NCBI GenBank assembly: GCA_015069365.1
Contig: SVIT01000004.1
Location: 1-56,897 of the forward strand
Length of the DNA stretch: 56,897 nt
Reading direction: 5' to 3'
Origin: Clostridiales bacterium
GTDB taxonomy: Bacteria; Bacillota; Clostridia; Christensenellales; Borkfalkiaceae
Below the pieces are notes generated by a model. It saw only the letters and a program-made list of their open reading frames with translations, made no database searches and was not told the DNA's origin. The position numbers and the translations under genes are program-made. Positions 1-56,897 of the stretch are shown piece after piece (the first letter of the stretch is position 1; each line of letters begins with the position of its first letter).

Positions 1-402
1 AGCATATTCCACGGAAAGATTTCCCGTCAAATGCCCGCCCGCGGAAAAACCTACCGCAAAAATCTCATCGGGGTTGACGTTTAATTCTTCCGCATGTTTT
101 CTTACGTAATCCACCGCCGCCGCAAGCTGCAACAACTGTTCAGGATAACGCGCCTCTTCGCAATCATAGCTATACGTCAAAGAAAACGCTTGGAACCCAC
201 GCGCCAAAAACGCCAACGCAACAGGTTCTGCCTCACGCTTGCTAACGTACGCATACCCCCCGCCTGCAACAGCGATCAATGCAGGACGTTTCCAACCATT
301 CGCATTCTCCCCATCCATGGGATAATCCGCAAGCATGCAATCTAAACTGCCGCCCTTAAGAAAAGGATATTCTTTACGCAACTCTACTTTATAGACTCTC
401 AT
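1..402 (-). CDS. alpha/beta hydrolase (acetyl-esterase-like), 3' end beyond the window edge
   Basis: Reverse-strand frame open from ATG at 402 to the edge: MRVYKVELRKEYPFLKGGSLDCMLADYP...RPALIAVAGGGYAYVSKREAEPVALAFLARGFQAFSLTYSY...VNPDEIFAVGFSAGGHLTGNLSVEYA; GFSAGGH nucleophile elbow and GGGY oxyanion region. Missing from the supplied ORF track. Confidence 0.85.
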   Translation of the reverse strand, partial: MRVYKVELRKEYPFLKGGSLDCMLADYPMDGENANGWKRPALIAVAGGGYAYVSKREAEPVALAFLARGFQAFSLTYSYDCEEARYPEQLLQLAAAVDYVRKHAEELNVNPDEIFAVGFSAGGHLTGNLSVEYA

Positions 403-406
403 TTTT

Positions 407-1735
407 TCACCTTTCGTTAAAAAATTCATTATAAATAGCCCTGATACAATTAGCGCAATCTACTCCTTCAACACCGACGATGATGTTCAGCTCACTCGAG
501 CCCTGGTCGATCATATTGACGTTGATTCCTGCATCCGACAAAGCTTTAAAAAGACGAGCCGAAGTACCGACGTTTTTCGCCATACCGTGCCCTACCGTCG
601 CCACCAACGCAATATCCTCGTGCACGTAAATTTTATCGGGATTTACCGCTTCGCCGATCTCGTCTATGAGCTGTTGTAAAACGCCCTCTTGCAGGTATAT
701 ATTATCAATAATCAAGGACATGGTATCGATCCCCGAGGGTAAATGCTCAAACGAAATCCCATGTTTCCCAATAACCGCAAGCACTTTTCGGGCAAAACCA
801 ACCTCGGCGTTCATCAAGGATTTTTCCAACGTGATCGAGGTAAATCCCCTTTTCCCAGCAATCCCAGTAACAACCGTTTCGCCTACGGTATAATTGCACG
901 CTTTTACAATATAAGTTCCTGCGTCTTCAGGACGGAAAGTATTGCAGATACGAATAGGAATCCCCACGCTTCTGACAGGGAAAATAGATTCGCTATGTAA
1001 TACGTTCGCGCCCATATAGGACAATTCTCGAAGCTCTTGATAGGATAATTCGGAAATCCAGTTCGGCGAGTTTACAATACGTGGATCACACGCATAAAAA
1101 CCGCTGACGTCCGTCCAATTCTCATAGAGCGAAGCCATCACGCCGCGTGCCACAATCGACCCAGAAATATCGCCGCCGCCGCGTGAAAATGTCTTTACTT
1201 TTCCATCAACGCCAAGCCCGTAGAATCCAGGAATCACCGCGCGAGGATATGCGGAAAGCACCTTTTTCGCCAAATCAAACGTCGTTTCATCCAACACGCC
1301 TTCTTCGTTGAAACGCACGAACTCGGTCGCGTCCACAAACGGAACGTCCAACACCGCTGCCATAATACGCGCCGCGAAATATTCCCCTCTCGACGCGCAA
1401 TAATCTCTCCCCGCGCCGCCAAGCATCTCTTTCTCCACGGCCTCAAGCCCCTCTTTCATGCCAAGGTCTTTGCCGATTTCTTTTTCAATATTCAAAAAAC
1501 GAACGCAGATTTTTTCAAACGCTTCTTTGAACGCTTTTACGTCCTGTGCCTCTAGCGAATCCGAACATTTGTATAAAAGGTCGGTCACCTTAATATCGCC
1601 GCTGAATCTCTTCCCAGGCGCGGAGACCACCACGTAACGGCGTTCCGCATCCGCCTTGACGATCTTTGCCGCCTGTAGGATAACGTTCCCGTCCGCCATG
1701 GACGTTCCGCCGAATTTACATACTTTTATCGCCAT
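407..1735 (-). CDS. lysC: aspartate kinase
   Basis: N-term KVCKFGGTSMADG, FSRGGGDISGSIVA, C-terminal ACT-like region. Confidence 0.95.
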   Translation of the reverse strand: MAIKVCKFGGTSMADGNVILQAAKIVKADAERRYVVVSAPGKRFSGDIKVTDLLYKCSDSLEAQDVKAFKEAFEKICVRFLNIEKEIGKDLGMKEGLEAVEKEMLGGAGRDYCASRGEYFAARIMAAVLDVPFVDATEFVRFNEEGVLDETTFDLAKKVLSAYPRAVIPGFYGLGVDGKVKTFSRGGGDISGSIVARGVMASLYENWTDVSGFYACDPRIVNSPNWISELSYQELRELSYMGANVLHSESIFPVRSVGIPIRICNTFRPEDAGTYIVKACNYTVGETVVTGIAGKRGFTSITLEKSLMNAEVGFARKVLAVIGKHGISFEHLPSGIDTMSLIIDNIYLQEGVLQQLIDEIGEAVNPDKIYVHEDIALVATVGHGMAKNVGTSARLFKALSDAGINVNMIDQGSSELNIIVGVEGVDCANCIRAIYNEFFNER

Positions 1736-1744
1736 ATATACCCC

Positions 1745-1849
1745 TTAAACATTCAATACCAAGACCACAAAAACCGCCAACAACAGCGAAATCGCCTTGA
1801 TCCAAAACTTTGATACAAATACGTTTTTCAAAAAATTCACGAATTTCAT
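1745..1849 (-). CDS. 34-aa single-TM micro-ORF resembling the N-terminal TM of CdaR/YbbR
   Basis: Translated by hand: MKFVNFLKNVFVSKFWIKAISLLLAVFVVLVLNV*. ATG overlaps the cdaA stop (TAATG). Not in the ORF track (below its length cutoff). Confidence 0.6.
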   Translation of the reverse strand: MKFVNFLKNVFVSKFWIKAISLLLAVFVVLVLNV

Positions 1850-2730
1850 TATCTATTCCCTCCGCTCGTTTTTTTCGTCGTCAACAGCATTTCCTGCCAG
1901 TAATAATCTTTCAATGCATCCATGAGCATGTCATAATCAGCATATCTCGTTACGTTGCCCTGCTTGACAATGGAAATAATCCCGGTTTCCTCGGAAACAA
2001 CAAGAGAAATCACGTTAGCCACCTCGGTAATCCCGATCGCCGCGCGATGACGGGTACCATATTCCTTGGGATAACTCGTCTTTTGCGTAAGGGGCAAGAA
2101 ACAGCCAGCCGACTGGATCTTATGCCCATGAATGACCATCGCCCCATCGTGCAAGGGCGCTTTGGGAAAGAAGATCCCTTCTATGAGCTGTGTAGAAATC
2201 TCCGCGTCGATGGTAATACCGCTTTGCAGAACTTGTTTAGGAAGACTGCCGCGCGAAAGCACAATCAACGCACCCACGTTGTTCTTGGACATATTTTGCA
2301 ATGCCTTAACGATATTGGCAATACAGCGTTCGGTATCCGCCTGCGAGCGCACCTCTGCGCCACCCCCAGGATATTTCTCCGAGCTACCCGTTTTCGCCGA
2401 ATGAACGTCCCAGAAATATTTCTTCACTTCAACGCTGAACAAAATCAACATCAACGCCGAAAGCAGAATGACGTAAATGAGGTAGAACTGTTTTGTCATG
2501 ACGTCGCCGTCGAATATATGCATCGCGCCGCCTGCCAACAAAACCACCCAATACAAGCACATTAGTTTGGTCGCGTCGTTATCGCGCAAAACCTTCGAAA
2601 CGAAGAATATCACTCCGAACAAAAGAATGATCTCTAACGCGGATAAAACTCTAAAACCAGTGAAAAATCCAACGATATTTTGCCACAATGCAGCAAAATC
2701 AACCGTAGACGCCAACAGTTCTATTCCCAT
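1849..2730 (-). CDS. cdaA: diadenylate cyclase CdaA/DacA
   Basis: DisA_N signature motifs APLHDGAMVI and GTRHRAAIGITE preceded by three N-terminal TM segments; start chosen at MGIELL (the ORF extends to 2766). Confidence 0.95.
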   Translation of the reverse strand: MGIELLASTVDFAALWQNIVGFFTGFRVLSALEIILLFGVIFFVSKVLRDNDATKLMCLYWVVLLAGGAMHIFDGDVMTKQFYLIYVILLSALMLILFSVEVKKYFWDVHSAKTGSSEKYPGGGAEVRSQADTERCIANIVKALQNMSKNNVGALIVLSRGSLPKQVLQSGITIDAEISTQLIEGIFFPKAPLHDGAMVIHGHKIQSAGCFLPLTQKTSYPKEYGTRHRAAIGITEVANVISLVVSEETGIISIVKQGNVTRYADYDMLMDALKDYYWQEMLLTTKKTSGGNR

Positions 2731-2845
2731 ACTTCCTCCTTGCCCGCCTAACGCGCCTATGCGCATATAGACGTGAACCCTCTAATATTATTATACAAAA
2801 ATTGTACGTAAAAAATAAAGTATATTACCGATTTTCTACGCCGAT

Positions 2846-3856
2846 TTATTCTTTTTCAAAAAACAGCTTTGCCGTGACCGTTTTCAATGCCGAAGGCGGT
2901 GTAATGATACCGCATTTTATATCACTGATCGCCCCGTAGACCGCGTTATACAATTCTAAAAGAGTCTCTTTCCCGAATTTTGCTGCCTGTTCCCGATTTT
3001 TTCGGGCGGCATACTCTTTAATCCCCAACGCCGCCGCGACCTCTTTATCCCCACCCTTGCAAAGGGAAGTCTCATACAGTCCCTTGAAATAGGACGCAAG
3101 AGAGGAAAGTAGCGAGGTTTCGTTATACCCGCGGGTGGAAAGATCTTTAATTACACGCATATAGATCGAATAATTTTTCCGCGCCAAGGCATTCGCCAAC
3201 TCGTAAATCTTATACTCAGCGTCTGGATAAACCAACTCTTCTACGATCTCGTCCGTCAACCGTTCGACACCGCTCGACTCGCAATACCCAAGCAATTTCT
3301 CCGTTTCCTTGGATATTCTCGACATATCGAATGCGCAATATGCTGCCAACTTTCCGCAAGTGACTCCGTCCGCATACAAGCCTGCGCGCTTGCAGGTAAG
3401 ATATATCCATTTCTTGATTGTTTCTTCATCAGAGCGAGCGCAATCGACAAAAGTCACGTTGTTTTTCTTCGCTAAGGCAGCCGAACCCGACTTTCCTTTT
3501 CCGCCGTTGGAAATAATCAATATACTATCCTTCGGGGGATCGTCAAACAGCGGCTGTACGTAAGTTTCAAAATCCTTGTCGGTGGGGTAAAATTCCGTTA
3601 CACGTACAACCCGACGTTCGCTGACAAAAGGAAAACATCTAAGCGCGTCCGTTAAAGCTTTGATCTTATCTCCTTTCAATGCGTTTCCGTCAAACGCCGC
3701 ATAATCAAGGGTAGGTTCTTGCAAAAATCTTGCCTTTAACAGCGCCTCTCCCTTTTCGCGAAAATACACCTCTTCACCCTCGAAAAGGTATATGGGCTGC
3801 GCGCCGTTCTCATCGGTGAATTTTTTAAAATCCACGTATTTCATAGACAAACACAC
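2846..3856 (-). CDS. holA: DNA polymerase III subunit delta
   Basis: N-term PIYLFEGEEVYFREKGEALL and overall HolA-like layout and size. Confidence 0.9.
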   Translation of the reverse strand: MCLSMKYVDFKKFTDENGAQPIYLFEGEEVYFREKGEALLKARFLQEPTLDYAAFDGNALKGDKIKALTDALRCFPFVSERRVVRVTEFYPTDKDFETYVQPLFDDPPKDSILIISNGGKGKSGSAALAKKNNVTFVDCARSDEETIKKWIYLTCKRAGLYADGVTCGKLAAYCAFDMSRISKETEKLLGYCESSGVERLTDEIVEELVYPDAEYKIYELANALARKNYSIYMRVIKDLSTRGYNETSLLSSLASYFKGLYETSLCKGGDKEVAAALGIKEYAARKNREQAAKFGKETLLELYNAVYGAISDIKCGIITPPSALKTVTAKLFFEKE

Positions 3857-3906
3857 GCCCCCTTTCCCGCCATTTTAATACATTATAGCATAAAAGCAAG
3901 AAAAAA

Positions 3907-3932
3907 GCAAGAAAATATATTTATTTTCTTGC
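3907..3932 (-). terminator. intrinsic terminator downstream of comEC
   Basis: Perfect 11-bp stem GCAAGAAAATA/TATTTTCTTGC with 4-nt loop; minus strand followed by TTTTTTC. Confidence 0.75.
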
Positions 3933-3972
3933 AAAACCTTTCCTTTATCCATAATCAAAATTTGACGAAAAA

Positions 3973-5646
3973 TTACACATTCAACGCGACCATGGTAGCC
4001 ACAAACCCCAAAATAGTCACCGCCGCGAGAGTATATTTTAATTTTTTATCTAAATTCCATTTATCCGTCAAAAAGACGCAAGCAGCATAATAGCATACGC
4101 ACGCACCCGCAGAAAGTGTCAACCCGGATAACGCAAACGAAGAGAAATCCACCGCCTGAAATAACAACAACAATGCCGACCAAACCGCGTTGGAAAGAAA
4201 CAGCATCGCCGACGCGCATACGGCAGGAAGAATGCTCGCTAGCACGACAAATACCAAAAGTGCAGAAAACAATGCGCTAATTAAGGGCACGAATAAGCAA
4301 TTCAACAAAGTCGCCCACCCCGAAAGATACCCGAAGTAATGTAATAAAAGAGGCGCGGTTGCAATCTGCGCCGCCATTGTTGCAGAGAAAAAGGATGCCC
4401 CTGCTCGATACACTCTTTCCCCGATCGTAGGCGGCAACGTATCCCCCGTCGATAAGATCGCAAGTTGCTCTTCCGTGCGCTTGAGCGGTACGGCTTTTCG
4501 ATACAGTTTATACCCGTGATCGCATACCTGCCCTATGGGTTTTGTTAATAATGCCAGGCCAAGACACGCCGCAAAGGAGAGTTGAAATCCCACCTCAAAC
4601 AAGGCGGACGGTGTAAAAAGTAAAATGATGATTGCCGCTCCGCCCAACGATTGTAAAAAATCTGTTTTTACCCAAAGCAACGTACCAAGATAAGAAATAA
4701 GACAAATGACCGTCGCACGAACTACAGAAGCTGAAAAACCGCAAACGCCTGCATAGATGAAAAGCGCCGAGGCCACTATTAAAAAATGCAACGGTTTCGA
4801 TATGCCTTTCAAGGGAGTTTTTCGCATGAGTAACAGGCAAAACCCAAACAGCGCGCCAACATGCAACCCAGACACCGCAAAAATATGCGCAATTCCACCC
4901 ATACGGATATTGTCATACAAATCTGCCTCAATACCGTACGTATCACCAAACAACACCGCCTTTGTCACCGCAGCAGGCGTGGCGTCCATACCCCGCTCGA
5001 TCGTATTTAGCGCACGCGCGCGTATAAATAGGAATAAGTCGAAAGAATGCCCGACGACCGTAGCTGATTTTGCAGACATACGATAACGCAAATCGTCCCC
5101 AAATGCGTTTGCTGAGAACACAAACTCACCGTGTTTCCACGCATACGGCTCGGTTTCACCCTGCAAGATAACCTCGTCGGATAAACCGATATTTTCCGCA
5201 TACGAGGCATCCAGGTATGCAACGAGTTTCCCATTCACCCTTTCTTCCCCGATTATAACATCCGTCAAAACAAGCCCCGTGGAAGTTCCGTAGTCCCGTT
5301 TTTCAACTACGTGGCCAACCACGTAGCCCTCGCCAGTCGCACTCCGCACGTCGGTATATTTTTCCGTCTGCAATAAAAAGCCAAAAAAGCCAACGAAGAA
5401 CGCAACGCCCAACACACCGATTGCGAGCGCCATCTTTTTCAGCTCTTGCTTACTGCGGCAAAAACAAAACGGTACTACAGCAAGCGGTAGTAGCACTAAC
5501 AGCCACAACGCGGATATCCCGCAAAAGCGGTACTTATAATAAAAGAGAACCCCAAAACACAGAAAAACTGCAGAGAAAAAGAGAGGTCGGAAATTAAAGA
5601 GTTTCCCGACGAAAACTTCCTTTTCCTCTCTCCCTTTTATACTCAT
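3973..5646 (-). CDS. comEC: ComEC/Rec2 family competence membrane protein, without C-terminal metallo-beta-lactamase domain
   Basis: GGIAHIFAVSGLHVGALFGF signature, many TM segments; ends without an MBL HxHxDH motif. Confidence 0.9.
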   Translation of the reverse strand: MSIKGREEKEVFVGKLFNFRPLFFSAVFLCFGVLFYYKYRFCGISALWLLVLLPLAVVPFCFCRSKQELKKMALAIGVLGVAFFVGFFGFLLQTEKYTDVRSATGEGYVVGHVVEKRDYGTSTGLVLTDVIIGEERVNGKLVAYLDASYAENIGLSDEVILQGETEPYAWKHGEFVFSANAFGDDLRYRMSAKSATVVGHSFDLFLFIRARALNTIERGMDATPAAVTKAVLFGDTYGIEADLYDNIRMGGIAHIFAVSGLHVGALFGFCLLLMRKTPLKGISKPLHFLIVASALFIYAGVCGFSASVVRATVICLISYLGTLLWVKTDFLQSLGGAAIIILLFTPSALFEVGFQLSFAACLGLALLTKPIGQVCDHGYKLYRKAVPLKRTEEQLAILSTGDTLPPTIGERVYRAGASFFSATMAAQIATAPLLLHYFGYLSGWATLLNCLFVPLISALFSALLVFVVLASILPAVCASAMLFLSNAVWSALLLLFQAVDFSSFALSGLTLSAGACVCYYAACVFLTDKWNLDKKLKYTLAAVTILGFVATMVALNV

Positions 5647-5657
5647 TTGTATTCTCC

Positions 5658-5921
5658 TTATTTTACACCTAACAATTCTTCTATACTACGCCCTAATAAA
5701 ACCGATATTTTTATCAACATCGCTGTTTCGGGCATACTTCCTACATTAAACCATCTGGAAAGAGCGCTTTGTCCGATCCCCAGGTCCTTTGCCAAGCGAT
5801 AAAAGGTACAGTTTCGCGTTTTCTTATATGTGATTAGATGACGAATCAACGATTCTTGCACACTCTTTATAGGATAATCTTTCCCCTCTTTCTTTTGTGT
5901 AAAATCGTCGCTTAATCCCAA
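5658..5921 (-). CDS. XRE-family helix-turn-helix protein
   Basis: FYRLAKDLGIGQSALSRWFNVGSMPETAMLIKISVLLGRSIEELLG. Confidence 0.85.
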   Translation of the reverse strand: MGLSDDFTQKKEGKDYPIKSVQESLIRHLITYKKTRNCTFYRLAKDLGIGQSALSRWFNVGSMPETAMLIKISVLLGRSIEELLGVK

Positions 5922-5959
5922 AACACAATTATCATAGCAGGGGGAATATAATTTTAATC

Positions 5960-8900
5960 TTATGCCAACGAAATTCTATCCGAAACGGAACGGACAAACA
6001 AGCCTTTTTCCTCACCGATCGTCACGCAATCGTTGACGTATGCGGCAAATTTTTCAGTGGGCTTTGCGATATGGAATACAGACGCTACAATAGTCTGTAT
6101 TTCTTCCATGTACAGCGCTACCTTGTCTTCCAACCCGCCGCGAATGATAGAAATAATCTCATACGGCGTGAAATCCGTTTCGTTTTTACGCAACTCCTCG
6201 CCCGTTTCCACGCGGTATCTGTCATAGCCGATATATCTGTCCGTCTTACGGTAAAATTCGCAACCGAGAATCTTTTCGTACTTAAATCCGCACAGCGCGA
6301 TCAATGCCTGCATGCGCCCTTCCACCTTTGCGCCGTACTTGGTGATCCCCAAGCTCGACAAACAACGGCGAATGAGAAAATCGTACGCAATCGGTTCTTC
6401 AGCCGCCACAATCGCTTTTAACCGAGCCAGAATCTCTTTATCATTCTCGCCAGACGTTACGTAGTTGGCATTCTCCACACGCTCTTCCAAAACCGCCTTT
6501 TTATACGGTTTCTTACAACGATTGAGCTCTGCGCCCCCTCTCTTATCCGCGCCAGTCAATTTATCCAACAGATCTTTAATTTTCTTGATCTCACGTTTGG
6601 GGTTGTTATAATAGTTGACCGAATACAAACGCAATACGTTCCAGTTGCTACGCTTTAACGTCTGTATTTGCAATACGTTTCTATCCTTGATGGAGAATCG
6701 GGTAGGCGTATCGCACATAATCGCCAAAATAAAGCGTTTTCTGTCTTTCGGATCGACCACGGCAACGTCAATTTTGAAGCCCGACGCACCCACGTTATAA
6801 CGGCATTCGTAGCCGTAGGCAGCCAACTCTTCCGCGATGTATTTTCCGATACCGTCCTTTTTACGCACGATATTTTCCGCATTAACAGCGAGGTTCGTTC
6901 TACCTTTTTGGGCAAAATCCAAAAACGCCTTTAATCCTGCAACCCCGCGCGATTTGGTCTTGGAAAGATCAATCATTGCCCCCGTCATAGACGCAAACAC
7001 CATCATTTCCTCACGCGCACGCGAAACGGCAACGTTCAATCTGCGCCAACCGCCCGCTTGGTTCAAAGGCCCGAAATTCAAGGATATTCTGCCCAGTTTG
7101 TCAGGCCCGTAACAAACGGAAAACAAGATTACGTCACGTTCGTCACCCTGTACGTTTTCAAGATTTTTAACAAACAGCGGTTCTTCTCTGTCGTACGCCA
7201 CACTCTCCAAATGTCTTTCCGCAATCGCCAAAGTCAGCTGTCTTTCGATATAATCCTTCTGCACGTTGGAGAAGGTAACAACACCGATACTGTTGCTGTT
7301 TTCTTTTGGATCGGAAAGACGGCGCAGTACCTCTTTCACCAACGCGTCCCCTTCCGCCTTGTTTTTCTTAGATAAACCACGATCGTAAAGACCGTCTTCC
7401 ACCAACACAAAGCTTACCTTGCTCGCCAAAGCGTCGGGCGAAGGGAAAGTACACAGTCTGTTTTCATAATACATTGCGTTGGAGAACGCAATCAAGCTTT
7501 CGTGCTTACTTCTATAATGCCACGTCAAATGGCGTTGAGGCATATTGATTGCTAAGCAGTCGTCCAAAACGCTCTCCATATCCTCGTTTTCAAGGTTATC
7601 TTCGTCCACGTACTGAGTATTGAAGAAACTGGTGGGAGGCAACTGTTTCGGATCGCCGACCACAATCGCCGCTTTACCTCTTGCCAACGAACAAATCGCC
7701 TCTGCCGTGGGGATTTGGGACGCTTCATCGAAGATAACAAGGTCAAACAGCCCGTTTTCCGCCTTGAGATATTGCGATACGGTGATCGGGCTCATTAGCA
7801 TACACGGCGCCAGCACTTTCATAAGTTCCGGCGTTTCTTCGAACAGTCTTCTTAACCCCATACCGCGTAAATTCGATTTTGCATACCGTTGGAAATTCGC
7901 CTGTTCCAAAGCAAGCGTTCCCTCGGTAAACGAAGTCGGCAGACGGGAAATAAGTTTCGTACGGATATATTCTTTCGTAAGTTTGGAAAATTCTTCCATC
8001 GTCATGCGCAAGCTTTCCGTCTTTTCCTCGGATATCGCCGCAGAGAATCGGGACAAAACGGGATCGAGCGGAATATTCGTCTGCAAGAAATTCTTATAGA
8101 TATTCTTTTCAAAACTCTCCACGATATTCTCACCCGTGACCGCGCCGTTTTCCAACGCGTCAGTGATAAAGGTGAGCCCTGCCTCGTCCAAAGCCTTTGC
8201 CGTCTTCTTATACATACACCAGCTGGCGAGCATGTCGATATTCTCGATCAATGCCCCTGCTTTTGCCGTATATACGTCCAAAATTTCTTCAGAGGGAACT
8301 TTTTCTTCGTCTGCTTCAGTGATGGTCAGGAAACTGTTTTCCGCCTCACGGAAACTCTCGACAGAACGCATCAAACCGTTGAGAACGGGTGCGGTATAGC
8401 CGCACGCCGCGCGCACGCACATACTGTTGAAGCTGTCGGGATTATAATCCATAAACACCGACGCGCACATTGTGTGCAACTCGTACAAATCTTTCAAGAA
8501 GTTCTTACGTGCGTCGAAATAATCCACTCTCCCGAATGCAAACGTAAAATATTGAGAAAGACGAGTGTTACCGCGGATACGTTCCATCGCGCCGTAAATA
8601 TCGTACGTCGTTTCAAGAAGCTGCAACAGCTCCTCTTTTTCCATCGGTGCAAACGCCGTCTTTTGCAGGCGTTTTACTACCGACCTCACGCATTTATTCT
8701 TCTCGTAATCGCTTCTGCCCGATTCTAACCATTCGCCCAGTTCCTTATATTCCTTGGTGATATCCACCAGCTTTTTACAACTCGCAAAATATTTTTCAAG
8801 GCAGGAATCCAGCCGTTTGTTCGCGTTAAAGAAAGCGTAAAATTCCTCTTCGTTTTCTTTAAAATACTTATTCAAGATACCGCTCTGCAGACGTTTTGCA

Positions 8901-9802
8901 ATCTCGTAGAGGGTCTCTAATTTCTTCCTCGTCAACGTACTGATACTCTGGCGGTACAGATCCAAGAACAGCGCCACGTAATTTTTGAGGTGCTTAATTT
9001 CCGCGATCATAACCTCGGACGCACAGTAGAGAGAATCTCTCGCCTGCAGGCTGTATTCGGTCAAATTCACGTTGGAGAAAGGCGAATTGTACACGCCGCC
9101 GCATTCCTTTGCCGCAGCCGCCGCCTGCACCATCATCTGCTCGTAATTATCAATCTTTTCTTTCGTCAAGCCATCGTAGAACGTGCTCTCGATATTCATG
9201 ATATCGGGCGCATTTTTATTCTTCAAACAGATGAGCAACGCCTCGTAAATGGATACCCCCAAACGGCGCTTTTTATGCAATGCGGTAAGCGGCTCCGACA
9301 GCTCGTTTTTTAACCTTGCTATCGCGTTGGATTTTTCGGAAAGGCTCACCTTTTCCTGTGCTCCAGCAAGCGCCAACGTCTCGCTCAACTTTTGCACAAC
9401 CTCGGATTTATTCGTTTTGTTGGAGTGCAATTCCAAGCAAAATTCCCCCAACCCGATCGAATCCAAACGCTTTTTAACGACCGAAAGCGCCGCCTGCTTT
9501 TCCGCGACGAACAGCACCCGCTTGTTATCGTTGAGGGCGTTGGCAATGATGTTGGTGATCGTTTGTGATTTCCCCGTTCCAGGAGGGCCGTGCAGGACAA
9601 AGCTCTTACCCTGCTGAGAAAGCGCGATCGCGTTCCACTGGGACGCGTCCGCAGGTAACGGCGTCAGGGTCGTTTCGGGATTGACGTCGTCCTCTTTCAA
9701 AATCTCGTCCACCCCCCCGCCGATCAGCACGGAGTTCTCCAACAACGCCTCTATTATTTTGTTTTTGGAAAATTCCCGATATTCTGGCGAAGATCGTTCC
9801 AC
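5960..9802 (-). CDS. C-terminal part of a DUF4011-type SF1 helicase: AAA_11/12 motor, REase-like domain, DUF3320-like tail
   Basis: Walker A HGPPGTGKSQTITNI, LVIFDEASQIPTAEA, GDPKQLPPTSFF, WHYRS, NVAVSRAREEM; then IGKYIAEELAAYGYECRYNVGASGFKIDVAVVDPKD (endonuclease-like fold). Apparent GTG start at 9802 is probably artificial; see frameshift finding. Confidence 0.85.
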   Translation of the reverse strand: MERSSPEYREFSKNKIIEALLENSVLIGGGVDEILKEDDVNPETTLTPLPADASQWNAIALSQQGKSFVLHGPPGTGKSQTITNIIANALNDNKRVLFVAEKQAALSVVKKRLDSIGLGEFCLELHSNKTNKSEVVQKLSETLALAGAQEKVSLSEKSNAIARLKNELSEPLTALHKKRRLGVSIYEALLICLKNKNAPDIMNIESTFYDGLTKEKIDNYEQMMVQAAAAAKECGGVYNSPFSNVNLTEYSLQARDSLYCASEVMIAEIKHLKNYVALFLDLYRQSISTLTRKKLETLYEIAKRLQSGILNKYFKENEEEFYAFFNANKRLDSCLEKYFASCKKLVDITKEYKELGEWLESGRSDYEKNKCVRSVVKRLQKTAFAPMEKEELLQLLETTYDIYGAMERIRGNTRLSQYFTFAFGRVDYFDARKNFLKDLYELHTMCASVFMDYNPDSFNSMCVRAACGYTAPVLNGLMRSVESFREAENSFLTITEADEEKVPSEEILDVYTAKAGALIENIDMLASWCMYKKTAKALDEAGLTFITDALENGAVTGENIVESFEKNIYKNFLQTNIPLDPVLSRFSAAISEEKTESLRMTMEEFSKLTKEYIRTKLISRLPTSFTEGTLALEQANFQRYAKSNLRGMGLRRLFEETPELMKVLAPCMLMSPITVSQYLKAENGLFDLVIFDEASQIPTAEAICSLARGKAAIVVGDPKQLPPTSFFNTQYVDEDNLENEDMESVLDDCLAINMPQRHLTWHYRSKHESLIAFSNAMYYENRLCTFPSPDALASKVSFVLVEDGLYDRGLSKKNKAEGDALVKEVLRRLSDPKENSNSIGVVTFSNVQKDYIERQLTLAIAERHLESVAYDREEPLFVKNLENVQGDERDVILFSVCYGPDKLGRISLNFGPLNQAGGWRRLNVAVSRAREEMMVFASMTGAMIDLSKTKSRGVAGLKAFLDFAQKGRTNLAVNAENIVRKKDGIGKYIAEELAAYGYECRYNVGASGFKIDVAVVDPKDRKRFILAIMCDTPTRFSIKDRNVLQIQTLKRSNWNVLRLYSVNYYNNPKREIKKIKDLLDKLTGADKRGGAELNRCKKPYKKAVLEERVENANYVTSGENDKEILARLKAIVAAEEPIAYDFLIRRCLSSLGITKYGAKVEGRMQALIALCGFKYEKILGCEFYRKTDRYIGYDRYRVETGEELRKNETDFTPYEIISIIRGGLEDKVALYMEEIQTIVASVFHIAKPTEKFAAYVNDCVTIGEEKGLFVRSVSDRISLA

Positions 9803-11607
9803 ATCTGGTATCGTGCAAACGAGAACGCCGCTACGTACACGTCGTCCACCACTTCCCAGTTGCGCATTTTAAGAATTTCCACGCGGACCATAGCAAGTAT
9901 TTCAGAAATCTTCAACCCTTGAATCGCGTCGCTAAGACCGCGGATATCAATGTCAAAATCCTGCTTCAAATACTCGAGCAAGGTCGAATTCACCGACGCT
10001 TCTTCGTCGGTAAGTGCCAAGGAATACCCAATCCCCTTAATTTTTTTGAGTTGTATAGGCTGCAACACCAAGGGCGCGTAATGTTCTCCGCCGTCCTCGC
10101 GAGAATACCATTTCAAGAACCCGAGTGCAAGATATAAGATCTTCGTACCCGATTCCTCATACGCCTCTTTGTTTTTGCGAATCAGCCTATTCACCGTTTC
10201 GCCAAGAGTACGTTCGTCCGTATACGTACGCAATATCCCCGACTGATTTTCGAGGGCAATCAGCTCCTGTCTCTTTTTGGCATACGCATTCGCCCCGAAA
10301 TAGACGCGTTTTTCCGACAGCGCCCGTATATCTTCCGTCGCCGCGGCAAAATGCAATTCTCCCTGCTCCGTTAAAGCATCCAACATGCCGTCCGCCGAAG
10401 AGGCAACGATCTGCAAGCCGTATTTCGTGGGATTGAAATTCAACAGCCCATTCTTCATGGACAGATCAAGTAATCTTCTCTCCCATACCTGATCCCTCGT
10501 CATTTCGGTATCGAGGGACAATTTTTGCATGGAAAGAAGCTCACTGGGCAACGTATCGTGGGACATATCCGCCTCAGTCAATACTTCGTACCCCTTTACC
10601 GTCTTCGCGCGTAAGGGCAATGCCCCGATATGGGACATGCGGCAACGGCGAACGTCAACGCAGCGATCGTAATATCCTGCCTGCAATTTTTGACGGAAAT
10701 GCGCCTCTGACGTCGAATAAGCCGCATTCTTGTCCGAGAACAAATCTTCCACGTCAAAGCAACTGAGGTTATTGATCCCGTCTGCAATATACGCGTCCAA
10801 ACGCTGCATGTCGTCTGAAACGGTATCAAGGAAACACCCATCGTACAGCCATACGCCGCAGGTAACCTCTTTCTCGCCGAACACGATCACAGAATGCAGA
10901 CCAAGGCTCTCTAAACAGCTACACGCAAACAGAGCCATTTCCAAAGGGCTCGCCTTTCTGTTCGTTAATATTTTCACTCCTGCGCCAGCCTCTACGGGCG
11001 CGGAAATATCACAAGGTTTTTTCAAAACGGAGAAACGGCGGAATACCGCATACAGTGCCGCGATAATACGGCGCACGGCGTTTTTATCGTTGCCGATATA
11101 ACCGCCCAGCTCGCAAGGGCTGTTCCATTTTTTCAGCTGTTCTTCGATTTCGGTTTTTACGCGGGCGCAATCCCCCAGCTTCGGGCGAACAAAGGACGCG
11201 AGCAGCTCCGCATCTCCCTCGATACCGTGCCAGTAATCGAAAGGCAGCGTTTTGACCGTCCATTCCCTCGTATCTATGATTTTCTTATCCTTTCTCAAAG
11301 TGACCGTAATCTTTTCTTCCGTCACCCCTTCCAAATCGGAAAAATAGAGCGGCGAAAGGACCGTCCCTAAATCGACCTCAACCACGCTCTCGTAAGGCAC
11401 TTCCACCTCTTTTTCGCAAGGCAAAAGCATACCGTTTGCATTCTCTACGCAAAGGGTCAGTCCCTCAATCGTTTCCTCTCCCGTATTTTTGATTTGTAAG
11501 GAAGAAAACAGCGGTCTGCGCGCAAAATAGTCGGCATAGGAAATAACCTTTGCCGCCTCGGCGTGTAATGATAAGATTTCTTCCAACTTTCTGGTTTTCT
11601 GAGCCAT
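9754..11607 (-). CDS. N-terminal part of the same DUF4011-type helicase
   Basis: RDQVWERRLLDLSMKNGLLNFNP (DUF4011-like) and ...VAAFSFARYQMWNDLRQN, which normally continues into the helicase motor now found in the -1 frame. Confidence 0.85.
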   Translation of the reverse strand: MAQKTRKLEEILSLHAEAAKVISYADYFARRPLFSSLQIKNTGEETIEGLTLCVENANGMLLPCEKEVEVPYESVVEVDLGTVLSPLYFSDLEGVTEEKITVTLRKDKKIIDTREWTVKTLPFDYWHGIEGDAELLASFVRPKLGDCARVKTEIEEQLKKWNSPCELGGYIGNDKNAVRRIIAALYAVFRRFSVLKKPCDISAPVEAGAGVKILTNRKASPLEMALFACSCLESLGLHSVIVFGEKEVTCGVWLYDGCFLDTVSDDMQRLDAYIADGINNLSCFDVEDLFSDKNAAYSTSEAHFRQKLQAGYYDRCVDVRRCRMSHIGALPLRAKTVKGYEVLTEADMSHDTLPSELLSMQKLSLDTEMTRDQVWERRLLDLSMKNGLLNFNPTKYGLQIVASSADGMLDALTEQGELHFAAATEDIRALSEKRVYFGANAYAKKRQELIALENQSGILRTYTDERTLGETVNRLIRKNKEAYEESGTKILYLALGFLKWYSREDGGEHYAPLVLQPIQLKKIKGIGYSLALTDEEASVNSTLLEYLKQDFDIDIRGLSDAIQGLKISEILAMVRVEILKMRNWEVVDDVYVAAFSFARYQMWNDLRQNIGNFPKTK

Positions 11608-11705
11608 AGCTTACCCCATTTTGATTATTCCCCTTTATTATACACGCAAACTATGAAAAAATCAACCCCAAAAGATAGCTTTTTTTCTTTTTTATAAAAG
11701 AAAAA

Positions 11706-11725
11706 CCGCGCGGTTTTCCGCGCGG
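11706..11725 (-). terminator. terminator downstream of nrnA
   Basis: CCGCGCGG-TTTT-CCGCGCGG; minus strand followed by TTTTTCTTTT. Confidence 0.75.
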
Positions 11726-11752
11726 AATATCGAATCTTTCCGTTTTTCCCGA

Positions 11753-12721
11753 TTATTCTAAATATTGTGAAACGGTATAGGACAATCTATCCAACACGTC
11801 CTCAATATCTCCAAACAGCATACAGCCTGCCGCGCGGACGTGTCCGCCCCCGCCGTACGTGCCTGCAATCTTGTTCACGTCTGCATACCGCTTTGAACGC
11901 AGGGAAATTTTATACTGCCCTTTACGCACTTCCATGACCGACGCCGAAACCTCTACGCTATCCACCGTCAACGGAAAGTCCACAAAGCCTTCCGTCATTC
12001 CCTCGTCCGCGCCGCACGCAAGCATATTTGCTTTCGTAACCGTAATCACCGCAAAACGGTCGTCATGATAAAAACGCATTCCGCTCATCGTCTTTGCGTG
12101 CAACAGCGCGCGCGCTTTAGGTTGGCGTTTGAACAAGAGATAATTGTATCCGCTGATATCCGCGCCCGCCTTGACCAGTTCCGCCGTCAACCTAAGCGTC
12201 TCTTCCGTTACGTCGTCATGAGAGAAATTCCCCGAATCGGTCAATACACCAAGGAGCAGATATTCTGCCGTTTTTTTATCAATCGGGACACCCATGGCCT
12301 TGATGAGCGCCGCTACGTTCATACAATTTGCCGAACAAATACGCACGTAATTATACTTTGCAAAATGTGTATTCGAAACGTGATGATCGACGTTTACCGT
12401 ATCGATTTTTTTACGTCTTGCCTGCAAAAAGAGATCAGACAACGCCCCAAGACGCTGATCGTCGCTACTATCCACAGCCACAATCAGATCATACCCGTCT
12501 TTGGGCATTTTTTTAATCTTTTCCACCCCGTCCACAAAGGCAAGGTTGGAGGGGATATCCGATTCAACGCATACCTGGTTGGGGGTTTTTAAAAAATCCA
12601 AGGCGTATGAAAGCGCCAACGCCCCGCCAATCGCGTCTCCGTCCGGGCGCATATGCGCCACGATTAATACCTCTTTCGAACGCTGTATTCTCTCTGCAAT
12701 TTGCTCTAACGTGCAATCCAT
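11753..12721 (-). CDS. nrnA: DHH/DHHA1 phosphoesterase (NrnA-like oligoribonuclease/pAp phosphatase)
   Basis: VAHMRPDGDAIGGALAL, VNVDHHVSNTHFA, GGGGHVRAAGCML. Confidence 0.93.
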   Translation of the reverse strand: MDCTLEQIAERIQRSKEVLIVAHMRPDGDAIGGALALSYALDFLKTPNQVCVESDIPSNLAFVDGVEKIKKMPKDGYDLIVAVDSSDDQRLGALSDLFLQARRKKIDTVNVDHHVSNTHFAKYNYVRICSANCMNVAALIKAMGVPIDKKTAEYLLLGVLTDSGNFSHDDVTEETLRLTAELVKAGADISGYNYLLFKRQPKARALLHAKTMSGMRFYHDDRFAVITVTKANMLACGADEGMTEGFVDFPLTVDSVEVSASVMEVRKGQYKISLRSKRYADVNKIAGTYGGGGHVRAAGCMLFGDIEDVLDRLSYTVSQYLE

Positions 12722-12734
12722 CTTTTCTCCTAAA

Positions 12735-12765
12735 AAACGTCCTCCCTATCACGAGGAGGACGTTT
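12735..12765 (-). terminator. terminator between rbfA and nrnA, immediately before the nrnA Shine-Dalgarno
   Basis: 11-bp stem AAACGTCCTCC/GGAGGACGTTT followed on minus by T-run then AGGAGAAAAG-ATG. Confidence 0.75.
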
Positions 12766-12812
12766 GCTTTTGTTGATTGTTTGCCAAACGGTACGTTTAG
12801 CAGCTCCACCCA

Positions 12813-13193
12813 TCACTCCTCGTCTTCGCTGTCTGCAGGGGTGGAATAGGTAATCGTCTTAAATAACTCATCCATTTTCGAACCGTACACCATACTGCCG
12901 TCCATCTTAAAACGGAGCGCAGGCACGGTACGCATACGCATCACTTGCGCCAACTCATGACGGATATGCCCTGCGAGTTCTTGCAAAACCTCGAAAGAAC
13001 GCTTGGTCTCCGCTTCGTTCGACGCATAGATGCTGACGTAGATATTCGCTGTTTTTAAATCGGGCGCAACGTCCGCTTCCGTAACGGATATCAATCCCTT
13101 AAGGTCGGGATTCATATCCTTCAGACGGCGAATAATCGCGCTGATTTCCTTTTGATATTCCCCGTTCAAACGGGAAGTTCTCGATACTTTCAT
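12813..13193 (-). CDS. rbfA: ribosome-binding factor A
   Basis: MKVSRTSRLNGEYQKEISAII..., position downstream of infB; start chosen at MKVSR. Confidence 0.93.
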   Translation of the reverse strand: MKVSRTSRLNGEYQKEISAIIRRLKDMNPDLKGLISVTEADVAPDLKTANIYVSIYASNEAETKRSFEVLQELAGHIRHELAQVMRMRTVPALRFKMDGSMVYGSKMDELFKTITYSTPADSEDEE

Positions 13194-15865
13194 TACGCTT
13201 TGATTTCCTCCGTAACGTAACATTCGATAATATCGCCGACGCGGATCTCGTTAAACCCTTCGATCGCGCAGCCGCATTCATAGCCGTAGTTGACCTCTTT
13301 TACGTCGTCCTTAAAGCGTTTCAACTGCTTCACGCCGCCTTCGCAGATCATGATATCTTCGCGATAGATACGAAGCTTACCGCCGCGAACGATCTTACCG
13401 TCCGTAACGTAGCAACCTGCAATCGTGCCAACGCCCGTGATATTGAACGTCTGACGGACTTCGCATTTACCCGTAAGCACTTCTTTAAGCTTGGGTGCAA
13501 GCATACCTTTGAGCGCCGCTTCCATATCGTCGAGAAGCTCGTAGATAATACGGTAGCTTCTAACGTCGACCTTAGACTGTTCAGCAATCTTCTTCGCCTT
13601 GGTGTCAGGACGAACGTTGAACCCAATGATGATCGCGTTTGCACTGTCAGCAAGCATAACGTCCCCTTCGTTGATCGCACCCGCCGCCGAATGGATAACC
13701 TTCACGCGGACTTCTTCGTTGGAAAGCTTTTCCAAGGAATGTTTTACAGCTTCAACGCTACCCTGTACGTCACCTTTGACGATAAGGTTAAGGTTCTTGA
13801 TCTTGCCTTCTTCCACCTGAGCGAATACGTCGTCAAGCGTAACACGGCTCTGTTCTTTGATCATGCTTTCGCGTTCTCTGTTCTTTCTTTCTTCCTGTAC
13901 CTGCTTCATCAGCGACTGGTCAACAGCCATAATGCTGTCGCCTGCGTTGGGTACGTCTTCCAGACCGAGAATGGATACCGCCATGGAAGGACCTGCACTC
14001 TTGACAGCTCTGCCCTTGTCGTCGAACATAGCACGCACACGCCCCATGGTCGTACCGGAAAGGATATTGTCACCAGTTTTCAAAGTACCCGTTTGAACGA
14101 TGATACTTGCAACGGGGCCCTTGCCCTTATCGAGTTTCGCCTCGATAATCGTACCTTTTGCCTGACGGTCGGGGTTAGCTTTGAGTTCTTGCATTTCCGC
14201 AACGAGGTTGACGGAATCAAGCAAATCGTCGATACCCATACCCGTCTTTGCGGACACGGGAACAACCATCGTATCGCCGCCCCATTCTTCGGGAACAAGG
14301 TCGTGTTCCAACAATTCCTGCTTCACGCGATCGGGATTGATCTCGTGTTTATCCATTTTATTCATTGCCACGATAATGGGCACGTCAGCCGCCTTTGCGT
14401 GGTTGATTGCTTCTACCGTCTGAGGCATGATACCGTCGTCTGCCGCTACTACGAGAATAACGACGTCCGTTACTTGCGCGCCGCGCGCTCTCATTGCGGT
14501 GAACGCCGCGTGACCAGGCGTATCGATAAAGGTGATCTGTTTGCCTTTCGCCGTTACGGTATAAGCACCGATACTCTGGGTAATACCGCCCGCTTCCCCA
14601 GAAGTTACGGAGGTAGCGCGGATTCTGTCGAGCAAGGAAGTCTTACCATGGTCTACGTGCCCCATAACCGTTACGACGGGCGCACGGGTAATGAGCTTGC
14701 TTTCGTCCTCAACAGAAGCCGTATCCATCAGAACTTCTTCTGCGGTCTTTTCAGGCTTATATTCCAGATCGATACCCATATCCGCCGCCATCAAAGCCGC
14801 GTTATCGTAATCGATCGAATCATTGATCCCTTTCATGATACCTTCTTTGAAAAGGCGTTTGGTGATCTCTACCGCGGAAACGCCGAGCTTTTCAGAAAGC
14901 ACTTTCAAAGGAATATCCTGCGTCGTAACCACTGCGTGTTCGATCTTGATCGTAGGGATTTCCTGACGTTTCTGCTTTTTAGGCGAACGTACCTTTCTGT
15001 AGCCCGACTTATCCTCGTCAAAATCCTCCACCGTCATACCTTGCTGTTTAATCAAGGAACGCTTCGACATAGGTTTCTTTTCGGTATACGTCTTTTCAAA
15101 CGTCTTTTTCTTTGCAGGCGCAGAGAAGGATTTGTTATCTCTGCTCGGTGCACTGATGGGAGCCGCGATCGGAGCAGGCGCCGCAGGTCTCGCGGGTCTT
15201 GCCCCTGTTGCTGGACGCATCGGTCTATCGCCAGCAGGTCTTGCAGGTCTTTCGCCTGCGGGACGGGGACGGTACGAGGGAGCGCTCGACGTCTCCGTAC
15301 CAGGCTTCGCCACGTATACCCCTTGTTCTTGACCGTTGCGGAAATATCTAGGTGCACGAGGAGCCGCGGGCGCGGGCTTGCTCTCCGTTTTGGGAACAAA
15401 CGTGCGCGCTTCGGGTTTCTTCTCCTCTACCGTGTCTTGTACGGCAACGGGAGTTTCTTTCACTTCCGCTTTCGCTTCTTCCGTCTTCGGTGCTTTTTCT
15501 ACCGTTTCCGCCTTCTCCTCCGCTTTCGGTTCCTCAACGAGAGCAGGCTCTTCTACGGGTTCTTTCTTTTTCTTAGCGGCTTTCTCTTTAGCCTTCTCTT
15601 CCGCCGCTTTTGCCGCTTCTTCTTTCGCTTTTTCCTCAGCGGCAATACGCGCAGCCTCTTCCGCCGCAGCACGCGCCTCTGCTTCAGCGCGCGCCGCCGC
15701 TTCCGCGACTTCGCGTTCCTGTTTTTCCGCCTCTAATGCGGATAATTTCTTCAAGATGTCCGACAGGCTCTTTTCCGTGGATGAAAGGCGTTTTTGTAAA
15801 CCGCCCAACTGCTTGTCGTCTAAAAGTGATGCAATTTTCTCCACGTTTTCATACTTTTTTGCCAT
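13193..15865 (-). CDS. infB: translation initiation factor IF-2
   Basis: VTVMGHVDHGKTSLLDRIR, DTPGHAAFTAMRARG, NKMDK; Ala/Glu/Lys-rich N-terminus. Confidence 0.98.
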   Translation of the reverse strand: MAKKYENVEKIASLLDDKQLGGLQKRLSSTEKSLSDILKKLSALEAEKQEREVAEAAARAEAEARAAAEEAARIAAEEKAKEEAAKAAEEKAKEKAAKKKKEPVEEPALVEEPKAEEKAETVEKAPKTEEAKAEVKETPVAVQDTVEEKKPEARTFVPKTESKPAPAAPRAPRYFRNGQEQGVYVAKPGTETSSAPSYRPRPAGERPARPAGDRPMRPATGARPARPAAPAPIAAPISAPSRDNKSFSAPAKKKTFEKTYTEKKPMSKRSLIKQQGMTVEDFDEDKSGYRKVRSPKKQKRQEIPTIKIEHAVVTTQDIPLKVLSEKLGVSAVEITKRLFKEGIMKGINDSIDYDNAALMAADMGIDLEYKPEKTAEEVLMDTASVEDESKLITRAPVVTVMGHVDHGKTSLLDRIRATSVTSGEAGGITQSIGAYTVTAKGKQITFIDTPGHAAFTAMRARGAQVTDVVILVVAADDGIMPQTVEAINHAKAADVPIIVAMNKMDKHEINPDRVKQELLEHDLVPEEWGGDTMVVPVSAKTGMGIDDLLDSVNLVAEMQELKANPDRQAKGTIIEAKLDKGKGPVASIIVQTGTLKTGDNILSGTTMGRVRAMFDDKGRAVKSAGPSMAVSILGLEDVPNAGDSIMAVDQSLMKQVQEERKNRERESMIKEQSRVTLDDVFAQVEEGKIKNLNLIVKGDVQGSVEAVKHSLEKLSNEEVRVKVIHSAAGAINEGDVMLADSANAIIIGFNVRPDTKAKKIAEQSKVDVRSYRIIYELLDDMEAALKGMLAPKLKEVLTGKCEVRQTFNITGVGTIAGCYVTDGKIVRGGKLRIYREDIMICEGGVKQLKRFKDDVKEVNYGYECGCAIEGFNEIRVGDIIECYVTEEIKA

Positions 15866-15869
15866 AGGT

Positions 15870-16202
15870 TCAGTTGTTTCCTCCCGAATATAATTTGAAT
15901 TTCGGCTCGCCGTCGGCAGACTGGATCATTGCCGATGCAAGGTGTTCGTCCGTGATTGCCACTGCGCGTACCGCAGGGCGGTGTACCCATTCCGCCAAAG
16001 CACCCTCGTCCGTGATATATAACGGACAGCCGAGTCTTTCTTGCGTCCTGAGCATAGGTTTTAACGAGTTCTTCCCGATACTTCCGTCCATGACGAGCAG
16101 GAAAACTCCCTTTTTCTGTTTTTCTATCGTTTCTGCGCCAAAGATGATTTTTCTAGAACGGATACAAAATCCGAGATAGGTTTCGATCTTACTTTTCTCC
16201 AA
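15870..16202 (-). CDS. ylxQ: L7Ae/YlxQ-family RNA-binding protein
   Basis: YLGFCIRSRKIIFGAETIEKQKKGVFLLVMDGS; located between infB and ylxR. Confidence 0.85.
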   Translation of the reverse strand: MEKSKIETYLGFCIRSRKIIFGAETIEKQKKGVFLLVMDGSIGKNSLKPMLRTQERLGCPLYITDEGALAEWVHRPAVRAVAITDEHLASAMIQSADGEPKFKLYSGGNN

Positions 16203-16461
16203 GACCGTCCTCCTCTATCCCTTGATACACCTCAGGTGCGACGTTCGTCGAAAAAGTCTTATGCAGAAGTTTCTTCCCCAACAACTTTTTCCGACATTCG
16301 TCGTTTCCGCACACGTAGGCGCCTCTGCCAGGCGCTTTCCCCGTAGGATCGGGAAAAATCTCACCATCGGCATTTTTGACCACGCGGAGCATTTCCTTTT
16401 TCGGCTTCATTTCCCGACAGGCAATGCACATACGCATGGGGATACTTTTATTTTTTGACAT
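16189..16461 (-). CDS. ylxR: YlxR/RnpM family protein
   Basis: PMRMCIACREMKPKKEMLRVV...GKAPGRGAYVCGNDECRK. Confidence 0.93.
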   Translation of the reverse strand: MSKNKSIPMRMCIACREMKPKKEMLRVVKNADGEIFPDPTGKAPGRGAYVCGNDECRKKLLGKKLLHKTFSTNVAPEVYQGIEEDGLGEK

Positions 16462-16501
16462 TGTAATTTCTCCGTTTTAATTCGATAAACGCAGATGAAA
16501 A

Positions 16502-17599
16502 TTATTCTTCCGCGCCTTCTTCGCTCTCTTCGTTTTCGATCTGAGCAAGGATCTCTGCCGCTTCGGGAGAGGATGCGCTCTTAACGTCAATCTTCCAGCC
16601 GGTCAATCTTGCAGCCAAACGAGCGTTTTGACCATCTCTGCCGATTGCCAAGGAAAGTTTGTCGTCGGGAACGATCGCCATTGCGCTCTTTTCCCCTTTT
16701 GCCGTTACTGACAAAACAGTTGCAGGCGACAACGCCTTATAGATGAACGCCAAAGGATCTTCGTTCCAAAGAATGATGTCGATCTTTTCACCGCCGAGTT
16801 CTTCTACGACGGCGTTGACTCTCGCACCGCGGTTACCTACGCATGCGCCGACAGCGTCCACACGTGCGTCGTTGGAAAGAATCGCCATCTTGGTACGGTG
16901 ACCGGGTTCACGCGCGATTTCTTTAATCTCTACGATGCCCTGCGCAATTTCGGGGACTTGGGATTCGAACAATTTCTTCACCAAGCCCTGCGCGGTACGG
17001 GAAACCACGATCTGCGAATTTTTACCGTTATTCTTAACACGCTTTACAAACACTTTCAATCTGTCGCCAACTGCATATCTTTCCGTTAAAACGCGGTCCT
17101 GAGGGGGCATAACACCCTCAATTTTCTTATCGCCGAGTTCTACGTAAACGTTGCGTTCGTCGATCTTGCGGATAACACCGTCCATCAACTCTCCTTCCTT
17201 ATCCGAGAATTCGGAGAAGGTGTTATCGCGTTCCGCTTCGTGCAATTTCTGCAAAATAACCTGTTTCGCAGTCTGCGCGGCAATGCGCCCGAAATCCTTG
17301 GGGATAAACGTCTTCACGATCGTATCGCCCACTTTGTAATCGGGGTTCAGTTCCTGCGCGTCTTCCAAAGAAATTTCCTTGTCTTTGTCCTCTACTTCTT
17401 CTACGACATAGCGGGTTGCGCGGAATTCAATTCTGCCGTTCTCAGCGTCCAAGGACACGGAAATCTCCGCACCGCCCTCGAACTGCTTTTTATACGCGGA
17501 CGCAAGCGCGTTTTCAAGCGTTGCGATAAAAGCCTCTTCGCTGATCCCTTTCTCTCTTACCAAATCGGTAAGCGCCGCAAAAAACTCCTTGTTTTCCAT
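16502..17599 (-). CDS. nusA: transcription termination/antitermination factor NusA
   Basis: S1/KH layout; GACVGNRGARVNAVVEELGGEKIDIILW, LAIGRDGQNARLAARLTGWKIDV. Confidence 0.97.
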   Translation of the reverse strand: MENKEFFAALTDLVREKGISEEAFIATLENALASAYKKQFEGGAEISVSLDAENGRIEFRATRYVVEEVEDKDKEISLEDAQELNPDYKVGDTIVKTFIPKDFGRIAAQTAKQVILQKLHEAERDNTFSEFSDKEGELMDGVIRKIDERNVYVELGDKKIEGVMPPQDRVLTERYAVGDRLKVFVKRVKNNGKNSQIVVSRTAQGLVKKLFESQVPEIAQGIVEIKEIAREPGHRTKMAILSNDARVDAVGACVGNRGARVNAVVEELGGEKIDIILWNEDPLAFIYKALSPATVLSVTAKGEKSAMAIVPDDKLSLAIGRDGQNARLAARLTGWKIDVKSASSPEAAEILAQIENEESEEGAEE

Positions 17600-17655
17600 T
17601 GTTGTTTCTCCTGTTAAATTTTCGTAAATTTATCGTTGATTTTTTTATTTTCTCA

Positions 17656-18126
17656 TTAAAATAAACCGTCAAAATCAATCGCTCTGCAAATCTTCGCAAT
17701 CTTCGATTTTTCCAGTTTCCATTCTTCGCCGTTGTCCTCAAGGAACACACAGTTCTCATCGTGCCCTTTCAAAACCATTTCAAACAGCTTTTTCCCTTTC
17801 ATCGGCGCGAACAGCTTCACTTCCACTTTCTTGCCGATATTCTTTTGAAAATCCCGATCCGTCTTCAAAGGTCTGTCAAGACCAGGGCTGGAGACGTTGA
17901 GGGTATAGGGCGTACCGAACGTGGGATCTGCCTCGTCCAAAACGGGGTCAATCGCACGGTGAAATTTTTCACACGTATTCAAATCCACGCCGTTTTCCGT
18001 GTCTATATACACAGTCAAGGCAGGTTCTCTTCCCTGTTTGAATTCCACCTCTACAATCTCAATCCCCATTTCATCGGCGATCGGTTGCAACACCTCTTGA
18101 ATTTCCGCAATACTCTTTACTTTCAT
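17656..18126 (-). CDS. rimP: ribosome maturation factor RimP
   Basis: GIEIVEVEFKQGREPALTVYID, YTLNVSSPGLDRPLKTDRDF. Confidence 0.95.
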   Translation of the reverse strand: MKVKSIAEIQEVLQPIADEMGIEIVEVEFKQGREPALTVYIDTENGVDLNTCEKFHRAIDPVLDEADPTFGTPYTLNVSSPGLDRPLKTDRDFQKNIGKKVEVKLFAPMKGKKLFEMVLKGHDENCVFLEDNGEEWKLEKSKIAKICRAIDFDGLF

Positions 18127-18174
18127 GTTTCCTCCAACGGCAGTTTTTCACTCCGTTTACCCCTTAATACGAAG

Positions 18175-18203
18175 ATTGAGAGTGGCGCAAGACCACTCTC
18201 AAT
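18175..18203 (-). promoter_or_regulatory. perfect hairpin in the rimP 5' leader
   Basis: ATTGAGAGTGG-7nt-CCACTCTCAAT, 11-bp perfect stem between the promoter and rimP. Confidence 0.7.
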
Positions 18204-18230
18204 AACATCAAATCATTATTAAGTATTCCT

Positions 18231-18259
18231 ATTATAACATAGTTATAATCCTTTTGCAA
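18231..18259 (-). promoter_or_regulatory. sigma-A-type promoter of rimP-nusA-infB operon
   Basis: TTGCAA-17 nt-TATAAT on the minus strand. Confidence 0.7.
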
Positions 18260-18298
18260 GCGTTTCTGCCATGTTTTTTGAAAATTTTTCCTATTCTA

Positions 18299-19876
18299 TC
18301 AATCTAGACAACCCTTCGCCTTTACCAGCTCGATGAACACCTTCGCCGTAACGCACGCGTCGTCGAACGCACGATGGTGATTAAAGGTAAAACCGTAATA
18401 ATCCGCGACCGTGTTGAGCTTGTAATTCGCCAGTTTCCCACGCAGAACCTGCTGTGCCAAAGTCAACGTATCGTACTGTTTTTTATCGAACATGTACCCA
18501 TTCTGTTCCCCATAATAATGCACGAAACGATAGTCGAACGTAACGTTATGTCCTACCAAAATCGCACCGTCTGTGAATTTGTAAAAATCGGCAAGCACTT
18601 TATCCACCTCAGGTGCGCCGACAAGGTCGGAATCGTTTATCCCCGTCAGGTTGATAATCTCTTGCGACAATCGTTCTTTGCAAGCGATAAATGAGGAAAA
18701 TTTTTCCACCATTTCCCCACCGACGATTTTCACCGCACCGATTTCGATAATTTTATCCATCTTGCCCATCGCAGGATTGTTATTCAGTCCCGTCGTTTCC
18801 AAATCGAACACGACGAATACGTTTTCTTTCAGCTGCGCGGGCTTTGTCAAATCATCGAACAGCCCCGCCTGCGTGCAATCGGAATAAGGCTGAGGGAAGA
18901 CGGCATGATACGCCTTGGGTACGGGCTTGCCCTTACGCGCAATCGGCTCAAACCCATCAGGGGGCGCGCCGTAATTAATCTTCGCCGCTTTGAAAGATGC
19001 CGAACCTCTAAATTCCTCGTTGGAACCGCTGATAACAATTTTATCCCCAATCTTGATATTACGCACCTTTTCCACCGTCGCTTTTTTAGGAAAATAGGTG
19101 GTACGCAAATTCGCCGTTCCATCCGTCAACGAAACGGAAAAACGAGTTTTCTCTACGTCCTCGCCCGTCTTTTCATTATGTTTTACGTAGGATATTTCTT
19201 CAATATAGGTGACCGTACCGCAGACGGCGTAATTCCCCTCCACCTGCTGACAGTCCGCCATGTAGACCGCCGTTTTTAACGGCTCGTCCACACCGTCGAT
19301 TTTCTCATAGTCCATAATCGGGAAACGCCGAATCTCCACAGGGATAATCTCTTCCTCTTCCACATCCGAAAGCTCTTCCAAAATCCCCTCGTCGGGCGCC
19401 GCCTTTTCCACGATACGAACGTTGCCGTAAAACGTGCCGCAAAAGACGCTCGATAAATACCTGCTTACCTCGTCTAGGATATTTCCCGAAGAAAATAACG
19501 ACTGTTCGCCAGAGGCAATATCCACGTAAAAATGCGCGCCGCTGCCCAGCATTTCCACCTCGATATTCTCCTCTTCCAAGAATGCCGACGCTGCAGGAAA
19601 CGTCTTTTGAATATATTGATAAATACGCTGTTTCAGCCCCTCCGCTTCGGGTACGCGCTTCACGATTTTAACGCGCGCGGAAAAGCCGTCGGGCAAATAC
19701 CCCTCGGAAATATGCCTCGCCTCCGCCTCTTCGCTAAGAGAATAGGTCTTGTCCGTCACCAAAAGAAATTCTGCGTAACGTTCTTTTTTTGACACGGTAA
19801 TACCGCAAAGGATCGCATGTTCCAATCCGTTCAGCGCACGTATCTCCGCCAAATACTCGTTAACTTTACTCGCCAT
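18299..19876 (-). CDS. PolC-like N-terminal/OB-fold plus DEDD 3'-5' exonuclease, no PHP or polymerase domain
   Basis: OB region AVCGTVTYIEEISYVKHNEKTGEDVEKTRFSVSLTDGTANLRTTYF; exonuclease VFVVFDLETTGLNN, GHNVTFDYRF, HHRAFDDACVTAKVF; sits between ispG and rimP, the common polC position. Confidence 0.8.
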   Translation of the reverse strand: MASKVNEYLAEIRALNGLEHAILCGITVSKKERYAEFLLVTDKTYSLSEEAEARHISEGYLPDGFSARVKIVKRVPEAEGLKQRIYQYIQKTFPAASAFLEEENIEVEMLGSGAHFYVDIASGEQSLFSSGNILDEVSRYLSSVFCGTFYGNVRIVEKAAPDEGILEELSDVEEEEIIPVEIRRFPIMDYEKIDGVDEPLKTAVYMADCQQVEGNYAVCGTVTYIEEISYVKHNEKTGEDVEKTRFSVSLTDGTANLRTTYFPKKATVEKVRNIKIGDKIVISGSNEEFRGSASFKAAKINYGAPPDGFEPIARKGKPVPKAYHAVFPQPYSDCTQAGLFDDLTKPAQLKENVFVVFDLETTGLNNNPAMGKMDKIIEIGAVKIVGGEMVEKFSSFIACKERLSQEIINLTGINDSDLVGAPEVDKVLADFYKFTDGAILVGHNVTFDYRFVHYYGEQNGYMFDKKQYDTLTLAQQVLRGKLANYKLNTVADYYGFTFNHHRAFDDACVTAKVFIELVKAKGCLD

Positions 19877-20924
19877 CTAACAATAACCTGATTTCCTTGA
19901 AAAATTCTTCTTCTGCACAATCGGTAGACACCTTTTTGAACGGCTCTCCCTTTTTAAAAATAAGACAGCCACCCTTACCGCCTGCAATCCCAAGATCGGC
20001 ATCCTTTGCTTCCCCAGGACCGTTTACCACGCAGCCCATCACCGCGACCTTTGCCTTTTTCTTATAGGGACGGACAAACGCCGTTACCTTTTCCGCAAGC
20101 GCCATACTCTCCCATTCGCACCGACCGCAAGTGGGACACGCCACGACCTCGACAAAATTTTCTTCCAACCCGCATGCGCGCAAAATCTGTTGCGCCGCAT
20201 ACACCTCTTTTATGGGATCGTCCGTCAAAGAGACCCGAATGGTATCCCCGATCCCCTGGAGCAGCAAACTGCCGATACCGACCGCACTTTTCACAATCCC
20301 TGCCTCTGTCGTTCCCGCCTCGGTCACCCCCAAATGCAAGGGGTATTGTGTACGACTTGCCAGTAGCATGTACGCGTTCACTGTTAATTTAACGTCTGAA
20401 GCCTTGACCGAAATAACGATATCATCGACCCCGAAACGTTCTAAAATATTGACGTTGTACAACGCGCTTTCCACCAACGCTTCCGCGCTTCTTCCATAAC
20501 GTTGTAAAAAGGTTTTCTCGATACTTCCCGTATTCGCACCGACTCGAACGGGAATCTTATGCGCTTTGATGCAGTCGGCGACGTATTTTATCTCATTCTC
20601 ACCGCCAATGTTTCCTGGATTGATACGCACCTTGTCTGCCCCGTTTTCAATCGCCATAACGGCAAGCTTCGGAGAAAAATGAATATCCGCAACCAGAGGA
20701 ATCTCCGTCTTTTCTTTCACCGCCTTAAAGGCGATTGCGTCCGTTTCGTCCAAAACCGCAAGCCGAACGATCTCGCACCCCGCTTTCTTCAGCCCGTTGA
20801 TCTGCGCGACCGTCTTTTCTACGTCCGAAGTTTTGGTCGTTGTCATCGACTGTATCTTGACCTTTGTTCCGCCGCCAAGCTGCAGCCCGCCGACAGATAA
20901 AAGTTTCGTCTTTTTCACGTCCAT
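19866..20924 (-). CDS. ispG: 4-hydroxy-3-methylbut-2-enyl diphosphate synthase
   Basis: KIQSMTTTKTSDVEKTVAQI, VRINPGNIG, CPTCGRCEWE, AVMGCVVNGPGEAKDADLGIAGG. Confidence 0.97.
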   Translation of the reverse strand: MDVKKTKLLSVGGLQLGGGTKVKIQSMTTTKTSDVEKTVAQINGLKKAGCEIVRLAVLDETDAIAFKAVKEKTEIPLVADIHFSPKLAVMAIENGADKVRINPGNIGGENEIKYVADCIKAHKIPVRVGANTGSIEKTFLQRYGRSAEALVESALYNVNILERFGVDDIVISVKASDVKLTVNAYMLLASRTQYPLHLGVTEAGTTEAGIVKSAVGIGSLLLQGIGDTIRVSLTDDPIKEVYAAQQILRACGLEENFVEVVACPTCGRCEWESMALAEKVTAFVRPYKKKAKVAVMGCVVNGPGEAKDADLGIAGGKGGCLIFKKGEPFKKVSTDCAEEEFFKEIRLLLDGE

Positions 20925-20942
20925 AAACTACCTCAAACGCTT

Positions 20943-21404
20943 TTATTTTTTCTCCGTTTTCATCATCTGCTTTAATTCGGACATAAACGAGGACAAATCC
21001 TTAAAAGAACGATACACGGATGCATAGCGTACGTAAGAAACCTCGTCCACTTTTTTCAATCTCTCCATAACCATCTCCCCGATATCTTTCGTGGTAACCT
21101 CGCTTTCCATGCTGTTGTATACCTGTTTGGAAATATCCGACACCATTTCATCAATCACGTGCATGGGCACAGGTCGTTTTTCGCAGGATTTAATAATCCC
21201 ATTTCTGATTTTCTCTTCGTTGAACGATTGACGGGTTCCGTTATTTTTGACAACCAAAACGGGGGTTATCTCTATCGTTTCGTAGGTCGTAAAACGCCTA
21301 CCGCAACCTATACATTCCCTTCTTCTTCGAATTGCTTTATCGTCGTCGGATGCACGGGAATCCACCACCTTGCTCTCCGTACAGTTACAATACAAACACT
21401 TCAT
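20943..21404 (-). CDS. nrdR: transcriptional repressor NrdR
   Basis: MKCLYCNCTESKVVDSRASDDDKAIRRRRECIGCGRRFTTYE; ATP-cone. Confidence 0.97.
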   Translation of the reverse strand: MKCLYCNCTESKVVDSRASDDDKAIRRRRECIGCGRRFTTYETIEITPVLVVKNNGTRQSFNEEKIRNGIIKSCEKRPVPMHVIDEMVSDISKQVYNSMESEVTTKDIGEMVMERLKKVDEVSYVRYASVYRSFKDLSSFMSELKQMMKTEKK

Positions 21405-21449
21405 GTCTTTCTCCTTTCAACGCGTACCTGGTACGCCCGTTTTTCGTAG

Positions 21450-22757
21450 TTAGTGCTTTTTACCCTTCCTTTTACGGATTTCTTTCACCATGTTTTCATA
21501 CCCGTTGTTTCCAGGCGTATAATAGATTTTGTCCTTTAAGGAATCCGGCAAATACTGCTGTTCTACGTATCCGCCGTAATTATGGGGATACTTATAGGTG
21601 CTGCCAATCGCCTTGTCTTCTTGGCTTGCCATACTCGTGTCTTTCAAATAGGGAGGAATAGCGTCGTCGCGCACTTCGCGCGCATCCGCTTTCGCGGCAT
21701 ACATTGCCTCCACCACAGAATTGCTCTTTTCCGCCTCGCAAACGTAAATGATTGCTTCGGAAAGAGGGATCATCGCCTCGGGATAACCTATCTTTTCCAA
21801 AGCGTACATCGCAGACGTTGCAATCTGCAATGCGCGAGGATCTGCCATACCGACGTCCTCGGCAGAATGCACCACCAACCGCCTTGCAACGATCATCGGA
21901 TCACAGCCCCCCTCAATCAAGCGCATCGCATAATACAGTGCGGCGTTGGCGTCGCTTCCGCGCAGCGATTTACAAAACGCGGAAAGAAAATCGTAAAAGG
22001 AATCTTCGTTATATGATAAGGCTTTTCGCTGAATAGACTGTTCCGCATCAGTCAAGGTAATATGCACGTTCCCCTCTCCGTCGGGAGAAGTGGTCAGTGC
22101 GGCAAGTTCCAACGCATTATACGCCGAACGGAGATCGCCGCCCGCCATATTCGCAATGTGCGCCACAGCGTCGTCATCCACCGTAATATGCTGTTTCCCA
22201 AGCCCTTTATGACGGTTCTTGAGCGCCTTGTACAACGCGTCGACAATGTCCTCGTTCGTCAAGCGTTTAAACTCGAACACGCGGCAACGGGAAACGATAG
22301 CAGGCGTCATCGACGCATACGGATTTTCTGTTGTTGAACCGATAAAGATGATCGTGCCTTGCTCGATTGCAGGCAATAAAGAATCACTCTGCGTTTTATT
22401 GAAACGGTGACACTCATCCAAAAGAAGGTAGGTGCGCTTCCCGAACATTTTAAGGTTATCACGCGCCCGTTCCACCGCTTTTTTCACGTCTGCGACCCCT
22501 GCATTTACGGCGTTGAGTTTAATAAACTCCCCATTCGTGCGAAGGGCGATAATGTTGGCAAGCGTCGTTTTTCCGCACCCAGGAGGGCCCCAAAAGATGC
22601 AGCTTCCTAGACGGTCGGTCGCAATCGCGCGACGCAAAAGCGAGCCTTCCGCAACAATATGCTTTTGACCGATAAATTCATCTAAAGAGTTCGCTCTCAT
22701 ACGCTCCGCCAAAGGCTTCGCGTTTTCTTCGTTATTGTTAAAATCAAATAAATCCAT
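21450..22757 (-). CDS. rarA: replication-associated recombination protein A (MgsA/RarA)
   Basis: PLAERMRANSLDEFIGQKHIV, FWGPPGCGKTTLANIIA, AEDVGMADPRAL. Confidence 0.95.
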   Translation of the reverse strand: MDLFDFNNNEENAKPLAERMRANSLDEFIGQKHIVAEGSLLRRAIATDRLGSCIFWGPPGCGKTTLANIIALRTNGEFIKLNAVNAGVADVKKAVERARDNLKMFGKRTYLLLDECHRFNKTQSDSLLPAIEQGTIIFIGSTTENPYASMTPAIVSRCRVFEFKRLTNEDIVDALYKALKNRHKGLGKQHITVDDDAVAHIANMAGGDLRSAYNALELAALTTSPDGEGNVHITLTDAEQSIQRKALSYNEDSFYDFLSAFCKSLRGSDANAALYYAMRLIEGGCDPMIVARRLVVHSAEDVGMADPRALQIATSAMYALEKIGYPEAMIPLSEAIIYVCEAEKSNSVVEAMYAAKADAREVRDDAIPPYLKDTSMASQEDKAIGSTYKYPHNYGGYVEQQYLPDSLKDKIYYTPGNNGYENMVKEIRKRKGKKH

Positions 22758-22760
22758 ACC

Positions 22761-23540
22761 TTATCCTTTTAAAGCCTCTTTGATCGCCGCGGCGTTGGCT
22801 TTGCCAAGCTCATACCCCTTTCGGTACGCCATATCGATCCTCTTTAAGGAAAATTGATCCATGTTTCCAAGCTCGGGTTCTAACCAAAAATCAATTTGAT
22901 CTTTATGTTTTTCATGATACAAGCGGGTACGGTGATTGTCCATAAGGTCGATCATATCCAAAAGCATACCGATCGCCCCGGGGCATTCTTCGTCGCATTC
23001 CCGCCAGCCAAGAACGTCCACCGCCACAACAATTTCCGCGCCCATCTCCTTTACACGCATAGCAGGTACGCGTTCAAGGATACCTCCGTCCACCAAACGT
23101 CTGCCCTCTTTCTCGATTGGATGAAATACCGCAGGGATCGTAGCAGACGCCACCATCGCATCCAACACACTCCCTTCAGACATCTCTACCACCTCTTGTT
23201 GGAACATATCCACCGCAATACAGCGGAAAGGAATCTCTAACTCGTCAAAGGTGATATCTTTCATAAATCTCTCTAACAGTTTCCAGATCTTCTTCGAACC
23301 GAAAAAACCGCCCTTTTTGCTTGTCGGCGAAATAAAATCCAGCAAACGCAACTTTAAAACGACGTTTTTAATCTGCTCAATCGAAACGCCCGCCGCATAC
23401 GCGCCACCCACGATTGCGCCCATGGAACAACCCGTGATATAATCGGGCTTGATTCCCGCTTCTTCCATCGCCTCCAAAAAACCAATGTGCGCCACACCGC
23501 GACTACCGCCTGCGCCTAGCGCAAAACCTAATTTTTTCAT
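22761..23540 (-). CDS. patatin-like phospholipase
   Basis: GFALGAGGSRGVAHIG, GCSMGAIVGG, VDGGILE (Ser-Asp dyad motifs). Confidence 0.93.
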   Translation of the reverse strand: MKKLGFALGAGGSRGVAHIGFLEAMEEAGIKPDYITGCSMGAIVGGAYAAGVSIEQIKNVVLKLRLLDFISPTSKKGGFFGSKKIWKLLERFMKDITFDELEIPFRCIAVDMFQQEVVEMSEGSVLDAMVASATIPAVFHPIEKEGRRLVDGGILERVPAMRVKEMGAEIVVAVDVLGWRECDEECPGAIGMLLDMIDLMDNHRTRLYHEKHKDQIDFWLEPELGNMDQFSLKRIDMAYRKGYELGKANAAAIKEALKG

Positions 23541-23594
23541 ACTTTCTCCCCCTTTATGTACAGCGGAGGCAAACCATTAGCCTCTTTCTAACGT

Positions 23595-24617
23595 TTACAC
23601 TTGCCCTGCAATATCAAGAAGCAATCTTTCCGTGTCCTCCCAACCAAGGCAAGGGTCGGTGATCGATTTTCCAAAGACTTCGTTATGAGATTGATTTCCT
23701 TCAACAAGAAAACTCTCAATCATCAGCCCTTTCACAATCCCCTTAAAATCTTTATCCGCACAACGGTTTTGCATAACTTCTTGCGCAATAGAGATCTGCT
23801 GTTTAAAGTTCTTTCCTGAGTTAGAATGATTGCAGTCGATGATTATCGCAGGATTTTTAAGTTTACTGTTTTGATACATTTCCGCGAGCTGCATGACCGT
23901 TTCATAATGAAAATTCGGCACGTCGGTATCCAATCCGTTCACTCCACCGCGCAAAATCGCGTGGGCAAAAGGATTCCCGCTCGAGCTTACCTGATAATTG
24001 CGATATTTAAAAATCTGCGGACTCTGTGCCGCAAATATAGAATTTAACAATGCGATAACGTTCCCGCTCATGGGATTTTTTAAACCGACTGGTGCATCAA
24101 TACCGCTCGCAACCTGACGGTGCAGTTGGTTTTCAACACTCCTCGCGCCAATGACGTGATAGGACAAAAGGTCTTCTACGTACGCGGTGTTTTCGGGATA
24201 AAGCATCTCGTCCGCCGCCGTCAAGCCCGATTCGTTCATAGCCGCAAGGTGCAACGCACGGGTGCTACGGATACCGCGCACAATATCTGCCGCGCCTTCG
24301 GGATCGGGCTGGACAAACATACCTTGATATCCAACCCCTTTCGTACGGGGTTTGTTGGTATAGATGCGGGGTACGATGACTATCTTCTCTTTTACCTTTT
24401 CATTCAATTTCCCAAGGCGGGCAATATATTCCAACGTAGACGTCGGTTCATGCGCGGAACAAGGCCCCACGACCACCAACATTTTATCGCTTTTATTGGA
24501 AATAACGTCGCAAATTTCTTGATCACGCGCACTTTTTATCGCCTGTAATGCAGGCGTCAGCGGTTTCTCCGCTATGAATTCTTCGGGTTCTGGAATTAAA
24601 TTCTGTTTTACGAACAC
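23595..24617 (-). CDS. 3-deoxy-7-phosphoheptulonate synthase (class I)
   Basis: VVVGPCSAHEPTSTLEYIARL, VPRIYTNKPRTKGVGYQGM, LRGGVNGLDTDVPNF. Confidence 0.95.
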   Translation of the reverse strand: MFVKQNLIPEPEEFIAEKPLTPALQAIKSARDQEICDVISNKSDKMLVVVGPCSAHEPTSTLEYIARLGKLNEKVKEKIVIVPRIYTNKPRTKGVGYQGMFVQPDPEGAADIVRGIRSTRALHLAAMNESGLTAADEMLYPENTAYVEDLLSYHVIGARSVENQLHRQVASGIDAPVGLKNPMSGNVIALLNSIFAAQSPQIFKYRNYQVSSSGNPFAHAILRGGVNGLDTDVPNFHYETVMQLAEMYQNSKLKNPAIIIDCNHSNSGKNFKQQISIAQEVMQNRCADKDFKGIVKGLMIESFLVEGNQSHNEVFGKSITDPCLGWEDTERLLLDIAGQV

Positions 24618-24637
24618 ACCAAAACCTCCTTCTTTCG

Positions 24638-25129
24638 TTATTTTTTTAGCTTTTCAATATACTCTTTCACTTCTGCCGTCACGTACTCGTCAATCGGGGT
24701 TGAAAAACGCAAACTGTTACGCACGATGGAAGAGCTAACGTGCAGTAACTCTTGCGGACAGGGAAGATATACTGTGGAAAACTCGGGATCAAGTTTCCTA
24801 CTCGCGTAAAAATTCGCATTCTCGTAATCGAGATCAATCGAGTTTCTAATCCCACGCGCATAAAACCCCACTTTCTCTTTCTTCATCAGTTCCGTCACGG
24901 TACGATCGGAAACGATGACCCGCACACGCCCATTTTTTCCAAACATGAGCCCTAACATTTCCTCGCGCTGTTCCAAGGTAAAACAAGGGGTCTTCGAGGG
25001 GTTGACAAGGATTGCAACCACAACTTCATCAAAGAGCTTTAAACATTCTTCCACCAAAGCTTTATGCCCCAACGTAGGGGGATCAAAAGTACCTGCAAAC
25101 AGACAGCTTTTCTTCTTTTTTTCGCCCAT
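24638..25129 (-). CDS. coaD: pantetheine-phosphate adenylyltransferase
   Basis: CLFAGTFDPPTLGHKALVEE, ARGIRNSIDLDYENANFYASRKL, SSSIVRNS. Confidence 0.95.
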   Translation of the reverse strand: MGEKKKKSCLFAGTFDPPTLGHKALVEECLKLFDEVVVAILVNPSKTPCFTLEQREEMLGLMFGKNGRVRVIVSDRTVTELMKKEKVGFYARGIRNSIDLDYENANFYASRKLDPEFSTVYLPCPQELLHVSSSIVRNSLRFSTPIDEYVTAEVKEYIEKLKK

Positions 25130-25131
25130 TG

Positions 25132-25677
25132 TTACCCCCTTCTAAAGAAAGTCAAGTACGCTTTTCCATACCGCCTTTCGTCATATTTTTCAAGCCCTGC
25201 CACATCTCCCTCAAACGGGCGGTCACGTTCATACACGGCAATCCCATTTTCGGAAAGCAGTCCTTTTTCCGCAATCTTTTTCAGTGCCTTTTCTCCATAA
25301 TCAAACCGATAGGGCGGATCGAGGAAAATGAGATCAAACTGCCCGCGAGCCTGCTCCAAACAAACGAGATAATCGGCATGCTGTACCTTTGTCTCCTCCC
25401 CGCCGACGGGGATTTTCAGAGCGGTCAAATTCTTCTTCAAAATCGCAAGACTTTCTTTGGAATAATCGTTGAAAACAACCTCTTTTGCACCGCGAGAAAG
25501 GCATTCAAGCCCAAGCGCGCCGCTACCACAGAATAAATCCAAAACGCGTGCGCCGTAAATTTTTAACGCCAAAATATTGAACAGAGATTCCTTTGCACGA
25601 TCGGAAGTGGGACGAACGTCCTCACCAGGAAATTCTGCCAAAACTCTGCTTTTATATTTTCCGCCGATTATACGCAT
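25132..25677 (-). CDS. rsmD: 16S rRNA (guanine(966)-N2)-methyltransferase
   Basis: MRIIGGKYKSR, RPTSDRAKESLFNIL, LDLFCGSGALGLECLSRGA, LIFLDPPY. Confidence 0.95.
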   Translation of the reverse strand: MRIIGGKYKSRVLAEFPGEDVRPTSDRAKESLFNILALKIYGARVLDLFCGSGALGLECLSRGAKEVVFNDYSKESLAILKKNLTALKIPVGGEETKVQHADYLVCLEQARGQFDLIFLDPPYRFDYGEKALKKIAEKGLLSENGIAVYERDRPFEGDVAGLEKYDERRYGKAYLTFFRRG

Positions 25678-25717
25678 AATCTACCTCTTTTACGCATTCA
25701 ACGCGTACCTGCCCTCA

Positions 25718-26449
25718 TTATTTACGTTTTTTAGGTTTCGTGCCAGGCAAACCGCCATAGTTGATTTTCTTGGTTTTTTGTTCCTCGGCCTCTTGCGCTT
25801 TTTGGGCGATTAACTGTTCGCGAAGACGCTTTGCTCTACGGCCGTATGCACCGCCGATATATACGCCGCCCGTAACGATAATGGGAAGTAAAGCTAAAAT
25901 ACAACCAAGGAAATAGCTATAACTCGCTCCGCCTAAATTCAAGACATAGAAAGGCAAGACCGTCCAGCCAGAAAGCAAGAACCCGAGAAGCATAATCACC
26001 GCCAAAAAACCTTTCGTTTGGCCCGCGTCGATTCTCGTTTGGAAACACCCGAATAAAAGGCTGAAAAGCAACGGGAAGATCGCGGTCATACAGCCGATCA
26101 CAAACCCTTTCCATACGCGATATTCTTTCGCCTCTTTGTGGGAAGAAATTTTGTATCCACCCTCAAACTGTTCTTGGGACATGCGCTTCATGTTCCCCGA
26201 AACAAGCATTTCGTACTCCTGACCGCCGCTCGCCCACGCCATCAGGGCGTTATAGGCGCAAGCGCCGACGATGCATACGATCGTCCAAGCCAAATCTTTA
26301 CCGTCCCAAACGGGTTTTTCTTCACGCAAAAGCAACATCATCAAAATTGTGCCCGCGCAAAAATACATGAACGATGTAGGAATAGAAGTCTTAAACAACT
26401 CCCACGTGTATCTGCCAAATTTTTTCAACTTCATTTTTATACTTGCCAT
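25718..26449 (-). CDS. uncharacterised multi-pass membrane protein
   Basis: Several hydrophobic segments and a basic C-terminal tail; family not recognised. Confidence 0.8.
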   Translation of the reverse strand: MASIKMKLKKFGRYTWELFKTSIPTSFMYFCAGTILMMLLLREEKPVWDGKDLAWTIVCIVGACAYNALMAWASGGQEYEMLVSGNMKRMSQEQFEGGYKISSHKEAKEYRVWKGFVIGCMTAIFPLLFSLLFGCFQTRIDAGQTKGFLAVIMLLGFLLSGWTVLPFYVLNLGGASYSYFLGCILALLPIIVTGGVYIGGAYGRRAKRLREQLIAQKAQEAEEQKTKKINYGGLPGTKPKKRK

Positions 26450-26466
26450 ATTCGTTTTTCTCCGAA

Positions 26467-27084
26467 TTATATTTTCTTTTGTTCGCTATCAATTTTTACA
26501 ATCCGCTTATCCGTTACAACGTACTGCATTTTTTTATCCCACGGCTCTGACGGAACTTCTTTCACAACCTGAAAATCGTATCCGTATGCAATTCTCAACA
26601 CGTCGGGATTTTCTGTGAAAAAACGATCGTAATAACCGCCTCCGTATCCCAGACGGTTTCCCTTTTCGTCCACCGCAAGAAAGGGAGTAATCGAAACGTC
26701 GATCTTGCCTTGAAAGGGCTCGCCGACGGGTTCTCTAATACCATAATCGGATAAAGTAAAATCCTCACCAAATTCCACCGCCAGAAGCCTATCCTTTTCC
26801 ACGCGCGGACAGCATACCGTATAGCCGCCCTCTATCAGTGTCTCAATCAGCCTGTCCGTCGGGCTTTCCGAGGAGTAGGATAGATAGACAAAAACCGTTA
26901 AACACGTACCTGCCCCCTGCATTTCATCAAAAACACGGAACAAGTTCTCTATCTGCAACAACTCTTTCACATCACGGTTTTCATTTTGCGCACGGCGTTC
27001 TTTCATGTGCGCACGCAATTCTTTTTTTCTCGTCTCCGCCGTTTTATATTCCTCTGTCGCAAATTGAAATTTAGTCGTAATCAT
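26467..27084 (-). CDS. 5-formyltetrahydrofolate cyclo-ligase
   Basis: TRKKELRAHMKERR, VFVYLSYSSESPTDRLIE, GNRLGYGGGYYDRF; start chosen at MITTKF. Confidence 0.93.
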   Translation of the reverse strand: MITTKFQFATEEYKTAETRKKELRAHMKERRAQNENRDVKELLQIENLFRVFDEMQGAGTCLTVFVYLSYSSESPTDRLIETLIEGGYTVCCPRVEKDRLLAVEFGEDFTLSDYGIREPVGEPFQGKIDVSITPFLAVDEKGNRLGYGGGYYDRFFTENPDVLRIAYGYDFQVVKEVPSEPWDKKMQYVVTDKRIVKIDSEQKKI

Positions 27085-28126
27085 AGATACACTCCGCACG
27101 CCTCGTCGCCGCGCACAACACCTCATACGAAATCGTACCCGTCCCCCGAGCCGTTTTTTCCGCATCCGTCATAATCGGTATCCAAACGCCTCTTCTGCCG
27201 CAGCCGCGTTTCATTGCGGCGTCCATGCAAAGCTCATTTACAAAACGTTCATTCCCATCCGTTCCGTTCTGCCTATTCCGCAAAAAACCGTCGGCATATC
27301 CCACGCGGCAAAGATTGAACGTTTTACCTTTTACATTTTTAAGTTCGGTTGAAGAAAGCGCTTTTCCATAACCAAATCCGCCATAAGAAACCGTCCGTTT
27401 TGAAACTGTCTTCGCATAGACTATCATACATTTCTTTAAGGCATGAGTTTTTTCGCCAGTCGGTAAATATCCGTACAAGCCTATCCCTATACGAGTCATA
27501 TCAAAGGCGAATTTTTTACCCAAAGTTGCCGCATACGTGCCACCCAGGTGCGCGATGACCGCAGGAAAATACCTACGGCATACCTTTTCTGCCGCAACAA
27601 AACGAGTCCGTTGTTCTTCCGCGCGCACAGTGGTGTATTCGCAAAGATGGGTATAAATCCCCGTCACCTTTACATACGGATCATCCTTTAACAGCTTGCA
27701 TACTTTTCCGAGCATGGAAAGGTTCATACCGTATCGGTTCATGCCTGTATTCACTTTCAAATGTACGTGGATCGGCAAACGGTAGCATTTTCCAACCTTA
27801 GACAACAGTCTTGCCGTATACAAGTCGGGAACGCTCGCAGTAAAATGATTGATCGCAAGCTGATACCCCTCTTCTTCATCTGTCGGCGGCGTAAATACAA
27901 GAATATCCTTCCCGCAAGCCGCCGTACGTATCGCCAAACCCTCTTCAATCAAAGCGACAGCAAAACAAGAGACTATGTCGCTAAGCGCCGAGGTTACCTC
28001 TTCTGCCCCATGTCCGTAGGCATTCGCCTTGACCACCGCACATAAAGGTTTTTTCGTCATCGCCAAAAAATATTCGGCATTTTGTCGTATATTATTAAGA
28101 TGAATTTCCGCCCTGACTTTCTGCAC
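27071..28126 (-). CDS. alr: alanine racemase
   Basis: RAEIHLNNIRQN, CAVVKANAYGHGA (PLP-Lys), VNTGMNRYGM, RIGIGLYGYLP, CRVGYADGFLR. Confidence 0.93.
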   Translation of the reverse strand: MQKVRAEIHLNNIRQNAEYFLAMTKKPLCAVVKANAYGHGAEEVTSALSDIVSCFAVALIEEGLAIRTAACGKDILVFTPPTDEEEGYQLAINHFTASVPDLYTARLLSKVGKCYRLPIHVHLKVNTGMNRYGMNLSMLGKVCKLLKDDPYVKVTGIYTHLCEYTTVRAEEQRTRFVAAEKVCRRYFPAVIAHLGGTYAATLGKKFAFDMTRIGIGLYGYLPTGEKTHALKKCMIVYAKTVSKRTVSYGGFGYGKALSSTELKNVKGKTFNLCRVGYADGFLRNRQNGTDGNERFVNELCMDAAMKRGCGRRGVWIPIMTDAEKTARGTGTISYEVLCAATRRAECIYDYD

Positions 28127-28165
28127 CTTAACAGTATATGCGCTGCAGCGGAAAACAGTGCCGAC

Positions 28166-28867
28166 TTATTTGCTAAAAATCAATCTGTGACAATTATCAC
28201 ACTCAATCGTGGCGCCGCCCGTCAATTTATTTCTCGCAGCCAAAGGCGGCTCCATACTGCAGAACGGACATCGGTTGCCAGTCAATTCTCCCACGACGGG
28301 GAAAATCCTCTCCTTTCTCTTCGTTTTGTACGTTTCCATCATCGTTTCAGGCACTTCTTTTGTGATAGCGGAAAGCTGTGCTTCGATTTCGTTCTTTTCC
28401 GCCGCACGCGATTCCTTTACCGCCTTGTATTTTTCAGAAGCTTCCGCGTACTGTTTCTGTGCAGAAATAACCTGTTTTTTCAGTTTTTGATATTCCGCAT
28501 CCGTCGTCTTTACGTTATCCGTTAATACCGCGAGGTCTGCCTTTAACTTCTTCAGCTGATCGATAATCGACTGTGCCTTTTTCTTGTAGAAAGCGATATC
28601 TGCGCCCCCAGTAACCAGTTCGTCCAAATGTTCAAAATCTTTCAGTGTTTCTTCCGTCTGCTGATATTTTTTGGCGATTTCCGCAGCTTCCGTCTTTAAT
28701 GCGGTTGCCTTAATCTCCAACGCGTCCAACTTCTCGGGAGCGGTTTCAAGGAATTTCTTAAATTTAACGTATTCCTTTCTCTCATCGCATCCTGCCAGTT
28801 CTCTCTCCAGCTTGTAAAGCTTTGTGTCGATTTCCTGATACTTCAAAATAGCCTGTAACTGTGACAT
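28166..28867 (-). CDS. coiled-coil plus C4 zinc-ribbon protein (DUF164/CT398-like)
   Basis: Long heptad-rich coiled coil ending in NRCPFCSMEPPLAARNKLTGGATIECDNCHRLIF. Confidence 0.85.
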   Translation of the reverse strand: MSQLQAILKYQEIDTKLYKLERELAGCDERKEYVKFKKFLETAPEKLDALEIKATALKTEAAEIAKKYQQTEETLKDFEHLDELVTGGADIAFYKKKAQSIIDQLKKLKADLAVLTDNVKTTDAEYQKLKKQVISAQKQYAEASEKYKAVKESRAAEKNEIEAQLSAITKEVPETMMETYKTKRKERIFPVVGELTGNRCPFCSMEPPLAARNKLTGGATIECDNCHRLIFSK

Positions 28868-28885
28868 AATTCTATCTCCCTCCCG

Positions 28886-29716
28886 TCAAAACAGTATATC
28901 GTCCGTATGGTAAACACACGGAATCTCTACCTGCTGACGGATTTTTTCATAATATTTTCTAAATCCGTACTGTTCGGACGCGTAATGCGTCAAAACAATG
29001 ACCGATACCCCCGACTCTAAAGCCATCGTCAATATATGATGTTTGAAATCGGAAGAGACCATAACGTCCGCGCCACTGCGTTTTGCAAACGCCACCGCGC
29101 CCTCATCCGCGCCCGCGCCGCAAAAGCTCGCCACTCGCGCAATTTCTTTCCCCTCGTCGCCATATACCATGACACGCTGTGTGGAGAACACCTTTTCCAT
29201 GTTTGCTTTCAACGCCCCAAGCGTTGTTTTGGGAACATCATACGCGCGTCCATATGCGCCTCCCTCAAAGACGCTCATGCATACAACGTTTTCCGTTAAA
29301 CTCGTACCTGCCCCCTCCGTTTCTGCGGCAAGACAGATCCCTTGCATCAAACTTTCGTCGATACCATTCGGTGCTGTATCCAAATTTAAGTGCATAGAAA
29401 TCACCGAAATTCCGTTACGAATACACTGCACCAACTTTTCACCGAGTGTCCCTGCCCCCTCGTCGCATACTTTCCCAATCTTCCCATAGATCATAGGATG
29501 ATGGGTGATAATCAAATTTGCGCCGACTTTGCGCGCTCTTTGAATGGACGCGTCCGTGAGATCAAGAGTAAAGAGCGCCCCCGTTATCTCCTCGCCAACG
29601 TCCACCAAAATACCGCTGTTGTCATACGCCCCGAACGTGGCACAATATGTATCGCTGAGCGACTTTGGCGCAATATCGTTTGCAATTTTATAAATTTCAC
29701 TTAATTTCACCTGCAA
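28886..29716 (-). CDS. Nif3-like dinuclear metal-centre hexameric protein
   Basis: DNSGILVDVGEEI, LIITHHPMIYGKI, SMHLNLDTAPNGI, VLTHYASEQYG. Confidence 0.93.
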   Translation of the reverse strand: MQVKLSEIYKIANDIAPKSLSDTYCATFGAYDNSGILVDVGEEITGALFTLDLTDASIQRARKVGANLIITHHPMIYGKIGKVCDEGAGTLGEKLVQCIRNGISVISMHLNLDTAPNGIDESLMQGICLAAETEGAGTSLTENVVCMSVFEGGAYGRAYDVPKTTLGALKANMEKVFSTQRVMVYGDEGKEIARVASFCGAGADEGAVAFAKRSGADVMVSSDFKHHILTMALESGVSVIVLTHYASEQYGFRKYYEKIRQQVEIPCVYHTDDILF

Positions 29717-30389
29717 GCACTCCTTCTAAGCGTTCTTTTTTCTTGAGCAATTCTACTCTGCTCTCCTCTTGCAAATTCGGGCGTTTGAGATATTTTTCCA
29801 CGTTTGCAATCTGCTTTTTCGTACGCTGCACAAACGCCTCGCCCATAAGGGTGAGATTCTCTCTCCCAAACTCGTACTCAGCGTCACTGTAAGGACGTTC
29901 GTCGCATACCTGCCCATGGTATTTCACATTCCCACCGCAAATCACATCGTAAAATTTTACATCCTCAAAAGTAAAATCACGTTCGATATATCCACCGTTT
30001 TCCAAGATATATCTGCGTAATTTCTCCCCGTCGTGCATCGGCTGAAACACGAACGAGCGAGGCATAAAACCATACTTTTTGTCCGACAAAATCGATATAA
30101 TTTCACTGCCACCCATGCCAGCAATCAACACTTCACCGACGGATTCGGGAACGCCAAAAAAACCGTCGCCAAGCACCGAAACCGCTTTTCCTTGACGGAT
30201 ATAGGGAGCAAGCAGCGTTTCCGCTTTCGCCAAACTCCCTTTACTGATATCGGAAAGGATCGCCTTTTCGCAAAGTCCGTTTTCAAGCATATACTGCGAA
30301 CAATAGCCGTGATCGCACCCAACGTCCGCAAATACGTCCGTCCGTTTTAACAACGAGCACAGTGTTTCAATACGTTTGCTGTAACCCAT
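29697..30389 (-). CDS. trmK: tRNA (adenine(22)-N1)-methyltransferase
   Basis: FADVGCDHGYCSQYMLENGL, ILSDISKGSLAKAETLL, GMGGSEIISIL; follows rpoD. Confidence 0.93.
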   Translation of the reverse strand: MGYSKRIETLCSLLKRTDVFADVGCDHGYCSQYMLENGLCEKAILSDISKGSLAKAETLLAPYIRQGKAVSVLGDGFFGVPESVGEVLIAGMGGSEIISILSDKKYGFMPRSFVFQPMHDGEKLRRYILENGGYIERDFTFEDVKFYDVICGGNVKYHGQVCDERPYSDAEYEFGRENLTLMGEAFVQRTKKQIANVEKYLKRPNLQEESRVELLKKKERLEGVLAGEIK

Positions 30390-31444
30390 TATTCAAGGAA
30401 ATCTTTCAGTTTTTTGCTACGCGAAGGATGACGGAGTTTTCTCAACGCTTTCGCCTCGATCTGACGGATACGTTCACGGGTAACGTTAAATTCTTTGCCC
30501 ACTTCTTCCAAAGTTCTGGGTTTTCCGTCGTCAATACCGTAACGCAATCTGAGCACCTTTTCTTCACGCGGCGTCAGCGTATCCAACACCCCGAGAAGCT
30601 GTTCTTTCAGCATTGTGAACGCAACCGAATCACTGGGCGTCGTCGTCTTTTCATCCTCGATAAAATCGCCGAGATGGCTGTCCTCTTCCTCACCGATCGG
30701 CGTTTCCAAAGAAACGGGATCCTGCGCAATCTTTTGGATTTCGCGAACTCTATCTTCCGTTACACCCATTTTTTCCGCGAGTTCTTCGGGGGTCGGTTCT
30801 CTGCCCAGCTCCTGCAAAAGCACACGTTGCACGCGGGTAAGCTTGTTGATCGTCTCCACCATGTGTACGGGAATACGAATAGTGCGCGCTTGATCCGCGA
30901 TCGCACGCGTGATAGATTGACGAATCCACCACGTTGCATAGGTCGAGAATTTGAAACCCTTTTGATAATCGAATTTCTCCACCGCTTTCATAAGGCCGAG
31001 ATTGCCTTCCTGAATGAGATCCAAGAAGAGCATACCACGCCCAACGTAGCGTTTTGCAATCGAAACAACGAGACGCAAGTTTGCCTCAGAAAGACGAGTC
31101 TTTGCGCTTTCATCGTTTTCCTGCATACGTCTCGCAAGATCTATTTCTTCGTCTGCCGATAACAAAGGCACGCGCCCAATGTCTTTGAGGTACATCTTGA
31201 CAGGGTCGTCCAACCCGATATCAGATAAAGCCTGCTCGAACAGTTCCCTATCCCTTTGATCTTCGTCAACGATCTGGATCCCTGCCTCGCCCAACGATTT
31301 GTATACGTAATCCATCTGGGTAGGATTGGTATCGTATTTCTCCATAATATCGCACAGCGCGTTGGTGGAAATACTGCCTTTTTTGCCGTAATTGTTGATA
31401 ATGCCAGCCAAGATTTCATTGAGTTTTTGATCGGATATATTCAT
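30389..31444 (-). CDS. rpoD: RNA polymerase primary sigma factor
   Basis: [101 protein letters not shown]. Confidence 0.98.
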
Positions 31445-31485
31445 CTTTCATCCTCCGTTTATACCGAAACAGTTGTCTGTTTTAT

Positions 31486-33306
31486 TTATATTTTTCTTCT
31501 ATTTAAGCCTTTACTCTTTTGAACGCATTCACCGATTTTTTTCGCGATTTCCCTACGTTCCGTCTCTTCCGTTGCCTGCGCATACGCTTGATTGAGCCGC
31601 GCGAGTTCTTCCTCGATCCCCTCTTTCTTAAGGGTATTCACGCTGTCCGCAAAAAATCTTGCCGCCACGTCGCCTATCAACTTTTCCCCATAATTAAGAT
31701 CAAGAATTGCATTAAACTCCGCGCAGTTCTCATCAAGCAGTTCGAACAGTTCGCTCGGGCGTATCCTTTCTCGCTTTTCCTCACGCTCCATAATGTACTG
31801 CGCAATGATGATATGCGTTTCGTCCTTTAAGGGAAGATCGCCCACAGAAAATTCTTGCGCATACGGCGCGGAAAAGAGTTTCGCCGCCAGGATAAACCTA
31901 GTCGCTTTTTTCTGCTTGTCCGTGCCCGAAGCCGTCTCGGAAAGTTTTTCTTTCGGAAGAGGAGTAGGCGCGTCTTCCGAATCCTTTTTTATACTCCGCA
32001 AATCCCTTTCCAGGGCATGATAGGTAAGGCCAGTTCTATCGCGCAATCGCTTTAACAGCTCTTCGCGCACCGTTTCACTGTCCGCCTCTTTGACAATCTT
32101 CAATGCCTCGGCAACAAAACGACGTTTATCCTCCGTCTTAGTAAGATCGTAACCGCGTTCCAAAGCGTGCAAGCGGTAATCAATCAAGGGCATCGCACCG
32201 TCCAGACACTTTTGATAAGCGTCCGCCCCCTGCCTTGCCACGTCGTCAGGATCCGCGCCATCGGGCATCGGTACTACCCGAAGATTTAATCCCGCTTCAT
32301 CCAAAATCTCCAAACTGCGAAGATCGGCCTTTTGTCCTGCAAAATCCCCATCATAGCTGATCAGAACGTTGTCCGTGTATCGCTTGATCAAACGAGCCTG
32401 CTCTTTGGTAAGCGAGGTACCCATGGACGCAACTATATTCTTAAACCCCGCCTGATAAAGGGAAATTGTATCCATATATCCCTCGACGATAATCACGTCT
32501 TTGATCGGCTGTTCTCTCTTGAGCTTCTTTAACAGATTAATGTTGTACAAGGTTTTACTCTTGTCAAACAACATCGTTTCTTTTGTGTTTTTATATTTTC
32601 CGAACTTGGTCTTTTCCAGCACTCTGCCACCAAAACCAATGACCTCGTCAAACGCATTGATGATGGGAAAAATCAATCTTCCGCCCAAAGCGTCGTACAT
32701 CCTGCCGTTCTTTTCGCTGAGCGCCAACACCCCGCTGTCCACCAAATCTTCTTTGAAATACCCTTTCCCTGATAAATAATCGGGAAGAGAATAGAAATCC
32801 AACGACGCGCCCAGTCCAAATTTTTTCACCGTCGTCGGGGCTAAGCCGCGCCCCGAAATGTACTGCAAAAATCCATCCGCACGAGAATCCCCGCTGTATA
32901 GATTAGACAGATAAAATCTGGCACTATCCAAAAGGATCTTTGCCATTGCGTCACGTTTTTTCTTCTTTCGCGCCGCCTCTTCCGTGTCGAAATTACTCTC
33001 GGGTACGGTCATTTTCGCCCGCGCAGCCAAGATACGCACGGCGCCCATGAAATCGGTCGATTCTATCTCTTGCACAAATTTGATGACGTCGCCCGATTCC
33101 TGACAACCGAAGCAGTGATAGAACTGCTCTCCTTCATTAACCGCAAACGAGGGGGTCTTTTCGTGATGGAAGGGACAACAAGCCCAGTAGTTCCCGCCCT
33201 TTCTGTCTACGGCAACGTAGCTGCGAATGACCTCAACGATATCGCTTCTCTGTTTTAATGCGCGCAAGAATGTCGCAAATTCGGAATCAAATCTTCCGCC
33301 GCTCAC
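31486..33306 (-). CDS. dnaG: DNA primase
   Basis: CPFHHEKTPSFAVNEGEQFYHCFGCQESGDVIKF, TOPRIM VEGYMDTISLYQAGFKNIVASMGTSL. Confidence 0.98.
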   Translation of the reverse strand: MSGGRFDSEFATFLRALKQRSDIVEVIRSYVAVDRKGGNYWACCPFHHEKTPSFAVNEGEQFYHCFGCQESGDVIKFVQEIESTDFMGAVRILAARAKMTVPESNFDTEEAARKKKKRDAMAKILLDSARFYLSNLYSGDSRADGFLQYISGRGLAPTTVKKFGLGASLDFYSLPDYLSGKGYFKEDLVDSGVLALSEKNGRMYDALGGRLIFPIINAFDEVIGFGGRVLEKTKFGKYKNTKETMLFDKSKTLYNINLLKKLKREQPIKDVIIVEGYMDTISLYQAGFKNIVASMGTSLTKEQARLIKRYTDNVLISYDGDFAGQKADLRSLEILDEAGLNLRVVPMPDGADPDDVARQGADAYQKCLDGAMPLIDYRLHALERGYDLTKTEDKRRFVAEALKIVKEADSETVREELLKRLRDRTGLTYHALERDLRSIKKDSEDAPTPLPKEKLSETASGTDKQKKATRFILAAKLFSAPYAQEFSVGDLPLKDETHIIIAQYIMEREEKRERIRPSELFELLDENCAEFNAILDLNYGEKLIGDVAARFFADSVNTLKKEGIEEELARLNQAYAQATEETERREIAKKIGECVQKSKGLNRRKI

Positions 33307-34334
33307 GTTATACCTCCCATACTGAAATTAGAGGGAATAAATAGGTCTTCAAACACACTCACCGCGTACCTGTCCGTCATTCCCGAAAGATAATCGCAAA
33401 CTACACGCTCCCGATCGTAGTTGTCAAGCAGCTTCAAATAGGGCTTTGGTAACTTGTCCACGTTCTTCATAAAATACGCGAACATCTGCGTCAACATGCG
33501 CTCCGCACGTTCCTGAATCGCAATGTTTGTCAGAGCGTAAACTCGCTCGAACATAAAATCCCGAAGCTCGTTGATCGCCGACATAACCTCGTCGGACAAT
33601 CTCACGTGCGGCTGCCCTTTCGACGAGCGATAAATATCCGCAATCGCCGTATTGATCCGCACCTTCGTTTGGTCGCCCAAGATGGAAACGGCGCGCTGCG
33701 GTAAATCTTTTTCCTTTAATATCCCTGCGCGAATCGCATCCTCGATATCGTGATTGATGTAGGCGATTCTGTCCGCATAAGACACCGCCTCGCCTTCCAA
33801 CGTCATGGGCGTTCCCGAACTCTTGTGCTGAAGAATACCATCGCGCACCTCTGCAGTCAAGTTCAAACCACGCCCTCCTTTTTCAATGACGTCCACCACG
33901 CGAAGGGACTGTTCATTGTGCCAAAAACCGTGTTCGGAAAGCTTTGATAAAATCTTCTCACCCACGTGTCCGAAAGGGGTATGTCCGAGGTCATGCCCCA
34001 AAGCGATCGCTTCGGCGAGATCCTCGTTAAGCGAAAGCATACGCGCGATTGAACGCGCAATCTGCGAAACGTCCAACGTATGCGTCAGACGGGTAATATA
34101 ATGATCCCCCTCAGGCGCAAAAAAGACCTGCGTTTTATTCTTCAAACGGCGAAACGCTTTGCTGTAAATAATACGGTCACGATCCCGTTGGAACTCCGTA
34201 CGAAATTCGCAAGGGGTCTCCTCTCTAACTCTGCCCGCCGTATCAGCCGACCGTTTTGCATAAACGGATAAAAAGCTTTCTTCCTGCGCGCAAATGCGCT
34301 CTCTAACAGTCGCGTATTCTTTTCGCTCGGTCAT
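33303..34334 (-). CDS. dgt: deoxyguanosinetriphosphate triphosphohydrolase (HD domain)
   Basis: FRRLKNKTQVFFAPEGDHYITRLTHTLDVSQIARSIAR, GHDLGHTPFGHVGE, LSGMTDRYAVSVFE. Confidence 0.95.
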   Translation of the reverse strand: MTERKEYATVRERICAQEESFLSVYAKRSADTAGRVREETPCEFRTEFQRDRDRIIYSKAFRRLKNKTQVFFAPEGDHYITRLTHTLDVSQIARSIARMLSLNEDLAEAIALGHDLGHTPFGHVGEKILSKLSEHGFWHNEQSLRVVDVIEKGGRGLNLTAEVRDGILQHKSSGTPMTLEGEAVSYADRIAYINHDIEDAIRAGILKEKDLPQRAVSILGDQTKVRINTAIADIYRSSKGQPHVRLSDEVMSAINELRDFMFERVYALTNIAIQERAERMLTQMFAYFMKNVDKLPKPYLKLLDNYDRERVVCDYLSGMTDRYAVSVFEDLFIPSNFSMGGIT

Positions 34335-34487
34335 TTTTACCCCTCCTTTATCAAAAAATCCGCCCTTTCGATTGCGTTATATTTATATATTCGACAAAAG
34401 TTGTTGATTTCCTTTTTTTTCGCGAAGTTTTTTAGGATTTTTACTTATTTTTTCTTATATTTTATCCAAGAAGACGAAAAAATAGCC

Positions 34488-34512
34488 CTCCGCCTTAAAA
34501 CAAACGGCGGAG
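34488..34512 (-). terminator. terminator downstream of the FAD oxidoreductase
   Basis: CTCCGCC/GGCGGAG stem, minus strand followed by TATTTTTTC. Confidence 0.7.
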
Positions 34513-34532
34513 AGCCGAATTTTGTGATAAAA

Positions 34533-35927
34533 TTAAACGAGTTTTCTCCCCATCAAGACACCCATAACGGACGCCATCATAAGCCCTCTCGTCCAACCGG
34601 ACGAATCCCCAAGACAGTGCAATCCCTTGACGTTGGTATTAAAGTCGGTATCCATCTTGATACGATTGCTGTAGAATTTCAACTCGGGCGAGTAAAGAAG
34701 CGTTTCCGTTGCCGCAAACCCAGGTACAACGTAGTCGACCGCTTTGATGAAATTGATAATGTTCATCATCGTGCGGTAAGGCATTGCCGCCGTGATATCC
34801 CCTGCCACCGCGTCTTTCAACGTGGGACGGATATTCGATTGAACCAACTCTTCCTGCCACGTACGCTTGCCGTCCAAAATATCCCCGAAACGCTGCACCA
34901 AAATACGTCCTTCACCAAGCATATTCGTCAATTCCCCGATCTTCTTCGCGTACGCAATCGGCTGATTGAACGGATAGGAAAAATTATGCGAACACAAAAT
35001 AGAAAGGTTTGTGTTGTTCGTTTTAAGGTCTTTATAGCTATGCCCGTTTACAACGGCAAGATCGTTATCATAGTTTTCTTGCGATACAAAACCGCCGGGA
35101 TTTTGACAGAACGTACGCACCTTATTCTTAAACGGAAGAGGATAACCGATAAGCTTCGATTCGTACAAAGTCTTATTGACCGTCTCCATGATCTCGTTGC
35201 GAACCTCAACACGCACCCCGATATCAACGGTGCTGGCAACGTGCTCTACACCGTATTTTTCACAGATCTGCTCCAACCAGTCTGCACCGCGTCGGCCAGT
35301 CGCAACAACGGTGTCTTCCGCGAAGATTTCCATACTCTGGCTGCCGTCAGATTTTCTAATCATCGCGCCCCTGCATACCCCGTTTTCAAAAATCGGACTC
35401 TCACACTCATATCCAAACAAAATCTCTACGCCGTTGTTTTGTAAGTGCTTTTCAATCGCCAAATAGATCGCCTGCGCACGTTCCGTACCCATGTGACGAA
35501 TTGGACAATCAACCAGTTTCAGACCCGCCTTGATTGCACGGCGGCGAATCTCTTTCACTTCTTCCCCCGCATTAAGCCCTTCGATATGTTCGTCCGCCCC
35601 GAACTCAAGATAAATCTTATCTGCGTAATCAATCGTCTCCTGCGCAAGATCTGCACCGATCAAATCGGGCAAACTACCCCCAACCTCATAGCTGAGCGAA
35701 AGTTTTCCATCCGAAAACGCGCCTGCACCCGAAAAACCTGTCGTAATATGACAATAGGGTTTACACTGAACACATTTTTGCGTTTTATATTTTGGACAAC
35801 GGCGATTTTCCACCGACTGCCCCTTTTCTACAATGACAATTTTTTTCTTACTGCCTTTGCGTAACATTTCTAAAGCGGTGAATATTCCCGCAGGACCTGC
35901 ACCGATAATCACAACGTCAGCTTTCAT
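34533..35927 (-). CDS. FAD-dependent oxidoreductase/dehydrogenase
   Basis: MKADVVIIGAGPAGIFTALEMLRKGSKKKIVIVEKGQ dinucleotide fold; start supported by a consensus promoter at 35980-36008 that excludes the longer ORF start at 36062. Confidence 0.9.
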   Translation of the reverse strand: MKADVVIIGAGPAGIFTALEMLRKGSKKKIVIVEKGQSVENRRCPKYKTQKCVQCKPYCHITTGFSGAGAFSDGKLSLSYEVGGSLPDLIGADLAQETIDYADKIYLEFGADEHIEGLNAGEEVKEIRRRAIKAGLKLVDCPIRHMGTERAQAIYLAIEKHLQNNGVEILFGYECESPIFENGVCRGAMIRKSDGSQSMEIFAEDTVVATGRRGADWLEQICEKYGVEHVASTVDIGVRVEVRNEIMETVNKTLYESKLIGYPLPFKNKVRTFCQNPGGFVSQENYDNDLAVVNGHSYKDLKTNNTNLSILCSHNFSYPFNQPIAYAKKIGELTNMLGEGRILVQRFGDILDGKRTWQEELVQSNIRPTLKDAVAGDITAAMPYRTMMNIINFIKAVDYVVPGFAATETLLYSPELKFYSNRIKMDTDFNTNVKGLHCLGDSSGWTRGLMMASVMGVLMGRKLV

Positions 35928-35979
35928 TCCGTTTTCCTCCTTATAACCACAAATTATATTTGCATTTTTACCACAGCGC

Positions 35980-36008
35980 ATTATATCACGCTTTTGGTGT
36001 TTTGTCAA
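35980..36008 (-). promoter_or_regulatory. consensus sigma-A promoter
   Basis: TTGACA-17 nt-TATAAT on the minus strand. Confidence 0.85.
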
Positions 36009-36019
36009 TAGATAAAAAT

Positions 36020-36048
36020 AAAAACTTCGCAATATTTGCAAAGTTTTT
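36020..36048 (-). terminator. terminator downstream of the 36077-36688 membrane protein gene
   Basis: 13-bp stem (one G-U pair) AAAAACTTTGCAA/TTGCGAAGTTTTT, 3-nt loop, then ATTTTTATC on the minus strand. Confidence 0.7.
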
Positions 36049-36076
36049 ATGCTATCATCCATATAATTTCTTGTTC

Positions 36077-36688
36077 TTATGCGGTTTCCGTGATATTCAT
36101 CTCAGACATGGTAGCCATATTTGCACGGAGAGCCTTTTTAATCGTGCTTTTACGGAGCACCTCTAACTTGTACGAATTATATCGCAAGATAATGAACGAA
36201 GGAAGATTCAACACCCCGTTAATGATTGCAACAGGAATTGAAACCGCCAACCATACCCTATGCATAGGATGCGCCAGTAAAATCAAAAAACCCAGAAAAA
36301 TTGAAGCAAAATGGCCAATCTCACCGTAGCAAGACTCCAAAAGAAATCTATCTAAATACTCTACGCTTTTCGGGTCGATCAGCTTATTTTTACGAAAACC
36401 AGTAAACTGTCCGATCTCAGGCACGTAGTCTTTCCATTTTCTTATTTTTAATTTTTCGTAAAACTTTTTCTCTTTTGCAGAAACGATGAATATCTTTTTC
36501 TCGTGATTGGCAAATTTTGCAGGGAGCAATCTCGCTACCGTTGCAACCAACGCATCCAAAAGCATCACAAGCACAACCGCAAACGCCGTATACCCCATCA
36601 CACTAAAGAACGGCATGTGATACAAAGGCGCAACGATCAAGGAAATCAAAACGATGCAAAAGGAAATAATGCACAAGTATAATATCAT
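36077..36688 (-). CDS. uncharacterised membrane protein
   Basis: Hydrophobic N-terminal helices and GEIGHFASIFLGFLILLAHPMHRVWLAVSIPVAIINGVLNLPSFIILRYN; overlaps plsC-like gene. Confidence 0.75.
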   Translation of the reverse strand: MILYLCIISFCIVLISLIVAPLYHMPFFSVMGYTAFAVVLVMLLDALVATVARLLPAKFANHEKKIFIVSAKEKKFYEKLKIRKWKDYVPEIGQFTGFRKNKLIDPKSVEYLDRFLLESCYGEIGHFASIFLGFLILLAHPMHRVWLAVSIPVAIINGVLNLPSFIILRYNSYKLEVLRKSTIKKALRANMATMSEMNITETA

Positions 36689-37554
36689 TTTTCTTCCTCC
36701 TTTGCAACCTCAACCTCTTCTCCATATATCAAAGGGATTCTATACACCTCTTCGTATTTTGCTTTGCAGAGGGCGTAGGCTTGCTCTGCCGCCCTATCCG
36801 ACCATACCTTTTCCCCCACCGTCTTATCTGGATAAATCGGGGGCATGATATGCAAGGTGTGACGTTGTACGGGATAACCGTTTTCGTCCAAACGCTCGGG
36901 ATCGTCCGTCATCGTAATGAACGTGGGCACTACGGGTACGCCCGCACGATACGCCATTTTGAACGCACCCGCCTTAAAGGGACGGGGCTTTTTATAATTC
37001 CACCACATTTCCTGCTCTGGATAGACCAAAACCGTTTCCCCGCGTTGCAACAATTTATTCACCGCCGAGGTAAAATTCATCATCGTTCGGCGGTTTCTGG
37101 AAAGGGGCAATGTATTGCAATGACGGAATAAAAAGCCGTACAGCCCAGGGAAGTTGGTATAGTTCCCCTCACGAATGACCTTATACAAATACTTTCGAGG
37201 CAAGTGTTTCCTTATACAGAGGAATACAATATAGTTATCAAACGCCGAGAAATGGTTGCAAGTAACCACCGCCCCGTTTTTAAACGCGTCCAAATTCTCT
37301 TTTCCCTCTACACCGTCGATCACGAGCACGTCTTTTTTGATAAGTCCTAAAAAGAACCTATCCCCAACGAAATTTGCCGCGCGACGCTTGATTTTGCTGG
37401 AAAACTTTTTACAAAGATAATCCACCTTGTTTGGTAAAAGCTCTGGTGCGGGGGGATCGTTTTCTACACTTTCGTGGAAACGTCCCTCTTTTTCATATTC
37501 TTTAATGCGGTTTAAAATCTCTAACCTTTCCGCTGAAATCTTCGATGAATCCAT
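36685..37554 (-). CDS. 1-acyl-sn-glycerol-3-phosphate acyltransferase family protein
   Basis: VVTCNHFSAFDNY (HX4D-like NHFSAFD), VLVYPEQEMWWNYKKPRPFKAGAFKMAYRAGVPVVP. Confidence 0.9.
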   Translation of the reverse strand: MDSSKISAERLEILNRIKEYEKEGRFHESVENDPPAPELLPNKVDYLCKKFSSKIKRRAANFVGDRFFLGLIKKDVLVIDGVEGKENLDAFKNGAVVTCNHFSAFDNYIVFLCIRKHLPRKYLYKVIREGNYTNFPGLYGFLFRHCNTLPLSRNRRTMMNFTSAVNKLLQRGETVLVYPEQEMWWNYKKPRPFKAGAFKMAYRAGVPVVPTFITMTDDPERLDENGYPVQRHTLHIMPPIYPDKTVGEKVWSDRAAEQAYALCKAKYEEVYRIPLIYGEEVEVAKEEEK

Positions 37555-37582
37555 ACCTGGTACCCCTGTTTTGCTTTTTTTG

Positions 37583-38512
37583 TTAAAATTTCATACCTAC
37601 CGAACGGATAAAATTGTTGGGGTTATCCGCTTCCGCTTGCGCCAACGCAACAAGCTTTGCCGAACCCTCGTCATCACGTTTTTTCATTTCAGGCGTAAAA
37701 TCCTCTTTGGCTTTTCTGATAACGGAAATGAATTCCGTTTTCGCGGCGTAGCTCCAAAAAATTTCCTCATATAAAATACCGTCATAATGCCAAGGTTTCA
37801 TTGACAAATTGTAGTGTATCAATTTCAACGGCGTATCGTCATTGCCGCCGATCGGCATTTTATTCCAACCCGCCTCGTAAAAATACACCTTATCTTTGCA
37901 AATCAAATTAAGACAGTCTTGATCGGGCGCGATAATAAAATCATAGCTGCGGAGCACTGCACCGAATTTGTCATAAAAACCAATCTCACGGAACTTCACA
38001 AGATTCATAACGATTACGCCCGAATTGAAATACCGATCATACATAATCCCCAGCGCGTTCTTTGTATATTCGCGGAATTCTTTCACCACTGCCACCGCCT
38101 GATCAGCAACCGCACCAATATAATTATCCCCGATATCAATCGTGTACAGCTGTGCAATATCCGTCATTGTCACTGTATCGCAATCCATATACAGAACTTT
38201 ATCGTATTGAGGGAAAAGTTCGGGAATCAATAAGCGATAATAAATCGCGCTCGTGTAATAATCGCGGCAGTGCATACAATCGCTGATACGGCTGATCTTT
38301 TCGCCGATATCCTCAAAATAAACGTGGAAGTTTTCCTCCTCCATCGCCTTTACTTTCTTTGCGTTCTCACTCAATTCACCCGAATACAAAACGTGAATAT
38401 TGTATTCGTAACCGTCCGTTTTATGATCCTTCAACGACGTCAAAGCCACCGCCAAATACGGCATGTAGTTATCGTCTGCCGCATAAAATACGGGTATGAT
38501 CGTTTTCCTCAT
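37583..38512 (-). CDS. glycosyltransferase family 8
   Basis: IPVFYAADDNYMPYLAVALTSL, KVLYMDCDTVTMTDIAQLY (DxD), FNSGVIVMNL, PDQDCLN. Confidence 0.93.
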   Translation of the reverse strand: MRKTIIPVFYAADDNYMPYLAVALTSLKDHKTDGYEYNIHVLYSGELSENAKKVKAMEEENFHVYFEDIGEKISRISDCMHCRDYYTSAIYYRLLIPELFPQYDKVLYMDCDTVTMTDIAQLYTIDIGDNYIGAVADQAVAVVKEFREYTKNALGIMYDRYFNSGVIVMNLVKFREIGFYDKFGAVLRSYDFIIAPDQDCLNLICKDKVYFYEAGWNKMPIGGNDDTPLKLIHYNLSMKPWHYDGILYEEIFWSYAAKTEFISVIRKAKEDFTPEMKKRDDEGSAKLVALAQAEADNPNNFIRSVGMKF

Positions 38513-38639
38513 AGATACCTCTTTTATAATTTACTTTCAAATACTCAGCAAAACCGTCTCGCGTTTTACTGTATCTGTATTTTATAGTATTTGTCTACAA
38601 TTTTCAACCGAATTACCTATAAAATCGCTCTACTCCCAC

Positions 38640-38830
38640 TTTTTTCCAGTCTACTGCGAGAAGAGAAGAACTCTACTCACAGTAGAGTTATGAACTCCAC
38701 CCTCAGTAGAGAGGTTTCTCCCCCTTTAAAATAAAGGGGTTCAGCGTTTCAAAAAAACGGCGAAGATAAAACCGTTTTTTTCGAGAGTTATCTACCGCCG
38801 TTTTAAAAAACATTAAATTGTATTCCGCCT
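38640..38830. repeat. cluster of short inverted repeats in the GT8-dtd intergenic region
   Basis: AACTCTACT-CAC-AGTAGAGTT (38669-38689), CCCCTTT-AAAAT-AAAGGGG (38721-38739), AAAAAAACGG-11-CCGTTTTTTT (38751-38781), plus degenerate CTCTACTG/CAGTAGAG copies on both sides. Confidence 0.7.
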
Positions 38831-38877
38831 TGAGTTTTTCGCGGTCAATATTGTGATAACGACAAACCTATTTAATC

Positions 38878-39315
38878 TTAGGAATCTAAAAGAATAGTCA
38901 CGGGACCGTCATTCAACTGCTCAATTTTCATATCCGCACCGAATACCCCCTTCTTGACCGTTACACCATATCCGCGTAAAGTTTCAACGGCATACTCGTA
39001 TAAAAGCTCAGCACGTTCGGGGCGTTCCGCCAAAGTAAAGCTAGGACGGTTACCATGCGACGCGTCGCCATACAAAGTGAACTGCGACACGAGCAAGACC
39101 TCTCCCCCGACGTCTTTCACGGAAAGATTCATTTTTCCGTTCTCGTCCTCAAAAATACGTAAGCCCGCTATTTTCTTCGCAAGATATTCCGCATCCTTTT
39201 CCACATCGCCGACCTTGACGCCAAGAAAGACCGTCAGTCCGAACGGAATCTCCGAAATCAAATCCCCATCCACGGATAAGGTTGTTCTTTTTACCCTTTG
39301 CACCACTGCTTTCAT
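38878..39315 (-). CDS. dtd: D-aminoacyl-tRNA deacylase
   Basis: MKAVVQRVKRTTLSVDG, LLVSQFTLYGDASHGNRPSFTLAERPE, GVFGADMKIEQLNDGPVTILLDS. Confidence 0.97.
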   Translation of the reverse strand: MKAVVQRVKRTTLSVDGDLISEIPFGLTVFLGVKVGDVEKDAEYLAKKIAGLRIFEDENGKMNLSVKDVGGEVLLVSQFTLYGDASHGNRPSFTLAERPERAELLYEYAVETLRGYGVTVKKGVFGADMKIEQLNDGPVTILLDS

Positions 39316-39335
39316 CCCCACCTCGAAAACACGAC

Positions 39336-39365
39336 GAAATGCAGGATAGCGATATCCTGCATTTC
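39336..39365. terminator. perfect 13-bp hairpin with 4-nt loop between efp and dtd
   Basis: GAAATGCAGGATA-GCGA-TATCCTGCATTTC. Confidence 0.6.
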
Positions 39366-39404
39366 ATTCGTCATTGATTTTTTCTCTTTTAAAAGGTTAC
39401 GAGC

Positions 39405-39968
39405 TTATACACGGCTCATGTATTCGCCAGTTCTCGTATCGATACGGATCGTTTCACCTTCTTCAACGAACATAGGAACCTGAATCGTTGCGCCCGTTTC
39501 CACCTTTGCATTCTTCATAACGTTGGTAGCCGTATTACCCTTAACGCCGGGTTCAGCCTCAATAACCTTAAGTTCTACAAAGTTTTCGGGTTCAACGGAG
39601 AATGCCTTACCGTAAAGGAATTTCACGGTAACGGTATCGTTTTCCTTGATATATTTCAGCGCATCTTCTACCTGATCGTATGCAAGGTTTTCCTGGTTCC
39701 ATTCTTCGTCAACGAATACGTAGAATTCGCCGTCGAAATAAGAATAGGTCATCTTCTTCGTTTCTACCTGCGCCGTTTCCAACTTGGTCGTGGGGTTGAA
39801 AGTTTCGTTGGACAAAACCTGTCCCGTAACAACGTTCTTCAACGTCGTTCTTACGAACGCTGCGCCCTTACCGGGTTTTACGTGCTGGAAATCCGTTACA
39901 GTGTAAACACCACTCTTGTATTCAAAAGTTACACCCTTGCGAATATCGCCTGCCAAAATCTGTGCCAT
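39405..39968 (-). CDS. efp: elongation factor P
   Basis: [73 protein letters not shown]. Confidence 0.97.
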
Positions 39969-40005
39969 AATTTTTCTCCTTTATATCCTTATATAAATTT
40001 TCTTA

Positions 40006-41073
40006 TTATAAAATGATCAGGTTTCTGTCTGTTTTGGACATAAAACTCTGCACTTTTCCATCCTTTAAGGTAACCGTATCTTCAATACGAATCCCATATT
40101 CACCTGCTTTGTACACACCGGGCTCATCCGAGAATACCATGCCGTCCACCAGTTTTGCCTCGCCTCGAGGGCTGACCGAAGGATATTCGTGCACGTTCAA
40201 TCCAATCCCGTGTCCCAACGAATGAGTGAACAGTTCGCCATAGCCCTGCTCTTTGAGATAATTTCTCGCGATTGCATCCGCTTCAATCCCAGTCATACCG
40301 CTTATAAGCTGCTCTTTGATCATGGTATGCGCCGTCAAAACCGCTGCGTACGCTTTTTTGAATTCTTCGTGTTTTCCGTCGTCGCCAAAGAGGAACGTGC
40401 GGGTGATATCCGAACAGTATCCATCCACGCGGCAACCGAAGTCGATCAATACTTCGTCACCGAATTTCAGTCGGGTTTCCCCCGTTTCATGGTGAGGCAC
40501 CGCCGCATGCGCGCCGAACGCCACAATCGTATCGAAAGCCAAACCCTGCGCGCCGAGATTTCTCATCTTATATTCGAGTAAAGCCGCAACCTCACTCTCT
40601 TTCATGCCCTCTTTAATTTCAGGCAACAGAGCTAAAAACGCGTCCTCTGCAATTTCGCAAGCCTTGGCGATACAAGAAAGCTCGTATTCGCTCTTGATCG
40701 TCATCGCCTCCGACAACTGCTTGTCAATATTGACAAGTTTAATACCCGCCTCTTGCAACCTGCAATATTCAGAAGCACTGGTCTGATTGAATGAAATCCC
40801 CACCGATTGATAGGCAGACAATCGCTCGATTGCGTCGCCTTGCTTAAACAAAACGGGGGTCACGTCCGTGCCCTGGCACAGCTTTTCTGCCGCTTCGATA
40901 TACCGCTTATCCGTGTACAGCGTCGTACCGTTTTTGTCCACAACCGCAAAGCCGTTCTCTGCTACAAACCCAGTTATATAGCGAAGTAAATATTCACGCG
41001 CCACGTATACAGCTTCACAACCGCTCAGTTGCAATATTTTTTTGCCGTTCGTTTCTACCATATTTTTTCTCAC
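40006..41073 (-). CDS. M24 family aminopeptidase P / Xaa-Pro peptidase
   Basis: LIDFGCRVDGYCSDITRTF, HSLGHGIGLNVHEYPSVSP, GMVFSDEPGVYKAGEYGIRIEDTV. Confidence 0.95.
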   Translation of the reverse strand: MRKNMVETNGKKILQLSGCEAVYVAREYLLRYITGFVAENGFAVVDKNGTTLYTDKRYIEAAEKLCQGTDVTPVLFKQGDAIERLSAYQSVGISFNQTSASEYCRLQEAGIKLVNIDKQLSEAMTIKSEYELSCIAKACEIAEDAFLALLPEIKEGMKESEVAALLEYKMRNLGAQGLAFDTIVAFGAHAAVPHHETGETRLKFGDEVLIDFGCRVDGYCSDITRTFLFGDDGKHEEFKKAYAAVLTAHTMIKEQLISGMTGIEADAIARNYLKEQGYGELFTHSLGHGIGLNVHEYPSVSPRGEAKLVDGMVFSDEPGVYKAGEYGIRIEDTVTLKDGKVQSFMSKTDRNLIIL

Positions 41074-41137
41074 TTTACTTTATTTTAACAAATTTTTCTT
41101 AATTCGTCAAGTATCCTACGACAAATCGTAAGGATTT

Positions 41138-41983
41138 TTATGCCCCAAAGTATATTTTCTTCATTTCTTCCGCTTCTTCCGCCTGCTTTCCTGCAGATTC
41201 GCTGACAATATACGGCTCTAAAGCCAGCTCTTTGAGCGCTATCGCGAGCGGCGCAAACTCCGGTCCGTACACTTCATCCTTAAAGGTCAGATGTTTCACC
41301 TCCCCTTTCGCCGAATACATGATTTTGGAAAAATGCACGTGGAAATGTTTTACCCTCTCATAACCAAGCTCGTCAATCATATACTGCAAGCGGGTTTTAT
41401 AATCCTCAACGGTACGCAAAGAACCTTGCTCTCTTGCATTGATATGACCAAAATCCACGCAAGGCGTATATACAGGGTCAATCTTGCAAAACCGCACAAC
41501 CTCATCTAGCGTACCGATCTGCGCCAGTTTTCCCATTGTCTCGGGACAGAATATAAGGTCTTGCATATCGTTAAGATAAATATAATCACGCAAAATTTTT
41601 AAGCGTTCTTCCGTCAAGGCAACCGCCTCTTCACGGCTTACCTTGCCCTGCGCCGCAGGATGAAAAACTACACGCTTCCCACCCATCAGTTTAACCATTT
41701 TTGCGCTATCCAACACGTAACCGTAGGATTTTGCAGCCATTTCATCGTCAGGGTTGGCAAAATTGATAAAATAGGGCGCGTGTACGGAAATCTCCACCCC
41801 TGCCTCCGCAAACGCTTCGCCGATGGAAATCGCCTTATCCTCACTCATTCTAACCCCTCTTCCAAAGGAATACTCAAAACAGTCCAAACCGCGTTTTTTT
41901 ACAAATCCCGCCGATTCTTCCGTGTGGGAAAAGCCCTCCGCATAAAAGCTTTCACAGTTCCCGCTCGGTCCAAATTTTATCAT
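41138..41983 (-). CDS. endonuclease-IV-like TIM-barrel protein
   Basis: VEISVHAPYFINFANPDDE, VVFHPAA, CPETMGKLAQIGTLDEVV, CVDFGHINARE, HVHFS. Confidence 0.85.
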   Translation of the reverse strand: MIKFGPSGNCESFYAEGFSHTEESAGFVKKRGLDCFEYSFGRGVRMSEDKAISIGEAFAEAGVEISVHAPYFINFANPDDEMAAKSYGYVLDSAKMVKLMGGKRVVFHPAAQGKVSREEAVALTEERLKILRDYIYLNDMQDLIFCPETMGKLAQIGTLDEVVRFCKIDPVYTPCVDFGHINAREQGSLRTVEDYKTRLQYMIDELGYERVKHFHVHFSKIMYSAKGEVKHLTFKDEVYGPEFAPLAIALKELALEPYIVSESAGKQAEEAEEMKKIYFGA

Positions 41984-42846
41984 TGATCACGTACCTGCCT
42001 TATATCTTTTGTTAATTGTGCCTGCAAATCTTCCACGTTTTCAAAACGTCTTACCGCACGCATATAGCGGATAAATTCCACCTTTAATTCCCGATTATAC
42101 AAATCTCCGTCAAAGCCGTCAAGATAGGTTTCGAGGCGGACTTCCTCATTCTCAAACGTCGGGCGCGCACCATAGTTGGTGATACCTTTATACATTTTTC
42201 CATCCACCGCCACGCGGGTTTCATAAACCCCTTTCCTGATCGGAAATTTATCTTTGGGATAGAGCACGTTCGCCGTAGGAAAGCCCAGTGTCCTGCCCAC
42301 GCCTCGGTCTTTAATCACCGTCCCTATTAAGAAAAACGGTTCGCCAAGCAGCGCATTCACCTTTTCCATTTCACCGTTTTCCAGCAATCCCTTTACCGTT
42401 CGAGAACTCACTTTTTCGCCATAAATCTCCACCAAAGGCACGATTTCAACGCGTACCTGCCCCCATCGTTTGATGGTTTTCGTATCGCCTTGCGCCTTTG
42501 CGCCGAACCGAAAATCCTCGCCACACACAAACAGCTTTGGAGAGAACGAGTCTTGCAATAAAACCAAAAACGCCTCGGGAGACAAATCCTTAATTTCCTC
42601 AAAGGGTAGCTCAAAGACAAAATCTACGCCGCCACTTTTAAAGATTTCTTCACGTTCCCGAAAGGTAAAAATATTACTCTCCCCCTTACCGCCGACAATT
42701 GTCATGATCCCCACGGGCAAACCGCTGTTTTTTGCGTGCGACAAAAGTAAGCGATGCCCGACGTGCAAGCCGTCGAAACCGCCCAAAAGCATTGCGCACC
42801 CATTACAAAGGTCTTGATTTTCCGTCAGCCAAACCGTTTTTAACAT
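41980..42846 (-). CDS. ribF: bifunctional riboflavin kinase/FAD synthetase
   Basis: GGFDGLHVGHRLLL, GEKVSSRTVKGLLENGEM, DRGVGRTLGFPTANV, GVYETRVAVDGKMYKGITNYGARPTF. Confidence 0.95.
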   Translation of the reverse strand: MLKTVWLTENQDLCNGCAMLLGGFDGLHVGHRLLLSHAKNSGLPVGIMTIVGGKGESNIFTFREREEIFKSGGVDFVFELPFEEIKDLSPEAFLVLLQDSFSPKLFVCGEDFRFGAKAQGDTKTIKRWGQVRVEIVPLVEIYGEKVSSRTVKGLLENGEMEKVNALLGEPFFLIGTVIKDRGVGRTLGFPTANVLYPKDKFPIRKGVYETRVAVDGKMYKGITNYGARPTFENEEVRLETYLDGFDGDLYNRELKVEFIRYMRAVRRFENVEDLQAQLTKDIRQVRDQ

Positions 42847-43724
42847 AATTTCGTCTTCGCTTTTGCTCTGCCCTGCATAACCTCGGCAAGTCCGTAAAAC
42901 CGACCGTCTTGGTATATCTTATAAATTCCGTCTGCTACGTCCACCGTAACCGATTGACCGTGGAAGATCCTTTCCTCGTTTTTCGCCGTCAATTCAAGCG
43001 CAGCATACGGCAATACGTCTTCCGTGGGAATGATATATTTCTCCAACTCTGAAACGGGCGGTTCTTCCTCAAAAAAGGAGAAGGGCAACGCCTTATCCAA
43101 CGTAAAGAATCCGCTCTGCGTGCGATTCAACGCACTCATCACCGCTTTCGTCCCCAGCTTTTCCCCAATATCTCTCGCCAACGAACGAATATACGTACCG
43201 CCACCGCAACGTATCTTGATACGGAAAGTATCCTCTTTCCCTTCGACCCGTTCCAAAAGCTCCATACCGTAGATATGCACTTTCTTGGGCGGCAGTTCAA
43301 ATTCTACGCCAGCACGCGCCAGATCGTACCCTCTGCGCCCGTTTACGTTCTTCGCACTGTACTTGGGCGGCACCTGCATAATATCCCCGAAAAAAGTAGG
43401 TAAAACGTCCGCAATTTCACGTTCATTAGGTACATGCCCCCCTTGAATGAGCGTTCCCGTACTATCCAACGTATCCGAATCCACCCCAAAAGTGAACTCT
43501 GCAATATACTCTTTTTCTTTCTCCAGGAAATAATCAAACAGACGAGTCGCATTGCCCACGCCGACAGGCAAAACACCGCTCGCCAAAGGATCGAGCGTCC
43601 CCATATGTCCGCAAGGTACGCCCGACAACCATTTAATCTTATTGACAACCGTCGAAGAAACGATCCCCGACGGTTTGTTGACGTTAAAAAAGCCGAATCG
43701 ACTTATTTGTTCCGTTCTTTTCAC
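42840..43724 (-). CDS. truB: tRNA pseudouridine(55) synthase
   Basis: FFNVNKPSGIVSSTVVNKIK, GHMGTLDPLASGVLPVGVGNATRLFDY, IRCGGGTYIRSLARDIGEKLGT. Confidence 0.97.
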   Translation of the reverse strand: MKRTEQISRFGFFNVNKPSGIVSSTVVNKIKWLSGVPCGHMGTLDPLASGVLPVGVGNATRLFDYFLEKEKEYIAEFTFGVDSDTLDSTGTLIQGGHVPNEREIADVLPTFFGDIMQVPPKYSAKNVNGRRGYDLARAGVEFELPPKKVHIYGMELLERVEGKEDTFRIKIRCGGGTYIRSLARDIGEKLGTKAVMSALNRTQSGFFTLDKALPFSFFEEEPPVSELEKYIIPTEDVLPYAALELTAKNEERIFHGQSVTVDVADGIYKIYQDGRFYGLAEVMQGRAKAKTKLC

Positions 43725-43733
43725 AAAAACTCC

Positions 43734-46166
43734 TTAACGAAGCTCGATACCGAGTTTGAATTTCAAATTACCTAAAATCTTCTTGACGTAGCCGTCCAAC
43801 GTTTCGGGGGTGAACGCCTTTTCCACGTTCGCATCAGGCGTGAAGGTAAGGGTAAACGCCATACTCTTCTTCCCTTCGGGAATCTGACCGCCTCTGTACA
43901 CGTCAAACAGTTTTGCTTCGGTCACATACTTACAAGAATGTAACAGCACCTCTTCAATCTCCGCGCACGTCAGCTTTTCATCAGCAATCAAAGCAAGGTC
44001 GCGCTTAACTGCAGGGAACTTCGGCAGGTTGGTATAACGTACGTCATCATCCAACGAAAGCGCCGACAAATCCAACTCGCCAAGATATACTTTTTTATCC
44101 AAGCCAAGCGAAAGGGCGATAGCAGGGTCGAGTTCACCGAACGAACCGACCGTTTTTCCGTCCATAATCACGTTCGCGGAAACACCTGGATGCAGGTAAG
44201 TTTTTGCGGCTCTTTCATAGGTAAACGTAAGGTGGAAAATCTCCGCAATATGTTCAATCGCACCTTTCATATCAAAGAAATCATTATTGCCGCCCCATAC
44301 GCCGAGGACAAGATGTTTCTTTTCGTCAGGCTGTTGCCCTGCCGCCGTATCGCAAGGGAAATAGGTATTCGCCACCTCGAACTGTCTACCCTCGTCGTTG
44401 CCGCGGCGGATATTGCGCACGGCGTTCATGAGCATAGACGGCGCAAGGAAGGTACGCATTACGGACAATTCCTCGCTGATCGGGTTGAGAATACGCACCG
44501 CATTTCTCTCTTCCGAATCTTCAGGCAATTTCATCAAATCAAAATCTTTCGGGGAATAGAACGAGTAGTTATACGCTTCTGAGAATCCCTGCACTCTCAA
44601 AAGGTTTTTAAGGTGTAATTCTTTCTTTTGTTCCTCCGTCAAGCCGCCGCCCGTAACCTGCGCCGCTTGCAAGAAGGTGGGCGTGATATGATCGTAACCG
44701 TACATGCGGATAACCTCTTCCGCCAGATCGGGATAACCGTCCACATCGTCACGGTATCCAGGGATCTCTACCGTCAATACGTCCCCCTGAATGGTCGGTT
44801 TGAAATTCAGTCTTTCCAAGATAGAAAGAATTTCTTCATTCGGCACAACGATACCGAGCAGATCGTTGATCTTCCTCACGCTCGCCGTCATCGTGCGAGG
44901 AATCAAATCCACCGCGCAAACGTCTGCGCAAAGTTCGGTCACAACGCCGCAACCAAGTTCTTCAATCAAATGCAACGCACGTGCCATGCCCAAGCCATTG
45001 GTGTACGCGTCCACGCCCTTTTCAAAACGAGAAGACGAGTCGGAAGACTGGCCCAAAGCGCGCGAAGTCTTTCTCACGTTATCTCTTGCAAATTTTGCGG
45101 ATTCGAAGAATACATTCTTCGTCGTTGCCTTGATTTCGCTGTTCAAACCACCCATAATCCCTGCGAGCGCAACGGGTTTATTCCCATCGCAAATCACAAG
45201 ATTGTCAGGAGTAAGAGCAAATTCTTTTTCGTCGAGCGTGACAATTTTCTCGCCCTTTTCTGCTCTTCTTACAATAATTTTTCTTCCGCCGATATCCTCT
45301 GCGTCAAAGGCATGCATGGGTTGCCCCATTTCCAACAGCACGAAGTTGGTGATATCAACAATGGGAGAAATCGAACGAATCCCCGACGTTGCCAAACGTT
45401 TTCTCATCCATGCAGGAGATACTCCCCCTTGCACGTCTTCCACGTAACGCCCAACGTAGCGAGGACAAAGATCGGGCGCCAACACCTCAACCGTGATGGG
45501 CGCGGCATTCGTTTTCTTTGCCGTATAGGAATAATCGGGTTCTTTGAGGGGTTTCTTCATAACCGCAGCAACCTCGCGCGCGATTCCCAAAATACATTGA
45601 CAATCGGGACGGTTTGCAGTAACGGAAATATCAAAAATCCAGTCATCCAAACCGACAATTTTCTTAATATCCTCGCCCACGGGTACATCTTTTGCAAGAT
45701 CTAACAGTCCGTCGAACTCTGCCCCTGGATAGAAATCGTCATTGATACCGAGCTCCCCGCCCGAACACAACATACCAAAAGATTCTACGCCGCGAAGCTT
45801 GCCTTTTTTAATTTTCTTGATCCCATCGGGGTTCTTTTCAAGCATTGCAGGATTGCTCTCTACCACCGTCGATCCGTCAAGCGCGCAAGGCGTTTTCATC
45901 CCCACGTACACGTTGGACGCGCCCGTGACGATCTGCAATTCGCGGCCGTATTCCTCCCCGCAATCGACCACGCAGATCTGCATATGATCACTGTCGGGAT
46001 GAGGTGTAAGAGATTTAACTTCTCCTACGACAACGCGATTGATTTTTTCGCCGAGATAGGAGAGTTCTTCCACTTCAAAACCGCAAGAAAAGAGCTTGTC
46101 TGCAAGTTCTTGCGCGGAAATATCTATGTCTACGTAATCTTTTAACCAACTGAAAGGTGCTTTCAT
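43734..46166 (-). CDS. pheT: phenylalanine-tRNA ligase beta subunit
   Basis: MKAPFSWLKDYVDIDISAQELADKL, tRNA-binding domain, ALGQSSDSSSRFEKGVD, anticodon-binding FDX C-terminus. Confidence 0.98.
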   Translation of the reverse strand: MKAPFSWLKDYVDIDISAQELADKLFSCGFEVEELSYLGEKINRVVVGEVKSLTPHPDSDHMQICVVDCGEEYGRELQIVTGASNVYVGMKTPCALDGSTVVESNPAMLEKNPDGIKKIKKGKLRGVESFGMLCSGGELGINDDFYPGAEFDGLLDLAKDVPVGEDIKKIVGLDDWIFDISVTANRPDCQCILGIAREVAAVMKKPLKEPDYSYTAKKTNAAPITVEVLAPDLCPRYVGRYVEDVQGGVSPAWMRKRLATSGIRSISPIVDITNFVLLEMGQPMHAFDAEDIGGRKIIVRRAEKGEKIVTLDEKEFALTPDNLVICDGNKPVALAGIMGGLNSEIKATTKNVFFESAKFARDNVRKTSRALGQSSDSSSRFEKGVDAYTNGLGMARALHLIEELGCGVVTELCADVCAVDLIPRTMTASVRKINDLLGIVVPNEEILSILERLNFKPTIQGDVLTVEIPGYRDDVDGYPDLAEEVIRMYGYDHITPTFLQAAQVTGGGLTEEQKKELHLKNLLRVQGFSEAYNYSFYSPKDFDLMKLPEDSEERNAVRILNPISEELSVMRTFLAPSMLMNAVRNIRRGNDEGRQFEVANTYFPCDTAAGQQPDEKKHLVLGVWGGNNDFFDMKGAIEHIAEIFHLTFTYERAAKTYLHPGVSANVIMDGKTVGSFGELDPAIALSLGLDKKVYLGELDLSALSLDDDVRYTNLPKFPAVKRDLALIADEKLTCAEIEEVLLHSCKYVTEAKLFDVYRGGQIPEGKKSMAFTLTFTPDANVEKAFTPETLDGYVKKILGNLKFKLGIELR

Positions 46167-46177
46167 GTTTCTTCTCC

Positions 46178-47191
46178 TTAATCCTCAAACTGCTGCAAAA
46201 ATCTGGTATCGTTTTCAAATAAAGTCTTAATGTTATTGATACCGTATTTCAACATGGCGATTCTTTCAACCCCCATACCGAACGCAAAGCCCGTGTACAC
46301 GTCGGGATCTACGTTGCAGTTTTCCAAAACTCTGCGGTTGACCATACCCGCACCGAGCACTTCAATCCATCCCGTACCCTTGCAAAGACGGCAGCCTTTA
46401 CCGCCGCACTCCGAACAGCTAAGGTCGACCTCAACGCTGGGTTCAGTGAAAGGAAAATAGGATGGACGCAAGCGGACTTTGGTCGATTCCGTAAACATCT
46501 TACGGGCAAATTCAGCGAGCATACCCTGCAAATCGCAAAGGGTGATCCCCTTATCAACAACCAAGCCCTCCATCTGGTGGAACATGGGCGAGTGAGTCGC
46601 GTCGTCATCCGAACGGAATACTCTGCCGGGCGAAAGAATTTTAATGGGGGGTGCTTCTTGCTCCATAACGCGAATCTGCCCAGCCGACGTCTGCGTACGA
46701 AGAAGTAAATTATCCGCCAAATAGAAAGTATCCTGCATATCGCGCGCAGGGTGATCCTGAGGAGTGTTGAGCGCAGTGAAATTGTAATAATCCGTTTCAA
46801 TCTCAGGACCTTCAAAAATCTTAAAGCCCATACCCGCAAAGATATCGATCAACTCATTTTTCACGAGTGTAATAGGATGCAAAGCGCCTGCTTTATATAC
46901 TTTTCCAGGCATCGTGATATCGATGCGTTCTTTTTCATACTGTTTTTCCAACTCCATCTTACGGACAATCACCGCGCGAGCATCAAACGCCTCTTCCATT
47001 GCCTGTTTAAACTCGTTAACTACCTTGCCGAACGTGGGACGTTCTTCCTTAGGAAGATCTTTCATACCGCTCATAATCCCTTTCAACTCGGTCTGGAACT
47101 TTACCTTAAGCTCGTAAAGCGCCCTGCCCGTTTCCGTTTGTCCGACGGCAGATAAAATCTCCGTCCGCAAGCTTTCGATTTTTTCTTTCAT
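46178..47191 (-). CDS. pheS: phenylalanine-tRNA ligase alpha subunit
   Basis: [54 protein letters not shown], class II motifs. Confidence 0.98.
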
Positions 47192-47232
47192 ATATTCCTC
47201 CGAATTTTATTCGTTTGATTTTTAGCATAAAA

Positions 47233-47475
47233 CTACCCTGCGCGTTAAAATAACGCGCAGGGCGAAAATTCCGCTGTACCACCTGCATTCGCGCGGGAGT
47301 CCGCGCCTTCATTACGCCGTTACGCCACGTATACGTCTCTCCCTACCCAAAAAACGGCTCAAGAGAGCGGCTCCAAAGTGAAATGGCTATCTTTCCTCTT
47401 CTTCGTACCTTTCAGCCTATGGGTACGATCTCTTTGAGAAGCGCCACGAAAAATACCTGCTTTTTCCTCGCCTTT
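47233..47475 (-). promoter_or_regulatory. T-box leader of pheST (terminator hairpin 47236-47262)
   Basis: Minus strand carries AATGCAGGTGGTACAGCGGAA (T-box bulge consensus AANNNGGGTGGTACCGCG-like) followed by 12-bp terminator CCCTGCGCGTTA/TAACGCGCAGGG; a TTC (Phe) triplet occurs in the upstream stem region (GCCATTTCACTTTGGAGC). Confidence 0.85.
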
Positions 47476-47492
47476 ATACAAGTTGTATATAC

Positions 47493-47521
47493 ATTATAAA
47501 CGCTCCGCAACGAAAAGTCAA
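47493..47521 (-). promoter_or_regulatory. sigma-A promoter of T-box-pheST
   Basis: TTGACT-17 nt-TATAAT on the minus strand. Confidence 0.75.
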
Positions 47522-47567
47522 ACGATTTTTCAATGCAGAGCGTAAGTTGAGTAAAATTATCCTTCTC

Positions 47568-48197
47568 TTATTTATTTTTCAAAAGGTCGCGGATTTCTTC
47601 CAACAATCTGGTGTTCGCGGTTTCTTTTTCCGCCGCAACAACCGCTGCTGCAGCCGCTTCTTCCGCAGCAATTCTGTCAGCTTCCGCCTTTGCAGCTTTC
47701 GCCTCTTCTACACGTTGCGCATAAATAGCTTTTGCTTCTTTCTTAGAAACTTTTTCATGATAACGGATATTTGCGATTTCTTTCTTTTCGTCAAAATCAA
47801 ATCCGTCCACCATACGTTCGTGTGCCTCGGAAATCTTGTTCATTGTGCGGACGATCATAAACAGCACGAAGGCAATCAACAAGAAATTGATAATTGCGCT
47901 GATAAACGCACCCCAGTCGATATAGATCGAGTTCGCCAAATCAATTACGCCGGGCTGATCCGCCACCCACGCAGGAGAAAGCATCGTAATCGCGCCCTCC
48001 AAACCATCCTTGCCGATGATAAGCGCCAAAATCCAGTTGATGATGGGTTTTAAGATGTTGTTACTCAACGCGTTGACAATCGCCGTAAATGCGCCGCCAA
48101 CGATAACACCGACAGCCATGTCAAGCACGTTGCCACGCGTGATGAATTTTCTAAATTCACCAAAGAATTTTTTAATTCTGCCCTCATTCTTTTCCAT
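47568..48197 (-). CDS. mscL: large-conductance mechanosensitive channel with extended Ala/Glu-rich C-terminus
   Basis: FGEFRKFITRGNVLDMAVGVIVGGAFTAIVNALSNNILKPIINW, DWGAFISAIINFLLIAFVLFMIVRTMNK. Confidence 0.96.
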   Translation of the reverse strand: MEKNEGRIKKFFGEFRKFITRGNVLDMAVGVIVGGAFTAIVNALSNNILKPIINWILALIIGKDGLEGAITMLSPAWVADQPGVIDLANSIYIDWGAFISAIINFLLIAFVLFMIVRTMNKISEAHERMVDGFDFDEKKEIANIRYHEKVSKKEAKAIYAQRVEEAKAAKAEADRIAAEEAAAAAVVAAEKETANTRLLEEIRDLLKNK

Positions 48198-48255
48198 AAA
48201 ATAAACCTCGCTTTGTCTTCCCGATTTTTGTCGGGATTTGTTGTTTCGTGTCTAT

Positions 48256-48284
48256 ATTATACTCTTCTTTAATCGGTTTGTCAA
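48256..48284 (-). promoter_or_regulatory. sigma-A promoter of mscL
   Basis: TTGACA-17 nt-TATAAT on the minus strand. Confidence 0.8.
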
Positions 48285-48441
48285 GTGCATTATATATTTA
48301 TCTTTTATCATATCCACGAATGTCGGGTATGCTCACGCTTCGCCTCTAAGCGCACAAAAAAGATATTTTCAAGAGTTTTCGTATAGACTTGAACCCGTGT
48401 GTAAAATATATGCTTTTCGACTAAAAGGAGAAAAGCTACAT

Positions 48442-48540
48442 CAAACACCTTTTCACTATTCACTATTACTTATTACTTGCCAAAAAACGACAAGAGGTTT
48501 TAGTGAAAAGTGAAGAGTGAAGAGTGAAGAGTGAAAAAGT
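48442..48540. repeat. imperfect inverted array of TTCACTA/GTGAAGA heptamer-like repeats
   Basis: Plus strand CTTTTCACTATTCACTATTACTTATTACTTG followed by AGTGAAAAGTGAAGAGTGAAGAGTGAAGAGTGAAAAAG. Confidence 0.7.
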
Positions 48541-48576
48541 AAAATCGACAAGCTTCTGTCGAAACTTGTCGATCTT

Positions 48577-48621
48577 TGGCTGGGGCGAAGTGATTCGAAC
48601 ACCTGAATGGCGGAGTCAGAG
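48577..48621 (-). pseudogene. tRNA-Gln(CTG)-like 3' half (putative attachment-site remnant)
   Basis: Minus strand CTCTGACTCCGCCATTCAGGTGTTCGAATCACTTCGCCCCAGCCA: T-arm AGGTG-TTCGAAT-CACTT pairs fully (one G-U), acceptor 3' strand plus CCA; no matching D-arm or 5' acceptor upstream. Followed by ATCGACAAG/CTTGTCGAT hairpin and T-run. Confidence 0.7.
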
Positions 48622-48667
48622 GCTCTGGACAATATGCAAAAACGGGATATTTTTAACGATTTTCTCT

Positions 48668-48736
48668 CTAAAAACGCCCATTTTTAGCATTCACTCCACA
48701 ATTTACCCCACAAATTCCCCCACAATTCAATCCGTC
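48668..48736 (-). pseudogene. possible C-terminal tail of a lost tyrosine integrase
   Basis: Minus-strand frame DGLNCGGICGVNCGVNAKNGRF* ending 47 nt before the tRNA fragment; Gly-Val-Asn-repeat tails are seen in integrases adjacent to tRNA att sites. Weak on its own. Confidence 0.35.
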
Positions 48737-49175
48737 ATTAAAACGCAACTTCACCACATAAAAAACTTATGTAACTAGTTCATCAGGCACATTCACAAGA
48801 GGAACGATACCTTTTCCCCGCTCATTATTTTGTTGATTCGCATACTTATAAAAAGGAATACCACCATACGACAGCATTGTTGTGATGCGTTGGTGTTTCA
48901 TTGTTTATTAAATATTTTCCATTCAATACCTTTTTACACAGAATATTCATTCTTCTTCATAACACAAATAATATATTGAAAAAAGACTAAGCAACCACAA
49001 GATTACTTAATCTTTTTTGTAGGTATTATCACTTTATTTACATAGAGGTGGATTCGAACCTGGATGACGCATTTTTCAACCCCTTTATTTATAAGGGATT
49101 CAAGCATTATTCGCCATTCGTTCGCCAAATTAAAATCATATCGAATTTAGATAATTTTATTAGGAAATATTTCTT

Positions 49176-49437
49176 TTATAAACTTTCCACTAAAATTGCG
49201 TTCGGATTTCGTTTTGCTTCGTCACGTAATCCTTTTGTAAATCCCGCCGTGCTGAAAATAATATATTGTACATTTTTCGCTCCCGTCAAAAATACAATCG
49301 CAGGCATTTTTTCTTATAACGTATGCAGCAATTCCAGCCCTTTCTCTTTTTTCGTATATTTACACTCGCCTAAAATCAAATTCTTTTCTTCGTTTCCGAT
49401 TACAACAATATCAATTTCGCTCGCTTGTTTACTTGCC
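49176..49437 (-). pseudogene. C-terminal fragment of a DUF234-type AAA ATPase
   Basis: Hand translation: KASKQASEIDIVVIGNEEKNLILGECKYTKKEKGLELLHTL*EKMPAIVFLTGAKNVQYIIFSTAGFTKGLRDEAKRNPNAILVESL*; in-frame stop and no N-terminal part. Confidence 0.7.
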
Positions 49438-50385
49438 TTTCCCAACCTCGCGCAAAATCAATTCGCTAGGGGCAGGTATGCGTCCAAGCGCGTCAGGACC
49501 TACATTCAACAAATAATTGATACCGCGTGCGTTTAACTCATTTTTAATTTTCAAAACGGTTTCCGCATCTTTCCAGTTTTGGTCGTAAGCTTTATATCCC
49601 CACGTATCGTTGAGGGTAGCAGGTACTTCGTATAACATGCCGTTGCCCTCGGCGTCCGTTTCATTATCAGCCGAAGAACCGTAATCCCCCATGCCGTTGC
49701 CGATACGCGAGTTAATCAAGCAATTAGGTTGATATTTCTTTACGAGATTGTAAAGCTCAATCGACTGTTCTTTTGTAATATCCTGCGGCGTATCAAACCA
49801 AATCAAGTCGATGTCGCCGTAGTTCGTCAAAAGCTCGGTCACTTGCGGAATCGTCTTTTTTCTGAAACAAATTTCAAAATCCTTTTTTGTATTGGGGAAA
49901 TCCCACGTATTCGTCCAAGGCTTGCCTTGGTTTGTTTCAAACGTTTCCGTATAACCGCCGCCGTGCTCTTCGTGCCAGTCGAGTTCCTGCGAATAGTAAA
50001 TGCCAAACTTCAAGCCCTTCTTTCTACAAGCCACCGACAGCTCCCTGATGATGTCCCGCCCAAAAGGCGTGTGCATAACGTTGTAATCGTCCACCTTGGA
50101 ATCAAACAGCGCAAAGCCCTCGTGGTGTTTTGTCGTAACAACGATATATTTCATCCCTGCCGACACCGCCAAATCGCACCATTCATCCGCATTGAAGAAT
50201 ACAGGATTGAATGCTTGCATCAATTTTTCATATTCCTTGATGGGGATTTGGAAACAGGATTGCGCCCATTCAGCAATCACGTCCGTTCTCTTGCCCTTCC
50301 ATTCGCCCGCTAAGAGCGAATACAATCCAAAATGAATCATCATACCAAATTTGGCATCTTTAAACCATTGTTTATAGTTTTCCAT
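49429..50385 (-). CDS. alpha-L-fucosidase (GH29), C-terminally truncated
   Basis: WFKDAKFGMMIHFGLYSLLAGEW, YIVVTTKHHEGFALFDSKVDDYNVMHTPFGRDI, DIDLIWFDTPQDITKEQ, NYLLNVGPDALGRIPAPSELILREVGK then stop. Confidence 0.9.
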   Translation of the reverse strand: MENYKQWFKDAKFGMMIHFGLYSLLAGEWKGKRTDVIAEWAQSCFQIPIKEYEKLMQAFNPVFFNADEWCDLAVSAGMKYIVVTTKHHEGFALFDSKVDDYNVMHTPFGRDIIRELSVACRKKGLKFGIYYSQELDWHEEHGGGYTETFETNQGKPWTNTWDFPNTKKDFEICFRKKTIPQVTELLTNYGDIDLIWFDTPQDITKEQSIELYNLVKKYQPNCLINSRIGNGMGDYGSSADNETDAEGNGMLYEVPATLNDTWGYKAYDQNWKDAETVLKIKNELNARGINYLLNVGPDALGRIPAPSELILREVGKGK

Positions 50386-50484
50386 TATAAGCTCCTTTTT
50401 TTCCATCTTTTAAAATTTCTTCTCCCATATTGACTTATTTTTTTATTTATAGTATAATAAAACAAAAGGCAATAAGGAGCAATT

Positions 50485-51309
50485 ATGTATTCTTATTTTT
50501 CAACCTATCCCCCGAATGAAAAATATTCCTATATTTTCTCCAACTATCATTATGGAGATTATAGAGAAAGCCATAATCACGATTTTTGGGAATTTTCAGT
50601 TGTTGTAAAAGGCTCGTATACGCATATATTAAACAAAAAAAACGAGCCGCTTTGTCATCATTCCGCCGTGTTGTTACGCCCACGCTTGGATACACATTCT
50701 CTACACAGCGAAGATCCAAGCAGTGTAATTCTTAATATCCGCATGCATACTCCATTGGTAAAACAATTTTGCAATAACATCTCGGAAGCATTTTACGACG
50801 AATTATTAAAAAAAGAAAACATAAAACTTTCTTTTAATGAACGACAAGTAAAGAAAATCATAGATTATACTTCTCTTATCCGTGCAAATCATTCTGAAGC
50901 AAATACCTCTACAATTTACTTCCTTATGTCCTATATCTTCGAGAAAGTTTTTAGTCAAAACAACTTTTTAAATACCGAAAAGCCGCAATGGCTTACCGAT
51001 TTGTTGTTGAAAATCTTTTCTCCTGAAAATATGCATTGGACTGTAAAAGACGTTACCGAAAACGCGCCTTTCAGCCATCCCCATCTTATACGTCTCTTCA
51101 AACAGTATGAGGGATGCACGTTAATCGAGTATCTTACACGCGTCAAAATGCAACACGCTTGCGAACTGTTGGTATCTTCGGATATGTCCATTCTTGCTAT
51201 TGCGATGGCGTTGGGATATAGCGATTCCAGCCATCTCAATCGTACGTTTAGAAAAATTTATAATTTAACGCCATCCGAATATAGACAACAACGCAAAAAA
51301 ATTATATAA
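50485..51309 (+). CDS. AraC-family transcriptional regulator
   Basis: AAGGAG RBS before ATG; N-terminal cupin-like region; C-terminal double HTH HPHLIRLFKQYEGCTLIEYLTRVKMQHACELLVSSDMSILAIAMALGYSDSSHLNRTFRKIYNLTPSEYRQQ. Confidence 0.95.
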   Translation: MYSYFSTYPPNEKYSYIFSNYHYGDYRESHNHDFWEFSVVVKGSYTHILNKKNEPLCHHSAVLLRPRLDTHSLHSEDPSSVILNIRMHTPLVKQFCNNISEAFYDELLKKENIKLSFNERQVKKIIDYTSLIRANHSEANTSTIYFLMSYIFEKVFSQNNFLNTEKPQWLTDLLLKIFSPENMHWTVKDVTENAPFSHPHLIRLFKQYEGCTLIEYLTRVKMQHACELLVSSDMSILAIAMALGYSDSSHLNRTFRKIYNLTPSEYRQQRKKII

Positions 51310-51378
51310 TACAATTTTTCTCCTCACAAAATCTTATAAAAGGCGAACTTCTATCTAAAAAGAGTTCGCTTTTTTACT

Positions 51379-52413
51379 TTACTTCTTCTTCAGTTCCATA
51401 CATACGATAAACGTAATATCCGTAAAATCATAAGGACGTTCCGCAAATCCGCTTGCGCAAAAAATATGCGTAGGATTCCCATTTTCATCAAATAAAACAG
51501 ACGGTCTTTCCAAATTTCCTTGCGTCGTCTTTCTTCCATCACTCCATTCGATTGTTCTGGAATATACTTTGGGGTCTTCCCCAATTTCAAAATCCATACA
51601 ATCGTCGCTTTCCGCATAAAAGCCGCTACCCCATTCGCCCGTCACGCCATACGCCCCATTTTTTACGTCGTCTTTGGTGATTAAGCAAAACTTCTTTTTC
51701 TGCTCATCATACCAAATAAACGGATCTTCAATGTGCATATTTTCATCGGAAAAATCTAATATCGGCTTATCCGAAAGACGCTTAAATTCCCCATCGGGTT
51801 TATCCGCAACCGCGATTCCCAACTTCAAAGGTTTACCAAATGCGCTGCGCGATTTATAAATCATATATGTTTTTCCGTCGGGCATAATAGCAACCGATGG
51901 ATTGGTCGTAATCGTACAATCCCAATATCTGCAATCGCGTGGTTCTAAAAGAGGTGTATCTGCGCGAACAAATTCTCCATTTATATCGTCTGCGACTGCA
52001 ACGCCAATACGCTTTCTATTCCACGTTTCTTCTCCATAACACTGAGAAACGTCGGCTAAACTCGTTGGAATATCCCCTCCGTACGTCGTTCCCATATAAT
52101 AGAGATAAAATTTCCCATTATATTCTTTAATACAGGTATTATGCGTGCTCATACCGTCAAAATACTCACGTCCACGCCGCGGTAATGCAACGTTTTGAAA
52201 ATGGTATGGCCCTTCAGGCTTATCCGCGACCGAGTGGATAATTTCACTGTTAAACAACCAGTTCCAACCAAAACCGTATTCTTTTTTCCAGCGAGAAGAG
52301 AACATATGATACTTTCCGCCCGATTTAATCACAGAGCAATCCCAAACGTAATAGCCTTCCAGCTGTAATGCGATACTTGCTTTTCCTGCTTTATATCCAA
52401 ACGTATTGTTCAT
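51379..52413 (-). CDS. five-bladed beta-propeller glycoside hydrolase (GH43-clan-like)
   Basis: Repeated propeller motifs VWDCSVIKSGGKYHMFSSRW, THNTCIKEYNGKFYLYYMGT, NPSVAIMPDGKTYMIYKSR, IEDPFIWYDEQKKKFCLITKD. Confidence 0.8.
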   Translation of the reverse strand: MNNTFGYKAGKASIALQLEGYYVWDCSVIKSGGKYHMFSSRWKKEYGFGWNWLFNSEIIHSVADKPEGPYHFQNVALPRRGREYFDGMSTHNTCIKEYNGKFYLYYMGTTYGGDIPTSLADVSQCYGEETWNRKRIGVAVADDINGEFVRADTPLLEPRDCRYWDCTITTNPSVAIMPDGKTYMIYKSRSAFGKPLKLGIAVADKPDGEFKRLSDKPILDFSDENMHIEDPFIWYDEQKKKFCLITKDDVKNGAYGVTGEWGSGFYAESDDCMDFEIGEDPKVYSRTIEWSDGRKTTQGNLERPSVLFDENGNPTHIFCASGFAERPYDFTDITFIVCMELKKK

Positions 52414-52529
52414 TTTTCTTTCTCCATTTTAATAGAATATTCACGATGGCTATTTCTACGCCCCCGAAATCTGTATGTCTTCGGGGGCGTACTGCCACTA
52501 TTTGTGTTTATGGTATTCCTAATCTGTTA

Positions 52530-54850
52530 TCAATCTTCCTTCTTTTTGGTCAACATGTATGCACCGACAAGCATCAAAGCACTTGCCATCACACCCAAAG
52601 AACCAACAATACCTTTACAACCGCTCATCAATCCCGCAAGCAACCCATCCTGATTCGCACTAGGAGATTGATTGTCAGAGGACGAATCGTCCTGGGGAGG
52701 AATATCTTCCGATGATTCTGCCCATTTCGCAGTCAGATAATAACAGCTTGCAATATTGGAAGTAGGTGTAAAGGTGTACATCCCGTCGATACCGTATACC
52801 CAAGCGACAAATTCATAGCCTTCTTTCGTAGGCGTTTCGGGAATATCGCCCGCCGCGAGAATCTCCCCATGAGCAACCTTAACCCTCTTCACGTTTTTGC
52901 CGTCGTTGAAGATAACCGACCAGAAAATTTCTTCGTCCTGTGCAAAGCCTTGTTCGCCTTTGCTGAAAGATACCGTAGCAGCAGTTTCCTTATACATACT
53001 ACCATATGCCGCAGCCGCCATATCGCTCATACCATACAAAGGAATTCGCAAATCTTTGCCGATGATGATTTCCGTAACAACCTCGTTTTCATTTTCCAAA
53101 ACGACGCTGATTGCGAAATTGCCATACCCCTTATAGTTGTAATAAGCGGTAATGCCGTTTGCACCGAAGTTCACCACTCTATCGTAAAGACTGATTCCGT
53201 TTACGTAAATATCCGCAAGCATATTCAATGCCATAGGCGCATTGCCTGCCGAAATATTTTGGTTAAGGTTATCCCCATCCGCTTCCGTCGGATAATTCGA
53301 ATTTTCCAACTGAATGATTACGTAGCCATCAGCATAATCCACGCCGCTTACGTTGATTTTACCCATGTTTGTATCCACGCCCCAGTTGGTGTTAAGGCTC
53401 GGACCTTGGAAGTCCGCAGGGGTCGTAAACATTTTTACTGTCGAGGTTTGCCAGAAGGAAACCTTTTCCAAGTCTTCGTAAGCCACGCTTTCACCGTTTT
53501 GCACGTAATCTACGTTTACATTGTTCGTGTAGTAATAGTTCGGGAACTCACAGCCCTCTTCGATAATAATATAATCGAAGCTTTCCGCCGTGTATTCTGC
53601 CCCCATAGAGAAGGCAATACAGTTTACCGTTTCCCACATATTAACGACTACGATTTTATCATTGCCGCCCGAAAGGTTGGAAGGATACCAGCCGCCTGCA
53701 TTGAAAACTTGACCAAGCGTAACAAAGCCATTTGCATCCGCAGCGCTGTTCGGCGTAATCATATGAAGCTTAATCTTATGATATCTTGCACCTTCCTCTT
53801 TTTCTCTATCAAACAAAGCTTTCTTGTAAACCATCGTGATGGTGTTACCGCCGATATCTTCCGTGAAAATCAAAATATCATCTCCCGTCAAAGCAACGCC
53901 GTTGAACGTGAGTTTGGAAAGCATATTCAAGCCGTCTGCATCGTTGATATTGTAATTTTCCGTGTTGTTAAAGCTATAGTTAAACTGCACTCTAACCGAA
54001 TTTTGCGCCGCATCCCACACACTATTGTTTTGCGTTGCTACAACGCCAAGTAACTTTTCTTCCAAATCAGTTTCTTCCGTTTGCCAAGTTTCGCCATTGA
54101 AATACAAGGTAACCGCAGGCAAATAGCGTCCGCCGAAAGGTGCGCCTTCCTCAATGGTGAAAATCGTTTGGGTTTTACCGCTTGCAACGTTTAATATGCT
54201 CTCGTCATAAAGGAAGGTAATAGAGTTTTCATTATCCATCTGCAAGAAGGTCAGGTTGCCCAAAGATTGTCCGTTGATTTTTACAAAAGGTCTAATTGCA
54301 GCAATAACCGTTGCTTCAAAACTGCCTTGATTTCCATCATACGCTTTTGCTGTAAAATTCTCGCTGAATATAAGTCTTAACGCACGAGTCGTACCGCCCC
54401 AAACCATGTTGTTATCATTATGGATTCCCACAAATTCAACGTCAGGCGTACCAGGCTCTACGGGCGCGTCGGGTTCTTCGGGCGTATCGGGTACATCGGG
54501 TTCTTCGGGTACGTCGGGCACCACAGGTTTTTGTGTCGTCCAAGTAATCGAGAACGCATTGATAGACGTATCAGACGAATTATAATTTGCATTATAGTAA
54601 GTAATATCCGCACTCACTACGTACGTGGTATAGCTGTTTGACGTTGCAGGGAACTGTGCGCCTGCTTTGATTTCTACTGCATAAACCGCCGTGCCGTGAT
54701 AATTATCATCAATTTGGAAACCAAGAGCATTTGCTTCGCCCCAAATTTTAGCTTGCGCGTTGCCTTGATAAATTTCTCTAAGCGTCTTGTATTCCGTTTC
54801 CGAAGTGTAAACGTTGACATAATCCAACACGTTCACGGAAGAAAGGTCTA
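52530..54850 (-). CDS. surface protein with InlB/Flg_new-like repeat and C-terminal TM anchor; N-terminus missing
   Basis: GKNVKRVKVAHGEILAAGDIPETPTKEGYEFVAWVYGIDGMYTFTP...LTAKWAES; Pro/Glu/Asp-rich linker DVPEEPDVPDTPEEPDAPVEP; tail SGCKGIVGSLGVMASALMLVGAYMLTKKKED; no signal peptide. Confidence 0.8.
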
Positions 54851-55464
54851 ATGGGTTTTACAAGCGGCATTACAATCGACCAGTAAATTTTAATCGAGCT
54901 TGCGCCGTCTATAATTGCCGCTTCCGAATACGACTTCGGAATCCCTCTCATAAATTGTCTAATGAGGAAGATGTTGGTCGCACCGCCGCCGAACCAAATC
55001 GGCACCCATAACGGGAATAACGTACCCGTCCAACCGAGCTTTGCATAGATGGTAAACAAAGGTACGCCTGTCACCGTACCAGGCAATAAAAGCGTTGCTA
55101 AAATTAAGGTAAATACCAGGTCTTGCCCTTTAAATTTCACCTTACATAAACCAAATGCCGTCAGCGATGACATCAAACAAACACCACTAATATTCAACAC
55201 GCACACCAACAACGTATTCTTTACGTAAAGCAATAATTCTGTATGCTCAAAAAGTGTTTTATAGGAGTCAAAACTAATTTTTTTCGGAATAATCGACGTC
55301 GTGTTTAAAATTTGTTCATCCGTCATAAAAGAGGAAGTAAACAAATACAAGAACGGGAACACAAAGAAAATTCCAAGAGCGACTAAGAAAAAATATTTAA
55401 CGCCTGTAAATATTCGTCTTCTGAGTATAATTTGATTGTGGGAGAGAATTCGCTCGTTTGCCAT
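54778..55464 (-). pseudogene. carbohydrate ABC transporter permease (MalG-like), 3'-truncated
   Basis: FFLVALGIFFVFPFLYLFTSSFMT...FLIRQFMRGIPKSYSEAAIIDGASSIKIYWSIVMPLVKPI (EAA loop) then abruptly RPFFRERVGLCQRLHFGNGIQDA, lacking the last TM segments. Confidence 0.85.
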
Positions 55465-55465
55465 A

Positions 55466-56380
55466 TTAAGATTCCTCCCCGTAATACACCCATTTGCTCG
55501 TTTTGAATATGCATACGGTAAGTAAACCTATCACAACGAACAATACCCAAGAAAGCGCAGCCGCGTAACTGATTTGATAGTTGACGAACGCCGCCTTGTA
55601 AATACGTACTACGATAAAGTCAAGTTCGCTTTCGTTTTGACCGTTCATCAAAGGATAATATCCTGCGAATACCTGTAAGGCATTGATAACGCTCATAATC
55701 AGCTGATAGAATATCATAGACGTGGTCATGGGAATGGTAATTTTGAATGTTTTTGTAAAATAGCCTGCGCCGTCCAGCTCTGCCGATTCGTACATTTCAT
55801 TTGGTACGTTTTTCATCTGCGCGAGCCACATAATCATACTCCCTGGCCACCCCCATATACTTAGCATTAAAATGGTGGGGAATACCGTTTCCCCCTTCGT
55901 ATAGAAGGTGTATGGTTCTAAGCCCAAAGCCATAAGATAGTTGTTGAACAAACCATAGGAATCGGTTATATTTTTCCACAATAACGAACCCGCCACCGCA
56001 GGAATTAGGCAGGGCAAATAGTAAACAATACGGAAACCCGCCACGCCTTTCGTCTTTTGGTTGAGGAACAAAGCAACGGCATACGAACCCACCATGCCGA
56101 TCGCAATCGTTGCAATGGCGTAACGGAAAGTGATATAGAACGAATGTATCGTCTTTTGAAAATCCGTCCCAAATATTTTTTGGAACTGTTGTAGACCGAA
56201 ATTGGTAAATTGATTTTCGGAATAATAGAAATTATAATCGCAAAACGCATAAATCAACGAATAAACCATAGGGATCAACGTGAAAATGATAATCCCCAAA
56301 ATTACAGGAAGACAATAGACAATATTCCCGTAATCTTTCCACAACTTACGCAAGCGCGATTGTTGTAAACGGCCGTTCAT
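55466..56380 (-). CDS. sugar ABC transporter permease (MalF-like)
   Basis: LPVILGIIIFTLIPMVYSLIYAFCDYNF, EMYESAELDGAGYFTKTFKITIPMTTSMIFYQLI (EAA motif). Confidence 0.93.
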   Translation of the reverse strand: MNGRLQQSRLRKLWKDYGNIVYCLPVILGIIIFTLIPMVYSLIYAFCDYNFYYSENQFTNFGLQQFQKIFGTDFQKTIHSFYITFRYAIATIAIGMVGSYAVALFLNQKTKGVAGFRIVYYLPCLIPAVAGSLLWKNITDSYGLFNNYLMALGLEPYTFYTKGETVFPTILMLSIWGWPGSMIMWLAQMKNVPNEMYESAELDGAGYFTKTFKITIPMTTSMIFYQLIMSVINALQVFAGYYPLMNGQNESELDFIVVRIYKAAFVNYQISYAAALSWVLFVVIGLLTVCIFKTSKWVYYGEES

Positions 56381-56897
56381 TATATAATTGCCCCCTTCTT
56401 TACATCCTCAAGATTTTTCGTGTAGGTCGAAATCAGGCTATCTCTCTTAGCCGGCGCACCGTTTTCTACGTTGGTAAGGTTAACGAAAAATGCACTCATT
56501 TGCGTACGAAGCGCCGTTCTCATAGATGCTGCAAAGGAATTGTACGTTGTCAATCGCAATTCTTCGCCGTTAAACCAAGCCGCATGATTCATGGCAGGGT
56601 CAATCGCTTGTTTCCATTCGCCAGAGTCTTTCAGCGATTTCAAGATAGGCTGGATAAAGCCTTCCTTACCGCCAAGGTTTTGACCTTCTTCGGAGATAAT
56701 AAACTTAATGAAATCCCAAGCGATTTCCTTATTCGTTTTCGTAACGCCGTTTGCCGTTTGCTTGCCTTCTGCATGCTTTTTCGTAATACCATAACCCGAC
56801 GTACCTGCCGCCACTTTTTGCGCAGGGAAAGGAATGAAATCCATCATTACCGTACCGCTGTTTTTATCACGAAGATAAGGTACGTAGCTGAGCACCA
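56380..56897 (-). CDS. family 1 extracellular solute-binding protein, N-terminus beyond window
   Basis: KTNKEIAWDFIKFIISEEGQNLGGKEGFIQPILKS; stop overlaps the permease start (TAATG). Confidence 0.85.
   Translation of the reverse strand, partial: VLSYVPYLRDKNSGTVMMDFIPFPAQKVAAGTSGYGITKKHAEGKQTANGVTKTNKEIAWDFIKFIISEEGQNLGGKEGFIQPILKSLKDSGEWKQAIDPAMNHAAWFNGEELRLTTYNSFAASMRTALRTQMSAFFVNLTNVENGAPAKRDSLISTYTKNLEDVKKGAII

Follow-up and report, generated by a model that had tools for sequence, protein, structure and literature searches.

The slot between ispG and rimP-nusA, which is occupied by full-length PolC in sister families of the same order, raises the question of what is encoded, and for which function it is kept, at the corresponding locus of the Clostridiales contig SVIT01000004.1. 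The whole stretch of 56,897 nucleotides was analyzed and is termed the window. Here, ispG and rimP flank an open reading frame of 525 aa on the minus strand, with the ATG at 19876 and the end of the stop codon at 18299. The features of the locus, with the evidence for each in parentheses, are:

19866..20924, minus strand: ispG, the upstream neighbor (same order in relatives)
18299..19876, minus strand: polymerase-less PolC of 525 aa, composed of N-terminal domain (NTD), OB fold, linker, and DEDDh exonuclease (ORF, family orthologues, AlphaFold2)
19397..19876, minus strand: PolC-type NTD with two subdomains, aa 1–160 (hhalign, hmmsearch)
18959..19321, minus strand: OB-fold domain, aa 186–306 (PDB profile match, collinear with the PolC OB fold)
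18827..18958, minus strand: linker in place of PHP-N, aa 307–350 (mostly coil in the model, PHP-N skipped in alignments)
18857..18871, minus strand: QAGLF, a beta-clamp-binding-like motif of the type QxxLF, aa 336–340 (motif column conservation, shuffle test)
18314..18826, minus strand: DEDDh 3'–5' exonuclease domain, aa 351–521 (RNase_T, Foldseek, catalytic residues)
17656..18126, minus strand: rimP, the downstream neighbor (same order in relatives)
16502..17599, minus strand: nusA, downstream of rimP (same order in relatives)

The sequence-only reading had described an OB fold and an exonuclease lacking PHP domain and polymerase, and this description was borne out. Pfam detected RNase_T at aa 355–514 (E 3.6e-33) and otherwise only weak OB matches. 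The NCBIfam PolC model covered the exonuclease alone and scored 153 bits, far below its cut-off of 873, so that automatic annotation would probably label the protein a generic exonuclease. Profile alignment showed residues 3–306 to be collinear with the NTD and OB fold of Clostridia PolC (hhalign, probability 99.6, E 1e-24), and NTD, OB fold, and exonuclease all aligned with a PolC of 1397 aa from the order, PHP-N being skipped (E 4e-49); on the strength of these two alignments, a non-PolC protein at this locus was rejected. A profile built from the short form matched the N-termini of full PolCs at 1.2e-16 and 1.7e-12 (hmmsearch), and the top match of the OB domain in a PDB-wide profile search was Geobacillus PolC (E 3e-6). 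The AlphaFold2 model had a mean pLDDT of 91.1, with a mostly coiled linker at approximately aa 305–346. Its top PDB match in Foldseek was PolC of Enterococcus faecium (9qpc, E 1.6e-17), followed by DnaQ folds, while a viral fold library returned generic DEDDh matches only. Close homology of the DnaQ type was absent: the DnaQ equivalog models remained far below their cut-offs, and the best solved-structure matches were PolC exonucleases. Judged by ORF, Pfam, and alignments, the PHP domain is absent, the linker standing at the PHP-N position and nothing following the exonuclease; Pfam and NCBIfam found no Pol III alpha polymerase core in the 525-aa protein either. Since only 172 bp separate its stop codon from rimP, PHP and polymerase cannot fit there. 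Among the modules that define a PolC, the protein thus has the NTD, the OB fold, and the DEDDh exonuclease and lacks PHP and polymerase core.

The exonuclease is complete, as had been proposed. All three motifs were located (DLETTG at aa 358, GHNVTFDYR at aa 442, HHRAFDDA at aa 500), and all five DEDDh residues of DnaQ/epsilon-type exonucleases are present. These residues (D358, E360, D448, H501, and D506) were invariant in the first 75 proteins aligned, one row of which ends before H501. The gene start overlaps the end of ispG by 11 nt. This overlap makes the suggested translational coupling plausible but does not distinguish the short form, since full-length polC of some sister families shows a like overlap with ispG. 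In some genera (L077, L026, L027, L030, and others), the open frame reaches 50–200 codons beyond the conserved start and into ispG; translation probably begins at the internal start codons that align with the ATG in the window.

A pseudogene or an assembly truncation of polC might be suspected, as the window's genome is a MAG of 74% completeness. However, intact ORFs of near-constant length occur in about 15 families, many of them in genomes that are 95–100% complete, rimP is in place downstream, and the catalytic residues show the invariance described above. Conservation across families refutes this explanation, to which we attach practically no probability. Within the family, 143 of 151 genomes and all 18 genera carry the short form, mostly with 505–535 aa, which is far beyond chance and excludes a recent deletion in one species. 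Orthologues of approximately 500–550 aa were found across the order in about 15 families, nearly always in the ispG-X-rimP-nusA slot; among 160 genomes of the order, these families had the short form, full PolC occurred in about 12 of the other families sampled, and no mixed family was seen. Two genomes initially scored as having none contain diverged short forms adjoining ispG. Relatives are listed among uncultured gut Clostridia from ruminants and deer. Outside the order, no short form was found at E ≤ 1e-85 among the 186–196 Clostridia genomes sampled.

A second, full PolC elsewhere in the genome was also rejected. It was found neither in the window's genome nor in any of 20 genomes with the short form and a completeness of at least 94%, whereas three of three controls from a full-PolC family were positive. 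The idea that the gene was kept as a module on its own and is not decaying is therefore right, and the short form is fixed in its clade: no relative within the family has a long PolC, long PolCs are confined to other families of the order, and in a tree of 40 DnaE proteins one branch with 100/100 support separates short from full lineages, corresponding to one change. From these sequence comparisons, the polymerase half was apparently lost once, in the common ancestor of the approximately 15 families. With full PolC present in 83 of 89 genomes of the class and thus nearly universal, a single ancestral loss is the simplest reading. In family f26 (L173, L174, and L175), with genomes of 0.8–0.9 Mb that are 99–100% complete, the short PolC is kept, although ispG was not found nearby; its retention suggests that the gene matters under genome reduction.

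The loss of the polymerase core directs attention to DnaE. Every genome with a match in the DnaE search (33 in number) has a single DnaE-type polymerase; two matches in three of the 33 reflect a split hit or a split gene. The window's genome contains the clamp gene dnaN and one DnaE, which is cut by a contig end and is its only DNA_pol3_alpha match. Among 30 DnaE sequences, 20 of them from short-form lineages, none has lost a polymerase aspartate or any of the nine PHP metal ligands, and the inserts specific to short-lineage DnaEs are only small, variable ones. Retention of the exonuclease as a rescue for a dead DnaE PHP proofreader was rejected as a general cause, the PHP site being intact in 20 of 20. 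Only two other RNase_T proteins occur in the window's genome, a weakly matching 357-aa protein and a UvrD fusion. The latter is a UvrD-type helicase whose C-terminal half has a DEDDh exonuclease inserted (RNase_T at aa 501–661 within UvrD_C; G000:C34, about 13442–13951; L111:895–3483, minus strand).

On balance, we favor, with some confidence, a descendant of the polC locus which lost PHP and polymerase once and acts as a clamp-tethered trans-proofreader of DnaE1 and as an accessory of the replisome. The gene would be a polC descendant at its ancestral locus, reduced to NTD, OB fold, linker, and exonuclease, and DnaE1 would be the sole Pol III alpha subunit left in short-form lineages. The linker QxxLF would dock the protein on the sliding clamp, the NTD might contact the replisome via DnaE and/or the clamp loader, the OB fold may bind single-stranded DNA or the template, and the DEDDh domain would act in trans to strip mismatched 3' ends left by DnaE1, making the protein an epsilon-like proofreader that arose independently. 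There is a precedent in Bacillus subtilis, where the exonuclease of PolC acts in trans to proofread errors made by DnaE, within a stable DnaE–PolC–template complex (PMC5627055). Since NTD, OB fold, and exonuclease are kept together with the clamp-like motif, such trans-proofreading would survive the loss of the polymerase. The trans-acting proofreader suggested earlier from the DNA appears to be the best-supported mechanism, helped by motif and precedent. Its main weakness is that DnaE1 may proofread itself, as its complete PHP metal site would allow, and that DEDDh activity may be redundant.

The putative clamp-docking site QAGLF lies in the linker immediately N-terminal of the exonuclease. 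Gln occupies the motif column in 104 of 112 catalytically intact proteins and in 12 of 13 inactive ones. A strict Qxx[LMF]F was present in the linker of 28 of 42 representatives sharing <55% identity and missing in the other 14, compared to 0.5 (maximum 3) in shuffled linkers; short linear motifs of this kind can mislead. Most of the full PolCs listed have a QxxLF-type motif near the C-terminus, never between OB fold and exonuclease, and one has a match inside an OB fold (L129, aa 255).

The DEDDh site is kept in 112 of 125 proteins (one of the 112 being incomplete at its end) and throughout the sample in 12 of 15 short-form families. The remaining 13 inactive proteins belong to three lineages, namely parts of f19 and f76 as well as f16. 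In a tree of NTD and OB fold only, in which two long branches meet in f16, well-supported branches make three changes necessary, and grouping all inactive forms into one clade was rejected (AU p 0.039). The inactive proteins still adjoin ispG and comprise 490–550 aa. Within one genus, their dN of 0.25–0.59 with saturated dS is consistent with purifying selection. For an inactive representative, the whole fold is predicted to be kept (pLDDT 86.3), with PolC as the top PDB match. Because three lineages keep protein, fold, and motif Gln after losing the catalytic residues, the short PolC is taken to have a non-catalytic role, too, and a docking or scaffold function independent of catalysis would have to be added to the proposal. 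That these lineages survive without catalysis counts against the trans-proofreader and leaves it incomplete as an explanation. Several genomes with dead exonucleases, for example L266 (G350) and L096 and L186 (G188), carry a separate DEDDh protein; compensation is possible, and similar solo proteins occur in some intact lineages and in other Clostridia.

The same observations speak for a mainly non-catalytic replisome scaffold with an optional exonuclease, in which NTD, OB fold, and clamp motif would link DnaE1 to the clamp and to the clamp loader or helicase: NTD-OB and gene slot persist in all three DEDDh-dead lineages, the motif Gln is retained, the inactive form folds confidently in the prediction and resembles PolC, and the substitution pattern is conservative. 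The N-terminal PolC subdomains are, in addition, relatives of tau domain V according to a 2026 survey (PMC12926913). The preserved active site in most proteins and families argues that catalysis matters in most lineages, and we regard this scaffold as the unlikelier account, though one to be taken seriously.

Stand-alone DEDDh exonucleases often have repair or processing roles. An enzyme of this kind, untied from the replicative polymerase and engaged, for example, in 3' trimming during mismatch repair or in Okazaki maturation, would also fit a DnaE1 with a PHP site of its own. The retained PolC NTD, OB fold, and clamp-like motif, however, point to the replisome, which makes a repair exonuclease distinctly improbable compared to the clamp-tethered proofreader.

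Two exonuclease trees, based on approximately 170 columns, disagree: one placed the short-form exonucleases outside those of PolC and the other nested them among these. In topology tests, a joint clade of short and full PolC exonucleases was compatible with the data (p 0.87 and 0.33), whereas a clade of the short forms with PolC exonucleases of the same order alone was rejected (p 0.03). The latter result points to a possible swap or rapid past evolution of the exonuclease half. Position and architecture make it likely that the exonuclease comes from the PolC of the order itself. Alternatively, another PolC-like exonuclease may have been re-fused after the old C-terminal clamp motif, which would also explain the new position of the motif. 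In family f11, the exonuclease of the 1410-aa PolC of G348 had no match to the short-form profile at 1e-20, and G359, G381, and G399 likewise lacked a match; the embedded exonuclease of G348 may be diverged or inactive.

Compared to PolC of the B. subtilis type, the protein has the same order of NTD, OB fold, and DEDDh domain, the same slot, and PolC as its best structural match; it lacks PHP, palm, thumb, fingers, and HhH, and its clamp-like motif precedes the exonuclease instead of lying near the C-terminus. Like DnaQ/epsilon of E. coli Pol III, it is a DEDDh protein of its own that accompanies a DnaE1 polymerase and probably contacts the clamp. In contrast to epsilon, it carries PolC NTD and OB fold in front, ends right after the exonuclease without an alpha-binding tail, and is of independent origin. 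In two surveys, Clostridia with DnaE1 only or with PolC and DnaE1, exonuclease-less PolCs, and solo nucleases replacing lost polymerase modules are described (PMC3919608, PMC12926913). The exonuclease-less PolC of some Clostridia (PMC3919608) likewise has exonuclease and PolC polymerase parted, but there the polymerase is what remained, and here it is gone and the exonuclease stays. The polymerase-less PolX-like PHP proteins (PMC12926913) were likewise retained without the polymerase region, but concern another polymerase family (X) and another nuclease (PHP). A PolC without polymerase was not found described in these surveys or in the open-access literature searched.

The division of replication between PolC and DnaE1 in Clostridia is described as unknown in PMC3919608. 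By losing the PolC polymerase but not the other parts, the order performed a natural experiment that shows the further contributions of PolC and makes trans-proofreading of DnaE directly testable. Short-form Clostridia belong to the Bacillota, usually counted as PolC carriers; this gut group is predicted to be naturally insensitive to inhibitors of PolC, for example ibezapolstat. Tentatively, and with rather more doubt than conviction, they may represent a third bacterial replisome layout, in which the front half of PolC is a separate, clamp-tethered subunit of a DnaE1 replisome whose own essential role would be architectural and whose nuclease would be dispensable, having been lost at least three times.
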